From Anaerolineales bacterium (GTDB lineage: Bacteria; Chloroflexota; Anaerolineae; Anaerolineales; RBG-16-64-43): a DNA stretch of 64,000 bases. Made by a program: the position numbers and the translations under genes. This document shows positions 1 to 64,000 of the stretch, piece by piece. The stretch's first letter is position 1. Each line of letters starts with the position of its first letter. The notes beneath the pieces were generated by a model that searched no databases, had not been told where the DNA came from, and saw nothing but the letters and a program-made list of their open reading frames with translations. The stretch spans positions 1 to 64,000 of the forward strand of contig JAFGKK010000037.1 in the NCBI GenBank assembly GCA_016928575.1. Reading direction: 5' to 3'.

Positions 1-50
1 AAAAAGCAGGATTTCATTTCAATATTACTGAGGCTGAGCAGATACAGCAA

Positions 51-914
51 TTATAGAAAGTTGAGAATCGCTTCCGCCACCGCGTACGGTTTCTGCGACG
101 GCAGGTCGTGGATGCCATCTTCAACGGTCTGGATCCTGGCTTGCGGCAGGTACTGCTCCAGAAAGCGGACCGTCTCCGCGGCCATCTCCCAGAATTCTGA
201 CCGTCCGCCGCGCAAATACAGGACCGGCGCCGCGATCCGTTTGGCCTCTTCTTCGAAGGGAGTCAGGGTTTCGTGCGAGCGCCCGATCCAATACCAGGCG
301 GCCCGCTTAGCGGAGCGGGCGTTGAAGGAGATCTCCTTCCGCATCCTGCCCCGCTCGGCCTTGGTCATGGGCCAGCCTTCGGCGATCGTGTCCAAAGCGA
401 TTTCGTTGAGCCATCCGGCGCGGATCGCGCCGATCAGCGCGTCGCCGAGGACGGGATACTTCAGGATTTTTTCCAGCGGGCTGCCCGGAAGCGATTTCGG
501 CCGGACGATTCCGCCTTCGATGCTGACGATTTTCCCGATCCGGTCCGGATAGCGGGCGGCCAGGTTGAAAGCGATCGTGCCCCCGTAGGATGCGCCGACG
601 ACATGCGCCTTTCCCAGGCGCAGGGACCGAATCCCTTTCGCGATCGCATCCGCCTGTTCGCCGATGGTATACCGGAAACCCGCGGCCGGCTTGTCGGAAT
701 CCCCCGCGCCGAGGGGATCCAGCGCGAACAGGCGGAAGCGCTCGGCGAGGATCGCCAGGACGGAATTCCAAACCCGGTAGGTCGAGTAGGATCCCGGAAT
801 CAGAATCAACGGGAATCCCGTTCCGGCTTCCACGTAATGAATCCATCGCGAATCGATTTCAACGAATCCGTCGTCGCCGAATTCGGCTTTCGCCATCAGG
901 GCATGCGTAATCAT
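51..914 (-). CDS. alpha/beta-fold hydrolase
   Basis: A 287-residue protein of the alpha/beta hydrolase superfamily; the substrate cannot be read from sequence. The nucleophile elbow is GASYG with Ser109, an oxyanion-type loop lies at about 38-42 (LIPGS), and the likely catalytic His is His269 in EDGIHDLP near the C terminus. The acidic residue is probably in the RGGRSEFW segment. There is no signal peptide, so it is probably cytosolic. The ATG at 912-914 has a purine-rich AAGGAGGG about 14 nt upstream; a second in-frame ATG lies six codons in. It follows the formate-tetrahydrofolate ligase gene by 37 bp on the same strand, so the two may be co-transcribed, but no functional link is evident. 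Confidence 0.85.
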   Translation of the reverse strand: MITHALMAKAEFGDDGFVEIDSRWIHYVEAGTGFPLILIPGSYSTYRVWNSVLAILAERFRLFALDPLGAGDSDKPAAGFRYTIGEQADAIAKGIRSLRLGKAHVVGASYGGTIAFNLAARYPDRIGKIVSIEGGIVRPKSLPGSPLEKILKYPVLGDALIGAIRAGWLNEIALDTIAEGWPMTKAERGRMRKEISFNARSAKRAAWYWIGRSHETLTPFEEEAKRIAAPVLYLRGGRSEFWEMAAETVRFLEQYLPQARIQTVEDGIHDLPSQKPYAVAEAILNFL

Positions 915-951
915 GGCCGCGTACTGCCCCCTCCTTCCTCTCCGCTTGGGG

Positions 952-2907
952 TCACGACAGCCCGACCACCTTCCCGGTTTCCGGATCCAGATCGATGTCC
1001 ATCATCGCCGGCCGGGTCGGCAGGCCCGGCATGGTTTTCATCGCCCCGCAGAGCGGGTAAAGGAATCCGGCACCAAGCGAAGCGCGCAGGTCGCGGATCG
1101 GCAGGCGCCAGCCCTTGGGCGCGCCTTTCAGCTTCGGATCGTGGCTCAGGCTGAGGTGGGTCTTGGCCATGCAGACCGGCAGGTGTCCGTATCCCAATCC
1201 CTCGTACAGGCCGATCTTCGACTCGGCCGCCGGAAGAAAATCCGCCCCGTCGGCGCCGTAGACCTGCTCGGCGAGGATCTCGATCTTTCTGCGGATCGAC
1301 GCGTCCTCCGGATAGAGGAACCGCATCCGCGACGGGCGCGCGGCCGTTGCCGCGACCGCTTCCGCGAGCTCCAGCGCGCCGCGGCCGCCGAGCGCCCAGT
1401 TCCTGCAGTAAAAAGCCCCTTCGGCTCCGGCTTGTTCGGCCGCGCGGCGGACGATCCCCAGCTCCTCCTCGGAATCCGAGGAGAAGCAATTGACCGCCAC
1501 CAGCACCGGTACGCCGAAGCGCCGCACGATCCCGATGTGCGCGGCCAAGTTGGCGCATCCCGCCTCGACCAGCGCCGGATTCGGTTCCCGGTAGGCGCGG
1601 TCCAGGGGGCGCCCGACCGGCACGGCGGGCCCGCCGCCGTGCATTTTCAACGCGCGCACCGTCGCCACCAAAACGACCGCGTCGGGAGCCAACCCCGACG
1701 CGCGGCACTTAATGTGGAAGAATTTCTCCATTCCCATGTCCGCGCCAAAGCCGGATTCGGTCACCGCATACTCGCCCAGGCGAAGCGCGATCCGGTCGGC
1801 CAGGATGGAGGAATTTCCGTGGGCGATGTTGCCGAACGGCCCGGCATGGACGAAGGCCGGGGTTCCTTCGAGGGTTTGCAGCAGGTTCGGCAAAAGCGCG
1901 TCTTTAAGCAGGACCGCCATCGCCCCCGCCGCCCCCAGGTCCTCCGCGGTCACCGGCTCGTCGGCACGGCTCCAGCCTGCGAGCATCCGCCCCAGCCGCT
2001 CGCGCAGGTCGGCCGGTGAGGAGGCCAAGGCGAGGATCGCCATCACCTCGCTGGCGGTGGAAATGTCGAACCCGGCCGGGCGGTCGTGGCCGCTTTCCTC
2101 TTCCCCAAGCCCGATCCGGATCCGGCGCAGCATCCGGTCGTTGGTGTCGATCACGCGGTTGACCGCGATCCGGTCCGGATCGAGGTCGAGCCGGAACAGC
2201 CGGCGCCGGTCGTCGCGGGACAGCCCGGCCGCGGTTTCGGCGTCGATCCCCAGCCGTTCCATCCGCTTGCGTTGCGAGCGGCTGAACACCCCTCCGGGGG
2301 CGAGCCGCGCGGCGAGCTTTTCGTCGTCGAAGGTATCCAGTTCGTGGAGCAAGCGGGCATCGACCGCCGCGGCCAACAGGTTGTTGGCCGCGGTGACGGC
2401 ATGGGTGTCGCCGGTCAGGTGCAGGTTGACGTCCTCCATCGGGACGATCTGGCTGTATCCGCCGCCGGCCGCCCCGCCCTTCACCCCGAACGTCGGCCCG
2501 AGCGAGGGCTGGCGGATGCAGGCAAACGCCCGCTTCCCCAGGTGCGCGCCGAGCGCCTGCGCCAATCCGATCGTCAGGGTGGTCTTGCCCTCCCCCAGCG
2601 GCGTCGGCGTGATCGCCGTAACGTCGATGTATTTTCCCAGCGGGCGGTCCCGCAGGCGCTCCAGAATCTCCAGCCGGACCTTGGCCTTGTATTCCCCGTA
2701 CGCCATCAGCTCCTCCGGCCGGATTCCAACCTCGCGGGCGATGCGGGCGATCGGCCGGAGCGACGCCCGCTGCGCGATTTCCAAATCGCACAGGACGGGA
2801 TCCGACGGCTTGCGGACGTTCCTTGCCAAGGACCTCGCTGTTCGAGGGTTCGACGGACGTTTTCGGCCGCCGGATTTTGGGGGGGATTTTCTGCGCGGAT
2901 CGGGCAT
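952..2907 (-). CDS. fhs: formate--tetrahydrofolate ligase (long, eukaryote-like form)
   Basis: ATP-dependent ligation of formate to tetrahydrofolate, giving 10-formyl-THF for one-carbon metabolism or the methyl branch of the Wood-Ljungdahl pathway. The P-loop [11 protein letters not shown] is at about 100-110, followed by [21 protein letters not shown] and [14 protein letters not shown]; the C terminus has [10 protein letters not shown]. At 651 residues it is about 90 longer than the usual ~557-residue bacterial enzyme. About 40 residues are a basic N-terminal extension. The rest is extra sequence after the first LLHE motif ([15 protein letters not shown] and nearby), as in the synthetase domain of eukaryotic C1-THF synthase. 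No strong Shine-Dalgarno precedes the ATG; an internal TTG at residue 28 is an alternative start. Divergent from the radical SAM gene at 3156. Confidence 0.95.
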
Positions 2908-3142
2908 AGGAAAAGTCGTCTGCCTTTTCTTTCCGTCGAAAGCGCCTCTCCATTATGGCACAATCCGAATCCGGCGGAAACCAAACGCGGCTTATGCGCG
3001 GCGAGGGCGGGCGGTTCCGGCATCCGTCCCGCGGCTCGGACTGGATGCCCGATCCGTCCGCTCGGGCATGACGAGCTCTCCCGGATGACCGTTAGGCGCA
3101 TTCAAGCGGGACGAGCGCTCATAAACTCCTTGCCTCACGCCG

Positions 3143-3148
3143 TATAAT
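3143..3148 (+). promoter_or_regulatory. -10 box for a probably leaderless radical SAM gene
   Basis: A perfect TATAAT ends 7 nt before the ATG at 3156. Transcription would begin at or within a base or two of the start codon. No Shine-Dalgarno sequence is present. The -35 region is weak. Confidence 0.6.
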
Positions 3149-3155
3149 CTATAGT

Positions 3156-4265
3156 ATGGCGACCCTGCAGGAAACGCTGGATAGCTTCTCCACCGAAGCC
3201 GGGCTGGCGCAGCCGCAGGAGGGAGGAGCCGTGCGCTGCCTCGCTTGCGGCCACCGCTGTCTGGTCCGGCTCGGCAAACGCGGCGTTTGCCGCGTGCGGT
3301 TTAATCGCGGCGGAAAATTGTTCATGCCGTGGGGATACGTGGCCGGATTGCAGGCGGATCCGGTGGAGAAGAAGCCTTTCTACCACCTGCTCCCGGGCGC
3401 GGTCGCGCTCACCTTCGGGATGCTCGGCTGCAATTTCCACTGCTCCTTCTGCCAGAACTGGATTTCCTCGCAAGCCCTGCGCGATCCGATGTCGGAGGCG
3501 ATGGGGCTGTCGATCCGGCGGGCGGCCCCGGAGGGCATCGCCGATGCGGCGGTCCGCTCGCGGGCCGAGGTGGTCGTATCCTCCTATAACGAGCCGCTGA
3601 TCACGGCCGAATGGGCGGCGGCGGTCTTCCGCCAGGCCCGCGAACGCGGCTGCAAGACGGCGATCGTCTCCAACGGCTACGCCACCCCCGAAGCACTGGC
3701 TTACCTGCGCCCGCACCTGGACGGCATCAAAATCGACCTCAAGGCGATGCGCGACTCCACCTACCGCTCGCTCGGGGGCATGCTGAAAACCACGCTCGAC
3801 ACCATCCGATCCGCCCGCGAGGCGGGATTGTGGGTCGAGGTGGTCACCCTGCTAATCCCCGGTCTGAACGACGACCCGGCGGAATTGTGGGAGGCGGCGC
3901 GTTTTCTGGCCGGCGTCTCACCCGACATCCCTTGGCACGTGACCGCCTACCATCCGGACTACAAGTACGATTCCGCGCGCCCGACGAATGCCGCTGACCT
4001 GACTAAAGCCGCCGAGATCGGGCAGGAGGCTGGTCTGCGCTACGTGTACGCCGGGAACCTGCCCGGGATGGTCAAAGAACTCGAGGATACGCTGTGCCCA
4101 AAATGCCGCCATACGCTGATCCGCCGCCGAGGATATGCGATTTCGGAGTACCGAATCCGAGATGACGGAGCCTGCCCGGATTGTGGCGAAATCCTTGCGG
4201 GAATCTGGCGCGCTTCAAAGGGGGAAATCCCAAAAAACCGCGCTCCGCATCCGGTGGACGGATGA
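3156..4265 (+). CDS. amrS: AmmeMemoRadiSam system radical SAM enzyme (AmrS family)
   Basis: A 369-residue radical S-adenosylmethionine protein. The [4Fe-4S]/SAM motif is CNFHCSFC (Cys92, Cys96, Cys99). It is preceded by a Cys-rich N-terminal module (CLACGHRC from residue 28, then Cys45) and followed by a C-terminal CPKC...CPDC pair that may bind metal. The context SSYNEPLI, KIDLKAMR and VTLLIPGLND matches the AmrS branch related to pyruvate-formate-lyase activating enzymes. In other genomes AmrS accompanies Memo and AMMECR1 proteins; neither is encoded in this window. The physiological reaction is not settled for the family. It has no Shine-Dalgarno, and a TATAAT lies 7 nt upstream, so the mRNA is probably leaderless. 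Confidence 0.88.
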   Translation: MATLQETLDSFSTEAGLAQPQEGGAVRCLACGHRCLVRLGKRGVCRVRFNRGGKLFMPWGYVAGLQADPVEKKPFYHLLPGAVALTFGMLGCNFHCSFCQNWISSQALRDPMSEAMGLSIRRAAPEGIADAAVRSRAEVVVSSYNEPLITAEWAAAVFRQARERGCKTAIVSNGYATPEALAYLRPHLDGIKIDLKAMRDSTYRSLGGMLKTTLDTIRSAREAGLWVEVVTLLIPGLNDDPAELWEAARFLAGVSPDIPWHVTAYHPDYKYDSARPTNAADLTKAAEIGQEAGLRYVYAGNLPGMVKELEDTLCPKCRHTLIRRRGYAISEYRIRDDGACPDCGEILAGIWRASKGEIPKNRAPHPVDG

Positions 4266-4401
4266 ACTCCGCGGCGGATGTGTAACGCGGAACATGACAA
4301 ACGTCACTAGGACGCAAACTGGAAAAAGTAGTATCATCGTAGTCGGAGTGCGAAATGCACTCTGAAATTCTCTCCTCCCTCCCTCTCCCTCCAAGGTGGT
4401 T

Positions 4402-4433
4402 GTAGTTGGGCCCGCGCTAGCGGGCCCAACTAC
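4402..4433. terminator. 14-bp hairpin between convergent genes
   Basis: A perfect 14-bp inverted repeat (GTAGTTGGGCCCGC and its complement) with a GCTA loop lies in the 252-bp gap between the convergent radical SAM and lipoprotein genes. There is no clear T-tract on either side, so it may be a Rho-independent-like terminator or a palindromic repeat. A smaller GAGTGC/GCACTC hairpin lies at 4346-4362. Confidence 0.5.
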
Positions 4434-4517
4434 TTAATCCGTGAGAGATTTTGATCCGTCCGTTAAGGGCGGCCGATCCGCCTGCGCGAAGACGCACTGG
4501 CCGGCGCACCCGACCCC

Positions 4518-5615
4518 TTATGGCAGAAGAAAATACGCGCGTTGGCTTTCCCTGCCGTATCCCTGTTCGAAAACGAAGTATAAATCTCGGGGGTCGGCGG
4601 GAACCTGGAAAACCAGCTGGCCGGTGATTCTTTCACCCCACCCAAGGGTAAAGTAATCCTCGAAAGGATCCTCCACCGCCCGGTCGGCCCAGTGGATGAC
4701 TCCATACCTCCACCCTTCGAAGTCCCGAACGTAGAAATCCATGAAGCTGGTTAACTCCGCCTTCGCCTCGCCCCGGTTTGCCAATGTCAGATCGATGATG
4801 AGATACTTCATCCAATCATAAGGCGGAGACACCGGCCGGCGGCTATCGGGATCCAACAAGTCCTCCGGATACGGAAGCGCCTGGTTCAGGGTGATCTCCA
4901 CAGATCGGACGAGTGCGGTCTCTCCCACCGGCAGGGGCTCGGCGAAGGTTTCCCCTTCAAACCGGCCGGGAGGCGGCGCCGACCGGGGCTGGGATCCCAG
5001 GTCGACGATCCATTCCTCGTATTCGAGCTGATCCACGTTGTAGCACGAGACCTTCCACGAGAATGCCTGTTCCTCTTCCGGCGTCTCGTAGCCCACCTTC
5101 CCGCGGATCCGTTCCCCCGGCGCCAAACCTCCGAACAGAACCGTCCCGTGCGCCTTGGTGATGGAAAACAACCCCAAGGGCATTTCCTCATCATGCCCAT
5201 CCAAGAGGAAAAAGAAGAAGTAACCCGTGTCCACCGGCACGGACCCCAGGTTGACCAGCACGACTTCCACGGCGACGAATCGATTGCCGGGTTCGGGCTT
5301 GAAATACTCGCCGGGCGGGACATCCTCCCAGCCAAGCACCGTAACCGCGGTATCGCAGATCAGGAACGGCACGCCGATTCCAGGGGTTCCGGCGCGGATC
5401 GGCGTCGCCGCAGGCGTGCGGGTGGCGGTGGGGTTGCGGGAGGGCACGGTCGTGCCGGTGGGAGATGCTTGGCGAAGGGTTGCGGTTTCCTCGGCTTTGC
5501 GGGTTGCCGTGGCGACGAGCCGGTCTGCGGCGGAACACGCGAGCAAAAAGAAAAGCGCCGAGGCGCCGATCCACATAGACGGTATCGACGGCGTTCTTCC
5601 CGAGGATGGGTTCAT
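4518..5615 (-). CDS. lipoprotein with two DUF4352-like domains
   Basis: A 365-residue exported lipoprotein. Residues 1-27 are a signal peptide ending in the lipobox LLAC (Cys27). A Thr/Pro/Ala-rich stalk covers about residues 30-75. Two immunoglobulin-like modules of the DUF4352 type follow; each has the V-VEVVLVNLG or LIIDLTLANRG strand typical of that fold. The function is unknown, and such domains are common on extracytoplasmic lipoproteins. The start at 5615 is chosen because AAGGGG lies about 9 nt upstream and the signal peptide begins there; a reading frame 20 codons longer has no good ribosome site. Its 5' end is 111 bp from the stop of the upstream PH-domain gene on the same strand. 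Confidence 0.75.
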   Translation of the reverse strand: MNPSSGRTPSIPSMWIGASALFFLLACSAADRLVATATRKAEETATLRQASPTGTTVPSRNPTATRTPAATPIRAGTPGIGVPFLICDTAVTVLGWEDVPPGEYFKPEPGNRFVAVEVVLVNLGSVPVDTGYFFFFLLDGHDEEMPLGLFSITKAHGTVLFGGLAPGERIRGKVGYETPEEEQAFSWKVSCYNVDQLEYEEWIVDLGSQPRSAPPPGRFEGETFAEPLPVGETALVRSVEITLNQALPYPEDLLDPDSRRPVSPPYDWMKYLIIDLTLANRGEAKAELTSFMDFYVRDFEGWRYGVIHWADRAVEDPFEDYFTLGWGERITGQLVFQVPADPRDLYFVFEQGYGRESQRAYFLLP

Positions 5616-5726
5616 GGTTATCCCCTTTCGCGTCCGCGCACAAACTCCGCTCTGCCGGGCGCCGAAGAATCCCATGCGCGGGCGTTCCTCTGCGCTCCTC
5701 GATTCCCGGCGGGGAACGGCTTCGGC

Positions 5727-6344
5727 TTACAGCTTCGAAAGCAGCTTTGCCTTTTTCTCCTGAAACTCCTGATCCGTGATCACCCCCTTCTGGCGCAGGG
5801 AATCCAATTGGGAAATCAGCGCCGGCACGTCGCCGCCCTCCGTCCGGATCCCCTCGCCGGATTCGAGTTGGGCCTTGGCGTTGACCATGGTGGTCTTGTA
5901 GAGGATCGGATTGCCGATGCGCTGGATTTTGTTTACGCCCAGTTCGCTGGCGGTGAGGATCTCGATATCGCCGTATCCGAGCAGACGGCCGAAGAACGAC
6001 TGCGCGAGTTTGACGTCGTTCACCTTTTCCAGCGACGAATCGGCGACGTTCTTGCTGATCACGCCGGAAATCTGGATCACGCGGCGCGAGGTGATGACGT
6101 ATTTTCGGTTGTACCAATACAGGAAATCGCGGGTGGTGCTGATCGCCGGAGCGATGAGGATCAAGAGCCCCAGCAATGCGAGCGGGCCGACGACCACCGC
6201 CAGAATAACGGTCAAGACAAGCACCACCAGCGTGAGGAGAATTTCGCTGATGGTCTCCACCAGCAGGACAAGCCAGTGCTGGCGGGCGACGAGCAAGATG
6301 GCCTCGTTTTTCCCAAGCAGGCTGTCGAGGTAGGCGTCGGTCAT
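5727..6344 (-). CDS. PH-like (bPH2/YdbT-type) membrane protein with C-terminal SHOCT
   Basis: A 205-residue integral membrane protein. After a short N-terminal tail there are two adjacent hydrophobic segments (about residues 27-70). A bacterial PH-like domain follows with the typical YVITSRRVIQISGVISKNV strand and SSLEKVNDVKLAQSFFGRLLGYGDIEI. The last 30 residues (LISQLDSLRQKGVITDQEF...KAKLL) are a SHOCT oligomerisation tail. The role in the membrane is unknown. The start at 6344 has GGGAGGATTCC directly upstream; the frame is open for 56 more codons upstream, but that part is low-complexity and has no ribosome site. Confidence 0.85.
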   Translation of the reverse strand: MTDAYLDSLLGKNEAILLVARQHWLVLLVETISEILLTLVVLVLTVILAVVVGPLALLGLLILIAPAISTTRDFLYWYNRKYVITSRRVIQISGVISKNVADSSLEKVNDVKLAQSFFGRLLGYGDIEILTASELGVNKIQRIGNPILYKTTMVNAKAQLESGEGIRTEGGDVPALISQLDSLRQKGVITDQEFQEKKAKLLSKL

Positions 6345-6612
6345 GGAATCCTCCCGGTGAAACGGATTATTGTCCTTGGATCGGGGCGAACTGCTGGCCT
6401 TCTGAGTATATCCGATAACGCAATGATCGAGGGCAACCCTCGGCTCCATGGAGGACCTACTCCGCCGCCGATACGGATCGACGGCGGTTCCTTCCATGGA
6501 AAAATGGCGCAAAAGCCGGGCAGGAGCGGTCGGCTACAAAACGGGCAAATTTCGGGAAAACCGGATACAATACTTACGTCGGATCTCCGAATCTTTAAAC
6601 CCGGTTCATTCT

Positions 6613-8421
6613 ATGGATGCTCGACGGGAAGCCGTAATCTGGATCGGCGGCGAGGCAGGGGAAGGGATCGCCTCGGCCGGCGACATCTTTATGAAGACCG
6701 CCGCGCGTTGCGGGCTCGGCGCGTTCGCCCACAACTCCTACCAGTCCGTGATCCGCGGCGGGGAAGTAGTCCTGCAAATCCGCGTCGGCGCGCACCCCGT
6801 CCTCTCCCAGGGCGGAAAGTGGGATTTCCTCCTTGCCCTGAATCAAAACGTGCTGAATCATTATCTTCCCGCCGCCCGCCCGTCGGCCGCCGCGCTGTTC
6901 AACGCCGATTCGGTCAAGCCGCCGGAAACCTCCGCCGCCGCATCCCTGCACGGAATCCCCGTCGGCGAGCTCACCCGGGATCTTTCCAACAGCCCCGTGA
7001 TGCAAAACACGATTCTTTTGGCCGCGCTGATGCGCCTGCTGGGCATTCCGTGGGATATTTTCGTAGGCTCGATCCGCAACCAGTTCGGCAAACGCAAACC
7101 GCAGTTGGCCGACCTGAATGTGGCCGTCGCCCGCCGGGGCTGGGACCATGCGGAGAAGAAACTGTCCCTCCCCGGTCCCATCGCCCTGGAGGGCGACGGA
7201 AAACGGCGGATGGTGATCACCGGCAACCAGGCCATCGGTCTGGGGGCGGTCGCCGGCGGATGCAAGTTCTACTCGGCCTACCCGATGACCCCGGCCTCCT
7301 CGATCATGCACTGGCTCGCCCCGCGCGCCGCCCGCTACGGGATGCTGATGAAGCAGGCCGAGGACGAATTGGCCGCGATCAACATGGCGGTCGGCGCCGG
7401 CTACGCCGGGGTCCGGGCGATGGTCGGCACCTCCGGCGGCGGATTCGCACTGATGACCGAGGCGATCGGCCTGGCCGGGATGATCGAGGCCCCGGTGGTG
7501 GCGGTGCTCTCCCAGCGCGCAGGCCCCTCGACCGGACTGGCGACCAAGACCGAGCAGGGGGACCTGTTTCAGGCGCTGGGCGCCTCGCAGGGCGAATATC
7601 CCAAGGCGGTCCTGGCCGCGCTCGACCCCGTCGACGCCTATTACGCGGTGATCGAAGCCCACAACCTGGCCGAGAAATACCAGATGCCGGTGATCGTGAT
7701 GTCGGACCTGTACCTCTCCGAACGGAACGTCGTCGTCGATCCGGAGAACTTTAATGCCCGCGTGCCCATCGAACGCGGGGAAACCGTGCGTGAGGCGGCT
7801 GAAGGGGAATATTTGCGCTACCGCGACACGGTCAGCGGCGTTTCCCCGCGCGCGCTGCCCGGCACGCCGGGCGGCATGCACATCGCCGCGTCCGACGAGC
7901 ACAACGAAATGGGCGTTCTGATCTCCGACTGGTACACCAACCCGACCATGCGCACCCGGATGGTGGAAAAACGGATGCGCAAGATGAACGGCGTCCGCCG
8001 CGATACGGCGGAGGGCGCCTTCCTGTGCGAGGGGCCGGAGGACGCGGATCTCACCATCGTCGGCTGGGGATCCACGTACCATGTCCTCGAGGAAGCCCGC
8101 CGGGCGCTGACCGATTCCGGGCATTCCGCCCAGCTGATCCAGTTCCGGACCCTGTGGCCGTTCCCGGCGGCCGGCGCGCTCCCGATTCTGCAAGCCGCTA
8201 AACGCTGCGTGTGCGTGGAGAACAACCAGAGCGGGCAGCTGGCTCGCCTGGTCCGCCAAGAGACGGGGTTTTCGATCCCGTTTGCCGTCCGCAAGTACGA
8301 CGGCGAGCCGTTCTCGGCCGGCCCGCTGGTGCAGGCGCTGGAAATCTGCCTGCGTCCCAAAGCTCCGGCGGTGCAGACGCTCATCTCCGCCGAGTTGGAT
8401 CTTCCGGTGACCTACGAATGA
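6613..8421 (+). CDS. korA: 2-oxoacid:ferredoxin oxidoreductase, fused gamma-alpha subunit
   Basis: Oxidative decarboxylation of a 2-oxoacid (2-oxoglutarate is most likely by family, but not proven) to the acyl-CoA with reduction of ferredoxin. Of the 602 residues, about 1-190 form the gamma domain (GGEAGEGIASAGDIF, then HNSYQSVIRGGE). About 200-560 form the alpha/pyrimidine domain (SAYPMTPASS, AEDELAAINMAVGAGYAG, GPSTGLATKTEQGDL). The thiamine-binding partner is the next gene, overlapping by 4 bp (ATGA), so translation is coupled. The ATG at 6613 is where family similarity begins; the frame extends 55 codons upstream without homology. A possible -10 box TACAAT lies at 6566-6571. No delta (2[4Fe-4S]) subunit is adjacent. 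Confidence 0.92.
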   Translation: MDARREAVIWIGGEAGEGIASAGDIFMKTAARCGLGAFAHNSYQSVIRGGEVVLQIRVGAHPVLSQGGKWDFLLALNQNVLNHYLPAARPSAAALFNADSVKPPETSAAASLHGIPVGELTRDLSNSPVMQNTILLAALMRLLGIPWDIFVGSIRNQFGKRKPQLADLNVAVARRGWDHAEKKLSLPGPIALEGDGKRRMVITGNQAIGLGAVAGGCKFYSAYPMTPASSIMHWLAPRAARYGMLMKQAEDELAAINMAVGAGYAGVRAMVGTSGGGFALMTEAIGLAGMIEAPVVAVLSQRAGPSTGLATKTEQGDLFQALGASQGEYPKAVLAALDPVDAYYAVIEAHNLAEKYQMPVIVMSDLYLSERNVVVDPENFNARVPIERGETVREAAEGEYLRYRDTVSGVSPRALPGTPGGMHIAASDEHNEMGVLISDWYTNPTMRTRMVEKRMRKMNGVRRDTAEGAFLCEGPEDADLTIVGWGSTYHVLEEARRALTDSGHSAQLIQFRTLWPFPAAGALPILQAAKRCVCVENNQSGQLARLVRQETGFSIPFAVRKYDGEPFSAGPLVQALEICLRPKAPAVQTLISAELDLPVTYE

Positions 8422-9278
8422 GCCAAGCGTCAGATTACCGATCTCATGTGCGTCGAACTTGGTGCCCCGGCTGCGGCGATTTCGGGGTGCTAAACGCATT
8501 GCAAAACGCCTTCGCGGCGCTCGACCTCGATCGCCGGAATTTGGTCGTCGTCTCCGGGATCGGCTGCTCCTCGGACCTGCCGCACTTCTTGAACGTGTAT
8601 GGGATTCACACCCTCCACGGCCGGGCCCTGCCGGTGGCGCAGGGGATCAAGATGGCCAACAAGGAGCTGACGGTGGTGGTCACCGGCGGCGACGGCGACG
8701 GCTACGGGATCGGGGCCGGGCACTTCCTGCACGCCATGCGGCGCAACCTCGACCTCACCTACATTGTGATGGACAACCGCATCTACGGGCTGACCACCGG
8801 GCAGGCTTCGCCGACTTCCTACAAAGGGCATAAAACCAAATCCACCCCGGCAGGGAATCCGGAATGCGCGTTGAATCCGCTGGCGTTGGCGGTAGCGGGC
8901 GGAGCGACGTTCGTCGGGCGGGGCTTTTCCGGCGAGCCGATCCATCTGGCCGAAACGATGAAACGCGCCATCGCCCACAAGGGCTTCTCCCTGGTCGACG
9001 TGCTCTCCCCTTGCGTCACCTGGAACAAGTCTTTTTCCTACGATTATTACCGTCCGCTGATCGTCAAGCTGGACCAGGATCGGCACGATCCCTCCGACCG
9101 CGACGCGGCCTTGCGCCAGGCCCTGCGCGAGGACAAGCTGCCGATCGGGGTGCTGTATGAGATCGACGAGCCGACCTTCGCCGAGGAAGAGCCGTCGCTG
9201 CAGGGCGGGCCGCTGGTCCGCAGCCGGATCGGGCTGACGGACGAGGAATGGGCGGCGCTGATGGACGAGTTTTCGTAA
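8418..9278 (+). CDS. korB: 2-oxoacid:ferredoxin oxidoreductase, beta (TPP-binding) subunit
   Basis: A 286-residue catalytic partner of the preceding gene; it binds thiamine diphosphate and a [4Fe-4S] cluster. Visible motifs are the CPGCG cluster ligand pair (residues 16-20), SGIGCSS with Cys50, and the TPP/Mg motif GDGDGYGIG (91-99) followed by MDNRIYGLTTGQ (118-129). The start ATG overlaps the korA stop by 4 bp. The family's alternatives are 2-oxoglutarate, pyruvate and branched-chain 2-oxoacid enzymes; the two-gene gamma-alpha/beta arrangement is commonest for KorAB-like enzymes. Confidence 0.92.
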   Translation: MSQASDYRSHVRRTWCPGCGDFGVLNALQNAFAALDLDRRNLVVVSGIGCSSDLPHFLNVYGIHTLHGRALPVAQGIKMANKELTVVVTGGDGDGYGIGAGHFLHAMRRNLDLTYIVMDNRIYGLTTGQASPTSYKGHKTKSTPAGNPECALNPLALAVAGGATFVGRGFSGEPIHLAETMKRAIAHKGFSLVDVLSPCVTWNKSFSYDYYRPLIVKLDQDRHDPSDRDAALRQALREDKLPIGVLYEIDEPTFAEEEPSLQGGPLVRSRIGLTDEEWAALMDEFS

Positions 9279-9385
9279 TCCGGTTTTTCCCCGTTCCGAT
9301 TCCCCTCTCCTTCCCGAAAAAAAGCTTTCCGGACCTTTGCCCCGCACTCCAGGGAGCCGATTTCCGATTCCTCGGCCGGTCCGGG

Positions 9386-9427
9386 TTGACATCCGCGGAA
9401 ACGATGCTAATATACTGACCAGTCAGT
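9386..9427 (+). promoter_or_regulatory. TetR promoter with overlapping operator
   Basis: Consensus -35 TTGACA (9386-9391), a 16-bp spacer and -10 TAATAT (9408-9413). Immediately downstream is a perfect inverted repeat ACTGAC-CA-GTCAGT (9414-9427) across the expected transcription start. This position and symmetry fit an autoregulatory TetR operator. A good ribosome site (GGAGG) and the regulator gene follow. Confidence 0.8.
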
Positions 9428-9446
9428 CAATTATCTTGGAGGCCGG

Positions 9447-10046
9447 ATGGCGCCCCGACCCGACGTCAGCGAGGAACGCAGGTCCCAGATCATCGACTCG
9501 GCGATCAAGGTCTTCACCCGCAAGGGTTTCGCCGACGCCCGGATGGACGACGTGGCCGCCGAATCCGGCCTCAGCAAGGGCCTGCTGTATTGGTATTTTA
9601 AAAGCAAGGAAGAGATTATCATCGCCATCTCCGACCTGCTGTTCGGCGCGGAGTTCCGCACGATGGAGGTCCTCTCGTCCGAAGGCGGCTCCGCGCGCGA
9701 ATGCCTCGAAAAATTCCTCGACCTGTTCATCCAAGACCTGCGCGGGATCCAAAAGGTCGCCCCCGTGATCTACGAATTTTACGCGCTGGCCTTCCGCAAC
9801 GCCATGGTGCGGAGGGTGATGCAGCGCTACCTGCGGCGCTTCCTGGCCTTCATGGAGCCGGTCATCCGGCGCGGGATGGACAGCGGCGAGTTCGTCCGCG
9901 GCGACCCGCGGGAAAAAGCGATCGCCGTCGGCGCCGCGCTGGAAGGAACCATGCTGCTGTGGGCCTACGCGCCGAAGCTGTTCGACCCCGAACGTCAGCT
10001 GCGGGGAACGATGGCGCTGACGCTCGAAGGATTGGTGCGCAAATGA
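9447..10046 (+). CDS. TetR/AcrR family transcriptional regulator
   Basis: A 199-residue repressor-like regulator. The N-terminal helix-turn-helix covers about residues 30-53 (MDDVAAESGLSKGLLYWYF), typical of TetR. The helical C-terminal half is the ligand and dimerisation domain, with no recognisable ligand class. It probably binds the ACTGAC-CA-GTCAGT palindrome at 9414-9427, repressing itself and the genes downstream. Its stop codon overlaps the ATG of the next gene (ATGA), and the plus-strand run continues to the terminator at 13.7 kb. This suggests that one regulator controls a membrane-related gene cluster. Confidence 0.92.
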   Translation: MAPRPDVSEERRSQIIDSAIKVFTRKGFADARMDDVAAESGLSKGLLYWYFKSKEEIIIAISDLLFGAEFRTMEVLSSEGGSARECLEKFLDLFIQDLRGIQKVAPVIYEFYALAFRNAMVRRVMQRYLRRFLAFMEPVIRRGMDSGEFVRGDPREKAIAVGAALEGTMLLWAYAPKLFDPERQLRGTMALTLEGLVRK

Positions 10047-10663
10047 ACCGCTTGTTCCTCGACCCCCACAAACCCCTCTCCACCTGCTCTGCACATGACT
10101 GCCAGGGCTGCCCGGTGCACGGACGCCTGGAGTGCCATTTTGGCTTCCGCGGCCTCGTGCGCTTCTTCGTTTTCGCCCTGCCGCTCTTCATCCTCGGCGG
10201 AATCGGGATCGCCCGCATCAACGGCTGGCTGCTCCTGCCCTGGATCGGCGTTTGCCTTGTCTATTTCCTGCTGGTCGAGATCCGCGTGATGTGCTCGCAC
10301 TGCCCGCACTACGCCGAGCCGGGCACCCGCACACTGCAATGCTGGGCCAATTACGGCGCCCCGAAGTTGTGGAAATATCGGCCGGGGCGGATGTCGCGCG
10401 CCGAAACCGCTGTCTTCTTCAGCGGGTTGGTGCCGATCGCGGGCTACCCGGCGGTTGTCCTGATCGCCGGGTCGCAATGGCTCCTGCTGGCCCTGTTCGC
10501 CGCGTCGGCCGCTGGGTTGGGAACGCTGATGCGGCGGATCATGTGTTCGCACTGCATAAACTTCGCCTGTCCCCTTAACCTGGTGGAACGACCGGTGCGG
10601 GAGTTGTTTTTCGCCCGCAATCCGCGCTTCGCCCGGGCGTGGGGCTGGAAAGGAACGAAGTGA
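10043..10663 (+). CDS. Cys-rich four-helix membrane protein, unknown function
   Basis: A 206-residue protein that I do not assign to a named family. Three Cys clusters are visible: an N-terminal one (CSAHDCQGCPVHGRLEC), a central one (MCSHCPHY then LQCWANYG) and a C-terminal one (MCSHCINFACPLN). They are separated by two hydrophobic hairpins (about residues 35-85 and 115-160), giving about four membrane helices. The paired CSHC motifs suggest a metal or Fe-S site or redox-active thiols at the membrane face. It is translationally coupled to the TetR gene (4-bp ATGA overlap) and is followed 1 bp later by a DinB gene. It is probably the main target of the regulator. Confidence 0.7.
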   Translation: MNRLFLDPHKPLSTCSAHDCQGCPVHGRLECHFGFRGLVRFFVFALPLFILGGIGIARINGWLLLPWIGVCLVYFLLVEIRVMCSHCPHYAEPGTRTLQCWANYGAPKLWKYRPGRMSRAETAVFFSGLVPIAGYPAVVLIAGSQWLLLALFAASAAGLGTLMRRIMCSHCINFACPLNLVERPVRELFFARNPRFARAWGWKGTK

Positions 10664-10664
10664 C

Positions 10665-11198
10665 ATGACCGCCGCCGAAACCGGCGCCCGCAACCGGCTC
10701 GGCCGGGAAATGGAGGATACGCGCCTGGCGTTCCACCGCCTGCTGGATTCGATCCCCGATCAGTCGTTCTCGCTTCCCAGCGGCAACCCTGCCTGGACGA
10801 TCGGACAGGTGCTGTATCACATGAGCCTTGCCCCGCGCTTCATGGTCCTCGATGTCCAGATGATCGGCGGACAGCGCTGGATCTACCGCCTGGTCCCGAA
10901 ACTGATCCCCCGGCGGTTGTTCGATTGGCTCAACGCCCGCCTGACCCGCTGGGGCGCGGGCAATCCCTCGCGCCAATTCCTCGCCGCGGAATACGACCGG
11001 GCCCACACCGCCGTCACCACGGTCCTGGATTCGCTTTCCGAGATGGACCTCGCCAAGCGCCTGCCGTATCCGGATTGGGATCCGCTGTTGACGGGCGAGG
11101 TATCGATGGAATATTTGTTCGGATACGTCAAACGGCATTTTGATTCGCACGCCGCGCAGATCCGCCGGGCGCTTCCACGCGCGGCGGCGCACCGGTGA
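10665..11198 (+). CDS. DinB-like putative metal-dependent protein
   Basis: A 177-residue helical protein with the DinB/YfiT four-helix-bundle pattern. The metal-binding His positions are plausibly YHMS in the first half (about residue 48) and the HFDSHAAQIR motif near the C terminus (about 163-172). Members often act as thiol-dependent transferases or hydrolases, with substrates mostly unknown. It starts one base after the previous stop and so belongs to the TetR-led operon. Confidence 0.75.
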   Translation: MTAAETGARNRLGREMEDTRLAFHRLLDSIPDQSFSLPSGNPAWTIGQVLYHMSLAPRFMVLDVQMIGGQRWIYRLVPKLIPRRLFDWLNARLTRWGAGNPSRQFLAAEYDRAHTAVTTVLDSLSEMDLAKRLPYPDWDPLLTGEVSMEYLFGYVKRHFDSHAAQIRRALPRAAAHR

Positions 11199-11227
11199 GG
11201 GAATATTTCACGGAGACGTAGGCGGAG

Positions 11228-11995
11228 ATGTTCCGTAAAAAGGAATTGGCGGTGTTCCTCCAAAAAGTTCCGGCTCTTCGGAGCCCCGGCGCGGTTCTGT
11301 TGACGATCCTCTACCTCCTCGTCCTGATCGCGGCCTGCATCTTTTTATTCCTCCCTTTCCATCGGATCGGGGGCTGCGCGCCTCTGCTCGGCCAATTGCT
11401 GATGGCCGCCGTCACGGTTTTCCTCGATTGGCTTCACATCCGCTCGGCGGGCGCTTATCGGAGGAAATACGGATCCCTGGCGTACCAGGCTCACTTCTAC
11501 CATCTGATGCTTCCGATTCTGATCGCCTGGTACGCGTGCTGTTTTCACCCGCTCTTCATCGGAGGTGCGCCCCTGCTGCCGACGTGGCTGGCCTTCGGTC
11601 TGGGGATCCTGGCGCTGATCCCGGCCCTGCTGAGTTCGATCCACATCGAAAAAGCCGGATTTCACATGCTGACCCACGGGATGGACATCTACTCCGTGTT
11701 CCCCGAGGAAACCCCGGCGGTGCACGGGTCGATCTACGGCCTGATCCGGCATCCGTTGTATTTCACGCTGATCTGCATGACCTTCGTGCTGGCTTTTTTC
11801 CGCAACTCCCCCGGCGCGCTCCTGGCCGCCATCATCGCGCTGCTGCCCTCGGTCGCCGCCGGATACGTGGAGGATCGGGAGCTGATCAGCAGGTACGGCG
11901 ATTCGCACCGGGAGTACATCCGTCAAACCTCCGCACTGTTCCCGTTCCGGCACCCGGGGAGGTTCCTGCGTTTGCTGTTGTTCATGGAAAAGTAG
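11228..11995 (+). CDS. isoprenylcysteine carboxyl methyltransferase-like membrane protein
   Basis: A 255-residue polytopic protein with about six hydrophobic segments. The C-terminal half carries the ICMT/PEMT signature: GLIRHPLYFTLI (about residues 171-182) followed by VEDRELISRYGDSHREYIRQ. In characterised members this part binds S-adenosylmethionine, and the enzymes methylate prenylcysteine or phospholipid headgroups. The bacterial substrate is unknown. GGCGGAG precedes the ATG at 11228. It lies 29 bp after the DinB gene in the same transcription unit, and a second, shorter relative lies at 12558. Confidence 0.8.
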   Translation: MFRKKELAVFLQKVPALRSPGAVLLTILYLLVLIAACIFLFLPFHRIGGCAPLLGQLLMAAVTVFLDWLHIRSAGAYRRKYGSLAYQAHFYHLMLPILIAWYACCFHPLFIGGAPLLPTWLAFGLGILALIPALLSSIHIEKAGFHMLTHGMDIYSVFPEETPAVHGSIYGLIRHPLYFTLICMTFVLAFFRNSPGALLAAIIALLPSVAAGYVEDRELISRYGDSHREYIRQTSALFPFRHPGRFLRLLLFMEK

Positions 11996-12131
11996 GCGTG
12001 ATAAACGCGGTCGTGTTCGTACTGCAAGCCGAGCCGCAGAAACAGCTCAATCCGGCGGAAGCCGCCAAAGCGCTGCCGCGGGACCGCCGCTTATCCGTCC
12101 GGGGACGGACACCACCCGCGAAAGGGACATT

Positions 12132-12544
12132 ATGGTCGATCCACTGGTGAGAAGGAACCATTCCCTGGTGGCCGCCGGCTTGGCCGAATTGCTGTACGGA
12201 GGGATGGAAATCGGCGACACGTTCTACCTGCCGCTTTTCATGCGGGCTGGTTGCCGAACCTCCACCCGGTGTGGATTCTCGCCGAGGCGGAGAAGTTGAT
12301 GAACGCCCAGCCCGTTGCCCTGTTCCCGGTCTGTGCGTTTTTCGCCTGCGGCCGGATCGCCGCCGCCGTCGGTGTGCTGCGCAACCGGATGCGGGGTTTC
12401 TGGCCGACTCTGTTCCTGTCCTGGGCCACCGTGATCTGGGCGATGTTCTTCCTGCCGTTGGGCGGGTTGGATATGCTCGCCTGCCTGTTCCTCGTCGTCG
12501 CGTTGCCTGCCGGACGCCCGGGCCGCAAGCCCATCCTTCCATAA
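12132..12544 (+). pseudogene. small membrane protein with an apparent frameshift
   Basis: An ATG at 12132 with AAAGGGAC just upstream opens a frame that reads as a membrane protein for 36 residues (through GDTFYLPLF). It then turns into Arg/Cys-rich nonsense and stops. A -1 shift at the TTTT run (12235-12238) gives a continuous product ...YLPLFHAGWLPNLHPVW... of about 137 residues, with roughly four hydrophobic segments and a stop at 12542-12544. It could be a real frameshift mutation, a programmed slip at a T-run, or an assembly error. The family is not recognised. It lies between two methyltransferase-like membrane genes, 13 bp before the second. Confidence 0.6.
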
Positions 12545-12557
12545 GAAAGGCATCGAA

Positions 12558-13148
12558 ATGGCCGCCTGGATCAACTTCGCCATCCTGCTCGTAGCTTCCA
12601 TTCTGCTGTTGTACTTTTATGTGCTCAGCGCCAGGCCGGCGGGCCAGGAGAAAATCATCGGTCCCGGCGCCTATCGGCGCTGCTATTATTACCGGGTCGT
12701 CGCCTCCGTGCTGGAATTGGTCATTACGGGCAACTACATTCTGTATCGATTTTTCCCGCTCGCCACTCCCCTCCCCGATCATTTTCCCTGGCCGTGGTGG
12801 ATCTCAATCGTCATTGCCGCCGCAATCGGCATTCCGGCCGCAACCCTGATGCTGGTTGGGGTCCGCGACGCCGGCGGGGAGACCATTCGCCCGAAGAAGG
12901 ACCACGCGATGTACGGGGGAATCTACGCCAAGATCCGTCATCCGCAGGCTGTCGGGGAGGTCTTCCTATACCCGGTGATCGGCCTGCTGCTCCATTCGCC
13001 ATTCCTGACTCTCTTTTCCCTTGTGTATTTCCCAATTCTGGCCATGATGCGCTATGCCGAGGAACAGGATCTGTTGCTTCGCTACGGCGAGGCCTACGCC
13101 GAGTATTGCAGGCGCACCGGAGCCTTCTGGCCCAAGCGGAGCGTATGA
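12558..13148 (+). CDS. isoprenylcysteine methyltransferase-like membrane protein (second copy)
   Basis: A 196-residue polytopic protein with four to five hydrophobic segments. The SAM-binding ICMT/PEMT signature YAKIRHPQAVGEV (about residues 122-134) and the C-terminal YAEEQDLLLRYGEAYAEYCRR are clear. It is shorter than, and not closely similar to, the protein at 11228, so a recent duplication is unlikely. The substrate is unknown. AAGAAAGG lies upstream of the ATG. Part of the TetR-led run. Confidence 0.8.
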   Translation: MAAWINFAILLVASILLLYFYVLSARPAGQEKIIGPGAYRRCYYYRVVASVLELVITGNYILYRFFPLATPLPDHFPWPWWISIVIAAAIGIPAATLMLVGVRDAGGETIRPKKDHAMYGGIYAKIRHPQAVGEVFLYPVIGLLLHSPFLTLFSLVYFPILAMMRYAEEQDLLLRYGEAYAEYCRRTGAFWPKRSV

Positions 13149-13158
13149 AGGAGGATCC

Positions 13159-13677
13159 ATGGTCGAAAAAATCCGTGACGTCCGCCCCCCGCGCGGGCTG
13201 GCGCGCCTCGCCTTCCGCCTTCCGATCGGATTGTTTCGCTTGGGGTTGGGCGGCCTGCTCGGCACACGCTTTCTGCTGCTGATCCACTCCGGCCGGAAGA
13301 CCGGACGCGAAAGGAGGACGGTTCTGGAAGTGGTGCGGCACGACAAGGAGAAAAGCGTCTTCGTCGTCGCCGCCGGCTTCGGACCGCAATCCGATTGGTA
13401 CCAAAATCTCCGTTCCCGTCCGCAGGCGTTCGTCCAATCCGGCCGCCGCCGCTGGAACATGCGGGCCGAATTCCTGACTCCGGATCGGGCTGGAGAGGAA
13501 ATGCTGGACTACGGCCGCCGCCATCCGGCGGCGCTGCGCGGACTGGTCGGCATCATGGGCTACCGCGTCGGCGAGAACCCGGAGGACATCCGCGCCTTCG
13601 GACGGTTGCTGTCGATGGTCGCATTCCATCCGGAAGATCAACCGACGGACAAGCCCTCTCCGGTCCGCACCGCGTGA
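13159..13677 (+). CDS. DDN-like F420-dependent quinone/nitro reductase family protein
   Basis: A 172-residue protein of the nitroreductase/F420H2-quinone reductase family (DUF385, DDN type). The core LLLIHSGRKTGRERRTVLEVV and GPQSDWYQNLRSRPQAFVQ are the split-barrel strands that bind deazaflavin in characterised members. An amphipathic N-terminal helix (LARLAFRLPIGLFRL) suggests association with the membrane. It may reduce quinones. Use of F420 is inferred only from the family. A perfect AAGGAGGATCC precedes the ATG. It is the last gene before the strong terminator at 13708. Confidence 0.8.
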   Translation: MVEKIRDVRPPRGLARLAFRLPIGLFRLGLGGLLGTRFLLLIHSGRKTGRERRTVLEVVRHDKEKSVFVVAAGFGPQSDWYQNLRSRPQAFVQSGRRRWNMRAEFLTPDRAGEEMLDYGRRHPAALRGLVGIMGYRVGENPEDIRAFGRLLSMVAFHPEDQPTDKPSPVRTA

Positions 13678-13707
13678 GGCCCGTCCGGGATCCCTCCGCC
13701 TTCCCAC

Positions 13708-13747
13708 GTATGGAAAACGCGCCGGATCAGCGGCGCGTTTTCCATAC
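13708..13747. terminator. bidirectional terminator hairpin
   Basis: A 17-bp perfect stem with the loop GATCAG lies between the convergent reductase and mscS genes. The stem contains AAAA on one arm and TTTT on the other. It marks the end of the plus-strand TetR-led run. Confidence 0.8.
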
Positions 13748-13806
13748 AGAGCCCTCCGTCAAGGGCGGGCAGCGGTCGGCATCTGCCGGAGCGGAGGCTC
13801 CGGACG

Positions 13807-15372
13807 CTATTCACGCTTTTCGATTTTCACCCGGAAGGATGGAGCCCGGTATCCCTTCGGACGGCTTCCCGGCGGCATGGTGGAAGTGTTGCCGTCGCGC
13901 ACGGCGCTGAATCTGGGGGAGAGGATTTCCAGGCCGGCCTCGTTGAATTTGTCCTGGATGTTCTGATGCAGGTTGGAATAGGTGACCGCCATCTTCACCG
14001 GTTCCTGGGTGTAGGCGTTGATCTCGTAGCTGACGTAACTGTCGTCCAGGCTGGTCTGGAAAACGAACGGCTTCGGATTGGCAAGGATATCGGGGGTGGA
14101 AAGCGCCGCGCGGATCAGGGTTTCGTGCACCAGCCGCCAGGGGGCGTCGTACCCGATGGTGACCGTGGTGTGGAGGATCAACCCGTGTTCCTGCGCCACC
14201 GCGCTGTAGTTGATGATGTGGTTGGCCAACACGATCCCGTTGGGGATGGTGATATCCTCGTTCTTGATCGTGCGGATGCGGGTCGCGATCAGCCCCTTGT
14301 CGATCACGTCGCCCTCGGTGTCCGCGATCCGCACCCGGTCGCCGACGCGGAAGGCCATCGCATAGGTCAGAATGATCCCGGCGACGATGTTCCCGACGAC
14401 CGATGTGGAGCCGAGCGAAATCAGCGCGCCGAGGAATATGGACACCCCTTGGAAGGCGGGCGAGGAGGAGCCCGGCAGGTAGGGAAAGGCGAGGATCAGC
14501 GCCAGGGCGACGGCAAGGATGCGGATGATGCTGTAGGTCGGCATCGCCCATTCGGGCTGGAAACCGGCCAGCGCGATCGTCCCCTTTTCGACTTCGCGGA
14601 AGAGGAAGTGGATCACCCGCAAGCCGAAGTACGTCACCACCACCACGACGATCAGGGAGAATAAATTGGGGAGGTAGTCCACGAAGTTTTTCCACCCCGT
14701 GGCCAGGATCTCCGCCAAGGCATTGATCCCTTCCGCGACGATCCCGCGCGTCTGCGGAAAGATGCTGAAGACCCCCATCAGGTAGACCAGTACCAATAGC
14801 AGGTTGATCGCGTACCGGGCATAGCGAGCCGCCAGCTGAAGGAAGTCGGTGACCTGACCGGCGGAAAGCAGCTGCAATTTCTGGATCCTCCATCCCGTCA
14901 ACCGCCTGCCGCGCTCGGTTTCGAGGATCCGTGCCAGGTCCGAAAAACGCCTCCGGAGCCAGCCGATGATCCGCGTCAGGAGGATCGTTGCCAGGAGAAT
15001 CAGCGCCACTTCGAACAGGAACATCACCGCCGGAAGCTGGAATGCTCCGCGCACGGCGTTTCGGAGGCTGTCCGCGAAGGAGACGATCTCCCGGTTGGAA
15101 GCCAGCAGCCGGTACGCCCACCAGGCCGCCAACAGGACGACGATCCAGCGGATCAACAGTTTAATGCGCGACGAAACCCCCTGCGGATCGGGAAGGCGGA
15201 TGACGCGGGCCAGACGCTCCGGGAACGAAATCCTATTCGCCAGGCGAACAACCAGGCGGGAGAGCAAGCCGCCCAACATCCATGCCAGAAAGAGCAGGAC
15301 AGCAGCCAAGCCCAGGGAGATCCAAGGATTATCCAAAAGGTCTTGCCAAATGGAAAACGGTTCCATGCGCAT
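13807..15372 (-). CDS. MscS-family mechanosensitive ion channel
   Basis: A 521-residue small-conductance mechanosensitive channel homologue, longer than E. coli MscS (286 residues) through extra N-terminal helices. Hydrophobic segments lie at about 13-38, 70-90, 108-135, 185-205, 230-255 and 270-300. The pore-lining TM3 and beta domain follow as GVSIFLGALISLGSTSVVGN (about 316-335), AMAFRVGDRVRI and DITIPNGIVLANHIINYS. The Gly/Ala-rich TM3 is as expected for the pore. It probably protects against hypo-osmotic shock. The ATG has AAAGGA about 5 nt upstream. Monocistronic, ending at the 13.7-kb hairpin. Confidence 0.92.
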   Translation of the reverse strand: MRMEPFSIWQDLLDNPWISLGLAAVLLFLAWMLGGLLSRLVVRLANRISFPERLARVIRLPDPQGVSSRIKLLIRWIVVLLAAWWAYRLLASNREIVSFADSLRNAVRGAFQLPAVMFLFEVALILLATILLTRIIGWLRRRFSDLARILETERGRRLTGWRIQKLQLLSAGQVTDFLQLAARYARYAINLLLVLVYLMGVFSIFPQTRGIVAEGINALAEILATGWKNFVDYLPNLFSLIVVVVVTYFGLRVIHFLFREVEKGTIALAGFQPEWAMPTYSIIRILAVALALILAFPYLPGSSSPAFQGVSIFLGALISLGSTSVVGNIVAGIILTYAMAFRVGDRVRIADTEGDVIDKGLIATRIRTIKNEDITIPNGIVLANHIINYSAVAQEHGLILHTTVTIGYDAPWRLVHETLIRAALSTPDILANPKPFVFQTSLDDSYVSYEINAYTQEPVKMAVTYSNLHQNIQDKFNEAGLEILSPRFSAVRDGNTSTMPPGSRPKGYRAPSFRVKIEKRE

Positions 15373-15515
15373 CCGTCCTTTCCCCAGGCCGATTCCGCCG
15401 CGGACAACCCACCATTATAGGGGATCCGGTTTGCAGGTTCCCGGTCCGCTCCCCTATTGTATCTCCGTGCGCCCGTCGGGCCGCCCAAGGTCTTAAGCGC
15501 CGTCCCCAAACCCCG

Positions 15516-15935
15516 TCACTCGCCGATGATTTTTATCAGCACCCGCTTGCGCCGGCCGCCGTCGAATTCCCCGTAGAAAATTTGCTCCCAGGGTCCAAAA
15601 TCCAGCTTGCCCCCGCTGACCGCCACAACCACCTCGCGCCCCATCACCTGCCGCTTGAGATGCGCGTCGCCGTTGTCTTCGCCCGTGCGGTTGTGGCGGT
15701 AACGCGAAAGCGGCTCGTGCGGCGCGAGTCCCTCCAGCCAATCCTCGTAATCCGCATGCAGGCCGGATTCATCGTCGTTGATGAAAACCGACGCGGTGAT
15801 GTGCATCGCGTTCACCAGCGCCAGCCCCTCGCGGATCTTGCTCTCCCCGAGTGCTTGCGCCACCTGCTCGGTTATGTTAATGAAGGCGCGGCGCGACGGC
15901 ACATTGAACCAGAGTTCCTTGCGATAGGAAAGCAT
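15516..15935 (-). CDS. YjbQ family protein (UPF0047, secondary thiamine-phosphate synthase type)
   Basis: A 139-residue protein of the UPF0047/YjbQ family. Conserved features are the INITEQV start, [19 protein letters not shown], the metal-ligand-type His residues in the [15 protein letters not shown] stretch, and the closing [20 protein letters not shown]. Some members have weak thiamine-phosphate synthase activity; the true role is unclear. The start at 15935 is supported by AAGGAGG 9 nt upstream, although the frame is open for 103 further codons upstream. Confidence 0.88.
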
Positions 15936-16071
15936 AGAGGCATTCCTCCTTTTTTCCGCCCCCCTCAGTCCTTCTATTTTCCTACGGATAACCGTGGGAA
16001 GGAAAGGGCAGGAATTCCCACCGCCCTTGTCTAAAAACCCGCAAGCCGTTATCCTTCCGCCGAGGCTCAAG

Positions 16072-17154
16072 ATGCCGATCTCACGCAGGAAATTTCTCCA
16101 ACTCGCCGCGCTCGGAGCGGGTTCTCCGCTTTTAGAAAAGGCCTTCCCCGGAGCGTGGCAGCAAATCCCGGTTGACCCGATCGATACCTGGAAGGAAAAA
16201 TTTACCCCCGGCACCCGTTTGGGCCGTGTGCTGGCCACCCTCACGCTGCGCAGCCGGCCCGACGCGGACTCGGCCGAAGTGGGAAAAAAATATCAGGATG
16301 CGGTGGTCGAAATTCTCCGCGAAGTCGTCGGCCGCGGCCCGGCGATGGATCCGCACAATCACCGCTGGTTCGAAACCCCCGAAGGCTACCTATGGGCTCC
16401 ATACGTGTTCCCGATGGATTTTCGGATCCAAACCCCCTTGGCGGAGATCCCCGACGGAAAGGTGTGGGTCGAGGTGACCGTGCCCTGGGTCCAGGGTCGG
16501 ACGGCGCCGAATGAATACGCTCCGAATTTCCTGCTCCAACCCGGCGACCGACCCACCATCCTGTATGGCGCCTCCATTTATCCCGCGACGAAGAGCGTTA
16601 CCGACGATACGGGAAAGATCTGGTATTTTCTGGACGAGCTCGAGGCGCCGATGTACGCCCGCGCCGAGGGGCTGCGGGTGATCCCCGCCGAAGAACTGGC
16701 TCCGATCTCCCCCGAAGTCGAAGACAAGCTGATCGTCGTCCGCTTGGAACGCACCGTGCAAACCCTTTCGGCGCTGGAAAACGGAAAAGAGGTGTATTTT
16801 GCGGTAATCTCTTCGGGCGGGAAGAATCCGGAGACCGGAAACTGGACGACTCCCCTGGGCGAGCATCCGATCTGGCGCAAGCGGATCGGCATGCGCATGG
16901 GCGGCGGCGACAGCGAATCCGGATTCGACCTGGTGGGCGTGGGCTGGACCTGCCTGTTTTCCGGCCACGGCGAGGCGATCCATTCCACCCACTGGCACAA
17001 CGATTTCGGCATCCCCAAATCCCACGGATGCGTGAACGCCCGGCCCGAGGACGCCAAATGGATTTTCCGCTGGACCGCCCCCGCGGTGGATTACCCGCTC
17101 GGCGACCGGGAAATCGGCATGCCCGGCGGCACCCGGGTTAAAGTCGTCGCCTGA
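16072..17154 (+). CDS. Tat-exported L,D-transpeptidase (YkuD)
   Basis: A 360-residue extracytoplasmic enzyme. The N terminus has a twin-arginine signal ([14 protein letters not shown], residues 4-17), so it is exported folded. An SH3b-like segment (about 50-110) precedes the C-terminal YkuD domain. Its active-site motif is SHGCVN with Cys320, and the upstream HWHNDFG supplies a His. In this family the Cys forms 3-3 crosslinks in peptidoglycan or attaches proteins to it. Use of Tat rather than Sec for a YkuD protein is unusual. The ATG at 16072 begins the signal; the frame is open further upstream. First gene of a five-gene run, 12 bp before ccdA. Confidence 0.88.
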
Positions 17155-17166
17155 GGAAATCCGCGG

Positions 17167-17886
17167 TTGACCGTCCCGGAATATTCCTTGGGGTGGATCT
17201 GGCTGGCGGGAGTGGTATCCTTTCTCTCGCCGTGCGCGTTGCCGATCCTGCCCGGGTATCTGGCGTATTTGGCCGGGCGCGCCGTCGGATGCGACCCCGC
17301 GAAGGTCGCGCGTTGGCGGGTGCTGGTCCACGGTGCGGCGTTCGTGCTCGGCTTCAGCCTGATGTTCATCGCCCTGGGGGCGACCGCTTCGGTCCTGGGC
17401 CGATTGCTGTTATCCTACCGCTGGTGGATCGCACGGATCGGCGGCATTGGGATGGTGGTTTTCGGGGCGCAGATGGCCGGCATTTTGCGAATCCCCTTTC
17501 TGGAGTACGGCCCCCGCCCCGACGCGCATCCGGATCCGCGCTGGGGGCTGGCGTCCTCCGCGCTAATGGGCTTGGTCTATGCCAGCGGATGGACTCCCTG
17601 CATCGGGTTGGTGCTCGGATCGGTGCTTACGCTGGCGGCTTACGAAGCCTCGCCGGGCAAGGGAATTCTGATGCTGGCCGTGTACGCCGCGGGCTTTGGC
17701 GCACCCTTCCTGCTCGTCGCATTTCTGCTGGACCGGATTGGGAGCGGGTTGAGGCGGCTGACCAAGCTTTGCCGGTACATCTCCGCCGCCTCCGGGTTGG
17801 CGATCGCGGTTTTCGGGGTATTCTTCGCCATCGATAAATTACCGCTCCTCGCGGGCTGGCTGCCCGGCTGGGAGATCGGATTGTAG
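17167..17886 (+). CDS. ccdA: CcdA-type cytochrome c biogenesis / thiol-reducing transmembrane protein
   Basis: A 239-residue membrane protein with about six helices that carries electrons from cytosolic thioredoxin to extracytoplasmic thiols. The two redox Cys are in SPCALPILPGY (Cys23) and GWTPCIG (Cys145), the standard CcdA/DsbD-beta pair. It starts with TTG at 17167, with GAGGAAA about 8 nt upstream. The partner is very likely the TlpA-like thioredoxin 15 bp downstream. Confidence 0.9.
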   Translation: MTVPEYSLGWIWLAGVVSFLSPCALPILPGYLAYLAGRAVGCDPAKVARWRVLVHGAAFVLGFSLMFIALGATASVLGRLLLSYRWWIARIGGIGMVVFGAQMAGILRIPFLEYGPRPDAHPDPRWGLASSALMGLVYASGWTPCIGLVLGSVLTLAAYEASPGKGILMLAVYAAGFGAPFLLVAFLLDRIGSGLRRLTKLCRYISAASGLAIAVFGVFFAIDKLPLLAGWLPGWEIGL

Positions 17887-17901
17887 AACGGGAAATCCGT
17901 C

Positions 17902-18477
17902 ATGCGGGGCGTGAAGCTGTTCGGGGTGCTTGGATTGGGAATCCTTCTCGGCGCGGGGGCGGGCGCGGCGTTCTGGTACACGCCGGGCGATGCCGTCCCG
18001 GATCCCGGCGGCGCCTTCCCGCACACGACGCCGCTCACCGCCGCGCCCGCCCCCATGGTCGACTCGCCCGCCCCCGAATTTTCCCTGCCCGGGATGGACG
18101 GCGAACCGATCCGCCTTTCGGCATTGCGCGGGCAAACGGTGATCCTGGCTTTTTGGGCGACGTGGTGCGAACCGTGCCTGGGGGAACTTCCTCTGCTCGA
18201 CCGCATCGCCGCGGACCGTCCGGAATCGCTGGCGGTGCTTGGGATCAACGCCGGCGAGCCGGAGGAAAGCGTCCGCCCCTTCGTCGACGCGCTGGAGACG
18301 GGCGCCGTCCGTTTCCTGCTGGATCCGGCCGGCGAGGTCCGCGGCCAATACCTGGTGCGCGGCCTGCCCACCACCTTTTTCATAGATTCAGAGGGGGTCA
18401 TTCGTCGGATTAAAATCGGCGCGCTGGATTTTTCAATCGTGGAAACCACCTTGGATTCGCTAGGAGCAAAATCTTGA
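17902..18477 (+). CDS. TlpA/ResA-like membrane-anchored thioredoxin
   Basis: A 191-residue protein. A hydrophobic N-terminal anchor (about residues 5-26) leads into a Pro/Ala-rich linker and a peroxiredoxin/TlpA fold from about residue 54. The active site is FWATWCEPC (Cys89, Cys92), and the cis-Pro loop is GLPTTFFID. Facing outward, it would receive electrons from CcdA and reduce disulfides, for example apocytochrome c or a Cys-dependent L,D-transpeptidase. Its last codons overlap the next gene by 4 bp. Confidence 0.9.
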   Translation: MRGVKLFGVLGLGILLGAGAGAAFWYTPGDAVPDPGGAFPHTTPLTAAPAPMVDSPAPEFSLPGMDGEPIRLSALRGQTVILAFWATWCEPCLGELPLLDRIAADRPESLAVLGINAGEPEESVRPFVDALETGAVRFLLDPAGEVRGQYLVRGLPTTFFIDSEGVIRRIKIGALDFSIVETTLDSLGAKS

Positions 18478-19400
18478 CCCTGCATCTGGTGCTTTACCTT
18501 CGCATGGAGGATCCGGCCTGCGCCGCCGCCCAGGAATGGTCCGATTCCCTGCAGAAAGAGTATCCGCATACCTTGGAAATCCGCGAGGTCGATTCCCGCC
18601 CGGAATGGAAGCGCGCGTTCGGCGGGGAGGTCCCGGCAGCCGAGGTAAACGGCCGGCGGCTGGCCGCACCCCTCACCTTTCCGGAGTTGAAAAGCGCGCT
18701 GGCCGTTGGGCGCGCGATCGGGGAATACCAGCGGGAAACCCGCGTCCCGCGCCCGGTCCGGGCGCTTTCTTCCGCCGCCGACGGATGCGCGGGTTGGTTT
18801 TCCCGGCATTGGCTGGCGGTGTTCAACGTTTTCCTCGGCGCGTATCTCGGCGTGGCGTTCCTCGCCCCGGTATTGATGAAGGTCGGGGCCGTCACCCCTG
18901 CTTCGTGGATCTACAACGTTTACCGGTTTTCCTGTCACCAACTGGGATTCCGTTCTTTTTACCTGTTCGGGGAGCAGCCGTATTACCTGCGCGCCGATTT
19001 TGAAGAGGTCACCGGGATCAATCCGGATGACCTTTGGGCCTCGCGCGACTTTGTCGGGAATGCCCGCCTGGGATACAAAGTGGCGCTGTGCCAGCGGGAC
19101 GTGGCGATCTATTCCGCCCTGCTGCTGGCGGGGATCGCCTTTCATTTCCTGCGGGGCAAGGTGAAGCCGCTGCATTGGTCGCTGTGGATTCTGCTGGGCA
19201 TCTTCCCCATCGGACTCGACGGCGGCACCCAGCTCCTCTCGTACATCCCGATTCTGCATTTCCCGTTTCGCGAGAGCACGCCGCTGCTGCGGGTTGTGAC
19301 CGGCGCGATGTTCGGTCTGACCAGCGCCTGGTTCGCCTATCCGTACGTGCAGGAAAGCGTGGACGAAGACCTCCCCGCCAAACCCGCTCCCCGGGCATGA
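18474..19400 (+). CDS. glutaredoxin-like domain fused to DUF2085 membrane domain
   Basis: A 308-residue two-part protein. Residues 1-85 resemble a small glutaredoxin-like (DUF836-type) fold: LHLVLYLRMEDPAC, then EVDSRPEWKRAFGGEVPAAEVNG. Only one Cys is at the usual active site. Residues 110-300 are a DUF2085 membrane domain with four helices and the conserved RFSCHQL and ALCQRDVAIY motifs, followed by IGLDGGTQL. The function of DUF2085 is unknown. It starts at TTG 18474, overlapping the thioredoxin stop (TTGA). Placement with CcdA and TlpA suggests a redox role. Confidence 0.8.
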   Translation: MTLHLVLYLRMEDPACAAAQEWSDSLQKEYPHTLEIREVDSRPEWKRAFGGEVPAAEVNGRRLAAPLTFPELKSALAVGRAIGEYQRETRVPRPVRALSSAADGCAGWFSRHWLAVFNVFLGAYLGVAFLAPVLMKVGAVTPASWIYNVYRFSCHQLGFRSFYLFGEQPYYLRADFEEVTGINPDDLWASRDFVGNARLGYKVALCQRDVAIYSALLLAGIAFHFLRGKVKPLHWSLWILLGIFPIGLDGGTQLLSYIPILHFPFRESTPLLRVVTGAMFGLTSAWFAYPYVQESVDEDLPAKPAPRA

Positions 19401-20176
19401 CCTTCTTCGAACAGGACGGTCTGCGCTATTTCCGCTTCCCCTGGCTGTCGGCCGCCGGCGCGGCGCACGCCGTGTTGACCCGCCGCGGGGGCGTCAGCCT
19501 CGCTCCGTACGAATCGCTCAACCTCGGGGCCGTGATCGGCGACGATCCGCAGGCGGTCGCGGAAAACCGCCGTCGGGCATTCGCCCTCTTCGGGCGCGAT
19601 CCCGGGCTGGCCCCCGAACTCTCCCAAGTCCATTCTCGCCGGATCCTTGTGGCCCGTTTGCGCGCCGCCGGGGAGCCGATTCCACAGGCCGACGGGATGG
19701 TGACCGACTCGCCGAAGCTCACGCTGTGCCTGCGCTTCGCCGATTGCGTCCCGATCCTTCTGTTCGATCCCGTCCGCCGGGCGGGAGGGATCGCGCACGC
19801 CGGATGGAAGGGCACCGCCGCCCGGATCGCCGAATCCGCAGTCGAGGCGCTGGCTTTGCATTTCGGCTCCCGGCCGGAGGACATCCGCGCCGGCATCGGA
19901 CCTTCCATCGGGCCGGACCATTATGCGGTCGGCGAGGATGTCGCCGGCGCGTTCCGCTCCGCGTTCGGCGCGGATTGCGAATGCTGGTTTTCGCGGCGCG
20001 GCGGGTCGCTGCATTTGGATTTATGGCAGGCGAACGAATTCACCCTCCGCCGGGCGGGCGTGAAGCATATCGAACTGGCCGGCGTCTGCACCGCCTGCCA
20101 CCCGGAAGATTGGTTCTCCCACCGCGCCGAGCACGGCCGCACCGGGCGTTTCGGCGCGATGATGTGGCTTGAATAG
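19397..20176 (+). CDS. pgeF: peptidoglycan editing factor PgeF (YfiH, laccase-domain family)
   Basis: A 259-residue protein of the YfiH/DUF152 family. The zinc-site residues are visible as SQVHS (His79), RFADCVPI (Cys117) and IAHAGWKG (His134). YfiH in E. coli clears mis-incorporated Ser from peptidoglycan precursors; other family members act on purine nucleosides. The ATG overlaps the preceding stop (ATGA), ending the operon that begins with the L,D-transpeptidase. Confidence 0.9.
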   Translation: MTFFEQDGLRYFRFPWLSAAGAAHAVLTRRGGVSLAPYESLNLGAVIGDDPQAVAENRRRAFALFGRDPGLAPELSQVHSRRILVARLRAAGEPIPQADGMVTDSPKLTLCLRFADCVPILLFDPVRRAGGIAHAGWKGTAARIAESAVEALALHFGSRPEDIRAGIGPSIGPDHYAVGEDVAGAFRSAFGADCECWFSRRGGSLHLDLWQANEFTLRRAGVKHIELAGVCTACHPEDWFSHRAEHGRTGRFGAMMWLE

Positions 20177-20928
20177 AACCATCGGATATAAATGAACACC
20201 CCAATTTGAAGGTAGGCTGCGATCCCTCCGCGTACGGATCGCCGCCGCGTCGGCGCGGAGGAACTGCGATCCCGCCGGCATTTGTCTGATTGCGGTTTCC
20301 AAAAGTCAGCTGCTCCAAGCTGTCCCCAAAGCTTTCGCCTGCGGCGTGCGGGAGTTCGGCGAAAATTCCCGGAAGGGAGCCGAACCGAAAATCCGCGCAC
20401 TTCCTCCTTAGACCGCCCGGCACAGTATCGGCCATGTCCAAAGCCGCAAAGCCCGGTCGACGGCGGAACTGTTCCCCTGGACCCATTCCGTCGCCAACAA
20501 CCGGTTGGCCGTCCGGCCGGCGCGCTTCGCCGCGTAGCGCGGCGGACCCTCCGCATCCTGCCCGGATGCGAAGCATCCGCCGGATCCGCGAAATATGGCT
20601 TGCCGGCGGACGACCCCGCGGTTTGGGAAACCCTTTTCCGCGAAAGACGGGCGTTCTATCGCTTCCCGGCCTCCGTGATCGGATTGAGGACGATGGCTTC
20701 GTCCTCCGACAATCCCGAGCCGGCACGCCCTTTCTTCCGCAAGCCGCTCCTCCGCCGGGATGCCGCCCGGGCCGAGCTGCCGGATCGTTTCGGAGAGGAA
20801 CTCTCCGTGGGGGTGTCGGACGATTTCGATCCCGCCGTTGAGGAAAGCGCCGCCCTGCTCCGGATCGGGCGGGGGCTGTTCGGCCTCCGGACGGATGCGG
20901 GAAGCGCGCCCCCCCCCGGCGCCGATGA
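20177..20928. other. gene-free interval, nothing recognised
   Basis: About 750 bp after pgeF contain no frame with a recognisable protein, ribosome site or start on either strand. Open frames here are rich in Arg, Gly and Pro and look like shadow coding. A minus-strand frame of 178 codons (20408-20944) shows no family motif. It could be a decayed gene. Confidence 0.5.
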
Positions 20929-20934
20929 TATAAT
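20929..20934 (+). promoter_or_regulatory. -10 box upstream of yggT
   Basis: A perfect TATAAT lies 33 nt before the YggT start codon. GGAGAGG lies between. The -35 region is GC-rich and not recognisable. Confidence 0.5.
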
Positions 20935-20967
20935 CGTCCGGCAAGGGCGGATATCCCGGAGAGGCAA

Positions 20968-21210
20968 ATGGAAAATTTCATCAACCTGCTGGCTTTGTTG
21001 CTGACTTTGCTGGTGTTCATTTATATCCTTTCCACCTGGGTGTTTCCACCGTACCACGCATTCCGCAGGACCCTGGCCTCGATCGTTGAACCGATGCTGG
21101 CTCCCATCCGCCGCGTTATCCCTCCGGTTGGGATGCTCGACTTCAGCCCTTTTGTTTTTCTCATCCTGGTCCAGGTCGTGGCGACGATCCTGACGGGATT
21201 GCTCCCTTAG
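20968..21210 (+). CDS. YggT family small membrane protein
   Basis: An 80-residue protein with two hydrophobic helices (about residues 5-25 and 60-78) flanking the conserved amphipathic loop YHAFRRTLASIVEPMLAPIRR, broken by PPVGMLDFSPFV. This is the YggT repeat, linked to cell division or osmotic phenotypes in other bacteria. GGAGAGG precedes the ATG. It is followed 9 bp later by the DUF167 gene, a pairing known from many genomes. Confidence 0.88.
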   Translation: MENFINLLALLLTLLVFIYILSTWVFPPYHAFRRTLASIVEPMLAPIRRVIPPVGMLDFSPFVFLILVQVVATILTGLLP

Positions 21211-21219
21211 GAGGAAATC

Positions 21220-21567
21220 ATGCGTCGGTTCCGATTTCATGACGGACGGACTGGATCGGCGATGGCGGTGCATGTGACCCCCCGCTCCCGGAAGAACGAA
21301 TTGACGGGAATCTCCCCGGACGGCACCCTGCGGGTCCGGCTGACCGCGCCCCCGGTGGAGGGTTCGGCCAACAAGGCCCTGCTGGAACTGCTGGCTCACA
21401 TCCTCGGCGTACGCCCCTCCTCACTGGAGATCATCGCCGGGGAAAAGGGGAAGGATAAAATCGTATCGGTTGTCGATCTGGACGCCCACACCGTGGAAGA
21501 ACGTATGAAGAAGTACCTGAAAGGCCGGAAATCGGAAAGCGAGGGAAAGTTATCCGCCCCGCGGTGA
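21220..21567 (+). CDS. DUF167 / YggU family protein
   Basis: A 115-residue protein of the DUF167 family. The signature is HVTPRSRKNELTGI, then LRVRLTAPPVEGSANKALLELLA and EIIAGEKGKDKIV. The function is unknown. The ribosome site AGGAGG is 6 nt from the ATG. The C-terminal 15 residues are an extension beyond the usual domain. Confidence 0.88.
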   Translation: MRRFRFHDGRTGSAMAVHVTPRSRKNELTGISPDGTLRVRLTAPPVEGSANKALLELLAHILGVRPSSLEIIAGEKGKDKIVSVVDLDAHTVEERMKKYLKGRKSESEGKLSAPR

Positions 21568-22058
21568 ACCGGAACGTCCCGGAAATCCGCAGGGCATGCC
21601 ACCCAAGGGCCCCGGCTTGACCTGCCTTTTTTCAAGAAAAGAATCTACAAACTCCTCCCGCTTCGTAATGGAACAGACTCCAAAGACCCTGGCTAAAGGT
21701 ATCCCCTTCCGGAGTCGATGCAGAGGTCACGCGCGTGCGCCCGTCCCTAACTTTTACCCCCGAGTCTGTAGGAATCCAAGCGAGGGAAAGCCCAGGACGA
21801 CGAACTTGAGCCCCTTATTACAAAAACCCTTATTCTTTCGGCGGATCCGGCCGGGAGGAGGCTGCTCTTCGATGGAAGGGCACGCAGAAACCGCCCATTT
21901 TCGATCAGCGCAACTCCACGCAGAGCCTTGAAAAACGGGCGGGAAACTAGGCCGGGGCATTCCGCGTAAGAGGCATCCCCCGGCCGGGAGCTGGAACCAA
22001 GCTTCAGGCTTTGCTCTATACAATGGATCCGCCCCCCCACCTCGAAAACCTCTTTAAA
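21568..22058. other. gene-free interval before the rpsU promoter
   Basis: About 490 bp without a supportable gene or RNA on either strand. Short frames here lack ribosome sites and family motifs. The right edge runs into the consensus promoter at 22059. Confidence 0.5.
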
Positions 22059-22087
22059 TTGACAACCCCAAGGATGGGCTGTATAAT
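22059..22087 (+). promoter_or_regulatory. perfect sigma-70-type promoter upstream of the rpsU leader
   Basis: TTGACA (22059-22064) and TATAAT (22082-22087) with an exact 17-bp spacer. This is the strongest promoter in the window. The predicted start is near 22094, about 240 nt before rpsU. Confidence 0.9.
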
Positions 22088-22093
22088 CCCTCC

Positions 22094-22287
22094 GGTTTTC
22101 AGGTTGATGATCCTTGTCCGGTGGTATACCGGCCCGGCTGAACCTGAAGCCCATACGCAGGGTGCTGTCTGTATAGGCTGCAGGATTAAAGGATTGCTTG
22201 CGGAGGAGATCCTCGACCCCGATCCTCTCTTTCCAAGCCTCATCTTTTGATCCCGAACTCGGCGTGATTTGCTAGCGTCGAGTTTTT
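22094..22287 (+). ncRNA. structured leader or small RNA upstream of rpsU
   Basis: About 195 nt between a consensus promoter and a terminator-like hairpin. Visible elements are: an 8-bp closing stem TTCAGGTT (22098-22105) with AACCTGAA (22141-22148) enclosing a CCGGT-ggtat-ACCGG hairpin (22118-22132); a second hairpin, GCC-c-ATAC (22149-22156) with GTAT-a-GGC (22171-22178), with an inner CAG/CTG pair; GAGGA-ga-TCCTC (22203-22214); and a 9-bp stem AACTCGGCG (22256-22264) with CGTCGAGTT (22276-22284), ending in a short T-run. No open frame with a ribosome site lies inside. It could be an attenuating leader of rpsU-infA or an independent small RNA. No known class is recognised. Confidence 0.65.
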
Positions 22288-22334
22288 GTCTCTCCGGCCG
22301 AGGCAGCCCCTGGCGCGGAAAGGAGGTGAACAAC

Positions 22335-22538
22335 ATGGCAACGGTCGTTCTTCGTCCGAACGAGAGTCAGGACAGTTTGCTTAAACGATTCCGAAAAAAG
22401 GTCACCCGTTCGGGCATCTTGAGCACGGTCCGCAGAAAGCGCTGGTTCGTCTCCAAAAGCGAACTGCGCCGGATCCAAAAGAAAAAATCCATCCGCAGGC
22501 TTAAGCGGCGCGAACGCAAGGTGGACAGCGGGGATTAA
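22335..22538 (+). CDS. rpsU: 30S ribosomal protein bS21
   Basis: A 67-residue basic ribosomal protein. The bS21 pattern is clear: [42 protein letters not shown], then a Lys/Arg-rich C terminus. AAAGGAGGTGAACAAC gives a near-perfect Shine-Dalgarno. This is consistent with bS21 serving in the anti-SD region of the 30S subunit. It is expressed from the promoter at 22059 through a structured leader, and is followed by infA. Confidence 0.93.
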
Positions 22539-22593
22539 TTTCCTCCGTCCCGCGCGGCAGGAAGCGGCCGGCATGGCCGGCCGGGAGTTGGGC

Positions 22594-22863
22594 ATGGCAA
22601 AGCAGGAAGAAAAAATCGAAATGGAAGGCCAGATCGTGGAAGCGCTGCCCGGGACGATGTTTCGAGTTTCGCTGTCCAGCGGCCACTCCGTGCTCGCTTA
22701 TCTCTCCGGGAAGATGAGGAAAAATTATATCCGCATCCTTCTGGGAGACCGCGTTAAAGTGGAGCTCTCGCCCTACGACCTCGACCGCGGCCGGATCACC
22801 TATCGCTTCAAGAAATCCTCCGGAGAAAGCGAACCCACCGGGGAAGCCGCAACCACCACTTAA
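22594..22863 (+). CDS. infA: translation initiation factor IF-1
   Basis: An 89-residue S1/OB-fold protein that binds the ribosomal A site during initiation. Core motifs are [46 protein letters not shown] and GRITYRFK. The last 15 residues are a Ser/Glu/Thr tail beyond the usual ~72-residue protein. Start chosen at the MAKQEEK ATG, seven codons inside the longest frame. Followed by a strong terminator 5 bp after the stop. Confidence 0.93.
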
Positions 22864-22867
22864 ATAC

Positions 22868-22902
22868 GAACCGCCCCGCAGGTTGCGGGGCGGTTCTTTT
22901 TT
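22868..22902 (+). terminator. Rho-independent terminator of rpsU-infA
   Basis: A 13-bp perfect stem (GAACCGCCCCGCA and complement) with a 3-nt GGT loop, followed by TTTTTT. Confidence 0.92.
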
Positions 22903-23311
22903 CCGCGGATTTCTTGTGCTTCCACTTCAGCGCACGGAATTCCACAGGGCTCGCCGAGATTCGAGCCCATCCAGCACTCCGAAAAAATCCCCATATTTTC
23001 TCAGCCCTTCCCTCCTCCGCCGCTCGGTCGCTTTCCCTCGCTTTCCCTCGCTTCGCTCAGGACAGGCGCTCGGGACAAGGTTAAACCCTGTCCCGGTATT
23101 TCACTGGAGCCGGCTTCCCAACCTAAAAACCGAGGAAAAATGGGTGGGATTATTCGGAGCCATCAATCTTCAGGGATTGGTTGGGAGAACGATGGGATGA
23201 GGGGGAGATGAAAACGGGTTTTTCAGCCGGTAATATAATTCCCGCATCGGGATAAGCAGACAAAGAATTCCTTTTCAATATTGAATGCGCGGAGCAGACA
23301 CAACCCCTTTT
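22903..23311. other. gene-free interval holding a dispersed repeat
   Basis: About 400 bp between the infA terminator and the prmA stop codon. No gene is supportable. It contains the repeat at 23021-23203 and an AT-rich 12-bp palindrome TTCAATATTGAA at 23274-23285. Confidence 0.6.
23021..23203 (+). repeat. dispersed intergenic repeat, copy 1
   Basis: Landmarks in order are a tandem CTTTCCCTCG (23031-23050), CAGGCGCTCGGGACAAGG (23063-23080), CCGGCTTCCCA (23110-23120) and GGGATGAGGG (23194-23203). The same landmarks occur in the same order, inverted, at 29457-29715. A third partial copy is at 44442-44496. Confidence 0.65.
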
Positions 23312-24271
23312 TTATCCGTGATTTCCCGAAAATCCCGCCGAACCGCCCGATTTCTTTTCCGCAACCAATGCCACCCAATCTTCGCGGGTGCGCTTCTCCG
23401 ACAACCGCAGGCCGTTTTCCGCCAAGCCGGCTTCCACCACCGCCGATTGCTCCGCGAGAATTCCGGAAATAATCAGGATTCCCCCCGGCCGGACAGCCTC
23501 CGCCAGGGATGCGCGGAGCATATCCCGCAGAACCCCCGCCAGGATGTTTGCCGCTAGGATTGAAGCCGTCCGCCTTCCGTCCAGCAGATCCTGAAGGGAG
23601 CCCGGATTCACCTCAAACCGGTCGGCGACACCGTTGGCGGCCGCGTTCTCCCGCGCAGCCCGCACCGCTTCCGGGTCGATATCCCAGCCTTCCGCTCGGG
23701 CGGCTCCCAAGCGAAGCGCGGCGATCGCCAAAATCCCCGAACCGCATCCCAGATCGATCAACTCCGTATCCGGGGCCACCCGCCGTTCGAGCGCTTCCAG
23801 ACACAACTGCGTGGTCGGATGCATCCCGGTCCCGAAGGCCATCCCCGGATCGAGCCGTAAAACCACATCCCCGTCGGCCGCCCGCCACTCGGTCCAGGAA
23901 GGAACGATCACCAAACGCCGCCCCACCCGCAAGGGGTGGAAATGCTTTTTCCACTCCAACGCCCAATCCGTATCCACCACCTCCCGGAAGACAGGATCCG
24001 GAATGGGGCGTATCCGGCCGAGGTGCCAAAGGGCTTCCTCCAACCCCGCCCGGCGCTCATCCAACCCGGCGTCGCAGGGGAGGTACACCCGCACTGTCAG
24101 CGGGCCGCGCGGCCTGCCCGTGCCGTCCGGGTCCGGCTCGATCGAATCGCAACTGATCGTAACGCCTCTTGGCGCGAAGCGCGCCATCAGGTCGGCGACC
24201 GACTCCGAAAGCTCCTCGTCCACCCGGATCGAAGCCTCCAGCCAGGCCGTCGGGGCGTTCCGATCAATCAT
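23312..24271 (-). CDS. prmA: ribosomal protein L11 methyltransferase
   Basis: SAM-dependent trimethylation of ribosomal protein uL11. The 319-residue protein has the N-terminal substrate domain (about 1-120) and a class I methyltransferase domain. Motifs are DPGMAFGTGMHPTTQLCLE (about 141-159), motif I LIDLGCGSGILAIAA, the acidic residue in WDIDPEAV, and AANILAGVL (the conserved N-I-L motif). The start overlaps the dnaJ stop by 8 bp, making it the last gene of the heat-shock operon, as in several Gram-positive lineages. Confidence 0.95.
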   Translation of the reverse strand: MIDRNAPTAWLEASIRVDEELSESVADLMARFAPRGVTISCDSIEPDPDGTGRPRGPLTVRVYLPCDAGLDERRAGLEEALWHLGRIRPIPDPVFREVVDTDWALEWKKHFHPLRVGRRLVIVPSWTEWRAADGDVVLRLDPGMAFGTGMHPTTQLCLEALERRVAPDTELIDLGCGSGILAIAALRLGAARAEGWDIDPEAVRAARENAAANGVADRFEVNPGSLQDLLDGRRTASILAANILAGVLRDMLRASLAEAVRPGGILIISGILAEQSAVVEAGLAENGLRLSEKRTREDWVALVAEKKSGGSAGFSGNHG

Positions 24272-25382
24272 TTCTGAATTCTTTCAGGGAATCGAGCAGA
24301 GTCCGTTCCTGGGGTTTCGCGGACTCGTCGAGAGGAATCCCAAGTTGGGCGAGCAGCTTCTTCTGCTCGCCGGAGAGGGCCGCGGGGATGACGACGTTCA
24401 CCACGACGAAAAAATCCCCCCGGCCGCTTTGCTGCAGGTGCGGCATCCCCCTTCCGCGCAGTCGAAAAACCTGCCCGGGCTGGGTTCCGGCGGGAATGTG
24501 CAAGGTCGACTCGCCGGCGGCTGTGGGGACACGGATTTGCGCGCCCAGGGCCGCCTGATGAAAATTAATGCCGACCTCCATCCACAGATCGCTGTTTTTG
24601 CGCCGGAAGAATTTATGCTCCTGGACCCGGATCAGGAGGAACAGATTTCCATGGGGTCCTCCGAAAACCCCCGGCTCGCCCTCCCCGGCCAATCGGATCT
24701 GCATGCCGTCGTCCACGCCCGCTGGAATGGGCACCTGGAGAGTCCGGGTTTTCTTCTCCAGGCCCGTCCCGCGGCAGGTCTTGCACGGGTTGGAAACGAC
24801 CTCGCCCGTCCCTCCGCACTTGGAGCAGACGGTGACGTTCACCATGGATCCCAGGAAGGTCTGACGGACGCGCCGCTCCTCTCCGCTCCCGCCGCAAACG
24901 CTGCAACGGACCGGCGAGGTGCCGGGTTCCGACCGTGAACCGCGGCAGGCGGAGCAAACCTCCGAGCGGGTGACCTCCAAATCCTTCTTTATGCCGCTGA
25001 TCGCTTCTTCGAAGGTCAGACGGACTTCCATCTGCAAATCCGCTCCCCGCCGCGGAGAACGGCCGGACCGTCGGCCGCCCATTCCGAAGCCGCGGAAGAA
25101 TTCGTCGAAGATGTCGCCCAGGTCCCCCATGCCGGCCATGTTTCCGAACGGCATTCCGTTCAAGCCGGCGTGCCCGAACCGGTCGTAGGCGGCGCGGCGT
25201 TGTTCGTTGGAAAGCACCCCGTAGGCCTCGTTGATTTCCTTGAAGCGCTCCTCGGCGGCCGGATCCCTGTTGACATCCGGATGCAGCTGCTTGGCCAGCC
25301 TGCGGTATGCGTTGCGGACGGCATCGCCATCGGCGCTGCGCGGCACGCCCAGAATTTCGTAATAGTCGCGGTTTGTCGGCAT
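24264..25382 (-). CDS. dnaJ: molecular chaperone DnaJ (Hsp40, type I)
   Basis: Co-chaperone that stimulates DnaK ATPase and delivers clients. The 372-residue protein has the J domain with HPD in KQLHPDVNRDP (about residue 34), a Gly/Phe-rich linker (about 70-105), four CxxCxGxG-type zinc motifs (CSACRGSR, CSVCGGSG, CSKCGGTG, CKTCRGTG) and a C-terminal substrate-binding region. The first zinc motif has Arg and Ser where Gly is usual (CRGSR), a small deviation. Follows dnaK by 118 bp on the minus strand. Confidence 0.96.
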   Translation of the reverse strand: MPTNRDYYEILGVPRSADGDAVRNAYRRLAKQLHPDVNRDPAAEERFKEINEAYGVLSNEQRRAAYDRFGHAGLNGMPFGNMAGMGDLGDIFDEFFRGFGMGGRRSGRSPRRGADLQMEVRLTFEEAISGIKKDLEVTRSEVCSACRGSRSEPGTSPVRCSVCGGSGEERRVRQTFLGSMVNVTVCSKCGGTGEVVSNPCKTCRGTGLEKKTRTLQVPIPAGVDDGMQIRLAGEGEPGVFGGPHGNLFLLIRVQEHKFFRRKNSDLWMEVGINFHQAALGAQIRVPTAAGESTLHIPAGTQPGQVFRLRGRGMPHLQQSGRGDFFVVVNVVIPAALSGEQKKLLAQLGIPLDESAKPQERTLLDSLKEFRND

Positions 25383-25500
25383 TTTGTTTCGGGATGCTCC
25401 TCAACCCCCCTGAAGCACGCTGTCCCCCCAAATCCGGAAGGGATTTGGGGGGACCATAGGGATGTCAGTCGGTTGGGAAAAAGCCCGCCAGATTGCGTCC

Positions 25501-27420
25501 TTATACCTGCTTGAAATCCCCTTCCACCACGTCTCCGCTTCCGCCCGTTCCGCCGGATCCTTCCCCGCCGGGGGTCTCACCCGGAGGCGGCTGTTGCGGT
25601 CCGCCGCCCGGGGCGCCGCCGCCGTACATCGCGGACCCGATCGCCTGCAGGGCGCGAGCCAGATCCTCGGACGCCCGTTGAATGGCGGAGGTATCCTTGC
25701 CTTGGAGAGCGCTGCGCAGGGCGGCGACCTTGCCGTTCACGTCGTCGCGCACGCCCGCGGGCACCTTGTCGCCCAACTCGCGCAGATGCTTTTCGGCGGA
25801 GTAGATCGCGCTGTCGGCGGCATTGCGGACCTCGATTTCCTCCTTGCGCTTGCGATCCTCGTCGCGGTGCGAGTCGGCTTCGCGGGTCATGCGCTCGACC
25901 TCCTCCTTGGCCAAGCCGGAGGAAGGCTGGATGGTGATGTGCTGCGAGCGGCCGGTGGCCTTGTCCTGCGCGGTCACCTTGAGAATCCCGTCGGCGTCGA
26001 TGTCGAACGTGACCTCGATCTGCGGGATGCCGCGCGGCGCGGGCGGAATGCCGTCGAGGATGAACTTGCCCAGGGACTTGTTGTCCAGCGCCATCGGACG
26101 TTCGCCTTGGACCACGTGGATCTCCACGCTGGTCTGCATATCGGCCGCGGTGGAGAAGACCTGGCTCTTGCGGGCCGGGATGGTGGTGTTGCGTTCGATC
26201 AGCGGGGTGGCCACGCCGCCGAGGGTTTCGACGCTCAGGGTCAGCGGGGTGACGTCGAGCAGGAGGATGTCCTTCACTTCGCCGCCGAGCACGCCGGCCT
26301 GGATCGCCGCGCCGATCGCCACGACCTCGTCGGGATTGACGCTCTTGTTGGGATCCTTCTGGAAGATCTTTTTCACCGCCTCCTGGACCGCGGGCATTCG
26401 GATCATCCCGCCCACCAGGACGACCTCGTCGATGTCGGACGGCTTGAGGTGCGCGTCCTCGAGCGCCTGGGTCACCGGACGGATCGAGCGTTCGATCAGG
26501 TCTCCGGTGAGCTGTTCGAGCTTGGCGCGGGTGAGTGTCATCGTCATGTGTTTGGGGCCCGAGGCGTCGGCGGTGATAAACGGCAGGTTGATCTCGCTTT
26601 GCATCACCGTCGAGAGCTCGATCTTGGCTTTTTCGGCGGCTTCCTTGAGCCGCTGCAGCGCCTGGCGGTCCTTGCGCAAATCGATCCCTTCGGCCTTAAG
26701 GAACTCGTCGGCGATCCAGGTGATCACCCGCTGGTCGAAGTCGTCGCCGCCGAGGAAGGTGTCGCCGTTGGTGGATTTAACCTCGAACACCCCGTCGCCG
26801 ACGTCGAGGATCGAAATGTCGAAGGTCCCGCCGCCGAGGTCGTACACGGCGATGGTTTCGTCCTTTTTCTTGTCGAGGCCGTAGGCCAGCGAACTCGCCG
26901 TCGGCTCGTTAATGATCCGCATCACTTCCAATCCGGCGATTTGTCCGGCGTCCTTGGTCGCCTGGCGCTGCGAGTCGTTAAAGTAGGCCGGCACCGTGAT
27001 CACCGCCTGGGTGACGGACTGGCCGAGATAGGCTTCGGCGTCGGCTTTGAGCTTGCTAAGGATCATCGCCGAGACCTCCGGCGGGGAGTAATCCTTGCCG
27101 CCCATCTGAACCTGGACGTCGCCGTTGGGGGCGGCCGAGACCTTAAAGGGGACGAGCTTGATCGCGCGCTGAACTTCAGGGTCGTTGAACTTGCGGCCCA
27201 TAAAGCGCTTGATCGAGAAGATAGTGTTCTCCGGGTTGACCACCGCCTGCCGGCGCGCCAGCTGGCCGACCAGGCGTTCCCCCGTCTTCGGGTTGACAGC
27301 CACCACCGACGGCACCAGAGGGGATCCCTCCGACGCGGGGATGACCTTCGGAGACCCGGCTTCCATTACGGCGATGACGGAGTTGGTTGTTCCCAGATCG
27401 ATGCCGATGATTTTTCCCAT
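25501..27420 (-). CDS. dnaK: molecular chaperone DnaK (Hsp70)
   Basis: Hsp70 chaperone of 639 residues. The ATPase domain starts with [19 protein letters not shown] and contains [33 protein letters not shown] and [12 protein letters not shown]. The substrate domain has [17 protein letters not shown]. The C terminus is Gly/Pro-rich instead of the EEVD-like tail; it ends [14 protein letters not shown]. Start at 27420 with AAAGGAG 8 nt upstream; the longer open frame has no homology. Central gene of the CIRCE-controlled operon. Confidence 0.97.
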
Positions 27421-27484
27421 GGCTTTTTCTCCTTTGGCATTCCTTCCAATATGCGGATCAAGGACGGGCGCGGCCTGCCGCGAT

Positions 27485-28069
27485 TCACTCCTGCGGTTCG
27501 GGTTTGCAGGCCACCCGGACTTTCGCCGGCCGCAGCAACTGGTCGCCCATCCGGTATCCGCGCAGAACCACTTCCAGGATTTCTCCGTCCTCCCGGTCCG
27601 CACAGACTTCCCGGGTGACGGCTTCGTGCATGATGGGATCGAAGGGCTCCCCCGCCGCCGGCTCGATCGCAGTGATACCTTCCGCCTCCAGCGCCGCCAT
27701 CCCCTTGCGGTAGATCAACTCGATGCCGCCGGCCCACTGCTCGAGGTTCGCGGAAGATGTCCGTTCTTTGAGCGCGCGTTCAAAATCGTCCAATACCGGA
27801 AACCAGCGGGCGGCGGCCCGGCCCGCGGCCGACCGGCGCGCCTCGCCGGCGTCGCGCTCCACGCGTTTGCGGTAATTCACAAGCTCAGCCTGGGCGCGTT
27901 TCCATCCGTCCAGGTATTCCTCGGCCTGCGCCTTGGCCCGCTCGAGCTCGGCGCGCAAGGCCTCCGGATCCGGCCCGGCCGTTTCCGCCGGCGCCGCGCC
28001 CGGCGCAGCCTCGCCGGCTTTCGTTTCCTCAAGATCGTTTTTTTCGATGTCGCTCATGTCCTTTTCCAT
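27485..28069 (-). CDS. grpE: nucleotide exchange factor GrpE
   Basis: A 194-residue GrpE that releases ADP from DnaK. An acidic, Ala-rich N-terminal tail (1-38) leads into the long dimerising helix ([20 protein letters not shown] and onward), then the four-helix region ([13 protein letters not shown]) and the beta domain with [10 protein letters not shown] and [19 protein letters not shown]. Lies 64 bp upstream of dnaK and 19 bp downstream of hrcA. Confidence 0.95.
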
Positions 28070-28088
28070 GGCATTCCAATCCGCACCC

Positions 28089-29120
28089 TTATCCGCTAAG
28101 CGTTTCCGAGACCAAATCGCTCATCAGGGAGGAGACATAACGCACGGCCGAGATCGTCCGGCCGTAGGCCATCCGCATCGGTCCAATCACGCCGAGCGCT
28201 CCGGTGGCCAACCCGGGCGCCCCGTAGCGGGCGATGACCATCGAGCAGTCGCGCAGGTCCTCCCAATTCCCTTCGCCGCCGATGACCACCTGCACCCCGC
28301 CCACGTCCGAGCCCAGCGCGCGGGCGAGGAATCCGCCGAGCAGGCTTTGTTCTTCCAGAATGCGCAGGGTCCGGCTGACCAATTCGGGATCCGCGAACTC
28401 CGGCGTCTTCAGGACGTTGGTCAATCCGTCGTGCACCATCTCGGCGGCCGCCACAAAATCCGCCCGGCGCATCAATTCCACCACCACCGCCAGGATCCCC
28501 CGCGCCAGCGGAGGCGTTTTCTCCAAGGCCGCTTCGATCTTTTCCACGTCCGCGCCGGCATACCGCTGGTTGATCTGAGCCGCTTCGCGCGAGAGATCCT
28601 CCTGGGCGAGCGGCTCCTCGAGCGTGAGGAACTGCTGTTGAACCTTTCCGCCCTGCAGCACGAGGACCAGCAGCACCTGCTGGCCTTTGATGGAGACGAG
28701 TTGAAGCTGCCGGAAAACCGCCTTGTCCGCCGTCGGGGCGGTCACCAACGACGCCGCGCTGGAATGGTGCGCCAGGATCGCCGCGGCAAGCCGCATCCAT
28801 TGGTCGACATCCCCCCGCGCCTGAAAGAACTGATGGCTGATTGTTCGTTTCTCCGCGGCCGGCAGTTCGGTGTCGCCGAGCAGCCGCTGCACAAAGTACC
28901 GATACCCTTCCTCGGTCGGTACCCGGCCGGCCGACGTATGCGGCTGGCGTACAAATCCCTGCTCGGTTAGGGTCATCATATCGTTGCGGGTCGTGGCTGA
29001 ACTGAAATTCAAATGGTACCGGTCCACCAGAGTCTTCGATCCGACGGGCTGGACCGTTTCCACGTATTCCCGGACGATCAGACCCAGCAGGAATTCCTGC
29101 CGGTCAGTCAGCTTTAGCAC
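28089..29120 (-). CDS. hrcA: heat-inducible transcription repressor HrcA
   Basis: A 343-residue repressor that binds CIRCE. The N-terminal winged helix has LTDRQEFLLGLIVREYVETVQPVGSKTL and SSATTRNDMMTLTEQGFV; PHTSAGRVPTEEGYRYFV is the family signature. The GAF-like and insertion domains follow, and the C terminus has IGPMRMAYGRTISAVRYVS. It starts at GTG 29118-29120 with AAAGGAG 7 nt upstream. First gene of hrcA-grpE-dnaK-dnaJ-prmA, with its own operator directly upstream, so it is autoregulated. Confidence 0.96.
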   Translation of the reverse strand: MLKLTDRQEFLLGLIVREYVETVQPVGSKTLVDRYHLNFSSATTRNDMMTLTEQGFVRQPHTSAGRVPTEEGYRYFVQRLLGDTELPAAEKRTISHQFFQARGDVDQWMRLAAAILAHHSSAASLVTAPTADKAVFRQLQLVSIKGQQVLLVLVLQGGKVQQQFLTLEEPLAQEDLSREAAQINQRYAGADVEKIEAALEKTPPLARGILAVVVELMRRADFVAAAEMVHDGLTNVLKTPEFADPELVSRTLRILEEQSLLGGFLARALGSDVGGVQVVIGGEGNWEDLRDCSMVIARYGAPGLATGALGVIGPMRMAYGRTISAVRYVSSLMSDLVSETLSG

Positions 29121-29132
29121 CTAATTGCTCCT

Positions 29133-29159
29133 TTAGCACTCTACCGCTTAGAGTGCTAA
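29133..29159 (-). promoter_or_regulatory. CIRCE operator
   Basis: A perfect TTAGCACTC-N9-GAGTGCTAA inverted repeat, exactly the HrcA consensus. It lies between the promoter at 29173 and the hrcA start. Confidence 0.98.
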
Positions 29160-29172
29160 TCGAATGAAAAGC

Positions 29173-29201
29173 ATAATACCATGGGATCAGAAGCGAGTCA
29201 A
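29173..29201 (-). promoter_or_regulatory. hrcA operon promoter
   Basis: On the minus strand, TTGACT (29201-29196), a 17-bp spacer, then TATTAT (29178-29173). Transcription would begin near 29166, so CIRCE lies in the first transcribed bases. Confidence 0.88.
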
Positions 29202-29833
29202 GAAAATAGAAAAGGAAGGAAAATTATTGGTTTATTGGAAAAAAACCTTTATAAGGCTAGCCTCTCAGCCCGGCTTGTATCCTGGTTCGTGAATTCGTTG
29301 GATATCTGAAGAGGCTTGCCCGCGCCCGCTCAGTGCAGCGGGGTGTATCCAGCGGGCATTCACGCTTCCTAATTCCTGGATTCCCCAAAAAACTTGGGAA
29401 TGACGACACAATCAGAAGGCGATGTGTTAAAGGGAAAATCGGATCTCTTCAGTTATCCCTCATCCCATCCTCCCTCCACTGTCCCACGCTCCGCACGGGA
29501 CAGGCGTTCCGGGATACTATCTTCCAGTCCTTCTCCAAAGCTAGATGGCTTCAGACCAATTCAAATCTTCATTCGCAAATGTTGGGCTGGGAAGCCGGTC
29601 CCGGCGCGTTTACGGGAAAGGTGCCCGAACCTATCATGGAGCAACTGTCCCGAGCGCTTGTCCCGAGCGCCTGTCCCGAGCGAAGCGAGGAAAAGCGAGG
29701 GAAAGCGAGGGAAAGCAAGGGGATGTCAGCCGAGCCTCGTTCTGGGCCGGGCGGGGCGGACTCAACTGCTCTTTTACCCTTTTCCAAGTGCGGAGGTAGT
29801 CCGCCGGCCGGATCCCCCAACCCGGACTGCGGA
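29202..29833. other. gene-free interval with repeats
   Basis: About 630 bp between the heat-shock promoter and the response-regulator stop. No supportable gene. It holds a hairpin ATTCCC/GGGAAT (29380-29401), which resembles the common GGATTCCC...GGGAATGACG intergenic hairpin of many bacterial genomes, and the second copy of the dispersed repeat. Confidence 0.6.
29457..29715 (-). repeat. dispersed intergenic repeat, copy 2 (inverted)
   Basis: Read on the minus strand from 29715, it shows GCTTTCCCTCGCTTTCC, then CAGGCGCTCGGGACAAG followed by a second CGCTCGGGACAG, then CCGGCTTCCCA (29598-29588) and GGGATGAGGG (29466-29457). The order matches copy 1, with about 85 bp more internal spacing. Confidence 0.65.
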
Positions 29834-30694
29834 TCAGGCTTCGGCCTCGCCTTTCGCCGGGCGTTCCTCCAAGGATAGCGTGTACCCCTTCCCGCGCACC
29901 GTCCGGATCAATCCCGGGTGCTTGGAATCTTGTTCGATTTTCCGTCGCAGGCGGACGATGTGCGGATGCACGATGCTCTTGGCCTCGTTCTCGTTCAATT
30001 CGTAGTTTAGCGCCTCGCGCGCAATGCGTCGGGAGGAGAAAACATCCCCCGGCCGGGCCATCAACAAGGCCAGAATGTTTTCCTCGCTGGCGGTGAGGGC
30101 GGTCGAATGGACTTTGCCCTCCCATTGCAGAGTCGCTTGCCGGTTTTCCCGGTCCAGCGAAACCGGTCCGGCGTGCAGGAAGCGCTCCAGCGAAAGCGGA
30201 GTGCCGGAGCCCGGCGCCATGGGCGCATCGGTTTTCAGCTGCTCGAGGGCGGCAATGGCCGTTTCTAGGGAATGGCGCTGCTGCAGTTCGGTCAGCCGCT
30301 TGCGGAGCGCTTTGCGGATGGCGGCCTCCACCTGTTCAAGCGAAGCCGGCTTCAGCAGGTAATCCACCACCATACCGGATTTCAGCGCCGCCAGCGCGCT
30401 TTCCATGGCGGCGTGGCCGGTCAGGATGATCACCAGCAAGTTCGGGCGGAGCTGCTGGGCCTTCTGCAGCACCGCCATGCCGTCCATTTCCGGCATGCGG
30501 ATATCGAGCATCATCAGGTCGTAGGGCATCCGGGTGATCTTTTCCACCGCTTCCGGCCCGCTGCGGGCTTCGTCAACGTAGGGGTACCCCTTTAATTTTA
30601 AAGATCGGCTGAGTGCCAGCAACACATGCGCGTCGTCGTCGACGATCAGGATCCGGGCTTCGGGAAGAAGCGGAGGTGTCGCGGAAGAATCCAT
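29834..30694 (-). CDS. response regulator, OmpR/PhoB type
   Basis: A 286-residue two-component response regulator. The receiver domain (about 13-130) has the acidic pair Asp19/Asp20, phospho-acceptor Asp64 in LMMLDIRMP, Thr92 and Lys115 in YLLKPAS. A linker of about 60 residues with a Leu-rich helix follows. The C-terminal winged helix (about 180-278) has LTASEENILALLMARPGDVFSS and VHPHIVRLRRKIEQDS, ending with GKGYTL. It lies 14 bp downstream of the histidine kinase gene and is presumably its cognate partner. Target genes are unknown. Confidence 0.93.
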   Translation of the reverse strand: MDSSATPPLLPEARILIVDDDAHVLLALSRSLKLKGYPYVDEARSGPEAVEKITRMPYDLMMLDIRMPEMDGMAVLQKAQQLRPNLLVIILTGHAAMESALAALKSGMVVDYLLKPASLEQVEAAIRKALRKRLTELQQRHSLETAIAALEQLKTDAPMAPGSGTPLSLERFLHAGPVSLDRENRQATLQWEGKVHSTALTASEENILALLMARPGDVFSSRRIAREALNYELNENEAKSIVHPHIVRLRRKIEQDSKHPGLIRTVRGKGYTLSLEERPAKGEAEA

Positions 30695-30708
30695 GAGGTT
30701 CCCCCGAT

Positions 30709-32451
30709 CTAGGCGTGGGGAGAGGCGAACGGAAGGGTGATGACGAACTCCACTCCCCTGCGATGCGGCAGATTCGCCGCATGAATGGTGCCGTGATGCC
30801 GCTGCAGGATGGCGTGCGAGATGCTCAACCCCAATCCGGTCCCCTCCGGGCGAGTGGTGAAGAACGGATCGAATATCCGGCGCAGGTATTCTGAGGGAAT
30901 CGGCGGCCCGTCGTTGGCGAAAACCACTTCCACCCGATCCCCCAGCGACCGGATCCTAATCTCCAGATGCCCTTCGCCTTTCATTGCATGCACAGCGTTC
31001 AGGATGATGTTCAGAAACACCTGGATCAGCTGTCCGGCGGCGGCCAGCACGGGCGGTAGATCCTCCGGCAAGGTCGTCCGAATCTCCACCCGTTGGTTGC
31101 GCAGGTAATTCTTGCTCAGCGCGAGCGCCTGCTCGAGAATTCCGCTGATGGAAACCGGCTGGAGGATGTCCGGCGCCGGACGGGCGAAGCCCAGAACCCG
31201 GCGGGTGGTTTCATCCAGCCGCTCCACCTCGCGCTCGAGGATCCGGAACGACTGCTCGCGCTCCTCCTCGTTCAGCGGATAGGAGCGGATGAGCTCCAGA
31301 TGCGATCGCAACGATTGTAGCGGATTGTTGACCTCGTGCGCCAGCGAGGCCGCCACGCGGCCGATCGCCGCCAGCCGCTCAGTCCGTTCGGCGTCGTCCA
31401 TGAACTGCTGGTAGTGGGTGATCATCTCACCGATGACCAGCAATTCCTTGGAGGCGGGATTCCGCCCACGCATGGGGAAGGCATGGACGCGGAAAACCTC
31501 CACCCCGCGCGGCAGGACGATGCTGATCTTCTCGCGGCTGACCGCCGCGCTGCTTTCCAGGGCATCCAAGATCAGGCGACGCATCTCGTCCGGGACGCCC
31601 GCATACTGCAGGAGATTCAGTCCGATCACCCGTTTCGCCGGAATTCCCTGGCGCTTGAATTCCCGCACCGCCTTGGGATTGATTTCCAACACCGTTCCCT
31701 GGGAATCGAGCAAGGCGATCAGGAACGGCGCCGCGAACAGAATGCTTCGGTAGCGCGCCTCCGAGACGGCCAGCCGGCTGTGCAACACGGCGTTTTCCAT
31801 CGCCGTTTCCAGCGCCTGCGCCAAGGATAACACGACCCCGTACGTCGCTGCGTCCAAGGGTTCCGCCTGGTCGTGCGCGAAGAACAGAATCCCCACCGGG
31901 TCCTGCGCCGGGACCGGTAAAATCAGACAGCCGCCGCAATGCCCCCCGTTGAGTGGGAAGAGATCCGATTCCGCGGCCGCATCCGACAGGTAGACCGCGC
32001 TCCCTTTTTGATACGCGATCCGGAGCAGCGGAAAGCGGTCCCAGGGCATGGCCTCGGGAATTCGGCGGGCAAGCGGCCCGAAACACAGGTGACGGACGCA
32101 CGACGCATGGGCAGGATCGTACAACCCCAACCCAGCCAGTTGGATTCCCGGCGAGAGGCCGGCGAGGATTTTCAGCACCGCGGAAACGGTTTCGGAATAC
32201 TTGCGCAGATCCTGCTGCAATTGCGAAGCGGGGATGTCCTCCGGCGCAGCCAACGGCGGCGCGGATTTCTTGCGCGAAGAGACCGGACCTCCGGCCATTC
32301 TCCCTCTGCCCAGCAACGGCTTCGGCTTGGCGTCCTCCACGCGGAAGCCGGCGTCTTCCAGGACCGACCGCACGCGCGGAGCGCGCCTTCTTCCGGAAGC
32401 GATAAGCAATATCGACGGGCGGTTCCGTGGATTGCCGGTTTTGGATCCCAC
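30709..32451 (-). CDS. soluble sensor histidine kinase (GAF-PAS-HisKA-HATPase)
   Basis: A 580-residue kinase without membrane segments. The start is placed at GTG 32449-32451 because GGAGGG lies 9 nt upstream; the frame is open for 41 more codons. Residues about 10-40 (RPSILLIASGRRRAPRVRSV) look like the first strand and helix of a receiver domain without the rest. A GAF-like domain covers about 75-230 (with CVRHLCFGPLARR and GGHCGGCLILPV), and a PAS domain about 240-350. Phospho-His372 is in LAHEVNNPLQSL. N box IILNAVHAM, G1 FANDGPPIP and G2 EGTGLGLS complete the ATPase domain. The GAF Cys residues could sense redox state or a ligand. Confidence 0.9.
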   Translation of the reverse strand: MGSKTGNPRNRPSILLIASGRRRAPRVRSVLEDAGFRVEDAKPKPLLGRGRMAGGPVSSRKKSAPPLAAPEDIPASQLQQDLRKYSETVSAVLKILAGLSPGIQLAGLGLYDPAHASCVRHLCFGPLARRIPEAMPWDRFPLLRIAYQKGSAVYLSDAAAESDLFPLNGGHCGGCLILPVPAQDPVGILFFAHDQAEPLDAATYGVVLSLAQALETAMENAVLHSRLAVSEARYRSILFAAPFLIALLDSQGTVLEINPKAVREFKRQGIPAKRVIGLNLLQYAGVPDEMRRLILDALESSAAVSREKISIVLPRGVEVFRVHAFPMRGRNPASKELLVIGEMITHYQQFMDDAERTERLAAIGRVAASLAHEVNNPLQSLRSHLELIRSYPLNEEEREQSFRILEREVERLDETTRRVLGFARPAPDILQPVSISGILEQALALSKNYLRNQRVEIRTTLPEDLPPVLAAAGQLIQVFLNIILNAVHAMKGEGHLEIRIRSLGDRVEVVFANDGPPIPSEYLRRIFDPFFTTRPEGTGLGLSISHAILQRHHGTIHAANLPHRRGVEFVITLPFASPHA

Positions 32452-32625
32452 ACCAACCTTCCCTCCGGCATGATAGCGGCTCGCGGGGATATTACCAGAA
32501 CCCGCTTTCGAAAACCACGAATCCCGGCCGGCAAAATCGGGGGGCCGGTTGGAAAAACTCGCGGCCGGCCGCAAGCGAACAGGAAGCGCTTCCGCCTTGC
32601 CTTCTTGGAGCGCCGCCGGCGCGGA

Positions 32626-33156
32626 TTACGGATTCTTTTTCTGAAACGCCAGGCTCAGCGCCGCAATCGTTTTGGCATCCTCGAAGCCTCCCGACCCAAG
32701 CATGCGCCGGACGTCATCCCGGGGATGCTTTTCCGGGAAAAGCGCTTCATCCTCGTCGCCGGGGATCCGGTCCGGAAGCAATCCTTCCGCCAAATAGGCG
32801 TGCATGAACTCGGTCGCGTACCCGGGCGCCAGGAAGAATCCGCCGATGCGGGTCAACCGCTCCGCGTGCAATCCGATTTCTTCGCGCAGTTCACGGCCGG
32901 CGCAGGCTTCCGGCGCCTCGCCGGGATTCAGAGTCCCGGCCGGTAATTCGAGGATCTCGCGTCCGGCGGCGTGCCGGTACTGGCGCACGAACCAGATTCC
33001 CCCGTCGGCATCTACCGGGACCATCACCACCGAGTCCGGGTGATCGACGATTTCCAGCGACGTTTCGCGGCCGTCTTCCAGTCGGATGCGGTCCACCCGG
33101 ACGCCCAGCGCCCGGCCGGAAAACCGTTTTTCGGAGGAGACGACTTTAATCGTCAT
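32626..33156 (-). CDS. Nudix hydrolase, ADP-ribose pyrophosphatase-like
   Basis: A 176-residue Nudix enzyme that hydrolyses nucleoside diphosphates linked to another moiety; ADP-ribose is the likely substrate by similarity. The Nudix box is complete: G-x5-E-x7-RELREEIGL (about 90-112). The upstream strand FVRQYRHAAGREILELPAG and the downstream FFLAPGYATEFMHAYLAEGL are typical of the ADPRase branch. Start at 33156 with GGAGG upstream; the frame is open for 56 more codons. Confidence 0.9.
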   Translation of the reverse strand: MTIKVVSSEKRFSGRALGVRVDRIRLEDGRETSLEIVDHPDSVVMVPVDADGGIWFVRQYRHAAGREILELPAGTLNPGEAPEACAGRELREEIGLHAERLTRIGGFFLAPGYATEFMHAYLAEGLLPDRIPGDEDEALFPEKHPRDDVRRMLGSGGFEDAKTIAALSLAFQKKNP

Positions 33157-33353
33157 ACGGCCTCCACAGAATGCCGAGGCCGGGGAAGAAACGCCCCAGC
33201 CCTCGCTCTGCGCGCGAGCAACCCCGGCCTCCTCCCCCGCCTCGCAAGGGACAAGCCCGGCCGGAGGAGCAAACCGACTCTCCGCTGATTGGCCCGGTCC
33301 CGGCGCTGTTCCGGGGCAAGTCAACCCGCATCCATGCCGTCTTCCACCGCCCG

Positions 33354-35684
33354 TTACGAGGAGTATCCCGAAAGTTCCGCTCCGTCGGACAAGCGGTATT
33401 GCGGCACCCAGGCGACGCCGAACAGATCCACGTATATGTCCTTCTTCGCGGGCCTCAGGGTTACCTCCGCGGTTTCGGCGGGCGCCGCGGCCGTCTTCTG
33501 CCGTTCAAGGTCCTGGATCTGTTTTTTAAGCGATTCAATCGTCTGCTTGGATTCCTCGACGTCGGCGGCGGCGTTTGAGGTCAGCCTGCGCTTGGTCAGC
33601 GACGTGGTCAGGCGCCGGCTGCGGCCGGTGAGCAAGCCGAAGATGGTGTCGGCCGCAGTACCCACCTCCTCGATCGTCCGCTGGGTCATCTCGGATTTAT
33701 CCTGCTGCAGTTCGAGCTCCTCTCGCTGCAGCTTCATGCGCAGGGATTCCAGCTTGCGGTCGATCGCCGCCTGAGGCCCCGAGGCTTTCGGAGGCGGAGT
33801 CACCTTGAGCGAGCTCTCGTGGTAGGCCCAATCCTGGAAATCTTTTTCCAGCGCCTTAAGCAGTTTGGCGTCGGACAGCGGCGCTTCGAGCGCGGCGAAC
33901 TCGGCGCCCGCCGCGGGGCCTTTCGGCAACACCGCTCCGTCTATCGCCGCACAGGGGAACTCCTGCCAGCGGATGACCCCCCGCGGATCGGGATGAAGGA
34001 CCAAGGCGGTCCGGGTGACGGTTTGGTCCACGCCGTACTTGCGTTCCAAAAAGCGCACCCTGGCCTGCGCAAGCAACGCCGCTCGGTAGAGGAGTTTCGC
34101 TCCGGCCGGTGCGCCGCGCCCGGCGATTTGTGCGGCCTGCTGCGGGGTCAAGGTTTGCGGCAGGAAGAATTCGCCGACCCCGTTGGGCACACGCGGGCGC
34201 TTGGATCCGGCGGGTGCGGTTGACGCCGCTGCGCTCGAAGGCGGGGCGGCGGCGGATTTCCGCCCCCGCGCAGGAGTTTTTGCCGCCGCTGCCCCGACGA
34301 GTTTATTTAGCGCAGGGATCTGGGCCCGAGTCAGCGGACCGGCCAGGTAATTCATCGCCCATCGGGTTTGAAACACCGCCGGCGCCTTGGCGTGCGTGTT
34401 GTGCAGCAGGAACACGCGCTTGCCGAGTTGGGAGATCATTTTGTCGAAGGCGGAGCGGTTCACGCCCGGCGAATCCAGCCCGTCAAGCAGGCGCTGCTTG
34501 TCCTGATCGGTCTGCAATTTACCGATGCACCAGGTGCCGGCGTTGGAGAGCGCCTTGTAGTCGATGTCGACCGGGTTTTGGGTCGCCAGCAGCAGGCCCA
34601 CGCCGAAGGCGCGCGCCTGTTTGAGCATCCGGATGATCGCCGGCTTGGCCGGGGGGTTCGCCACCGGAGGCAGGTATCCGAAGACCTCGTCGAAGTAGAT
34701 CAGGGCGCGCAATCCCGAGGCGCCCTTGCGGGTGCGCATCCACAGTTCGGCGGCGGAAAGCAGCAGGGTGACGAAGAACATCCGCTCGGTGTCGGAGAGG
34801 TGAGCGATGTAGAAAACGCTGTGGCGCGGGCGGCCGCCTTCCGCGTACAGCAGGGATTTGATATCCAGCGGCTGTCCCTCGACCCAGGTTTGGAACGACG
34901 GCGCGGCCAGAACGCTGTTAAGGCGCATGGCCAGCGCCTGGCGCTCCTTGGTCGGGAAGAAGGATTCGACATCGAACACGCCGAGTTTGGCGATCGGCGG
35001 GGTCTGGACCTGAAGGATCAGCGATTCGAAATTCAGCCCCTGCCCGCTGGACCAGGCGTTTTCCAAAATGTTGGAGAGCAGAATGTGCTCCCGCGAGCGC
35101 AGCGGATCGATCTCCGTCACCCCGACCAGGCCGAGGATCGCAGTCACCGTCCCGGAGATCTTTTCGCGCAACACTTCGCGGTTGGCCTCCCACGGCACTC
35201 CGGGGGCTTCCAGGGAGGCAAGGATGCTCACCGGCAGTCCGGATTCCGATCCGGGCGTGTAGACCGCGTATTCCACGGAGCCTTGCAGCGCCTTCATCCG
35301 CTCCGGAGGAATCCCCCATTCGGCAAGGCCCTTCCTCCAGGAGGCCGCGGCCTCAGATGCAGCCTGCGCGGCGGTCTTGCCCTCGCGCCGCGCGCCTTCG
35401 GCATCCACCCAGGGTTCGAAGTCGGCAGGTTCGAGTTCGGGAAAATGCAGCAACAAGTTCGTCAAATCCCCCTTGGGATCGATGATCAACGCCGGAATCC
35501 CGGACAGCGCGGCTTCTTCCAGGAAACCGACGCCCAGCCCGGTTTTTCCGGACCCGGTCATGCCCACGATCACGCCGTGCGTGGTAAGGTCCGACGGATC
35601 GTAGAACACGGGCTTGTCGGTGATTTTCGAGGTTTTGAGATCGAACAATTTGCCCAGGTAAAATGTATTCTCGGGAAGATTCAC
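33354..35684 (-). CDS. HerA/FtsK-like P-loop ATPase with C-terminal coiled coil
   Basis: A 776-residue ATP-binding protein of the DUF853/HerA-like group. Walker A is GMTGSGKT (41-48), with a second-strand ALIIDPKGDLTNLL. Walker B is LRALIYFDEVFGYLPP, and the sensor-type ATQNPVDIDYKALSN follows. An Ala/Pro/Lys-rich linker precedes a C-terminal region with a long heptad-rich helix pair (LESLRMKLQREELELQQDKS and ESKQTIESLKKQIQDLERQK). Such ATPases translocate DNA or work on membrane partners; the partner is not evident. It starts at GTG 35684 with GGAGG 7 nt upstream. Confidence 0.82.
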   Translation of the reverse strand: MNLPENTFYLGKLFDLKTSKITDKPVFYDPSDLTTHGVIVGMTGSGKTGLGVGFLEEAALSGIPALIIDPKGDLTNLLLHFPELEPADFEPWVDAEGARREGKTAAQAASEAAASWRKGLAEWGIPPERMKALQGSVEYAVYTPGSESGLPVSILASLEAPGVPWEANREVLREKISGTVTAILGLVGVTEIDPLRSREHILLSNILENAWSSGQGLNFESLILQVQTPPIAKLGVFDVESFFPTKERQALAMRLNSVLAAPSFQTWVEGQPLDIKSLLYAEGGRPRHSVFYIAHLSDTERMFFVTLLLSAAELWMRTRKGASGLRALIYFDEVFGYLPPVANPPAKPAIIRMLKQARAFGVGLLLATQNPVDIDYKALSNAGTWCIGKLQTDQDKQRLLDGLDSPGVNRSAFDKMISQLGKRVFLLHNTHAKAPAVFQTRWAMNYLAGPLTRAQIPALNKLVGAAAAKTPARGRKSAAAPPSSAAASTAPAGSKRPRVPNGVGEFFLPQTLTPQQAAQIAGRGAPAGAKLLYRAALLAQARVRFLERKYGVDQTVTRTALVLHPDPRGVIRWQEFPCAAIDGAVLPKGPAAGAEFAALEAPLSDAKLLKALEKDFQDWAYHESSLKVTPPPKASGPQAAIDRKLESLRMKLQREELELQQDKSEMTQRTIEEVGTAADTIFGLLTGRSRRLTTSLTKRRLTSNAAADVEESKQTIESLKKQIQDLERQKTAAAPAETAEVTLRPAKKDIYVDLFGVAWVPQYRLSDGAELSGYSS

Positions 35685-35907
35685 GATCGGCCTCCGCTGT
35701 GGAATGCCGGGCGCCCGAACAGAACCGCATCCCGGCGAGACTCTTACTATACCAAAATCACGCGTCGGCAATCGGCCCGAGCGCCGCCCCGCACCGCCGC
35801 CCCCCTCTCCGGGGATTGGGGGCGGATCGGAGGAAGCTGGCAGGATTCTGGCAACCGAAACGGAAAACGGCGGAAAGGGCGATTGTCTTGCCAAGGGCAT
35901 GAATTCG

Positions 35908-35913
35908 GATAAT
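35908..35913 (+). promoter_or_regulatory. -10-like box abutting the amidase start
   Basis: GATAAT ends 8 nt before the ATG at 35922 (an earlier in-frame ATG is at 35916). No Shine-Dalgarno is present. The likely transcription start coincides with the start codon, so a leaderless mRNA is plausible. Confidence 0.5.
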
Positions 35914-35921
35914 ATATGACC

Positions 35922-36683
35922 ATGAAGATTTCACGCAAGGCCGCCGCTTCCCGGCACAGCCGAACGCGCTTTTATTATTGGACGGTCGGTTTGGGCGCTG
36001 CGCTGGCCACGGCCTTCATCACCTTCGCCCCTTCGGCGCTTTCGCCGGATGCGATCCGGTCGTCCTTTGCCGGGGTGATCAATCCCACGCCGGGCGGATT
36101 GGGGCCGATATCGCCCTTCAAACTGCCGATCGGCATCGTCGCCGGACATTCCGGCAACGACTCCGGCGCAACCTGCGACGACGGCCTGACCGAAGTATCG
36201 ATCAACGAAGATATCGCCGTCCGGGTGAAGGCCCTGCTGGAACGGCAGGGCTACGTGGTGGATCTGCTCGAAGAATACGATTCCCGCCTTGAGGGATACA
36301 AAGCCATGGCCTTGGTGTCCCTGCACGCGGATTCATGCCAATTTATCGACGACAATGCCACCGGGTTTAAAGTCGCCGCTTCCCAAGCCGGTAGTTCGGC
36401 CGAAGCTTCGCGGACTCTGGCCGCCTGCCTGGTAAGCCGCTATGCCGCCCGCACCGGATTGAAAAACCATCCGGGCAGCGTCACCTGGGACATGACCGGC
36501 TATCACAGCTTTACCGAAGTCCACCCGGAGACGCCCGCGGCGATCATCGAGATGGGCTTCCTCTACCTGGACCGATACTTCCTGACCCAGCACGCCGACA
36601 TCGCGGCCCAGGGGATCGCCGAAGGCATCCTCTGCTTCACGCGCGGTGAATCGCCGGACGCAAGCGGGACATCCGCGCCATGA
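35922..36683 (+). CDS. N-acetylmuramoyl-L-alanine amidase (Amidase_3 type)
   Basis: Zinc-dependent cleavage of the amide bond between muramic acid and the stem peptide. A hydrophobic N-terminal segment (about residues 18-38) serves as signal or anchor. The catalytic domain has IVAGHSGNDSGATCDDGLTE (His ligand, then Glu), ALVSLHADS (second His) and AAIIEMGFL (the catalytic Glu), the Amidase_3 order. Two in-frame ATGs are possible (35916 and 35922). The second is preferred because the -10 box places the transcription start near it. The stop overlaps the next gene by 4 bp. Confidence 0.85.
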   Translation: MKISRKAAASRHSRTRFYYWTVGLGAALATAFITFAPSALSPDAIRSSFAGVINPTPGGLGPISPFKLPIGIVAGHSGNDSGATCDDGLTEVSINEDIAVRVKALLERQGYVVDLLEEYDSRLEGYKAMALVSLHADSCQFIDDNATGFKVAASQAGSSAEASRTLAACLVSRYAARTGLKNHPGSVTWDMTGYHSFTEVHPETPAAIIEMGFLYLDRYFLTQHADIAAQGIAEGILCFTRGESPDASGTSAP

Positions 36684-37801
36684 CCCAGCCCGGCTTATCC
36701 CGCTCCGATTTCACCCGGGCGCTCAGCCGCGGGATAGACGCGCTGGCGCAGGGAAAATCCGCTGAAGCGGCCGAATTCGCACTGGCCGCCGTGCGGATGG
36801 ACCCGGCGGCGGAGGAGGCTTGGCTCCTGCTGGCGGCGGCCGCCCCTCCGCAGAACAGGGCCCGCTACCTGAAGCATCTGCTGAAGCTCCATCCGCAAAG
36901 TGACAGCGCGCGGCAGGCGCTCGCCGAATTGAAGCCCCCTCTTGCCCGGTCATCCGCCGTCGGCGCGCCGAACCTTCCCTCGCCGGAAGAAATCCTGGCG
37001 CAGATCCCCCCGGCCCCGGGTTCGGGATCCGCGCCGGCCGACGGTCCGCAAGCGCCGGACAAATCCGGGGGGCCTTCGGACGGCAAGCCATCCAAAGCTC
37101 CGAACGGAAAACCCTCTGCCGGCACGTCCGGCAAGGATTCCATCGGCGGCAGAGGGATCCGCTGGACCGCCGTCCTGGTGTCGATTTCCTGCCTTCTGGC
37201 GTTTTCGGTCACGGCCTTTGCCGGCGCAGCCGCCTATGCCCAGGAAGCGCCGGTTGTGGCGCGCGTAGTCCGCGAGCAAAGCCCAATCCCTCCTTCCTTC
37301 ACGCCGTCCTTCACGCCTTCCATCACCCCTTCGTTCACGCCGACCTACACCCCCACCTTCACCCCCACGCCGACCTACACGGCGACCAACACCCTGCCGC
37401 CGACCAACACGCCGATCCCGGATGCCTACATCATTCCGGGCGCGGGCGGCGAGCGCTGGATCGACGTCGACATCTCCTCCCAATCGCTGACAGCCTACGA
37501 GGGCAGTACGCCGATCCGGACCTTCATCGTCTCGACCGGGACCGCCGCCCACCCGACCCTCCTCGGACGCTACCGGATCTACGCCAAACTGCGCTACGAC
37601 GCCATGTCCGGCCCCGGGTACTACCTGCCGAACGTGCCGTACACGATGTATTATTACCAGGGGTACGCGATCCACGGCACGTATTGGCACAACAATTTCG
37701 GCACCCCGATGAGTCACGGCTGCATCAACATGCGCACCCCGGACGCCGAATACATGTTTTATTTCTCTTCCATCGGGACCTTGGTGAACATCCATTGGTG
37801 A
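36680..37801 (+). CDS. membrane-anchored L,D-transpeptidase with cytosolic TPR-like region
   Basis: A 373-residue protein with an unusual layout. Residues 1-90 are a TPR-like helical repeat region. Residues 91-160 are low-complexity Pro/Gly/Lys. One hydrophobic helix lies at about 162-188. Residues 203-246 are a Thr/Pro stalk with repeating TPSFTPSITPSFTPTYTP. The YkuD catalytic domain covers 257-373 with HGTYWHNNFG (His332) and MSHGCINM (His346, Cys348). The helix would leave the TPR part in the cytosol and the enzyme outside, where it could crosslink peptidoglycan. Translation is coupled to the amidase (ATGA). Confidence 0.85.
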   Translation: MTQPGLSRSDFTRALSRGIDALAQGKSAEAAEFALAAVRMDPAAEEAWLLLAAAAPPQNRARYLKHLLKLHPQSDSARQALAELKPPLARSSAVGAPNLPSPEEILAQIPPAPGSGSAPADGPQAPDKSGGPSDGKPSKAPNGKPSAGTSGKDSIGGRGIRWTAVLVSISCLLAFSVTAFAGAAAYAQEAPVVARVVREQSPIPPSFTPSFTPSITPSFTPTYTPTFTPTPTYTATNTLPPTNTPIPDAYIIPGAGGERWIDVDISSQSLTAYEGSTPIRTFIVSTGTAAHPTLLGRYRIYAKLRYDAMSGPGYYLPNVPYTMYYYQGYAIHGTYWHNNFGTPMSHGCINMRTPDAEYMFYFSSIGTLVNIHW

Positions 37802-37894
37802 CCCGCGAGCTACAGCCAGGCCCCGCCTTTGATTTTTCGCCGTTCCGCCCGCCGCCGCGGCACCCGCCTGTCGCCGTGATAGAATTTCCGCCTA

Positions 37895-38521
37895 ATGGCG
37901 GGCAAAAATTCCTCCGCGCCGATCCCGGTGTTCGATTTCGGGGGCGTGTTGTTCGATTGGGATCCGCGGCATCTTTTCCGGCATTTCTTCGACGGCGATT
38001 CCGAAGGGCTGGAGCGGTTCCTGACCGAAATCGATTTCCAAAACTGGAACGCGGACTTGGACCGCGGCCGGCCGTTCGCCGAAGCGGTAGCCGAGCGGAG
38101 TTCGCGGTTCCCCCGTTACGCACATCTCATCCGGGCTTTCGATGAGCGCTGGGAGGAAACCATCAACGGGCCGACGCCCGGGATGGAGGATATCCTCCGC
38201 CGCCTGCGGCACCGGGATATCGGCCTGTATGGCTTGAGCAACTTGTCCGGGGAAAAATTCCCCCTCCTGCATCGCAGGCATCCCGAGATCACCGGGCTGT
38301 TTGCCGACATCCTGCTTTCCGGCGAGGTCGGCCTGATTAAACCGGATTCGAAAATCTTTAACCGCTTTGTAACGCTGACCGGATTGCGCCCGGAACGCCT
38401 TCTCCTCATCGACGATTCGGAGGCCAATCTTTCCGCCGCCCGGAATCTGGGATGGGACGCCGTCCGCTTCGTTTCCGCGGAACGCTTGGAGGAGGAATTC
38501 GTCAGGCGGGGCTTGCTCTGA
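37895..38521 (+). CDS. HAD superfamily hydrolase, YihX-like
   Basis: A 208-residue phosphatase-like protein. Motif I is VFDFGGVLFDWD with nucleophile Asp14, motif II is YGLSN, Lys is in GLIKPDSKIF, and motif IV is LLIDDSEANL, the subfamily IA arrangement. The DFGGV form, with Gly in place of the second Asp, is normal for YihX-type members. The substrate is probably a sugar or nucleotide phosphate. No Shine-Dalgarno; TAGAAT ends 9 nt before the ATG, suggesting a leaderless mRNA. Confidence 0.88.
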   Translation: MAGKNSSAPIPVFDFGGVLFDWDPRHLFRHFFDGDSEGLERFLTEIDFQNWNADLDRGRPFAEAVAERSSRFPRYAHLIRAFDERWEETINGPTPGMEDILRRLRHRDIGLYGLSNLSGEKFPLLHRRHPEITGLFADILLSGEVGLIKPDSKIFNRFVTLTGLRPERLLLIDDSEANLSAARNLGWDAVRFVSAERLEEEFVRRGLL

Positions 38522-38556
38522 CGTTCCGTTAATCGGAGGTATGATATTCTTTGGCC

Positions 38557-38982
38557 ATGGCGGCCGAACCGTTGTTTTTGGGCTTGGTTTTTTCCGAGGA
38601 TGAAATACCCCTGACCGCGGCGCAGGTGGGCGGCGAACCTTTCTACGTCCTCAACGATGCCGGATTCCTGCGCCACATCCGCGCCCGCGACGTGGACGAA
38701 GCCGTCCTGCGCTGGCTGTGGGAGCAGATCCGCGGCCACGAAAAGGAGTTGGCCGAGCAGGCGGCGCGCATGACGGGGCAGGAGGACATTTTTTCGCGGG
38801 CGGCCCTTCAGAGCGCCCTGGCCCACCCGGAAACCCATGTCGAGGAAATCTTCCGCCACGGGTTGCCGGAAAGCACGCGGATGTGGATGGGGATGATGGG
38901 TTTCCGGGCGGTCGTCAATGTGCGCGGGGAATTGCTGCGGGTGGATCAGCCGGCGCGCGCCCCCGAGGAGGGCGAAGGATGA
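38557..38982 (+). CDS. conserved-looking protein of unknown function
   Basis: A 141-residue soluble protein that I do not recognise. It has a hydrophobic first strand (PLFLGLVFSE), a helical middle rich in Glu, Arg and Ala (AVLRWLWEQIRGHEKELAEQ), and a C-terminal part with MWMGMMGFRAVVNVRGELLRV. Upstream, TATGAT ends 11 nt before the ATG, and GGAGG lies too far away (18 nt) to be a normal ribosome site. A TTG two codons earlier is an alternative start. A thioredoxin-TPR gene follows at 35 bp. Confidence 0.6.
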   Translation: MAAEPLFLGLVFSEDEIPLTAAQVGGEPFYVLNDAGFLRHIRARDVDEAVLRWLWEQIRGHEKELAEQAARMTGQEDIFSRAALQSALAHPETHVEEIFRHGLPESTRMWMGMMGFRAVVNVRGELLRVDQPARAPEEGEG

Positions 38983-39016
38983 CCGCCGAGGGCCGTCCGA
39001 CCGAAGAGGTAGAACG

Positions 39017-39844
39017 ATGAATGCGGATATTCTCGAAGTGGCGGAAATCGATTTCGACCAGGAAGTCGTCCGGTATTCAATGTCCACGCCGGTGGTGGTG
39101 GATTTCTGGGCGCCCTGGTGCGCCCCCTGCCGGATGCTCGGTCCGATGTTGGAGCGGTTGGCGGCCGAGGCGGCGGGAACCTTCCGGCTGGCGAAGGTCA
39201 ACATCGACGAGAATCCCGGACTCTCGGCCCGCTTCGGCGTACAAAGCATCCCGATGCTGAAAACCTTCCGCGATGGGAAGGTGCTATCCACTTTGGTGGG
39301 CGCCCGTCCGGAGGGCGAGATTCGCAAATTCCTGCGCGAGTTGGCGCCCGGACCGGCCGAGCAGACTCTGGCCGAGGCGCAGGGATTGCTTACCGCACGC
39401 CGTTGGGGCGATTCCGAGCAGGCCGCCCGCCGCGCGCTGGAGTTGGAGGCGGGCAACAGCGCCGCGGCACTTGTTTTGGTTAAAGCGATGCTGCGCCAGG
39501 GAAAAGGCTCCGCCGCCCTGGAGACTCTCGACCGCTTCCCGGCGGGCGCCGAATCCGGCGCAGCGGAGAGGCTCCGGCCGCTGGCTTCTCTTCTGGCCGA
39601 GGCGGATTCCAGCGCCGATTCTCCGGCCGATGCCATGGAAGCCGGCTACCTGCAGGCCGCCCGGCTCCTGGCGCGGGGCAATTACCCCGCGGCGCTCGAC
39701 GGTTTGTTGGAGCTCCTGCGTGCGGATAAGCGCTACCGCAACGACGAGGCGCGGAAGGTTTTCGTCGCCGCGTTGGAAATGCTCGGCGAAGACGATCCGC
39801 TCACGCGGCCCTACCGCGACGAATTGGCGTCGGTCCTCTTTTAA
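39017..39844 (+). CDS. thioredoxin-TPR protein (CnoX/YbbN-like)
   Basis: A 275-residue protein. Residues 1-105 are a thioredoxin domain with active site WCAPC (Cys35, Cys38) and the cis-Pro loop SIPMLKTF. Residues about 115-275 are TPR-like helical repeats (LLTARRWGDSEQAARRALEL, LLARGNYPAALDGLLELLRA). CnoX-type proteins hold unfolding proteins and protect cysteines under oxidative stress, working with DnaK or GroEL. Keeping both active-site Cys means redox activity is likely. AGAGGT precedes the ATG. A strong terminator follows. Confidence 0.88.
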   Translation: MNADILEVAEIDFDQEVVRYSMSTPVVVDFWAPWCAPCRMLGPMLERLAAEAAGTFRLAKVNIDENPGLSARFGVQSIPMLKTFRDGKVLSTLVGARPEGEIRKFLRELAPGPAEQTLAEAQGLLTARRWGDSEQAARRALELEAGNSAAALVLVKAMLRQGKGSAALETLDRFPAGAESGAAERLRPLASLLAEADSSADSPADAMEAGYLQAARLLARGNYPAALDGLLELLRADKRYRNDEARKVFVAALEMLGEDDPLTRPYRDELASVLF

Positions 39845-39880
39845 AACCGCGCATTTCCGCATTGTTGCACCGGCCAATCC

Positions 39881-39909
39881 AAAAAGGCGGACGAACCGTC
39901 CGCCTTTTT
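39881..39909. terminator. bidirectional Rho-independent terminator
   Basis: A 13-bp perfect stem (AAAAAGGCGGACG and complement) with a 3-nt loop; A-run on one side and T-run on the other. It serves the convergent thioredoxin and lipoprotein genes. Confidence 0.92.
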
Positions 39910-39935
39910 AGGTTAATCGGTTTCCGGCGCGAACC

Positions 39936-41195
39936 TCAGCGTCCGATGATCTGGAGAGTCCCCCACAGCATGGGGTTCGACGGGGTGACCCGCCGCGGCG
40001 CGGACGAAATCATTCCATCCAACTGCGTGGTTCCATAATGATCGTTGTCGGTCACCGAGACGGCGAACCCGTAGGATTCGCCGCCCGTCGGCGCAACCCC
40101 GAACAGCAGCCAGGGGATCCGGGCTTCGAGAATCCATCCCTTCGGGCCGGACGCCGGAGTCAGGCTGGCTGAGATTTTAAAAATCTGGCCGCCCTTCCTC
40201 CCGGTTGGATACCACAAGTACGCCGACGGGCCTTGGAGGCTGGGGTCCTGCAGGTAGCCCGGGGAAATCCCCAATTGAAAGTCGTCCGAACTCATGCCGA
40301 TATCGCAGAAATCGCCCCCCAGATTCGCGTCCAGCAGAATTTCCAGGCTGTCGCCCTTGAAGAGATTGGCGCCACCGCTGGTCTCCTGGACGACCTCGCC
40401 GTCCGACACCTTCACGGCGATGTACATGTAGGAGTTGTCCCAGCGCAAACCGAACCTGGCCTTGTTCTCCGTGTTGCCGGACACGACGGCCGAAATTGAA
40501 AAGGAGAGAGGATCCTCCCAATCCTCGAGTTTGCCGTCGATGACCGGAGGGTAGACGGCGTAGACCGCCTGCACCGGTTCTCCGTTTTCGTCCGGACGCT
40601 GATTCTGACCTTCGCACGGCGAGGACCCGGCGACTTGGATCTTCACGCCCAAGGCCGTCTCGCCCTCCGGCTCCACGCCGAAGCGCACACCCTGGGGCGT
40701 CTGAATTTTCCAAAAGCCCTGATATTCGCCTTCCAGGGACGGCGCGACAAGATTAACCGCAAATACGTAGACTGCGCCGGCGGGGACGCTGGCGGTCAGC
40801 GGGACGGTTTGGGGCCCGTCCATCCTGTCGCCGTGGTCGAATACCAAAGAGTATCCCTTCCCCCACTGGCAGGTGCCGATGTTCTTGATCGTCCAGGTCT
40901 GCATGAAGGCCGTCCCCGGGGCAACTTTGGTCATGTCGGGTATCGAACTGCCGACGAGTTGGCCGAGGTTGGTGCAGTCGGGGGCGGTGGGGGAAATCGT
41001 CGCGGTGAATTGCGGCGTTCCCGCCGGATCGGTCCCCTTCGGTTTCGCGGTCGGCACTTCGAAGAGTTTCGACATGGTCCAGTTGGGGGTGGGAAACTGG
41101 AACGGGGTCGGCGTGGACGGCAGCAGATCGCATGCCGAGAGCATAACCGCCAGCGCGCCCGCCGCTCCGATGTGGAGCCAGGTTTTTTTTCGCAT
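39936..41195 (-). CDS. lipoprotein with NBR1-Ig-like and CBM9/DOMON-like domains (paralog 1)
   Basis: A 419-residue exported lipoprotein. Signal peptide and lipobox VMLSAC (Cys22); short Thr/Pro stalk with TPTPFQFPTPN. About residues 70-175 form an NBR1-like Ig domain (TWTIKNIGTCQWGKGYSLVF, then WKIQTPQGVRFG). About 205-419 form a carbohydrate-binding-9/DOMON-like sandwich (PVIDGKLEDWEDP, LRWDNSYMYIAVKVSD, GDSLEILLD, WILEARIPW). It may bind polysaccharide at the cell surface. The start at 41195 has GGGAGG upstream. A closely related gene lies 248 bp upstream at 41444. Confidence 0.8.
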   Translation of the reverse strand: MRKKTWLHIGAAGALAVMLSACDLLPSTPTPFQFPTPNWTMSKLFEVPTAKPKGTDPAGTPQFTATISPTAPDCTNLGQLVGSSIPDMTKVAPGTAFMQTWTIKNIGTCQWGKGYSLVFDHGDRMDGPQTVPLTASVPAGAVYVFAVNLVAPSLEGEYQGFWKIQTPQGVRFGVEPEGETALGVKIQVAGSSPCEGQNQRPDENGEPVQAVYAVYPPVIDGKLEDWEDPLSFSISAVVSGNTENKARFGLRWDNSYMYIAVKVSDGEVVQETSGGANLFKGDSLEILLDANLGGDFCDIGMSSDDFQLGISPGYLQDPSLQGPSAYLWYPTGRKGGQIFKISASLTPASGPKGWILEARIPWLLFGVAPTGGESYGFAVSVTDNDHYGTTQLDGMISSAPRRVTPSNPMLWGTLQIIGR

Positions 41196-41393
41196 TAACG
41201 CCTCCCTTGAAGCATCCCAGCCGTTCGGGCTCAGGATAAGGAGTATAAGCCGCGACAGCGGCGAGTCGTTCCCAACCAAGTATAACGCCTCTCCCCGGAC
41301 CTCACCCCGGGCCGCCGGCCGCCGGGCGGATCGAGACGGGGAAGTCTTCCCGCGGCGTCCCTTTTTGCGTCCATCCCGCGGCCCTTCCGGGAG

Positions 41394-41422
41394 AAAAAAA
41401 GAGGCGGACCGGAGTCCGCCTC
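41394..41422 (-). terminator. Rho-independent terminator
   Basis: On the minus strand, a 9-bp stem GAGGCGGAC/GTCCGCCTC with a 4-nt loop is followed by seven T. It ends the paralog-2 gene, so the two paralogs are transcribed separately. Confidence 0.88.
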
Positions 41423-41443
41423 AGGCTGAGACGCGCCGATGGA

Positions 41444-42718
41444 TTACGGGCCGGTTTGGATCTCGATCTGCAGGGTGCCCCAATAGAACGGATTTGTCGG
41501 AGAGGTCCGTTTGGGCGCGGTGGAGATCATCCCTTCCTGCTGTTGGCCGGGATGGTCGTTGTCGGAGACCGAGAAAGCAAACCCGTAATATTCGCTGCCG
41601 GCCGGAGCGCCGCCGAAGATGCTCCAGGGGAGCGCAGTTTCGATGATGTAGCCGAGCGGATCGGGGGCGACGGTCGCAAGCGAGGCGATAGAGATGATCT
41701 TTTCGCCCTTCTTGTCGAGCGGATACCACAGCCAGGCCGTCGGCGCCTGCGTGCCGATCAGATCCCCGGGGGATATGCCCAGCTGGTAATCGTCGGCCGT
41801 CATCAGCGTGCTGCAGTAATCGCCCTTGAGGTCCTTGTCCAGGAGGATCTCCACGCTGTCGCCCTTGTACATCGATTCGCGTCCGTCGGTCGACTGGTAG
41901 AAATTGTCGTCGGCGACCTTAACCGCGAGGTAGAGGTAGTCGTGGTCCCACTTCAAGGTGAAGCGCGCGCTGTTGTCGACGGACTTGTAGACCGTGTAGG
42001 GCACATCGTCGATCAGCGGATCGTCCCAATCGCTCAGGTCTCCGTCGATCGTCGGCGGGGTGACGGTGAAGTAGGCCTCGATCACGCCGCCGTAGGCATC
42101 CGGCCGTTTGTTCTGGGCGGTGCACGGCGGGGCCAGCGGGGCGGTGGTGATTTGCACCCAGAAGGCCTTGCCGGTGGCGTCGATCCCGAAACGCACGCCT
42201 TGCGGGGTCTGAAGCTTCCATAAGCCCTTGTACTGGCCGGCGGTGGTCGGCGCGGTAAGCTTGACGCTGAAGTTGTAAACCGCGCTAGGGGGGACGCTGG
42301 CGGTCATCGGCACCGCGGCCGGGCCGCCCATCTGATCCCCGCTGTCGAAGACCAGCGAGTATCCGGCCCCCCACGTGCAGGTGCCCACATTCTTCAGGGT
42401 CCAGGTCTTGGTGAAGGCCGTACCCGGCGCGACATAGGTCAGGTCCGGATAAGTTTCGCTGACAAACTGCGCCAAGTTGGTGCAGTTCGGCGCGGTCGGC
42501 GAGAGGGTGGCCGACGGCGTGCTGGAGGTCGGGGTCGCGGTCGCCTGCGGCGCGGCGGTCTGCGTCGGTGGAATCTGGAACAGCGCCGTCATCGTCAGGT
42601 TGGGCGTGGGGAACACGAATTGCGTCGGCGTGGATGCCGTCATCGGCAAGGCGCACCCGGCCAGCAGGCCGGCCATCGCGCACGACGCAGCCACACGATT
42701 GCGGAATGTCTTTTTCAT
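41444..42718 (-). CDS. lipoprotein with NBR1-Ig-like and CBM9/DOMON-like domains (paralog 2)
   Basis: A 424-residue protein with the same domain order as its neighbour. Lipobox LLAGC (Cys22). The NBR1-like Ig part has TWTLKNVGTCTWGAGYSLVF and WKLQTPQGVRFGID. The CBM9-like part has PTIDGDLSDWDDP, LKWDHDYLYLAVKVAD, GDSVEILLDKDL and IIETALPWSIFG. The shared motifs show duplication of one ancestral gene, now well diverged. AAAAGGAGAG precedes the ATG at 42718. The ligand is unknown; a surface glycan is plausible. Confidence 0.8.
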   Translation of the reverse strand: MKKTFRNRVAASCAMAGLLAGCALPMTASTPTQFVFPTPNLTMTALFQIPPTQTAAPQATATPTSSTPSATLSPTAPNCTNLAQFVSETYPDLTYVAPGTAFTKTWTLKNVGTCTWGAGYSLVFDSGDQMGGPAAVPMTASVPPSAVYNFSVKLTAPTTAGQYKGLWKLQTPQGVRFGIDATGKAFWVQITTAPLAPPCTAQNKRPDAYGGVIEAYFTVTPPTIDGDLSDWDDPLIDDVPYTVYKSVDNSARFTLKWDHDYLYLAVKVADDNFYQSTDGRESMYKGDSVEILLDKDLKGDYCSTLMTADDYQLGISPGDLIGTQAPTAWLWYPLDKKGEKIISIASLATVAPDPLGYIIETALPWSIFGGAPAGSEYYGFAFSVSDNDHPGQQQEGMISTAPKRTSPTNPFYWGTLQIEIQTGP

Positions 42719-42796
42719 AGCATCTCTCCTTTTATCCGGAGACCGTCCGCCCCTCACGGAACCGGGGATCCTCCGGGTGGACTGTTCCCAGCCTTG

Positions 42797-42881
42797 TGGG
42801 GCGGGTGGGAATTGAACCCACAAGGGGGGCTGCCCCGGGGGATTTTAAGTCCCCTGCGTCTGCCAGTTCCGCCACCGCCCC
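42797..42881 (-). tRNA. tRNA-Leu (UAA anticodon)
   Basis: An 85-nt class II tRNA on the minus strand. The acceptor stem is GGGGCGG/CCGCCCC with discriminator A, the D-arm region is GGCGGAACTGGCAGACGC, and the anticodon stem-loop is GGGGA-CTTAAAA-TCCCC with anticodon TAA. A long variable arm and the T arm GTGGG-TTCAATT-CCCAC follow. The 3' CCA is not encoded (the next bases are CAA). Confidence 0.95.
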
Positions 42882-42896
42882 AAGAAACACCGCCCT

Positions 42897-42902
42897 ATTA
42901 TA
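42897..42902 (-). promoter_or_regulatory. -10 box of tRNA-Leu
   Basis: On the minus strand, TATAAT ends 15 nt before the mature 5' end of the tRNA. The -35 is not clear. Confidence 0.65.
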
Positions 42903-43110
42903 TAACGGGGATTCTTTTTAGGCGCGAGATCGGCAGGCCGGCAGAGCTCCTTGGGCTAAGGGCCGGATTGCGTTTCCAAATCACCCAGACGGTCCAATTC
43001 CATTAGCGGTTCCTGTTGCATTAATCGTGCCTGATCCGACGTTAAGACCCAAAAAAAACGGTTCCCCTTGCGCTTCGCCGAGCGGTCTTTTCACGGGGCG
43101 CCATCCCGCG

Positions 43111-43139
43111 TTGCAAATCGAAATGAATTCGTTTATAAG
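43111..43139 (+). promoter_or_regulatory. alr promoter
   Basis: TTGCAA (43111-43116), a 17-bp spacer, then TATAAG (43134-43139), about 50 nt before the alr start. Confidence 0.7.
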
Positions 43140-43194
43140 AAGGTCCGGCGGTCAAACGGAAAAATGACCCCCACAACCGCCGTTCGGAGTCGCT

Positions 43195-44313
43195 TTGATA
43201 AAATCGCCCATCTTCACTTGGATCGAGATCAATCTCTCCGCAGTCGAAGACAACATCCAGGCTCTGCGTTCGATCGCCGGCGTGCCCGTAATGGCCGTGG
43301 TCAAGGCCAACGCTTACGGGCACGGCGCGGTCGAGGTGTCGCGCGCGGCGTTGGCGGCTGGAGCCTCCTGGCTGGCTGTTTCCTGTGCGGAGGAGGCCTT
43401 GGTCCTGCGCGAGGCCGGGATCGCCGTTCCGATCCTAGTGTTGGGAATGGTTACGGCTCAGGAAGCCGATGAGGCTATCGCCGCCGGCCTCTCCCTGACG
43501 GTTTACTGCCTGGAAACCGCGGAACTCTACTCCAATCGCGCGTCCGCTCTGGGGCGCTCGGTAAACGTGCATCTGAAGGTGGATTCCGGAATGGGGCGGC
43601 TGGGAACCCTCCCGGGAGAGCCGACTCTGTCGCTGGCGAGGGCGATCATGGCGATGCCTTCGGTCCACTTGGAAGGCGTATTCACCCACCTGGCCTGCGC
43701 CGACGAAAAGGATCCCGCACCGACCCAAAAACAGCTGCGGGAGTTTTCGTCCACGCTCGAGGGTTTGACAGCGGCCGGCATCCGCCCGGCCTGGATCCAC
43801 GCCGCCAACTCCGCCGCGACCCTGGCTTTCCCGCAGGCCCGTTTCGACATCGTCCGCGCCGGCCTGGCGATCTACGGCGTCCACCCGTCCCCCCAGGTTC
43901 CGCTGCCCCCCTCCTTCCGGCCCGCCCTCTCCTGGAAGGCGCGGCTGGTTTCCTGCAAAGTCCTTCCCCCCGGCTGGGGGGTAAGCTACGGGATGGAATA
44001 CCATACCTCCGGGGAGGAGACTGTCGGCGTCATCCCGGTCGGATATGCCGACGGATGGCGCCGCAATCGTCCCAACATCGTCCTGCTCCACGGCCAGCGC
44101 ACCCCGGTGATCGGCCGCGTCTGCATGGACCAATGCATGGTGAAGCTTCCTGAGGACGCCTCGTTGGGCACCGAAGTCGTCCTGATCGGAACGCAGGCGG
44201 ATGATGAGATCCGGGTCGAGGAAGTCGCCGGACGCTGGGATACGATCAATTACGAGGTGATCACCGGGATCAGCGCGCGCATGCCGAGGGTCTACGTCCG
44301 CAACGGGAAATGA
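43195..44313 (+). CDS. alr: alanine racemase
   Basis: PLP-dependent interconversion of L- and D-alanine, supplying D-Ala for peptidoglycan. The 372-residue protein has PLP-Lys37 in VVKANAYGHG, DSGMGRLG at about 130, the SNxxS-type HAANSAATL (202-210), catalytic Tyr265 in GVSYGMEY, and VGYADGWRR followed by GRVCMDQCMV. It starts at TTG 43195 with CGGAG about 7 nt upstream; no in-frame ATG would keep the conserved N terminus. It implies a D-Ala-containing wall. Confidence 0.95.
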   Translation: MIKSPIFTWIEINLSAVEDNIQALRSIAGVPVMAVVKANAYGHGAVEVSRAALAAGASWLAVSCAEEALVLREAGIAVPILVLGMVTAQEADEAIAAGLSLTVYCLETAELYSNRASALGRSVNVHLKVDSGMGRLGTLPGEPTLSLARAIMAMPSVHLEGVFTHLACADEKDPAPTQKQLREFSSTLEGLTAAGIRPAWIHAANSAATLAFPQARFDIVRAGLAIYGVHPSPQVPLPPSFRPALSWKARLVSCKVLPPGWGVSYGMEYHTSGEETVGVIPVGYADGWRRNRPNIVLLHGQRTPVIGRVCMDQCMVKLPEDASLGTEVVLIGTQADDEIRVEEVAGRWDTINYEVITGISARMPRVYVRNGK

Positions 44314-44604
44314 ACGAGGGGCGTTGAACATCGAAGCACAGGGAGGAACGGGAGTGACGCCCGGCCGGCGACAGGCGCCGTTTGCGAGGATCCGCAGAGG
44401 GAATCCAGGCATGTGAACCAACGGACGCCCGCGCACGAAACCTTCGCTTTTCTTTTCTCCCCCCCTCTTCGCTCGGGGCAGGCGCTCGGAGCGACTCGGA
44501 ATGCCGGGCAATGGGGTTGTCAGACAACCGCCGATTCGGATCGAAACCCTTCTGCGGCGGCGCAATCCCCGCCTTTCCTCCAATTCCCCGTCCAAGAGAA
44601 TCTG
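44314..44604. other. gene-free interval with a partial dispersed repeat
   Basis: About 290 bp between convergent alr and beta-helix genes. At 44466-44489 it shows CTTCGCTCGGGGCAGGCGCTCGG split over the repeat core seen at 23051-23073. No gene is supportable. Confidence 0.5.
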
Positions 44605-44638
44605 AAAAAGAGGCGCCATCCGGATTGACGGCGCCTCT
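44605..44638 (-). terminator. terminator of the beta-helix lipoprotein gene
   Basis: A 9-bp perfect stem AGAGGCGCC/GGCGCCTCT with a 12-nt loop. On the minus strand it is followed by TTTT from the A-run at 44605-44609. Confidence 0.8.
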
Positions 44639-44665
44639 CCATTCCCACGATGCCTGCGGCGGCTC

Positions 44666-47596
44666 CTATTTCGCGCCGGCCGGTCTGTTCGGACTGCAGC
44701 GCGTGAAGGCGACGTCGCCGTATACCTCGCTGTAGCCGATCTTCTCCTGATTCTTGTTGTAGACCACAAACTGGTATTGCAGCACGGCTTCCTCGAACGA
44801 GTTGTATTCCGGCACATCGTAGGCCGACAGGTCATAGTAGTATGAATTTTTTCCCGACCCGATCATATTCAAGCCTTCGCTCCATGCGGTTTTTGCGCCG
44901 GTCTTCTTGTCCATCAGGCGCACGAAGAGCAGGACGTAGCTGATCGGTTCCGGCGGATTGCCGATCTCGACCGAGATCCGGACCGTGTCCGGCGTGCAGC
45001 GCGGGCCGTAATAGATCGCCGACGGGTCGACGTACGGCGTGAAGGTCATTGCGGAGGGAGTGGGAGTCGCTGCGCCCGCGTCCACCATGGCAACGCACGG
45101 CGAGAAGCCCGAGGTGTTTCCGGCCGGATCGGTGGCCGTGGCGGTGATGAAATTGGCCGGATCGATGTAGGTGGAGGGGAACAGGGCGGTCCACGCCGCC
45201 TTTCCGTTCACGTCGGTGGTGACGGCCAGGGTGTGGATCAAACGGTGCCCCTCGCCATAGCCGGACGGATCGCAGGCGGCGTTGGTGTAGATTTCGATTG
45301 TGTACACCGTTCCCGGAGCGCTCTCCAGCGTGCCGCCGATGACGGATTCCATTGCGATCGAATCCGCGACCGCCGTGGTGATGATCGGGTAATTTTGGCG
45401 GCCGTTGTCGCCGGCATCCAGGTCCTGGAAATCGTTGGCCAGAGGAGTGTCCTCGTCGAGTGCGATCCCCAGATTCCCGTTGTCGTGGATCGAATTCGTG
45501 CGCAGATCGTTGTTCGCCGCGCCGCCGAAATCCGAGATCACCGCCACGCCGTGTCCGCCGTTGAAGGCGATGGTGTTGAAGAACCCCGTGCCGCCGATGA
45601 CGTTGTCGGACCCCTTGACTTTGATTCCGTCCGTCCCGTTGCCCACCGCGCCCGTTCCGTCCGGATCGGCGCCGATTTTGTTCCCTTGCACCGTCACGCC
45701 GTTGCCCAAGAGGATGCCGATCTCCTGGTTGCCCGAGATCACATTCCCCTCCCCGAAGGGATCGCCGCCGATGAGCAATCCGGAGCCCGGGTTCATCGGC
45801 GCCTCGATTCCGTTTCTGTTCCCCAGCGCGGCCGTTCCGGTGAGATTTGTGCCGACGTAGTTGTTCTGGATGACGACATCCGTCGCGGTGCTGATCACGG
45901 CGATCCCCGGCCCGCCGTTGCCCGAAATCAGGTTGCGCCCGCCGGCGAACGACGCGCCGATCCGGATGTGGTTGCCCCCCGCCGCCACGCCGGCCTTGAT
46001 GTTCTTGATCGCGATCGTTCCGGTCGCGTCGGTGCCGATAAAGTTGCCGTACAGCGATACGTCGTCGGACCCGTCCTCGATCTTCACCCCGACCAATTGG
46101 TTCCCGGAAATCAGGTTGCGGGCGCCGAGATCGCTTCCTCCGATCTGAATGCTGCCGGCAGCGAGAACGAACACCCCGTTGGCCTGGTTTCCGAGGTCCA
46201 TCATCCCGTTGATGTCGGTGCCGATGCAGTTGCCCTGCACCAGGACGGCGCCGGAGGTGACCCGCACGCCGTCGCCCCGATTGGCGGAAATGATGTTGCC
46301 GTTGCCGGCGGACGTCCCTCCCACCAGGCTGAGGTTGGCGTTGGCGACGACGCCGTTCTGCCCGTTGCCGAGCGCCGCCGTCCCCGCGGCGTCGACGCCG
46401 ATCCGATTTCCCTGGACCGCGTTGCCCACGCCGTCGAGGGTGACGCCGTTTTCGAGGTTGGCCGCGATCACGTTCCCGGTGAGATTCAGCTTGCCGCCGA
46501 TCGTGTTGTTGTTCCCGGCCACCTGGATCCCGTTCTCCGCATTCCCCAGCGCGGCCGTTCCGCCGATGTCGGTGCCGATGTAATTTCCCTGGATAAAATT
46601 GTCTTCCGAAACGGCGTTGATGAAGATCCCGTCCTTGCGGTTGCCGGAGATGACGTTGCGTTTTGCCGCCGAATCCCCGCCGATGGTGTTGTGGTTGGCA
46701 TGGATCGTGATCCCCCAGCCGTTGCCGATGGCGGATTTGCCGACGGCGTCGGTGCCGATCAGGTTGCCCGTCACGAATCCGTCGGTGCCGCCGGTCTGGA
46801 AAGAGATTCCGACGGCTTCGTTGCCCGAGATCACGTTGCCCTCGCCCGGCGCAGCGCCCCCGACGATCGTCAGGCCGGCTTCGATCATCACGCCGGCGCC
46901 GACGTTCGGCAACGCGACGGCGCCGGTGACGTCAAGGCCGATGTAATTGCCGACCACCGAGGTCTTGATATCCTGGATCTGGATTCCGTCGCCGTGGTTG
47001 CCGGAAATGATGTTGCGTTCGTCGGCGGCGGTTCCGCCGATGACGTTCTTCTGGCCGCTGTGGACCCGCACTCCGCCGCCCATATTCGGCTTGGCGGCCG
47101 TTCCGGTTTCGTCGGTTCCGATGTAGCAGCCGAGGATGCGGTTTTCTCCGGGCTCGTTCAACCGGATGCCGCGCCCGTTGAAGTTGTTGATCACCAGCCG
47201 CTGAACGGTGCTGTTGCCGCCGTTGAGCACCAGGCCGTCCGCGTAACCGCCGGTTATCAGGCTGCCGTCGACTACGATCAGCGGATCGGAAACGTATCCG
47301 GGCTGCGAGGTTCCGTCGATAAACACCGGATTGGAAATGATCGGCAGAGCGGTTGTTGGCTGAATGGCCCGCACGCCCCCGCCGCCGATGTCGAACTTGA
47401 TGGTGACCGTCCCGCTCAGCGTGTTGGCTTTGTGGATCGCCTCGCGCAAGCTGCAATGCGCGGTGTCACAGGTTCCATCGTCGACGTCGTTTGCGGAATT
47501 CACCACGAGCGTGGCCGTCGGACCGCAAGCCGCCAGGCTCAGGCCGACCAGGATCGCCGCCAGTAGAATTAGGATGCGTTTGGTAAGATATGTCAT
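44666..47596 (-). CDS. CSLREA-domain right-handed beta-helix lipoprotein (paralog A)
   Basis: A 976-residue exported lipoprotein. Lipobox LAAC (Cys24); the CSLREA motif at 48-53 sits in HCSLREAIHKANTLSG. Then come about twenty parallel beta-helix rungs built on NVISGN..GI.I......V.GN.IG.D..G..ALGN, a Gly/Asn-rich pattern found in surface adhesins and polysaccharide-active proteins. A C-terminal domain of about 110 residues (TPDTVRISVEIGNPPEPISY to VYGDVAF) is shared with the neighbour. It probably displays a long solenoid on the cell surface; no catalytic residues are recognised. Start at 47596 with AAGGAGAG upstream. Confidence 0.82.
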   Translation of the reverse strand: MTYLTKRILILLAAILVGLSLAACGPTATLVVNSANDVDDGTCDTAHCSLREAIHKANTLSGTVTIKFDIGGGGVRAIQPTTALPIISNPVFIDGTSQPGYVSDPLIVVDGSLITGGYADGLVLNGGNSTVQRLVINNFNGRGIRLNEPGENRILGCYIGTDETGTAAKPNMGGGVRVHSGQKNVIGGTAADERNIISGNHGDGIQIQDIKTSVVGNYIGLDVTGAVALPNVGAGVMIEAGLTIVGGAAPGEGNVISGNEAVGISFQTGGTDGFVTGNLIGTDAVGKSAIGNGWGITIHANHNTIGGDSAAKRNVISGNRKDGIFINAVSEDNFIQGNYIGTDIGGTAALGNAENGIQVAGNNNTIGGKLNLTGNVIAANLENGVTLDGVGNAVQGNRIGVDAAGTAALGNGQNGVVANANLSLVGGTSAGNGNIISANRGDGVRVTSGAVLVQGNCIGTDINGMMDLGNQANGVFVLAAGSIQIGGSDLGARNLISGNQLVGVKIEDGSDDVSLYGNFIGTDATGTIAIKNIKAGVAAGGNHIRIGASFAGGRNLISGNGGPGIAVISTATDVVIQNNYVGTNLTGTAALGNRNGIEAPMNPGSGLLIGGDPFGEGNVISGNQEIGILLGNGVTVQGNKIGADPDGTGAVGNGTDGIKVKGSDNVIGGTGFFNTIAFNGGHGVAVISDFGGAANNDLRTNSIHDNGNLGIALDEDTPLANDFQDLDAGDNGRQNYPIITTAVADSIAMESVIGGTLESAPGTVYTIEIYTNAACDPSGYGEGHRLIHTLAVTTDVNGKAAWTALFPSTYIDPANFITATATDPAGNTSGFSPCVAMVDAGAATPTPSAMTFTPYVDPSAIYYGPRCTPDTVRISVEIGNPPEPISYVLLFVRLMDKKTGAKTAWSEGLNMIGSGKNSYYYDLSAYDVPEYNSFEEAVLQYQFVVYNKNQEKIGYSEVYGDVAFTRCSPNRPAGAK

Positions 47597-47660
47597 CGCC
47601 GCTCTCCTTGGAATTTTGAAACCATGCCGCAATTCAATGGACCGGCGGAATCCCCCGGCG

Positions 47661-50111
47661 TCAGCCCGTGGATCCCGGTTTCCGGCTGCAGGCTCGTACG
47701 GCGACGTCGCCGTACACATCGCTCCGGCCCAGCACTCCCTGGTTCTTGTTGTAGACGACGAACTGGTATTGCAGCACTCCGTCTTTGAAATTGCTGTAAT
47801 CCGCCAGATCGTAAATGGAGAGATCGTAGTAGAAGGCGTTTTTCCCCCCGGAAATCATGCTCAGCCCCTCGCTCCAGTCGGTTTTATCTCCGGTCGCCGG
47901 ATCCATCAGCCGGGCAAAGAGCAGGACGTAGCCGATGTCCTCGGGCGGGTTTTCAACCGTGACCGAAATCCGGACCGCATCCGGCGTGCAGCGCCCCCAG
48001 TAGATCTCCGTCGGATCGGCGAATGGGCTGAACGTCATCCTGCCGGGCGTCTGCGTGACCGTCGGACCGGCGGCGGCGGCTTCCGTCATCGCCACGCAGT
48101 TGGAGAATCCGGAAGTGTTCCCGTCCGGGTCGGTGGCCGTCAGGGTGAAGTTGTTCCCGAAGAGGAAATTCGTGGAGAAGGTGATTTCGCTAAACTCGGC
48201 ATGGCCTTGGTCGTCGGTGGTCACCATGACCTTATTAAACATCGACTGCCCTTCGCCGTGCCCCGATGGATCACAGGCAGCATTCGAGAAGAACTCCACC
48301 GAATACGTGGTGTTAGGTTTACTATCCAGTTCCGCCTCGAAGGTGGTCGTTCCCGCGCCCATGTCGGTCACGGCCGAAATCAGAACCGGATAATTCTGTT
48401 TCTCATTGTCGCCGGTATCGGCATCCAGGGTGTCGTTGGGAAGCACCACATCGTCCGCGATCGCGATTCCCAATCCTTCATTATCGTGGATCTGGTTCAC
48501 CTGAATGGCGTTTTCAACGGCCGAGCCGCTCTCCGAGATCACCGCTACGCCGTGTCGGCCGTTGAAGGCAATCGTGTTGCCGCTCCCCGGTCCGCCGATC
48601 TGGTTTCCGGAACCTTTAACGAGGATCCCGTTCCCGCCGTTGCCGAGCGGTCCGGTTCCGGTGGCGTCGGTGCCGATCAGATTGCCCCATACTTTGGCCC
48701 CGTTGAAGAGCAACACCCCCTCTTCCCGGTTCCCGGAGATCAGGTTACCCTGGTGGAGCGCGAGCGCGGGCCCGGCCCCTCCAATCTGCACACTCGTGGC
48801 GCCCGCCCCCATGCCCACTTCGATGCCCATATCGTTCCCCAGCGGGCTCATTCCGCTGACGTCGGTGCCGATGTAATTGTTTTTAATCACGATTCCCGTC
48901 GCCGTGCTGAGGACCGCGATTCCCGGCCCGCCGTTCCCGGAAATCAGGTTGCGATCCCTCGCGTCCGGACTCCCAATGATATGGCCTACGCCGTTGACGA
49001 CGATGCCGGCCTTGACGTTCTTCAGCGCGGCTTTCCCGGCCGCATCCGTGCCGATGTAGTTCCCGAGCACCCTGACATCGGCCGAACTTCCGTCGATGCG
49101 CACGCCGACCAGATGGTTCGCGGAAACCACGTTGCCGGCGCCGCTCTCACTTCCACCGATCAGGACGTCCTTCGCCTCAAGGAGGCTCACCCCGTCCGCC
49201 TGATTGCCCAGCGCGGCCGATCCGGCCGCATCCGTACCGATTCGGTTGCCGCTTACAATGTTCCCTTCCACCGAATCGCCGTCGATCATCACCCCGCCGA
49301 GATGGTTGGCCGAAATCACGTTGCCCGATCCGGGCATGACCCCGCCGATCATATTGTCGCTGGAGCCGTCGACCAGGATTCCATTCCACTGGTTGCCGAG
49401 TGCGTATCGTCCGGTCACATCCGTTCCGATATAGTTCCCCCGGATGACGCTTCGTCCCTCATGGGTGAACCCCGGATAGTGCTGGTCCAGAACGATGCCG
49501 CTGGACGCGTTCGCCGAGATGATGTTTCGCTCCCGCGGCGTCAGCCCGCCGATCACCGCGCGCGGGGGCGCGGCGAATTCGCAGCAGACATCGATCCCGT
49601 TGGCGCCGTTGCCCAACCCAACGGTTCCGGTCACGTCGGTTCCGATGAAATTCCCCTGGATACTGACGTTCTGCGCGCGAATGCGGATTCCATCGCGCGC
49701 ATAACGGTTGATCACAAGTCCTTTAACCGTGCTGTTGTCGCCGCGCAACTGCAACCCGTCCGCCACACCGGCCAAGGATCCATCCAATTCAATCAGCGGC
49801 GCGCCGGCGTATCCCGGCTGGGTGGTGCCGTCGATCACGATACTGGTGAAAATATCCGGGAGGAAGGACGACGGCCGGATGGTCTGCACCCCTCCACCGC
49901 CGACATTAAAGGCGATGGTGATGGTCCCGGAAAGAGTGTTGGCTTTGTTGATCGCTTCGCGCAGGCTGCAATGCGCGGAATTGCAGGATCCGTCGTCGGC
50001 ATCGTTGTCGGAGTTGACGGTCAGCGTGGACGGAGGAACGCAGGAACCAAGCAGCAGACTGCAGAAAAATAAAAAACAAGAAGCCATCGCCCGTTTGTTT
50101 GTCGTGTTCAT
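47661..50111 (-). CDS. CSLREA-domain right-handed beta-helix lipoprotein (paralog B)
   Basis: An 816-residue relative of the downstream gene. Lipobox LLGSC puts the acylated Cys at residue 24, and CSLREA is at residues 48-53, both exactly as in paralog A. Fewer beta-helix rungs account for most of the 160-residue difference. The C-terminal domain is kept (TPDAVRISVTVENPPEDIGY to VYGDVAVRACS). Good ribosome site GAGGAGG before the ATG at 50111. The 64-bp gap to paralog A lacks a terminator, so the pair may be co-transcribed. Rung number could vary between strains. Confidence 0.82.
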   Translation of the reverse strand: MNTTNKRAMASCFLFFCSLLLGSCVPPSTLTVNSDNDADDGSCNSAHCSLREAINKANTLSGTITIAFNVGGGGVQTIRPSSFLPDIFTSIVIDGTTQPGYAGAPLIELDGSLAGVADGLQLRGDNSTVKGLVINRYARDGIRIRAQNVSIQGNFIGTDVTGTVGLGNGANGIDVCCEFAAPPRAVIGGLTPRERNIISANASSGIVLDQHYPGFTHEGRSVIRGNYIGTDVTGRYALGNQWNGILVDGSSDNMIGGVMPGSGNVISANHLGGVMIDGDSVEGNIVSGNRIGTDAAGSAALGNQADGVSLLEAKDVLIGGSESGAGNVVSANHLVGVRIDGSSADVRVLGNYIGTDAAGKAALKNVKAGIVVNGVGHIIGSPDARDRNLISGNGGPGIAVLSTATGIVIKNNYIGTDVSGMSPLGNDMGIEVGMGAGATSVQIGGAGPALALHQGNLISGNREEGVLLFNGAKVWGNLIGTDATGTGPLGNGGNGILVKGSGNQIGGPGSGNTIAFNGRHGVAVISESGSAVENAIQVNQIHDNEGLGIAIADDVVLPNDTLDADTGDNEKQNYPVLISAVTDMGAGTTTFEAELDSKPNTTYSVEFFSNAACDPSGHGEGQSMFNKVMVTTDDQGHAEFSEITFSTNFLFGNNFTLTATDPDGNTSGFSNCVAMTEAAAAGPTVTQTPGRMTFSPFADPTEIYWGRCTPDAVRISVTVENPPEDIGYVLLFARLMDPATGDKTDWSEGLSMISGGKNAFYYDLSIYDLADYSNFKDGVLQYQFVVYNKNQGVLGRSDVYGDVAVRACSRKPGSTG

Positions 50112-50571
50112 GGGAACTCCTCCTCTTCCCCCGGTGCGTCCGCAGAAATCCGTTTGCTAGACCACGTCTTCCTCGAGGGACCCTCGCGGCCCCGCTGTCC
50201 GGACAGCGTCCGAAGGAACCCGCAGCGCGGGGAACCTACAGCTATTAATATACAGGTATTCAGCCGGAAAAACCTCTACAAAACCAGTACAAAGACTCCA
50301 GCCGGCGTTATCCGACGATAATTTCTCCCCTGTGAGTGAATCTCTACTCCGGCTCCGCGGCTCCTGCATGCCTTGAAGGCGTTCTTCAGCCATATCACCT
50401 GCCGTCCAACCCGCTCGGGCCAACCACCCGGCCCGAAAGCATAGCCGGGGGCGCCATTCGCACGACAGCCCGGTCAAGCGGTTTTCGACCCGTTGCCGGA
50501 ATCATTCCGGGCAGGGGAGACCGCCTCACCCTGCCCGGATCACAATTCGCCGAGATGTCAGAAGCCCAATA
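50112..50571. other. gene-free interval with a 16-bp palindrome
   Basis: About 460 bp between the membrane-protein stop and the paralog-B start. At 50193-50208 lies a perfect palindrome CGCTGTCCGGACAGCG, 82 bp upstream of the paralog-B ATG. It could be an operator. No convincing promoter was read. Confidence 0.5.
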
Positions 50572-51639
50572 TTAAGCCGGTTGCTCCCCCGAGGCCCGCA
50601 CCGGGATCTCGCGATAACCCATCGTCCAAGCGGTCGAGAGATAGGTCTCCTTCAATCCCCGCAGGAAGAGCATCGGGAACCCGACCACCAAAAAAAGAAC
50701 CACGAAGCCCACGATCACTGCCGCAAGGATCGCCGTCAGGACCGAACCGGCCTTCAGGATCAGAAACAGCAGCGCACCTATGCCCAGTCCGAGAGCCAAT
50801 CCCAACCCGAAGAGCAGGATCGCAACCGGGATCAGCGCCACGGCGAAAATGATCTGGACCGCGAGGAGCAGCAGCCAAAGCAGGAACACGTCCGCGAGAT
50901 TCGCGCGGAGGACAGCCACGCCGTCGCGCAGGCTGTCGAGGACGCCCTTGCCTCCCAGGACGCATTCCCGGTAGAAGACTTCCCGCGCCATGGCCGCCAG
51001 AGCCGACGCCACGAGGACCGCGAAGAACAACAGCATCATCATTCCGGCGGTCATCACCGCGCCCGGGATCAGCGCCAATCCCCCGATCACGAGCGACAAC
51101 AGCAACGGGGAAGCCGCGGCTGCCAACAGCAGTATCACGCCGACCGACATCGCCAGGAAGATCAGCAGGTCGATCAGAAACAGGCGGAAGGCCGGACGGG
51201 ACCATCCCAGCCGGAACCCCGTCCGCCAATCCACCTTTTCCCCGCTGCCCTCATAGCGGTCGACCATCCGGATCAGCGCCGTCCGGCTGACATAGCTCAC
51301 GACCGCGGCGACCACCAACCAGAGGAGCACCAAACAGATCAGCACGGCGGCCACGGTGAGAATCGTATCGACGATCTGCTTTTCCGTCGGCTTCCAGGCT
51401 TCGAACTCCCGCTCCAGTTCGTATACCGCCTCGCGGAGATCATCCGGAAGGTTCCGGATTTCCTCCGACGTCGTCGGCCGCCAGCTTTCCATTTCGGGGG
51501 TTATGCTTCCCCGAGTCCCACTGTTGCCGCCGTTGTAGGCCTCCACCGTGGTCAGCGCGATGAGAACACCGAAGACCCAGAGCGTCTTATACGACCAGAG
51601 TGTCCCCCAAGCCCGTTTGAGAATTTGGATGTGGTTCAT
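50572..51639 (-). CDS. polytopic membrane protein of the sigma-factor operon
   Basis: A 355-residue protein with one N-terminal helix (about residues 17-33), an acidic extracytoplasmic loop (40-88), and then about six further hydrophobic segments in pairs. The architecture resembles the membrane domain of glycerophosphodiester phosphodiesterases (GPDPase_memb) and related DUF families, but no catalytic motif is present. It overlaps the anti-sigma gene by 4 bp (ATGA), so it is translated with the sigma/anti-sigma pair. It may act as a signal sensor or an effector in the envelope. Confidence 0.7.
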   Translation of the reverse strand: MNHIQILKRAWGTLWSYKTLWVFGVLIALTTVEAYNGGNSGTRGSITPEMESWRPTTSEEIRNLPDDLREAVYELEREFEAWKPTEKQIVDTILTVAAVLICLVLLWLVVAAVVSYVSRTALIRMVDRYEGSGEKVDWRTGFRLGWSRPAFRLFLIDLLIFLAMSVGVILLLAAAASPLLLSLVIGGLALIPGAVMTAGMMMLLFFAVLVASALAAMAREVFYRECVLGGKGVLDSLRDGVAVLRANLADVFLLWLLLLAVQIIFAVALIPVAILLFGLGLALGLGIGALLFLILKAGSVLTAILAAVIVGFVVLFLVVGFPMLFLRGLKETYLSTAWTMGYREIPVRASGEQPA

Positions 51640-52220
51640 TGCATACGCTCCCTTCTACACCGAGGAGATCCGGCGGTCTGCTGGCCGGCGCACCAGCCGG
51701 CGAACCATCCGGTGAACAACACACCGATCCCGATCATCAACATCATCAGGGCGGCCGCGTCCCAGATGCCCGGGGTCGGGATGGCCGACAGCGCAAACTC
51801 GCCGCCGGTTTCCGGGATCCGGCCTTGCCCAGCCGCCGACAGGGCGGCCTGCAATGCGTCGTTCAAATCCGGGATCCACTGCAGGATTTCGGCGACGATC
51901 GCCGCGGATTGGACGAAAGCCCACGCCAGAAAGAGGGCCACCGGCGGCGCCGTTATCCACATGGCGTGCGGGCGGCCAGCCAGCCGGGCCGCTGCCTTCC
52001 GCTGCAGCCGCAGGGCGATCTCGGACACAAAACGCTGTTCGCTTTTCCCTCCGGCCGGGGCCGGCGCCGATTTCAATAGCATGGAGAGCGCGCGCCGCCG
52101 CTCGAGTTCCGCGCGGCATTCCGGGCATGCCTTCACATGCTCCTCCGCCCGGCGCCTTTCCCCGTTGCCCAGCTCGCCGTCCAGGTACGCTTCCAGCAAT
52201 TGACCGAGATGTCCGTTCAT
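51636..52220 (-). CDS. zinc-finger anti-sigma factor
   Basis: A 194-residue membrane-bound anti-sigma factor. The cytosolic N terminus has the zf-HC2 pattern: EAYLDGELGNGERRRAEEHVKACPECRAEL (written here in parts: helix 10-24, then His28, Cys32 and Cys35). Two hydrophobic segments (about residues 88-108 and 155-178) span the membrane. It should sequester the ECF sigma factor encoded just upstream. The start overlaps the sigma stop (ATGA), which helps keep equal amounts. Confidence 0.85.
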   Translation of the reverse strand: MNGHLGQLLEAYLDGELGNGERRRAEEHVKACPECRAELERRRALSMLLKSAPAPAGGKSEQRFVSEIALRLQRKAAARLAGRPHAMWITAPPVALFLAWAFVQSAAIVAEILQWIPDLNDALQAALSAAGQGRIPETGGEFALSAIPTPGIWDAAALMMLMIGIGVLFTGWFAGWCAGQQTAGSPRCRRERMQ

Positions 52221-52774
52221 GCCGCCTCCGCTTCCGGCCGAAGCTTTTCCACCAGGATCGAACGCGCGTAATGCAGCCTCGACATCACCGTCCCGATCGG
52301 AATCTCGAGCGCTTCGGCGATCTCCCGGTAGGAACAGTCTTGGAATTCCTTCAGCACCAGCACCGCCCGGCTGGCCTCCGGAAGAGACATCACCGCCGCC
52401 CGCACCCTGCAGTCCCGTTCGCGTTTTTCGACGGCTTCCTCCACCCTTTCGGCGGAGGGCCGCTCGCCGGCGGCCATCAAGTCCCCTTCCGGTTTCCGGC
52501 GGCGCAGGGCATCCACCGCCGCATGGACGGATATCCGTAGTATCCAGGCCCGGAACGATCCGCCCGGGCGATAGCTTCCCAGTTTCTCCCAAGCCCTCAG
52601 AAACGCCGTTTGCGCGGCATCTTCAGCCAGCGGCAGGTCCCCGCACATCCGGTAAACCACGTTGATCGCCAGCGGGCGATAACGCCGGACGAGTTCGCCG
52701 AAAGCGTCGCGATCGCCGGCCTGGGCGTTCCGGATCAGCGCCAATTCGTCCGAGATTGCGTCGTCGAATTCCAT
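52217..52774 (-). CDS. ECF-type RNA polymerase sigma factor (RpoE-like)
   Basis: A 185-residue group IV sigma factor. Region 2 (about 20-90) has FGELVRRYRPLAINVVYRM, DAAQTAFLRAWEKLGSYRPG and FRAWILRISVHAAVDALRRR. Region 4 (about 125-180) has SLPEASRAVLVLKEFQDCSY, then REIAEALEIPIGTVMSRLHYAR. It heads a three-gene minus-strand operon with its zinc-finger anti-sigma and a membrane protein. It probably responds to an envelope signal; the regulon is not visible from this window. Confidence 0.93.
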   Translation of the reverse strand: MEFDDAISDELALIRNAQAGDRDAFGELVRRYRPLAINVVYRMCGDLPLAEDAAQTAFLRAWEKLGSYRPGGSFRAWILRISVHAAVDALRRRKPEGDLMAAGERPSAERVEEAVEKRERDCRVRAAVMSLPEASRAVLVLKEFQDCSYREIAEALEIPIGTVMSRLHYARSILVEKLRPEAEAA

Positions 52775-53050
52775 CCGCGGCCTGCCGTCTCTTTCTATGT
52801 ATTAAACGGAACCCGAGCCCGCTTTATTCGGCCCGGGATGAATCCGGTTTTTCCGGAACAACCCGCAGCCCCTCCCAACCGGTTAATCCCGATTGGGTGT
52901 ACCCGCGGACGGAGATATAATCCGAAGCCCCCCCGGATGATGACCGCCGCCGGGATTGTACGGAACGGGGAAGAACAAACTCCCGGACGGGATTATAGCC
53001 AACGCATCCCGTCAAGATCGGACAACCGAAAAGACGAAGGAGATGCCGAT

Positions 53051-54112
53051 ATGCGAATCCCGATCCGACCATGCTTTTTCGTAATCCTCGCCGCGGTGTT
53101 AGTTGCCTGCGGCAAAGCATCGCCCGCCCCGGGCGCCGCTGTGACGGAACCGGTTTCGGACGAACCCCCTCCAGCGGCTTTGCCGCTGCCGAGCGACGCC
53201 TCGGCCGCCGTTCCGGATGAACCCACCCCCGAAATCACATACGGCTGGTCGACCACCGCTTCCACCCGCACCGAATTGAGTTTCGGGTTTCCCGGCGAGT
53301 GGGACGGGTCCTCGCCGCTGACCTTCGGCGAAGGGGAATTCGTAAAGGACCCCGATCAACCCATCGGCGTGACGTTCCGAATCGCCCTCTCGGGGGATCC
53401 GGCCGCCATGTTGGCCGATTGGGGCCGGGAATCCGTCGGCATCGTAGGTATCGTAACGTTTCTGCCCTCAACCACCGCCGACGCTGCCGCCGTGACGGTT
53501 GCCCGAATCACCGCCCCGACCAAGACCGGGGAAGGCGACGGGATCACCGCCCGGGTCGTGTATCTGCCGCGCGCCGGGGATGTCTTGGAGATTATGTGGT
53601 TTGCGCCCACGGACCAATGGGAAGACCTTCAGCCCGTCTTTCAGCAAGTCCTCGACAGCGTGGAAATCTGGCGGCGGTTCAACAGCCAAGAGACAGGCTT
53701 GCTCACGATGTACCTCCACGACTGGCTCGAGCCCCGGATGCCGCCGGAGGAACAGGGCTTGTGGTTCCAATCGGCGGACCAGCGCACCGGGTTGTTGATT
53801 TATGTGGAGAACGCCCTCGCCGATCCCGCCAAGAAGCTTGCGGAATGGGATGTGAGCCGGTTGTCCGCGCTCGGATTCGGGCAGTGCTCGATGGAACCCG
53901 GAGACCGCATGGGCGTGATGGGCGGCCAGTGGGAATCCCTCACCGGCGAATGCGTCGACGCCCAAGTGGGAAAAATCACCTATGAAGCGGCGTACGTGCC
54001 CAACAAGGACCGCGTATTGGAATTCATCACCTACGCCCCATCGGACGAATGGGCCGTGGCGAACCAAAAGGCCTTCAGCTGCCTGCTGGGGATGATGCTC
54101 GATATCCGCTGA
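53051..54112 (+). CDS. lipoprotein of unknown function
   Basis: A 353-residue exported lipoprotein. The lipobox is LVAC (Cys20), followed by a Pro/Ala/Ser-rich linker to about residue 60. The rest has two similar halves (STRTELSFGFPGEWDG, FLPSTTADAAAVTVARITAP and YLPRAGDVLEIMWFAP; then the later KITYEAAYVPNKDRVLEFITYAP), suggesting two copies of a PsbP/LpqN-like sandwich. No catalytic motif. AAGGAG precedes the ATG at 53051. It is divergent from the sigma operon (276-bp gap) and might be a regulon member. Confidence 0.7.
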   Translation: MRIPIRPCFFVILAAVLVACGKASPAPGAAVTEPVSDEPPPAALPLPSDASAAVPDEPTPEITYGWSTTASTRTELSFGFPGEWDGSSPLTFGEGEFVKDPDQPIGVTFRIALSGDPAAMLADWGRESVGIVGIVTFLPSTTADAAAVTVARITAPTKTGEGDGITARVVYLPRAGDVLEIMWFAPTDQWEDLQPVFQQVLDSVEIWRRFNSQETGLLTMYLHDWLEPRMPPEEQGLWFQSADQRTGLLIYVENALADPAKKLAEWDVSRLSALGFGQCSMEPGDRMGVMGGQWESLTGECVDAQVGKITYEAAYVPNKDRVLEFITYAPSDEWAVANQKAFSCLLGMMLDIR

Positions 54113-54141
54113 AGCACGCGGAAGCCGCCGGCGGATTCCTC

Positions 54142-54175
54142 AAAAAACCCTCCAACGCCGCGCGGAGGGTTTTTT
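54142..54175. terminator. bidirectional terminator
   Basis: A 12-bp stem AAAAAACCCTCC/GGAGGGTTTTTT with a 10-nt loop lies between the convergent lipoprotein and mutY genes. Confidence 0.9.
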
Positions 54176-54307
54176 CGGGGCGGCCAACGATCCACATCCC
54201 AACCCGCAGGCCCCGTCAGGTTCAGTTTGGCACCTCCTCCGGCGGCTATTACATTAATCACGCTTGTTCTCCAGCAGGGTGCTGAGCGGCGGACTTGCGC
54301 GGACCTG

Positions 54308-55426
54308 CTACTCGGCTTCGCCGACAATCCGGCTATAGGTCATGCCCGGGTCACCCGCGGCGGGCATCCGACGCGCCGAAAGCCTCCGGGCCACGATCCT
54401 GTCCGCCCGCCCCATCGGATATCCGCCGAGATCCCGGATCCGAACCCAGCGCACCTGCGCCGCGCTGATCGGCCGCGGCCTGCCGCGCGGCGCGTCGCAG
54501 CGGAACACGTGCAAGGTGATGCGGAAGTGGCTGAAGGCGTGCTTCACCGCGAGCAGCTTCTCCCGCACGCGCACGGAGATTCCCAACTCTTCTTTTAATT
54601 CGCGCCGCAGGCAATCCGGCAGGGATTCGTTCCGTTCCGCCTTTCCGCCCGGGAATTCCCACATCCCGCCCAGAAGCTTGTCCTCGGGTCGTTGCGCAAT
54701 CAAGATTCTCCCCGCGCGGCGGATAATCGCCGCGGCGACGTCGACGTGCGGGATGGGGCGGGAGCCGGCCCGGACCGGCAGGCGGTTTTCGATCCCCTGT
54801 TGGCGGGCTTTGCAATGGGAAGATACGGGACACTTCGCGCAGAGCGGTTTTCGCGGCAAGCAGACAAGCTGGCCGAGATCCATCAGCGCTTGAAAGAACG
54901 CGGCCGGCGCGGCCGAACCCCGCGCGTGCGCATACAGCGCCGCCAAATCCTTTTGCGAGCGCCCTTCACCGAGCCGGCGGCGATAGGCGAACAGGCGGGC
55001 CAGGATCCGTTGCGCGTTGGAGTCCAGCGCGGCGGCGGGTTCATCGCGGGCAAGCGAGGCGATAGCCGCGGCGGTATAGCGGCCGACGCCCGGAAGCGTT
55101 TCCCACTCGGCCGCCGTCCGGGGAAAGCGCCCTCCCCGAGTCTTGAGAATCAACACCGCCGCCCGGTGCAGATTCCTCGCGCGCGCGTAATACCCGAGCC
55201 CCTCCCAGGCTTTCAACACCTCTCGAGGGTTGCTTTGCGCAAGAGCCTTGACAGTCGGGAACGTCCGCACAAAGCGCCGGAAAAACGGGGCGGCCGTCTC
55301 GGTCCGCGTCTGTTGCAGCATGATTTCGCTGACCCAGATGCGGTACGGATCACGCGCCCACCGCCAGGGGAGAGCGCGGTCAAGGCGGCGCGACCAGGCG
55401 ATCAGTTTTCCCGAGGAAGCAGGCAT
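54308..55426 (-). CDS. mutY: A/G-specific adenine glycosylase MutY
   Basis: Removes adenine mispaired with 8-oxoguanine. The 372-residue protein has catalytic Glu34 in WVSEIMLQQTR, the helix-hairpin-helix LPGVGRYTA (111-119), Asp135 in ALDSNAQRIL and the [4Fe-4S] ligands Cys189, Cys196, Cys199 and Cys205 (C-x6-C-x2-C-x5-C). A C-terminal MutT-like domain (WEFPGGKAERNESLPDCLRR, ELKEELG) reads 8-oxoG. The start at ATG 55426 is preferred; a GTG ten codons upstream is possible. No good ribosome site precedes either. Confidence 0.93.
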   Translation of the reverse strand: MPASSGKLIAWSRRLDRALPWRWARDPYRIWVSEIMLQQTRTETAAPFFRRFVRTFPTVKALAQSNPREVLKAWEGLGYYARARNLHRAAVLILKTRGGRFPRTAAEWETLPGVGRYTAAAIASLARDEPAAALDSNAQRILARLFAYRRRLGEGRSQKDLAALYAHARGSAAPAAFFQALMDLGQLVCLPRKPLCAKCPVSSHCKARQQGIENRLPVRAGSRPIPHVDVAAAIIRRAGRILIAQRPEDKLLGGMWEFPGGKAERNESLPDCLRRELKEELGISVRVREKLLAVKHAFSHFRITLHVFRCDAPRGRPRPISAAQVRWVRIRDLGGYPMGRADRIVARRLSARRMPAAGDPGMTYSRIVGEAE

Positions 55427-55560
55427 CGTGCCATTTCGTCGGCCGCCGCCGGGCACCTACCCGCCCGAGTCCGGCGCGGATCACCGATCCGGATTGGGCC
55501 GTGCGGATCGTGACGGGAATCGGCGGGAAGTCGGACGGCGCTATCCGCCGGATCAGGAAT

Positions 55561-56232
55561 TCACGGGATGTGCTCGTAACAGCCGATGCTGGTTTCCGAG
55601 TTGATGATCGGGTCGCAACCGGGCGGGAGGTTAAAAATGTATTCTTGCCCCCCCTGTTCCTCAATGCGGATGTCGTTCCCCGCCCGCTCGATCGTCACAT
55701 CTGTCGTGGCCCACGAATACATCCCGGGGGCTTCCCCATGCATCCACACCACCGACCCCTGGATGCCGATCAGAGTCAGCTTGAGAAGGATGAACTCGCT
55801 GGCGAACGTGCCCTTGACGAAGTTGCCGCAATGCTCTCCAATCACGCAATGCGGCTTCAGGTACAGCGTGACGAAATCCCCCCAGGCGTCGTCACAGGGG
55901 TGAGCCTGGTACGGGACGTTCGGCTGCGGGTCATCGGTGCATCCGGACCACGTTCCGTAGACGAACAACCAGGGGGAGAGGGTCGGGCTGGAAGTGAGGG
56001 TCGGGGTTTCCGTCGGCGGGACGGCCGTCGCCGTAACGGTCGGGGTGAGCGGGGTGAAGGTCGCCGTCGCCGCGGGAGACGTTGCGATCGGCGTTTCCTC
56101 CGCCGAATGGGGAGTCGTCGTTCGGGCGAGTTCGCCCGGCGTTAGCGAGGCCTGGGGGCCGCAGGCGAGTGCGGCGAGGAACAAAGCGAACGGGAAGGGG
56201 AGAAGCTGTTTGCGCAGTTCGGCCTGCTTCAT
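55561..56232 (-). CDS. Thr/Pro-stalk lipoprotein of unknown function
   Basis: A 223-residue lipoprotein with lipobox ALAC (Cys24). Residues 30-85 are a Thr/Pro/Ser/Ala-rich stalk. The C-terminal domain of about 135 residues has five Cys (GCTDDPQ, HPCDDAW, PHCVIGEHCG, PPGCDPI, IGCYEHIP) that probably form disulfides outside the cell. Strong ribosome site AAAGGAGG. The function is unknown. Confidence 0.75.
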   Translation of the reverse strand: MKQAELRKQLLPFPFALFLAALACGPQASLTPGELARTTTPHSAEETPIATSPAATATFTPLTPTVTATAVPPTETPTLTSSPTLSPWLFVYGTWSGCTDDPQPNVPYQAHPCDDAWGDFVTLYLKPHCVIGEHCGNFVKGTFASEFILLKLTLIGIQGSVVWMHGEAPGMYSWATTDVTIERAGNDIRIEEQGGQEYIFNLPPGCDPIINSETSIGCYEHIP

Positions 56233-56425
56233 GCGGCTTTCCTCCTTTTTTTGGATCGAAGGCTGGTGATTTTAACCGGGTTTTTTGAATCCGCCCCGCC
56301 GCGAAGGGGAAAAAGGGATTCCCGCTACCGTTTCCGATTGTATACGGGAACGGAGAAGGCGATCCCCGCGCCCCGGAGCCTGCATCCGCGCAAGCGGAGT
56401 ATCCTCCGTCCGGCAACGGCGGTTT

Positions 56426-58522
56426 CTACGCCACCCGCACGTTCGAACCGGAGGGGGTCTTGGTGACCTCGATCCGGGCGGGGAACGAATCACGCAGTTC
56501 GTCGAGATGGGTGATAACGAGGATGCGGTCGAAATCGTTCTGAACGGATTGGATCGCGGCCACCAAGCGTTCGCGGCCGGCGGCATCCTGCGTACCGAAG
56601 CCCTCGTCGATGAAGAGGGCCCGCAGCTGTGCGCCGGCGCGCCGAGCCAGCAGCTTGGAGAGGGCGATCCGGACCGCGAAGTTGATCCGGAACGCCTCGC
56701 CGCCGGAATACATCTCGTAGGCGCGGGTGCCGAGCTCGTCCGAGATCTGCAATTCCAGCGTGTCGCGCGCATCGCCGGCTTTGGTCTCGCGCCGGGTTTC
56801 CATCCGCAGCCGCATCTGTCCGTTGCTCATTTCCGCCAGCAGGCGGTTGGCCTCCAGTTCGAGTTCGGGGACGACCGTCTCGATGACCATCGTCGGCACC
56901 CCGCGTTTGCCGAACGCGTCGCGCAGTTCCTCTTGGATCGAAAGCGCCCGGCGGAGGCCTTCCAACTCCATGCCTTCAGCCTCCCGCCGGCGGGCGATCT
57001 CTTCCAACGCGGCCAGGGTCTGGCGCGCCCCGCCCACGCGTTCGTCGGCAAGCCGTTTGGCCAAGCGGGCTTGCCCGAGCCGGCCGCGCAGGGCTTCGGT
57101 TTCGGTGAGGCCCTCTCCGGCGCCGCCCAGCTGTTTCCGCAGTTGGTTTAGCGAAGCATCTTCCTCCAAGTGTGTTTTGCGCCATCGCGCGACCCGCTCC
57201 TGGGCGGCGGGGAGCCGTGCCTGGGAATCCTTGGCCGCCTTCCAGGCGGCTTCCGCTTCCGCCAACCGGCGCTCCAGCGCAGGCAAATTCAACAGTGCGG
57301 TTTGCAGCGCCGCGGAATCCTTTTGCAGGGCGTCCAATTCGGCGGCAAGGTCCTTCAGCCGCGCCGCGTTGGATTTGTATTTCCCCCGGCGGGATTCGAT
57401 CTCCCGCAACAGCTCCTCGATCACGCGTTTGCGGTGGGCGGGGGTGAGCGGTTGGCCGCAGGTCGGGCATTCGGGTGCGGTGGCGGTTTCCAGCGCCTCC
57501 AGGCGCTTCTTCAGGGGTTCGGTCTGCGGGGCCAGGGCGTCGTTTTCGCCGCGCACGGTCCCCATCAGGCCGCTGAGTTCGCGGATCTGGGTTTGGATTT
57601 TTTCCCGTTCCGACTGCCGGAGGGCAAGGGCTTCCCGTTCGGCGCGGATTTCCGCGGTCCGCCGCTCGAGCGCCGCGGCGTCGGCGCCCCGCGCGAGCGA
57701 CTCCAGATCCGCGCGCGCTTCCGCCAATTCGCGCTCGGCCGCCAGGCGGCGTTTCGCGGTTTCCTCCGCCAGGCGCTCGAGGTCTGCGCGCGCGGCGCGC
57801 CGCTGTTCGACCGCAGACCAAGCCCGCTCCAGCTCGGCCAGGCTCTTCCCCTCGGCTTCGGCCTTCTTCCCGGCTTCTGATAATTGGAGTTCGTATTCCT
57901 CCCGGCGGGCAAGCTCCCGCTCCATCTCGGCCCGACGGGATTCGATCCGGTCGATCTGCTCGCGGCTCCGGCGGATTTTCTCCTTGACTCGATCCTCATA
58001 CCGCTCCCAAACGTCCAATCCGAGGATCGCGGCAAGGATCTGGACCCGTTGGAACGGCGGCTTGGCGGTGAATTCGTCGGCCCGGCCCTGGGAAAGCAGT
58101 GCGGAATTCAGAAAGGTGTCGTAATCCAGCCGCAGGAGGCGGTCGATGCGATCCTGCGTTGCGCGCATCGTGGGCTCGGACAGCCCCCGCCAAGCGTTCG
58201 TTTCCGGATCCCAGACCTGGAATTCGAGCAGCGACTGCGCGGTCTTCTTTTCGATGCTGCGCTGGCGGATCACCAGGTGGCGCGCGCCGGCCATTTCGAA
58301 TTCCAGCGCCACCCGCGTTTCGCGCAGGTTTTGATGGATCAGATCGTCGGCCGAAGCCGAACGGGCTTTGCCCCACAGCGCCCAAGTGATCGCATCCAGC
58401 AGCGAGGATTTCCCCGCCCCGTTCTCCCCCGAGATGCAGGCGACATGGATTCCCTCCAGGTTGAGCGGATCGGGATCGCGATAGGCCAGAAAGTTGTGGA
58501 GTTCGAGCTTGACCGGAATCAT
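56426..58522 (-). CDS. sbcC: SbcC/Rad50-type SMC ATPase
   Basis: ATPase subunit of the SbcCD nuclease that opens hairpins and trims double-strand breaks. The 698-residue protein has Walker A GENGAGKSS (32-40) and a long coiled coil with the zinc hook CPTC (352-355) near the centre. The ABC signature is YSGGEAFRINFAVRIALS, Walker B is LRALFIDEGFGT, and the His switch is VITHLDE. It is shorter than E. coli SbcC (1048) because the coils are compact. Start at 58522, where family similarity begins. It lies 225 bp downstream of sbcD. Confidence 0.93.
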   Translation of the reverse strand: MIPVKLELHNFLAYRDPDPLNLEGIHVACISGENGAGKSSLLDAITWALWGKARSASADDLIHQNLRETRVALEFEMAGARHLVIRQRSIEKKTAQSLLEFQVWDPETNAWRGLSEPTMRATQDRIDRLLRLDYDTFLNSALLSQGRADEFTAKPPFQRVQILAAILGLDVWERYEDRVKEKIRRSREQIDRIESRRAEMERELARREEYELQLSEAGKKAEAEGKSLAELERAWSAVEQRRAARADLERLAEETAKRRLAAERELAEARADLESLARGADAAALERRTAEIRAEREALALRQSEREKIQTQIRELSGLMGTVRGENDALAPQTEPLKKRLEALETATAPECPTCGQPLTPAHRKRVIEELLREIESRRGKYKSNAARLKDLAAELDALQKDSAALQTALLNLPALERRLAEAEAAWKAAKDSQARLPAAQERVARWRKTHLEEDASLNQLRKQLGGAGEGLTETEALRGRLGQARLAKRLADERVGGARQTLAALEEIARRREAEGMELEGLRRALSIQEELRDAFGKRGVPTMVIETVVPELELEANRLLAEMSNGQMRLRMETRRETKAGDARDTLELQISDELGTRAYEMYSGGEAFRINFAVRIALSKLLARRAGAQLRALFIDEGFGTQDAAGRERLVAAIQSVQNDFDRILVITHLDELRDSFPARIEVTKTPSGSNVRVA

Positions 58523-58554
58523 GTGAATCGATCGCAGGTTCCCGTTTGAAACGA

Positions 58555-58763
58555 GACCATAGACCATGGACCATAGACGACAGCCGTTGGTTGGGCATTG
58601 CTTGCCGGTTCTCGGATCATGCGCTTCATCGAAACAAGGTCATGATGGTTTCGGATCAGAGCCATCAATGACCAATCCTCGACCATGGTCCATGGTCCAT
58701 CGTCGGGGCTGCAGTGGGCCATCGCCGGGTCTGCGGCGGTCCACGGCCTATGGCCCATCGTCG
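58555..58763. repeat. CCATGG heptamer repeats between sbcD and sbcC
   Basis: Three tandem heptamers ACCATAG-ACCATGG-ACCATAG at 58556-58576. In inverted sense, CCATGGT-CCATGGT-CCATCGT lies at 58683-58703. Diverged units TGGGCCATCGCCGG and CGGCCTATGGCCCATCGTCGG follow, the last covering the final codons and stop of sbcD. No gene lies in the gap. Confidence 0.75.
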
Positions 58764-59992
58764 GCTTCCTCCCGCATCAATTCCTCGGCCGCCTGCAGGA
58801 GCTCGCGTTTGCGCTCCTCGTCGACGTTCTTGGTTTCGAAGTAGCGCTTCAGCAGCTCGAGCGGCGAAAGCGATTCGGCGCTCTCGGCGCCCAGGCGGGC
58901 GCGGGCGGTTTCGCGCACCTCCTGTTGGATGCTGAGGTGCGAAGCCTCCTCGGCCGCCTTCTGCACCGCGCGCTCGTCGAGCAGTCCGGCCTGGTCGGCC
59001 GGCATCGACACGATTACGCGCACGACCGCCTGCTCCATGCCCGGCTTGTGAAGCCGGACCGCCTCCAGCACCGCCGGGGTGGGCTGCTCCCCGGCGCGGA
59101 TTTCGACCCGGATGGTTTGAAACGGACGCGCGCGGACGGGGATGAACTCCACCGCGGCTTTCCCGCGCTCGATCTCCGCGAAGCAGAACCCCTTCGGCTC
59201 GTTTTCCTCCCCGAAATCGATCCGCTCGAGCGAACCGGCGTAAACCACCGGAGGGGCGCCCGCGATCCCGCGGGTGAGGTTTTGATGCTTGTGGATGTGC
59301 CCGAGCGCGACGTAATCCCAGGCGCCGTCCGCCACGGCGCTCTGCAGCACCGCCACGTCCCCGCCGAGCATCACCGTCCGCTCGGATCCGAACACCGATC
59401 CGGAAACGGTGAAATGCCCAGCCAGCACCCGCGGCGCGGCCTGTCCGCCGGCCTGCTCCGCGAACTCCCGGAGATAGTGCGCCACGGCGTCGCGCAGCGC
59501 TTGTTCGAGTTCCGGCAAGGATTTGCCCTTGTAGTCATCGTCGAGGAGCAGGCGGTTGCGGGAAGGGTAAGGCATCCAGGCCAGGAAGACCGGACCGGCG
59601 CCCGTCTGGACCAGACGCGCCTCGGGTTTGTTGCCGACGATCACGTTGGGGATGTCCAGCACTTGGTAAATATCGAGGCTGGTGGCTTTGGAAGCCGTCC
59701 CGGGCAGGTCGTGGTTGCCCACCAACAGCAGCGTCGGAATTTTTTCAGACAGCCGCTTTATCCGGCGGGCGAATTCGCGCTGCTGGGTGGGGGACGGGTC
59801 GCGGGTTTTGAATGCGTCCCCGGCGAAAACCGCCAGGTCGGCCTTGTGCGAAAGCGCGTAGTCGATGACTTCGTCCAGCCGGTCGAGGAAATCCCGCACC
59901 CGCGAGGAGGTGCCGGTGGCGGGGTCTAATTTTCCGTAATTTTCCATCCCCACGTGCAGATCGGCGAAGTGGATAAGGCGGACGGGCGGCAT
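58748..59992 (-). CDS. sbcD: exonuclease SbcD (Mre11-type nuclease)
   Basis: Mn-dependent nuclease subunit of SbcCD. The 414-residue protein has the calcineurin-like motifs FADLHVG (Asp11, His13), VFAGDAF, LLVGNHD, LAGHFTVSG and LGHIHKHQ, then a C-terminal capping and SbcC-binding region ending in charged helices. The start ATG is 6 nt after a TACAAT -10 box, with no Shine-Dalgarno, so the mRNA is probably leaderless. The last codons (DDGP) are encoded in a CCATGG-type repeat unit. Confidence 0.92.
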   Translation of the reverse strand: MPPVRLIHFADLHVGMENYGKLDPATGTSSRVRDFLDRLDEVIDYALSHKADLAVFAGDAFKTRDPSPTQQREFARRIKRLSEKIPTLLLVGNHDLPGTASKATSLDIYQVLDIPNVIVGNKPEARLVQTGAGPVFLAWMPYPSRNRLLLDDDYKGKSLPELEQALRDAVAHYLREFAEQAGGQAAPRVLAGHFTVSGSVFGSERTVMLGGDVAVLQSAVADGAWDYVALGHIHKHQNLTRGIAGAPPVVYAGSLERIDFGEENEPKGFCFAEIERGKAAVEFIPVRARPFQTIRVEIRAGEQPTPAVLEAVRLHKPGMEQAVVRVIVSMPADQAGLLDERAVQKAAEEASHLSIQQEVRETARARLGAESAESLSPLELLKRYFETKNVDEERKRELLQAAEELMREEADDGP

Positions 59993-59998
59993 ATAGGA

Positions 59999-60004
59999 AT
60001 TGTA
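59999..60004 (-). promoter_or_regulatory. -10 box of a probably leaderless sbcD mRNA
   Basis: On the minus strand, TACAAT ends 6 nt before the ATG at 59992. TTTTCA lies 18 bp upstream as a possible -35. Confidence 0.6.
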
Positions 60005-60300
60005 ACCCAACCAGCCTCGGCATCCGTGAAAATTCATCCGCCGGCCGCGGAGCGGCCGTCTGCGCGGTCGGACGGATCAGACAACCCGGCGGACGGCCGG
60101 GGGCGCGGCCGTTCGGCGGATAGGGCATCCCTCGGGATGCCGAGCGCCCGCGGACGGCAGTCGGGGCTGGGGCCGGGATGGATTTCTGATCGGCGCGTCT
60201 TTCGCCCCGCAACAGCCCGTGCGGGCGCCGCGGCGCGGCAAGGAAAGGACAGCAATGCAGGCCTGAATACCCCGAGGGGGGGCTTGAAAACAAGGCCGGG

Positions 60301-61356
60301 CTAGTATACGAACACGATTTCGCGCGGCGTCCCGTATCCGCCGTTCCCGGTCTTCTCCGCCCAGAGGATCTCCGATTTCCATTTCGGATACCCGGTATTG
60401 AACCGCACGAGGAACAACATTCCATCGTCCAAAAAGCTCGGCTCCCCCCAGACGGAATACCCGTTCTCATCGGCGATGCCTTCGATCGGAACGGCGTCCG
60501 GCGGCTCCCATTCCGCCGCCGGATCCTTCCTCGATGCGCACAGCAGCTGTGTGTTGGCGTCGTCGCCGCGGCGGTTGAAGCAGAAAAGGGTTTCCCGATC
60601 GTTTATCCAGGGCTGGGTTTCGTGGAGGTCGCTTTGAAAAATCCCCGGCATCCGCTCCGGCTCGGCCCACCGGCGCGGGCCGGTGCTTTCCGCCCAGTAC
60701 AAGGTCCCGTTTCCGTCCAGGAATTCGCTCCAGAAATACAGGTTGCCGCTCGGCACAAGATGGAAATCCATGAACCCGGTGCCGGCATAGTCCCCCAATG
60801 ATCCGGGGAGCCGCTCCGGCATCCCCCACGGGTCTTCCGGAGAATTCCGGCTGGAGATGAAGCTTCCCGAAAACGACGGATCCGCCACCGATTCCCGGGT
60901 GAAGATCAGAAGGGTCCGGCGGTCGTTGATCCACGGACTGCTCTCCATATGTTCCGTATTAATTTCCGGTCCAAGGTTGCGCGGCTCTCCCCAGGTTCCT
61001 TCGGGGTTCCGCAGGCTGACGTACAAATCGGTGTTCCACCAATATTCGCCTTCTTGCGCCCGGTGTCCGGTCAGATGCGGAGTGACGGGTTTGGCGTTCA
61101 GATCCTGCTCCAAGATCTGCAGCGTGGAAACAACGCTGTGCAGGAAGTAAAGCGCCGATCCGTCCGGAACGGCGAACGCCGAATCTATGTATCCGGCGGG
61201 GAACGGCTGAAGCGGAGATCCCGAAAACAGCGAACAACCCATCACCAACAATGCGAGGACCGTCGGCAGATGCCGCGCCCGGATCGGCCGCGGCAAGGGC
61301 GGAGGATCTTCCGCGGACTGCCCGGAACCGCCAGAGGCTCTTGGGACGGCAAACAC
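60301..61356 (-). CDS. lipoprotein with PD40/TolB-like propeller repeats
   Basis: A 351-residue protein. A lipobox-like VMGC follows a hydrophobic stretch (TVLALLVMGC, about residues 30-39). At least five repeats of a propeller-blade kind are visible, including SSPWINDRRTLLIFTRES and TQPWINDRETLFCFNRRG, which are near duplicates, and FMDFHLVPSGNLYFWSE. Such WD40-like (PD40) proteins are commonly outside the cell and bind protein or glycan. The start is set at GTG 61356 because GGAGGGGAG lies just upstream; the frame is open much further, over the neighbouring gene. Confidence 0.7.
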   Translation of the reverse strand: MFAVPRASGGSGQSAEDPPPLPRPIRARHLPTVLALLVMGCSLFSGSPLQPFPAGYIDSAFAVPDGSALYFLHSVVSTLQILEQDLNAKPVTPHLTGHRAQEGEYWWNTDLYVSLRNPEGTWGEPRNLGPEINTEHMESSPWINDRRTLLIFTRESVADPSFSGSFISSRNSPEDPWGMPERLPGSLGDYAGTGFMDFHLVPSGNLYFWSEFLDGNGTLYWAESTGPRRWAEPERMPGIFQSDLHETQPWINDRETLFCFNRRGDDANTQLLCASRKDPAAEWEPPDAVPIEGIADENGYSVWGEPSFLDDGMLFLVRFNTGYPKWKSEILWAEKTGNGGYGTPREIVFVY

Positions 61357-61658
61357 AATCTCCCCTCCCGGCGCCGTATGCGCACGGATACATCTCGGGA
61401 TCGATGAGGCGATCACCTGCGTCAATCTTTTCGCCGCCCGGCCCTCCGCTCGATTCGGGATCCATCCCGAGCGCCCGAGGAGAATCCGAGGCATCGCATT
61501 GCCGGGTTGAATCTCGGCGCACCCGTCGGAGAACGCTTTACACGCCGTCGGTTCCCCTCTGCGCCTGCAACGGCCCAATACTTTGGCGGGCCGAAAGAAA
61601 CCTCCGCTCCTGCGGTTGGGTCGGGAAAGGACAGCCGGGCATCTCCCGTCCGGCGGCC
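61357..61658. other. 302-bp gap, nothing recognised
   Basis: Between two minus-strand genes. No ribosome site, family motif or hairpin of note was seen, apart from the GGAGGGGAG of the next gene. Confidence 0.5.
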
Positions 61659-63797
61659 CTACCCTGCCCGGGCGAGCGTCTTTCCGGCCGACCGCCGATG
61701 CAGGATCCAAGACAAGGCAAACAAAAGCGCCACCGGAACATACAAGCTGCGCATGCCGAACGCCATCGAGCCGTATTCGAGCACCGACCCAACAGCGGAT
61801 CCGAGCAGGTTCGAACTGAAAGCGACGGTGATATCCGGGGCGTCGCGGAGGAGGAGCGAGAACGCCGCGCTCGCGAAGAAGACCGGCAATCCGGTCAACA
61901 GGACGGCCGCCGCAAGTTTTATCCCGAACGGGCAGGCCAGGAAGGCGCTCAGCGGGACGATCAACTGGGCGGCCGTCCCGACCAAGGCGCCGGCAAGCAG
62001 GATGTCCGCCGTCAGCCGGGGGAACGCGGCCACCAATCGGTTGGCCAGCAGGACCATCAGCAGGACCGCCGAAACGGCGATCGCGTTGACGATCCAGGTC
62101 GAGCCGAACAGCAAAGCCAACTCGGTGATGATCCGCACCTCGACCAGCATAAAGGCGGCTCCGAGCAGAAGGAAGACGAGGTTGATCGTGCGGACGGTCG
62201 GGTAAACCTTGCGCGCGCCCAGGACGGCCAACAGAATGATCATGGCCATGGCGAGAAGGTAGGGGGTGGGGATCCCACGGCTTTGAAGATAGAGGTAAGG
62301 CCAATCGTCGTTCGCCGGCTCCACGGTTCCGCCGCTTGGAGCGATCTGCATCGTGCAGGCGCTGTCCGCGCACAGCGAGGCCGTGTCGGCCGAGGCAAGG
62401 CCGGGGCCGGCCAGGAAGAGGATCCATGCGGTATCGGCGATCGAAATCATCAGGGGCGGTTCGCCGAACACCGCCGCCAACGAATTGGCGAGGCGCTCGC
62501 GGATCCACTCCCGCTCCACGTCGAAGGTGACCGCCAGCAAACCGTCCGGCGCGAGATGCCGGCTGGCAGATCGGATGCTTTCCACCGTATAGAGGAAGTT
62601 GTCCAGCCGGATGCTTCCCATGCCCGAAAGCAATGTTTGGGAATCGACGATGCCGAAGACGATTAAATCGTACCGCCCGTCCGTGCGCTCCAAGAACGAG
62701 CGGGCGTCGTCAAGGTGCACGCGCACCGCGCCGGAGTCGTACGGCCGTTCGGGATGCTTCTCGCGGCCGAGGCGGTAAATCGCCGGATCGATCTCCACCG
62801 CCTCGACGCTCGCCGCGCCGCAGCGCAGGGCGGCGGCCACGTCGTTCCCCATCCCCGAACCGATGACCAACACGCTTTGCGGATCGCCCGGCTGGTAGGG
62901 CAGCTCATACAGCAGCCGGTACTTCTCGAGCAGGGACGCGTACGCGGGCTGGGAAGCGATGAATTCGGGCGATAAATTCAACGCAAACATGTGGCCGATC
63001 TGATTAACGTACAGATCGTATCCGAACCGTTCCGGATCGTCCACCTGTCTTCCGTCCACCGAAAACGGAACGACGTCGATTTTGTAGTACGGCGACCAAA
63101 CGGACGACCGGGCGCAGGCCGCCAAGGCGACGATGACGAGCAGGAAAGGCGCCGCGGCGGAGGCGGCAAGCCGTACGGAAGACCGGACAAGCCACAGCAC
63201 GGGGGGAAGAGCCGCCGCAAACCAGATCCACGGCGAAGACGCTCCATACGATACCGCCGTGAACAGGACAATTCCGGCCAAACTGCCGAGGATGTTAACC
63301 AGGTAGGCGGTCAGGGGAGGAAAACCGATCATCAATCGGCCGGCGAGCTGACCCATCGGGATGAAGAGCAACAGGGTCAGGACCGAGAAATATCCCAGGA
63401 TCAACGCAAACACGACAGTGGAAATCCACGAAGGCAGAGCCGCCGCCCGCCAAAAAAACTCCGAACTGTCCGGAACAACGATGGAGCGGAAGCCCGTCAG
63501 ATGACTGACGGCGAGCACCACGGGGACGTACAGCAGAAGCAGGGGGCCGAAATACGCCAGGTAGTTGCGGGTTCGCTTGGCCAGCGCGTACCCCAGGGCC
63601 AGACCGAGAAACGCGGCGATCAGGGCGACGTTCTTGAAGTAGGAGAAAAGGCGGATTTCGGCTGCCAGCCAGCGTACGACGAGCATCTCAAAATACAGTC
63701 CGAGCAGGCTGGCCAGGAAGAGATCCGCATACCGCCGCGGATCCGGCCGGGAGACGGGCCCGTCGCTCGCGTCCGATGACGCGTTTATGGCACCCAT
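61659..63797 (-). CDS. polytopic membrane protein with spermidine-synthase-like domain
   Basis: A 712-residue protein. About six to seven hydrophobic segments (about residues 25-240) precede a spermidine-synthase/class I methyltransferase-like domain with SVLVIGSGMGNDVAAAL (SAM-type motif I), EAVEIDPAIY and VHLDDARSFLERT (the conserved D-D-R). A second block of about seven hydrophobic segments forms the C terminus. Soluble SpeE is about 290 residues, so this is the large membrane-fused class found in many bacteria; its reaction is unknown. Start at 63797 with AAAGGA 8 nt upstream. The 302-bp gap to the next minus-strand gene is empty. Confidence 0.82.
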   Translation of the reverse strand: MGAINASSDASDGPVSRPDPRRYADLFLASLLGLYFEMLVVRWLAAEIRLFSYFKNVALIAAFLGLALGYALAKRTRNYLAYFGPLLLLYVPVVLAVSHLTGFRSIVVPDSSEFFWRAAALPSWISTVVFALILGYFSVLTLLLFIPMGQLAGRLMIGFPPLTAYLVNILGSLAGIVLFTAVSYGASSPWIWFAAALPPVLWLVRSSVRLAASAAAPFLLVIVALAACARSSVWSPYYKIDVVPFSVDGRQVDDPERFGYDLYVNQIGHMFALNLSPEFIASQPAYASLLEKYRLLYELPYQPGDPQSVLVIGSGMGNDVAAALRCGAASVEAVEIDPAIYRLGREKHPERPYDSGAVRVHLDDARSFLERTDGRYDLIVFGIVDSQTLLSGMGSIRLDNFLYTVESIRSASRHLAPDGLLAVTFDVEREWIRERLANSLAAVFGEPPLMISIADTAWILFLAGPGLASADTASLCADSACTMQIAPSGGTVEPANDDWPYLYLQSRGIPTPYLLAMAMIILLAVLGARKVYPTVRTINLVFLLLGAAFMLVEVRIITELALLFGSTWIVNAIAVSAVLLMVLLANRLVAAFPRLTADILLAGALVGTAAQLIVPLSAFLACPFGIKLAAAVLLTGLPVFFASAAFSLLLRDAPDITVAFSSNLLGSAVGSVLEYGSMAFGMRSLYVPVALLFALSWILHRRSAGKTLARAG

Positions 63798-64000
63798 ACG
63801 TATGTCCTTTCCCTCGCAAGGGATTGCCGAAACGGATTCTACCAAAATGGAGCAAAACGGCTTCCGGGCCAAGAGCCGATTCTCCGTTCCATCGATGCGC
63901 GAGTGAAACGGCCGAGGAAAGGGGAAGCCGGGGACGCGCGAAAACATTTCCTCCCCATGATCGCCGCGGTTCAAACGCGGAATCGCGTTGGGACGAAACC

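Follow-up and report, generated by a model that had tools for sequence, protein, structure and literature searches.

The window analysed here is a 64,000-nucleotide stretch of DNA from an uncultured Anaerolineales bacterium that carries, in its first half, the adjacent genes rpsU and infA, encoding ribosomal protein bS21 and translation initiation factor IF1. A DUF167 gene ends upstream at 21567, and no recognisable gene lies in 22094-22334. This interval forms the untranslated leader of rpsU-infA, about 241 nt long if transcription begins at 22094, the start assumed from its position 7 nt after the -10 element. The features of the locus are as follows.

22059-22087, plus strand: consensus sigma-70 promoter TTGACA-N17-TATAAT (TTGACA at 22059-22064, TATAAT at 22082-22087).
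22094-22287, plus strand: predicted leader RNA, or a discrete RNA if terminated; fold z -4.17; aligns with a genome of the same genus (G001) and one of the same family (G003).
22099-22147, plus strand: hairpin P1, its closing stem (22099-22105/22141-22147) kept around CCGGU...ACCGG, its apex not conserved.
22148-22179, plus strand: second hairpin of the original prediction, in which mainly three basal GCC/GGC pairs are kept and GAAGCCCA.A.GCAGGG is conserved.
22183-22253, plus strand: rod hairpin of the predicted fold, enclosing a GGAGGAG box; box-side helix with 87% of cells paired, mostly invariant.
22202-22208, plus strand: GGAGGAG, a Shine-Dalgarno (SD)-like box without a start codon, pairing with 22227-22233 in the predicted fold.
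22255-22287, plus strand: intrinsic terminator with 5' arm ACUCGGCG and a T tail; predicted stem 22255-22285; order-wide stem covariation.
22319-22329, plus strand: extended SD AAAGGAGGTGA of rpsU, one of only four genomic copies that have a start codon behind them.
22335-22538, plus strand: rpsU, ribosomal protein bS21 (PF01165, E 1.1e-13).
22594-22863, plus strand: infA, initiation factor IF1 (PF01176, E 8.8e-27), directly 3' of rpsU in all 70 leader loci.

Two further elements of the window deserve mention. The sequence GCGAGGGAAAG or its reverse complement recurs, by eye, at about 21538-21550, 21780-21790, and 23029-23050, which suggests a small dispersed repeat around the leader region. 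Farther away, a tRNA gene on the minus strand (42797-42881) is the only match in the window at the Rfam gathering level.

The promoter is exceptional. The original prediction called it the sole perfect TTGACA-N17-TATAAT of the window, located upstream of rpsU-infA, and it is unique even when one mismatch is allowed, against a chance expectation of 0.01 such sites in 64 kb. Perfect sigma-70 sites with a spacer of 16 to 18 nt number 19 in the whole 3.84-Mb genome. A promoter scan of the interval between the terminator and rpsU found no promoter-like site. Transcripts starting from the site at 22059 must therefore pass the terminator to reach rpsU, which makes attenuation the natural reading of the arrangement.

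What does the leader RNA look like? The segment 22094-22290 is predicted to fold with -77.9 kcal/mol (z -4.17), a value equaled by none of 200 shuffles. The untranslated stretch, the stems, the T-run, and the distances described in the original prediction can all be found in the sequence, including the T-run that reaches 22287, 47 nt before the rpsU ATG; the long rod at 22183-22253 had been missed. The 22255-22285 stem is absent from the output of a simple terminator scan, probably owing to its predicted loop of 9 nt, as the scan allows 3 to 8 nt.

Within the window's own clade (family f1), the leader can be aligned in three sequences, namely, the window and its relatives in G001 and G003. The counterpart in G004 is positional only and does not align at the DNA level. 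The family is represented by five genomes, four of which yielded rpsU. The near-invariant blocks of the three-way alignment are CGGUUUUC, GAAGCCCA.A.GCAGGG, GCAGGAU, CUU.CGGAGGAGA, CCUCUC, ACUCGGCG, CCCCUG, and GGAAAGGAGGUGAA, and the clade also keeps the start-less GGAG box, the extended SD of rpsU, and a CUCGGC terminator arm. The internal structure that had been proposed survives in part. Of the 21 cells of the closing stem, 20 stay intact, one pair having changed on both sides from A-U to G-C, and the terminator stem is kept in 93.9% of cells. In the relatives, pairing fails in the apical CCGGU hairpin and in the interior of the second one. For the structure as a whole, paired cells amount to 80.4%, compared to 32 to 47% when the structure is slid along the alignment. 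The compensatory changes anticipated in the three stems are weakly represented in this clade, with 4 two-sided changes in the structure versus 2.7 in shuffles, which is not an excess, from only three sequences that align. The f1 fold is kept largely where the sequence itself is kept, and three sequences cannot prove a fold by covariation.

A broader view comes from 122 distinct rpsU upstream regions, drawn from relatives, class-level genomes, and 80 named contigs. Seventy of these, in Anaerolineales, have a sigma-70-like promoter, a leader, and a terminator; since having a promoter and a terminator was the condition for inclusion, neither feature counts as independent evidence. Both promoter hexamers are perfect in 39 of the 70. 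The leaders measure 82 to 204 nt from the -10 element to the T-run (median, 138 nt), and their terminators lie 21 to 113 nt before rpsU. The next gene after rpsU is infA in all 70 leader-bearing loci versus 45 of the 52 leader-less ones, and a same-strand 5S rRNA gene occurs within 900 nt upstream in 30 of 70 versus 1 of 52. The order rrn operon, leader, rpsU, infA is found in L006, L008, L013, L024, L043, L085, L093, L107, L129, and others. No such leader was seen by eye at the rpsU genes sampled from other orders of the class (L035, L037, L039-L042, L044, L045, L047, L049, L050, L052, L055, L059, and L060).

Some variants of the locus may be noted here. L106, L110, L111, L113, L114, and L124 have short leaders of 82 to 88 nt with promoter and terminator and no evident GGAG box. 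Among leader-less members of the order, rpsU seems, by eye, to sit behind a deformylase-like gene in L023, L026, and L028 and behind an S1-domain-like gene in L004, L007, L009, L011, L016, and L021.

Aligning whole leaders across the survey with MAFFT and RNAalifold yielded no consensus structure. The terminator is another matter. Order-wide, it has a CUCGGCUG/CAGCCGGG stem that covaries, with two-sided changes in 6 of 8 pairs, 19 such cells versus 3.2 +/- 2.2 in shuffles, and a covariation score of 0.315 versus 0.184 +/- 0.019. A second relationship links the two extremities of the RNA, the 5' end being complementary to the terminator loop. When loops were swapped among 52 representatives, the native mean score was 14.25 versus 11.63 +/- 0.36 for swapped pairs (z 7.3; 0 of 5000 permutations), and a control that set the mid-leader against the terminator loop gave z 0.0. 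Examples are GCGUUCAC/GUGAACGC (L093), GAACGCGG/CCGCGUUC (L107), GACGUUCAC/GUGAGCGUC (L100), and GUCGCAGAC/GUCUGUGAC (L116). Judged from these sequences, the pairing can be either a pseudoknot that coexists with an intact terminator or a competitor of the terminator. Pairing of the 5' end with the 5' arm of the terminator, as expected of an antiterminator, reaches only z 2.9 order-wide. In L024, L053, and the related L043, L046, and L054, the 5' end (UCGGUUGAG / UCGGCUGAGG) complements, by eye, the 5' arm rather than the loop, and this L024/L053 subgroup resembles a classical antiterminator.

As an independent check, 61 genomes were searched with R1, a covariance model restricted to the terminator and trained on 29 loci, none of them from f1. 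Eight of the loci returned hold rpsU and/or infA, and three of these (in G008, G010, and G028) belong to genomes outside the training set. By eye, all three have an AGGAG box upstream, and two have long complementarity between the 5' region and the loop (UUACGAAC/GUUCGUAA; GCGUCCGCG/CGUGUGGACGC). Those other matches that were inspected by eye look like ordinary terminators.

How does the window's leader relate to the others? R1 recognizes the terminator of L002, a member of f1, with 20.3 bits (E of 0.005 in 100 kb) and gives no score to the window's own terminator. The f1 leaders reach no significant match (best E 0.5) to a profile made from the leaders outside f1, the window leader carries a longer 5' domain than other leaders, and the pairing between 5' end and terminator loop was not detected in f1. 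Since R1 passes over the window's own terminator and the profile over the f1 leaders, homology between this clade's leader and the others depends chiefly on position, the order of the boxes, and the terminator arm. We therefore treat it as a form of the arrangement particular to this clade, tied to the rest by position and box order, not by sequence. The strong order-wide covariation resides in the terminator stem and in the 5'-end/loop pairing; the pairing had gone unnoticed originally and seems to be absent from the window's clade.

Another component of the arrangement is the SD-like box. Among 48 cluster representatives, a mid-leader AGGAG occurs in 29 (5.8 +/- 2.0 in dinucleotide shuffles) and GGAG in 40 (18.6 +/- 3.2), and just 2 of 44 leaders have an ATG or GTG 4 to 12 nt past the box. 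Folding predictions place the GGAG box in paired regions, with a mean unpaired value of 0.23 compared to 0.39 for the whole leader and about 0 in the window; helices around the box common to the order did not rise above swapped controls. Two other candidates were tried and set aside. An early 5'-hairpin signal (z 6.3) vanished when self-overlap was forbidden (z 1.1, 1.3, and -0.3), and mimicry of 16S rRNA by the box region (h26/h27, CCGGAGCUAACGCG) dissolved into matches scattered over 16S.

The second SD sequence belongs to rpsU itself. The extended form GGAGGUGA (GGAGGTGA) precedes rpsU in 69 of 70 leader-bearing loci versus 30 of 52 leader-less ones, counts that are uncorrected for relatedness. 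The anti-SD, UCACCUCCUUUCU, was read in the 16S rRNA of a relative, which ends in ...GGAUCACCUCCUUUCU, the genome's own 16S gene being outside the assembly. Pattern searches for AAAGGAGGTGA with a start codon behind it gave 4 sites in this genome and 0 to 10 in each of 31 genomes. Besides rpsU, the four sites precede an rplJ-like gene and two short open reading frames (ORFs), one glycine/arginine-rich and one pilin-like (names assigned by eye). The rplJ-like gene (ribosomal protein L10) with this rare SD lies at C53:3240 (L144) of the same genome (G000).

What might such a leader do? The whole of 22094-22334 can be read as the 5' leader of rpsU-infA and a transcription attenuator for bS21 and IF1, probably under feedback from bS21 or from 30S subunits poor in it, a reading we hold with about as much confidence as doubt and in which the ligand is putative. 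The attenuator had been one of two options in the original prediction; it gains from its position and from the recurrence of the layout at 70 loci in relatives, at all of which infA comes after rpsU. In the proposed scheme, the very strong promoter would start a leader RNA that folds while being made. Much of the transcription would, by default, come to a halt at 22287, where the terminator ends, and leave an RNA of about 194 nt. A shortage of bS21 would let polymerase read through the leader, and the rpsU-infA mRNA would be made and translated from its extended SD. Through their anti-SD, 30S subunits lacking bS21 could bind the GGAG box. We infer that termination is regulated, that bS21 or bS21-lacking 30S subunits are the signal, and that the effect runs in this direction. 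As to the signal, bS21 or the condition of the small subunit is the likeliest candidate, because rpsU is the first gene, its SD is extended as in Flavobacterium (see below), and the leader holds a second, start-less SD.

Could the attenuator answer to something else? IF1, another ribosomal protein, ppGpp, a metabolite, or growth-rate control could each serve as the signal in place of bS21, a possibility of perhaps half the weight of the bS21 version. The gene infA is as constant a partner as rpsU, the tests made here do not identify the ligand, and leader-less relatives keep rpsU and infA together (45 of 52) without a leader. Weakly against it, the start-less SD box and the extended SD point to the platform of the 30S subunit, where bS21 sits (PMC9976891). 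A more specific form of the bS21 reading, which we consider rather unlikely, is that the leader senses 30S subunits directly. The start-less box on the nascent RNA would bind the free anti-SD of a bS21-poor subunit, remodeling the leader and blocking the terminator, so that bS21 and IF1 would be made in proportion to incomplete small subunits.

Somewhat less probable still is that the RNA, rather than the genes behind it, is the point of the locus. The other option originally offered, a discrete RNA of about 195 nt, could correspond to what termination leaves behind; the further step is that it is abundant and acts in trans, rpsU expression being due to transcripts that leak past the terminator. 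The promoter resembles that of a stable RNA, the fold is strong, the terminator is complete, and, as mentioned, 30 of the 70 loci lie close behind a 5S rRNA gene. However, the leader occurs once in this genome and the layout is found with rpsU-infA, though the loci were collected by rpsU and copies elsewhere were searched for in part; the other R1 matches inspected by eye have the look of plain terminators. Quite unlikely is a clade-specific untranslated region of no regulatory role, with terminator and box there by chance. The low sequence similarity across clades and the lack of covariation above shuffles in three sequences fit this, but the fold (z -4.2), the near invariance of the box, GAAGCCCA.A.GCAGGG, and ACUCGGCG while other parts drift, and the order-wide recurrence of the layout all argue against it.

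Two last readings fare poorly. In a leader-peptide attenuator, a short upstream ORF would be translated from the GGAG box, and the position of the ribosome would set termination. The box is a good SD-like sequence, and L008 has, by eye, an ATG AAG AAA CTT... running into the terminator, but a start codon at the right distance is confined to the 2 of 44 leaders counted above, the window having none, and the idea is very improbable. Identity with 6S RNA, which the length and promoter strength recall, is refuted, since the true 6S (RF00013, 84.5 bits) lies elsewhere in the genome (G000 C135:34538-34713) and the leader has no RF00013 match; that it is some other catalogued RNA overlooked by Rfam has next to no likelihood. 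The earlier view that the RNA fits no known class thus holds up: the window leader has no Rfam match even at E 10, and 20 leader loci searched at the gathering score matched rRNA only.

How does the putative rpsU-infA attenuator compare to known systems? It shares with 6S RNA its size and a strong promoter, in a genome with a separate 6S gene. A closer parallel is offered by the attenuator leaders of ribosomal protein operons, such as the rplJL leader of Bacillus subtilis (PMC4538822) and rpsL leaders (PMC2965389), in which an intrinsic terminator immediately upstream of the first gene closes a structured leader. The locus described here likewise has an intrinsic terminator between the promoter and the first ribosomal protein gene, and its structure is conserved across species in the order-wide terminator covariation and the 5'-end/loop pairing. 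It differs from those leaders in its start-less SD box and, in the relatives, in the pairing of 5' end and terminator loop. Surveys of ribosomal protein leaders (PMC7247131, PMC2965389, PMC2864571) hold no S21 or rpsU match in their main texts, and no bS21 leader of this type was found in the main texts of open-licence papers, so that an earlier description elsewhere is possible. The leader is probably an undescribed on/off switch for the bS21 and IF1 genes and, if so, a candidate RNA family absent from Rfam 15.

The regulation of rpsU in Escherichia coli is unknown according to a 2024 review, in which the Flavobacteria are the known autoregulatory case (PMC10931766). In Flavobacterium, bS21 autoregulation depends on an extended SD of rpsU that is recognized by ribosomes free of bS21 (PMC9976891), and that SD is unusually long and rare in the genome, as is the one found here. 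The control in Flavobacterium is translational and works without an attenuator, whereas the Anaerolineales locus has a candidate one. Moreover, SD use in Anaerolineales appears to extend to other genes, and the occlusion of the anti-SD by bS21 on the 30S platform, a feature of Flavobacterium, is putative in this order. If the reading is correct, the attenuator would provide a testable link between the completeness of the small subunit and the synthesis of bS21 and IF1, and its conservation in Anaerolineales would represent a second, different solution beside that of the Flavobacteria.
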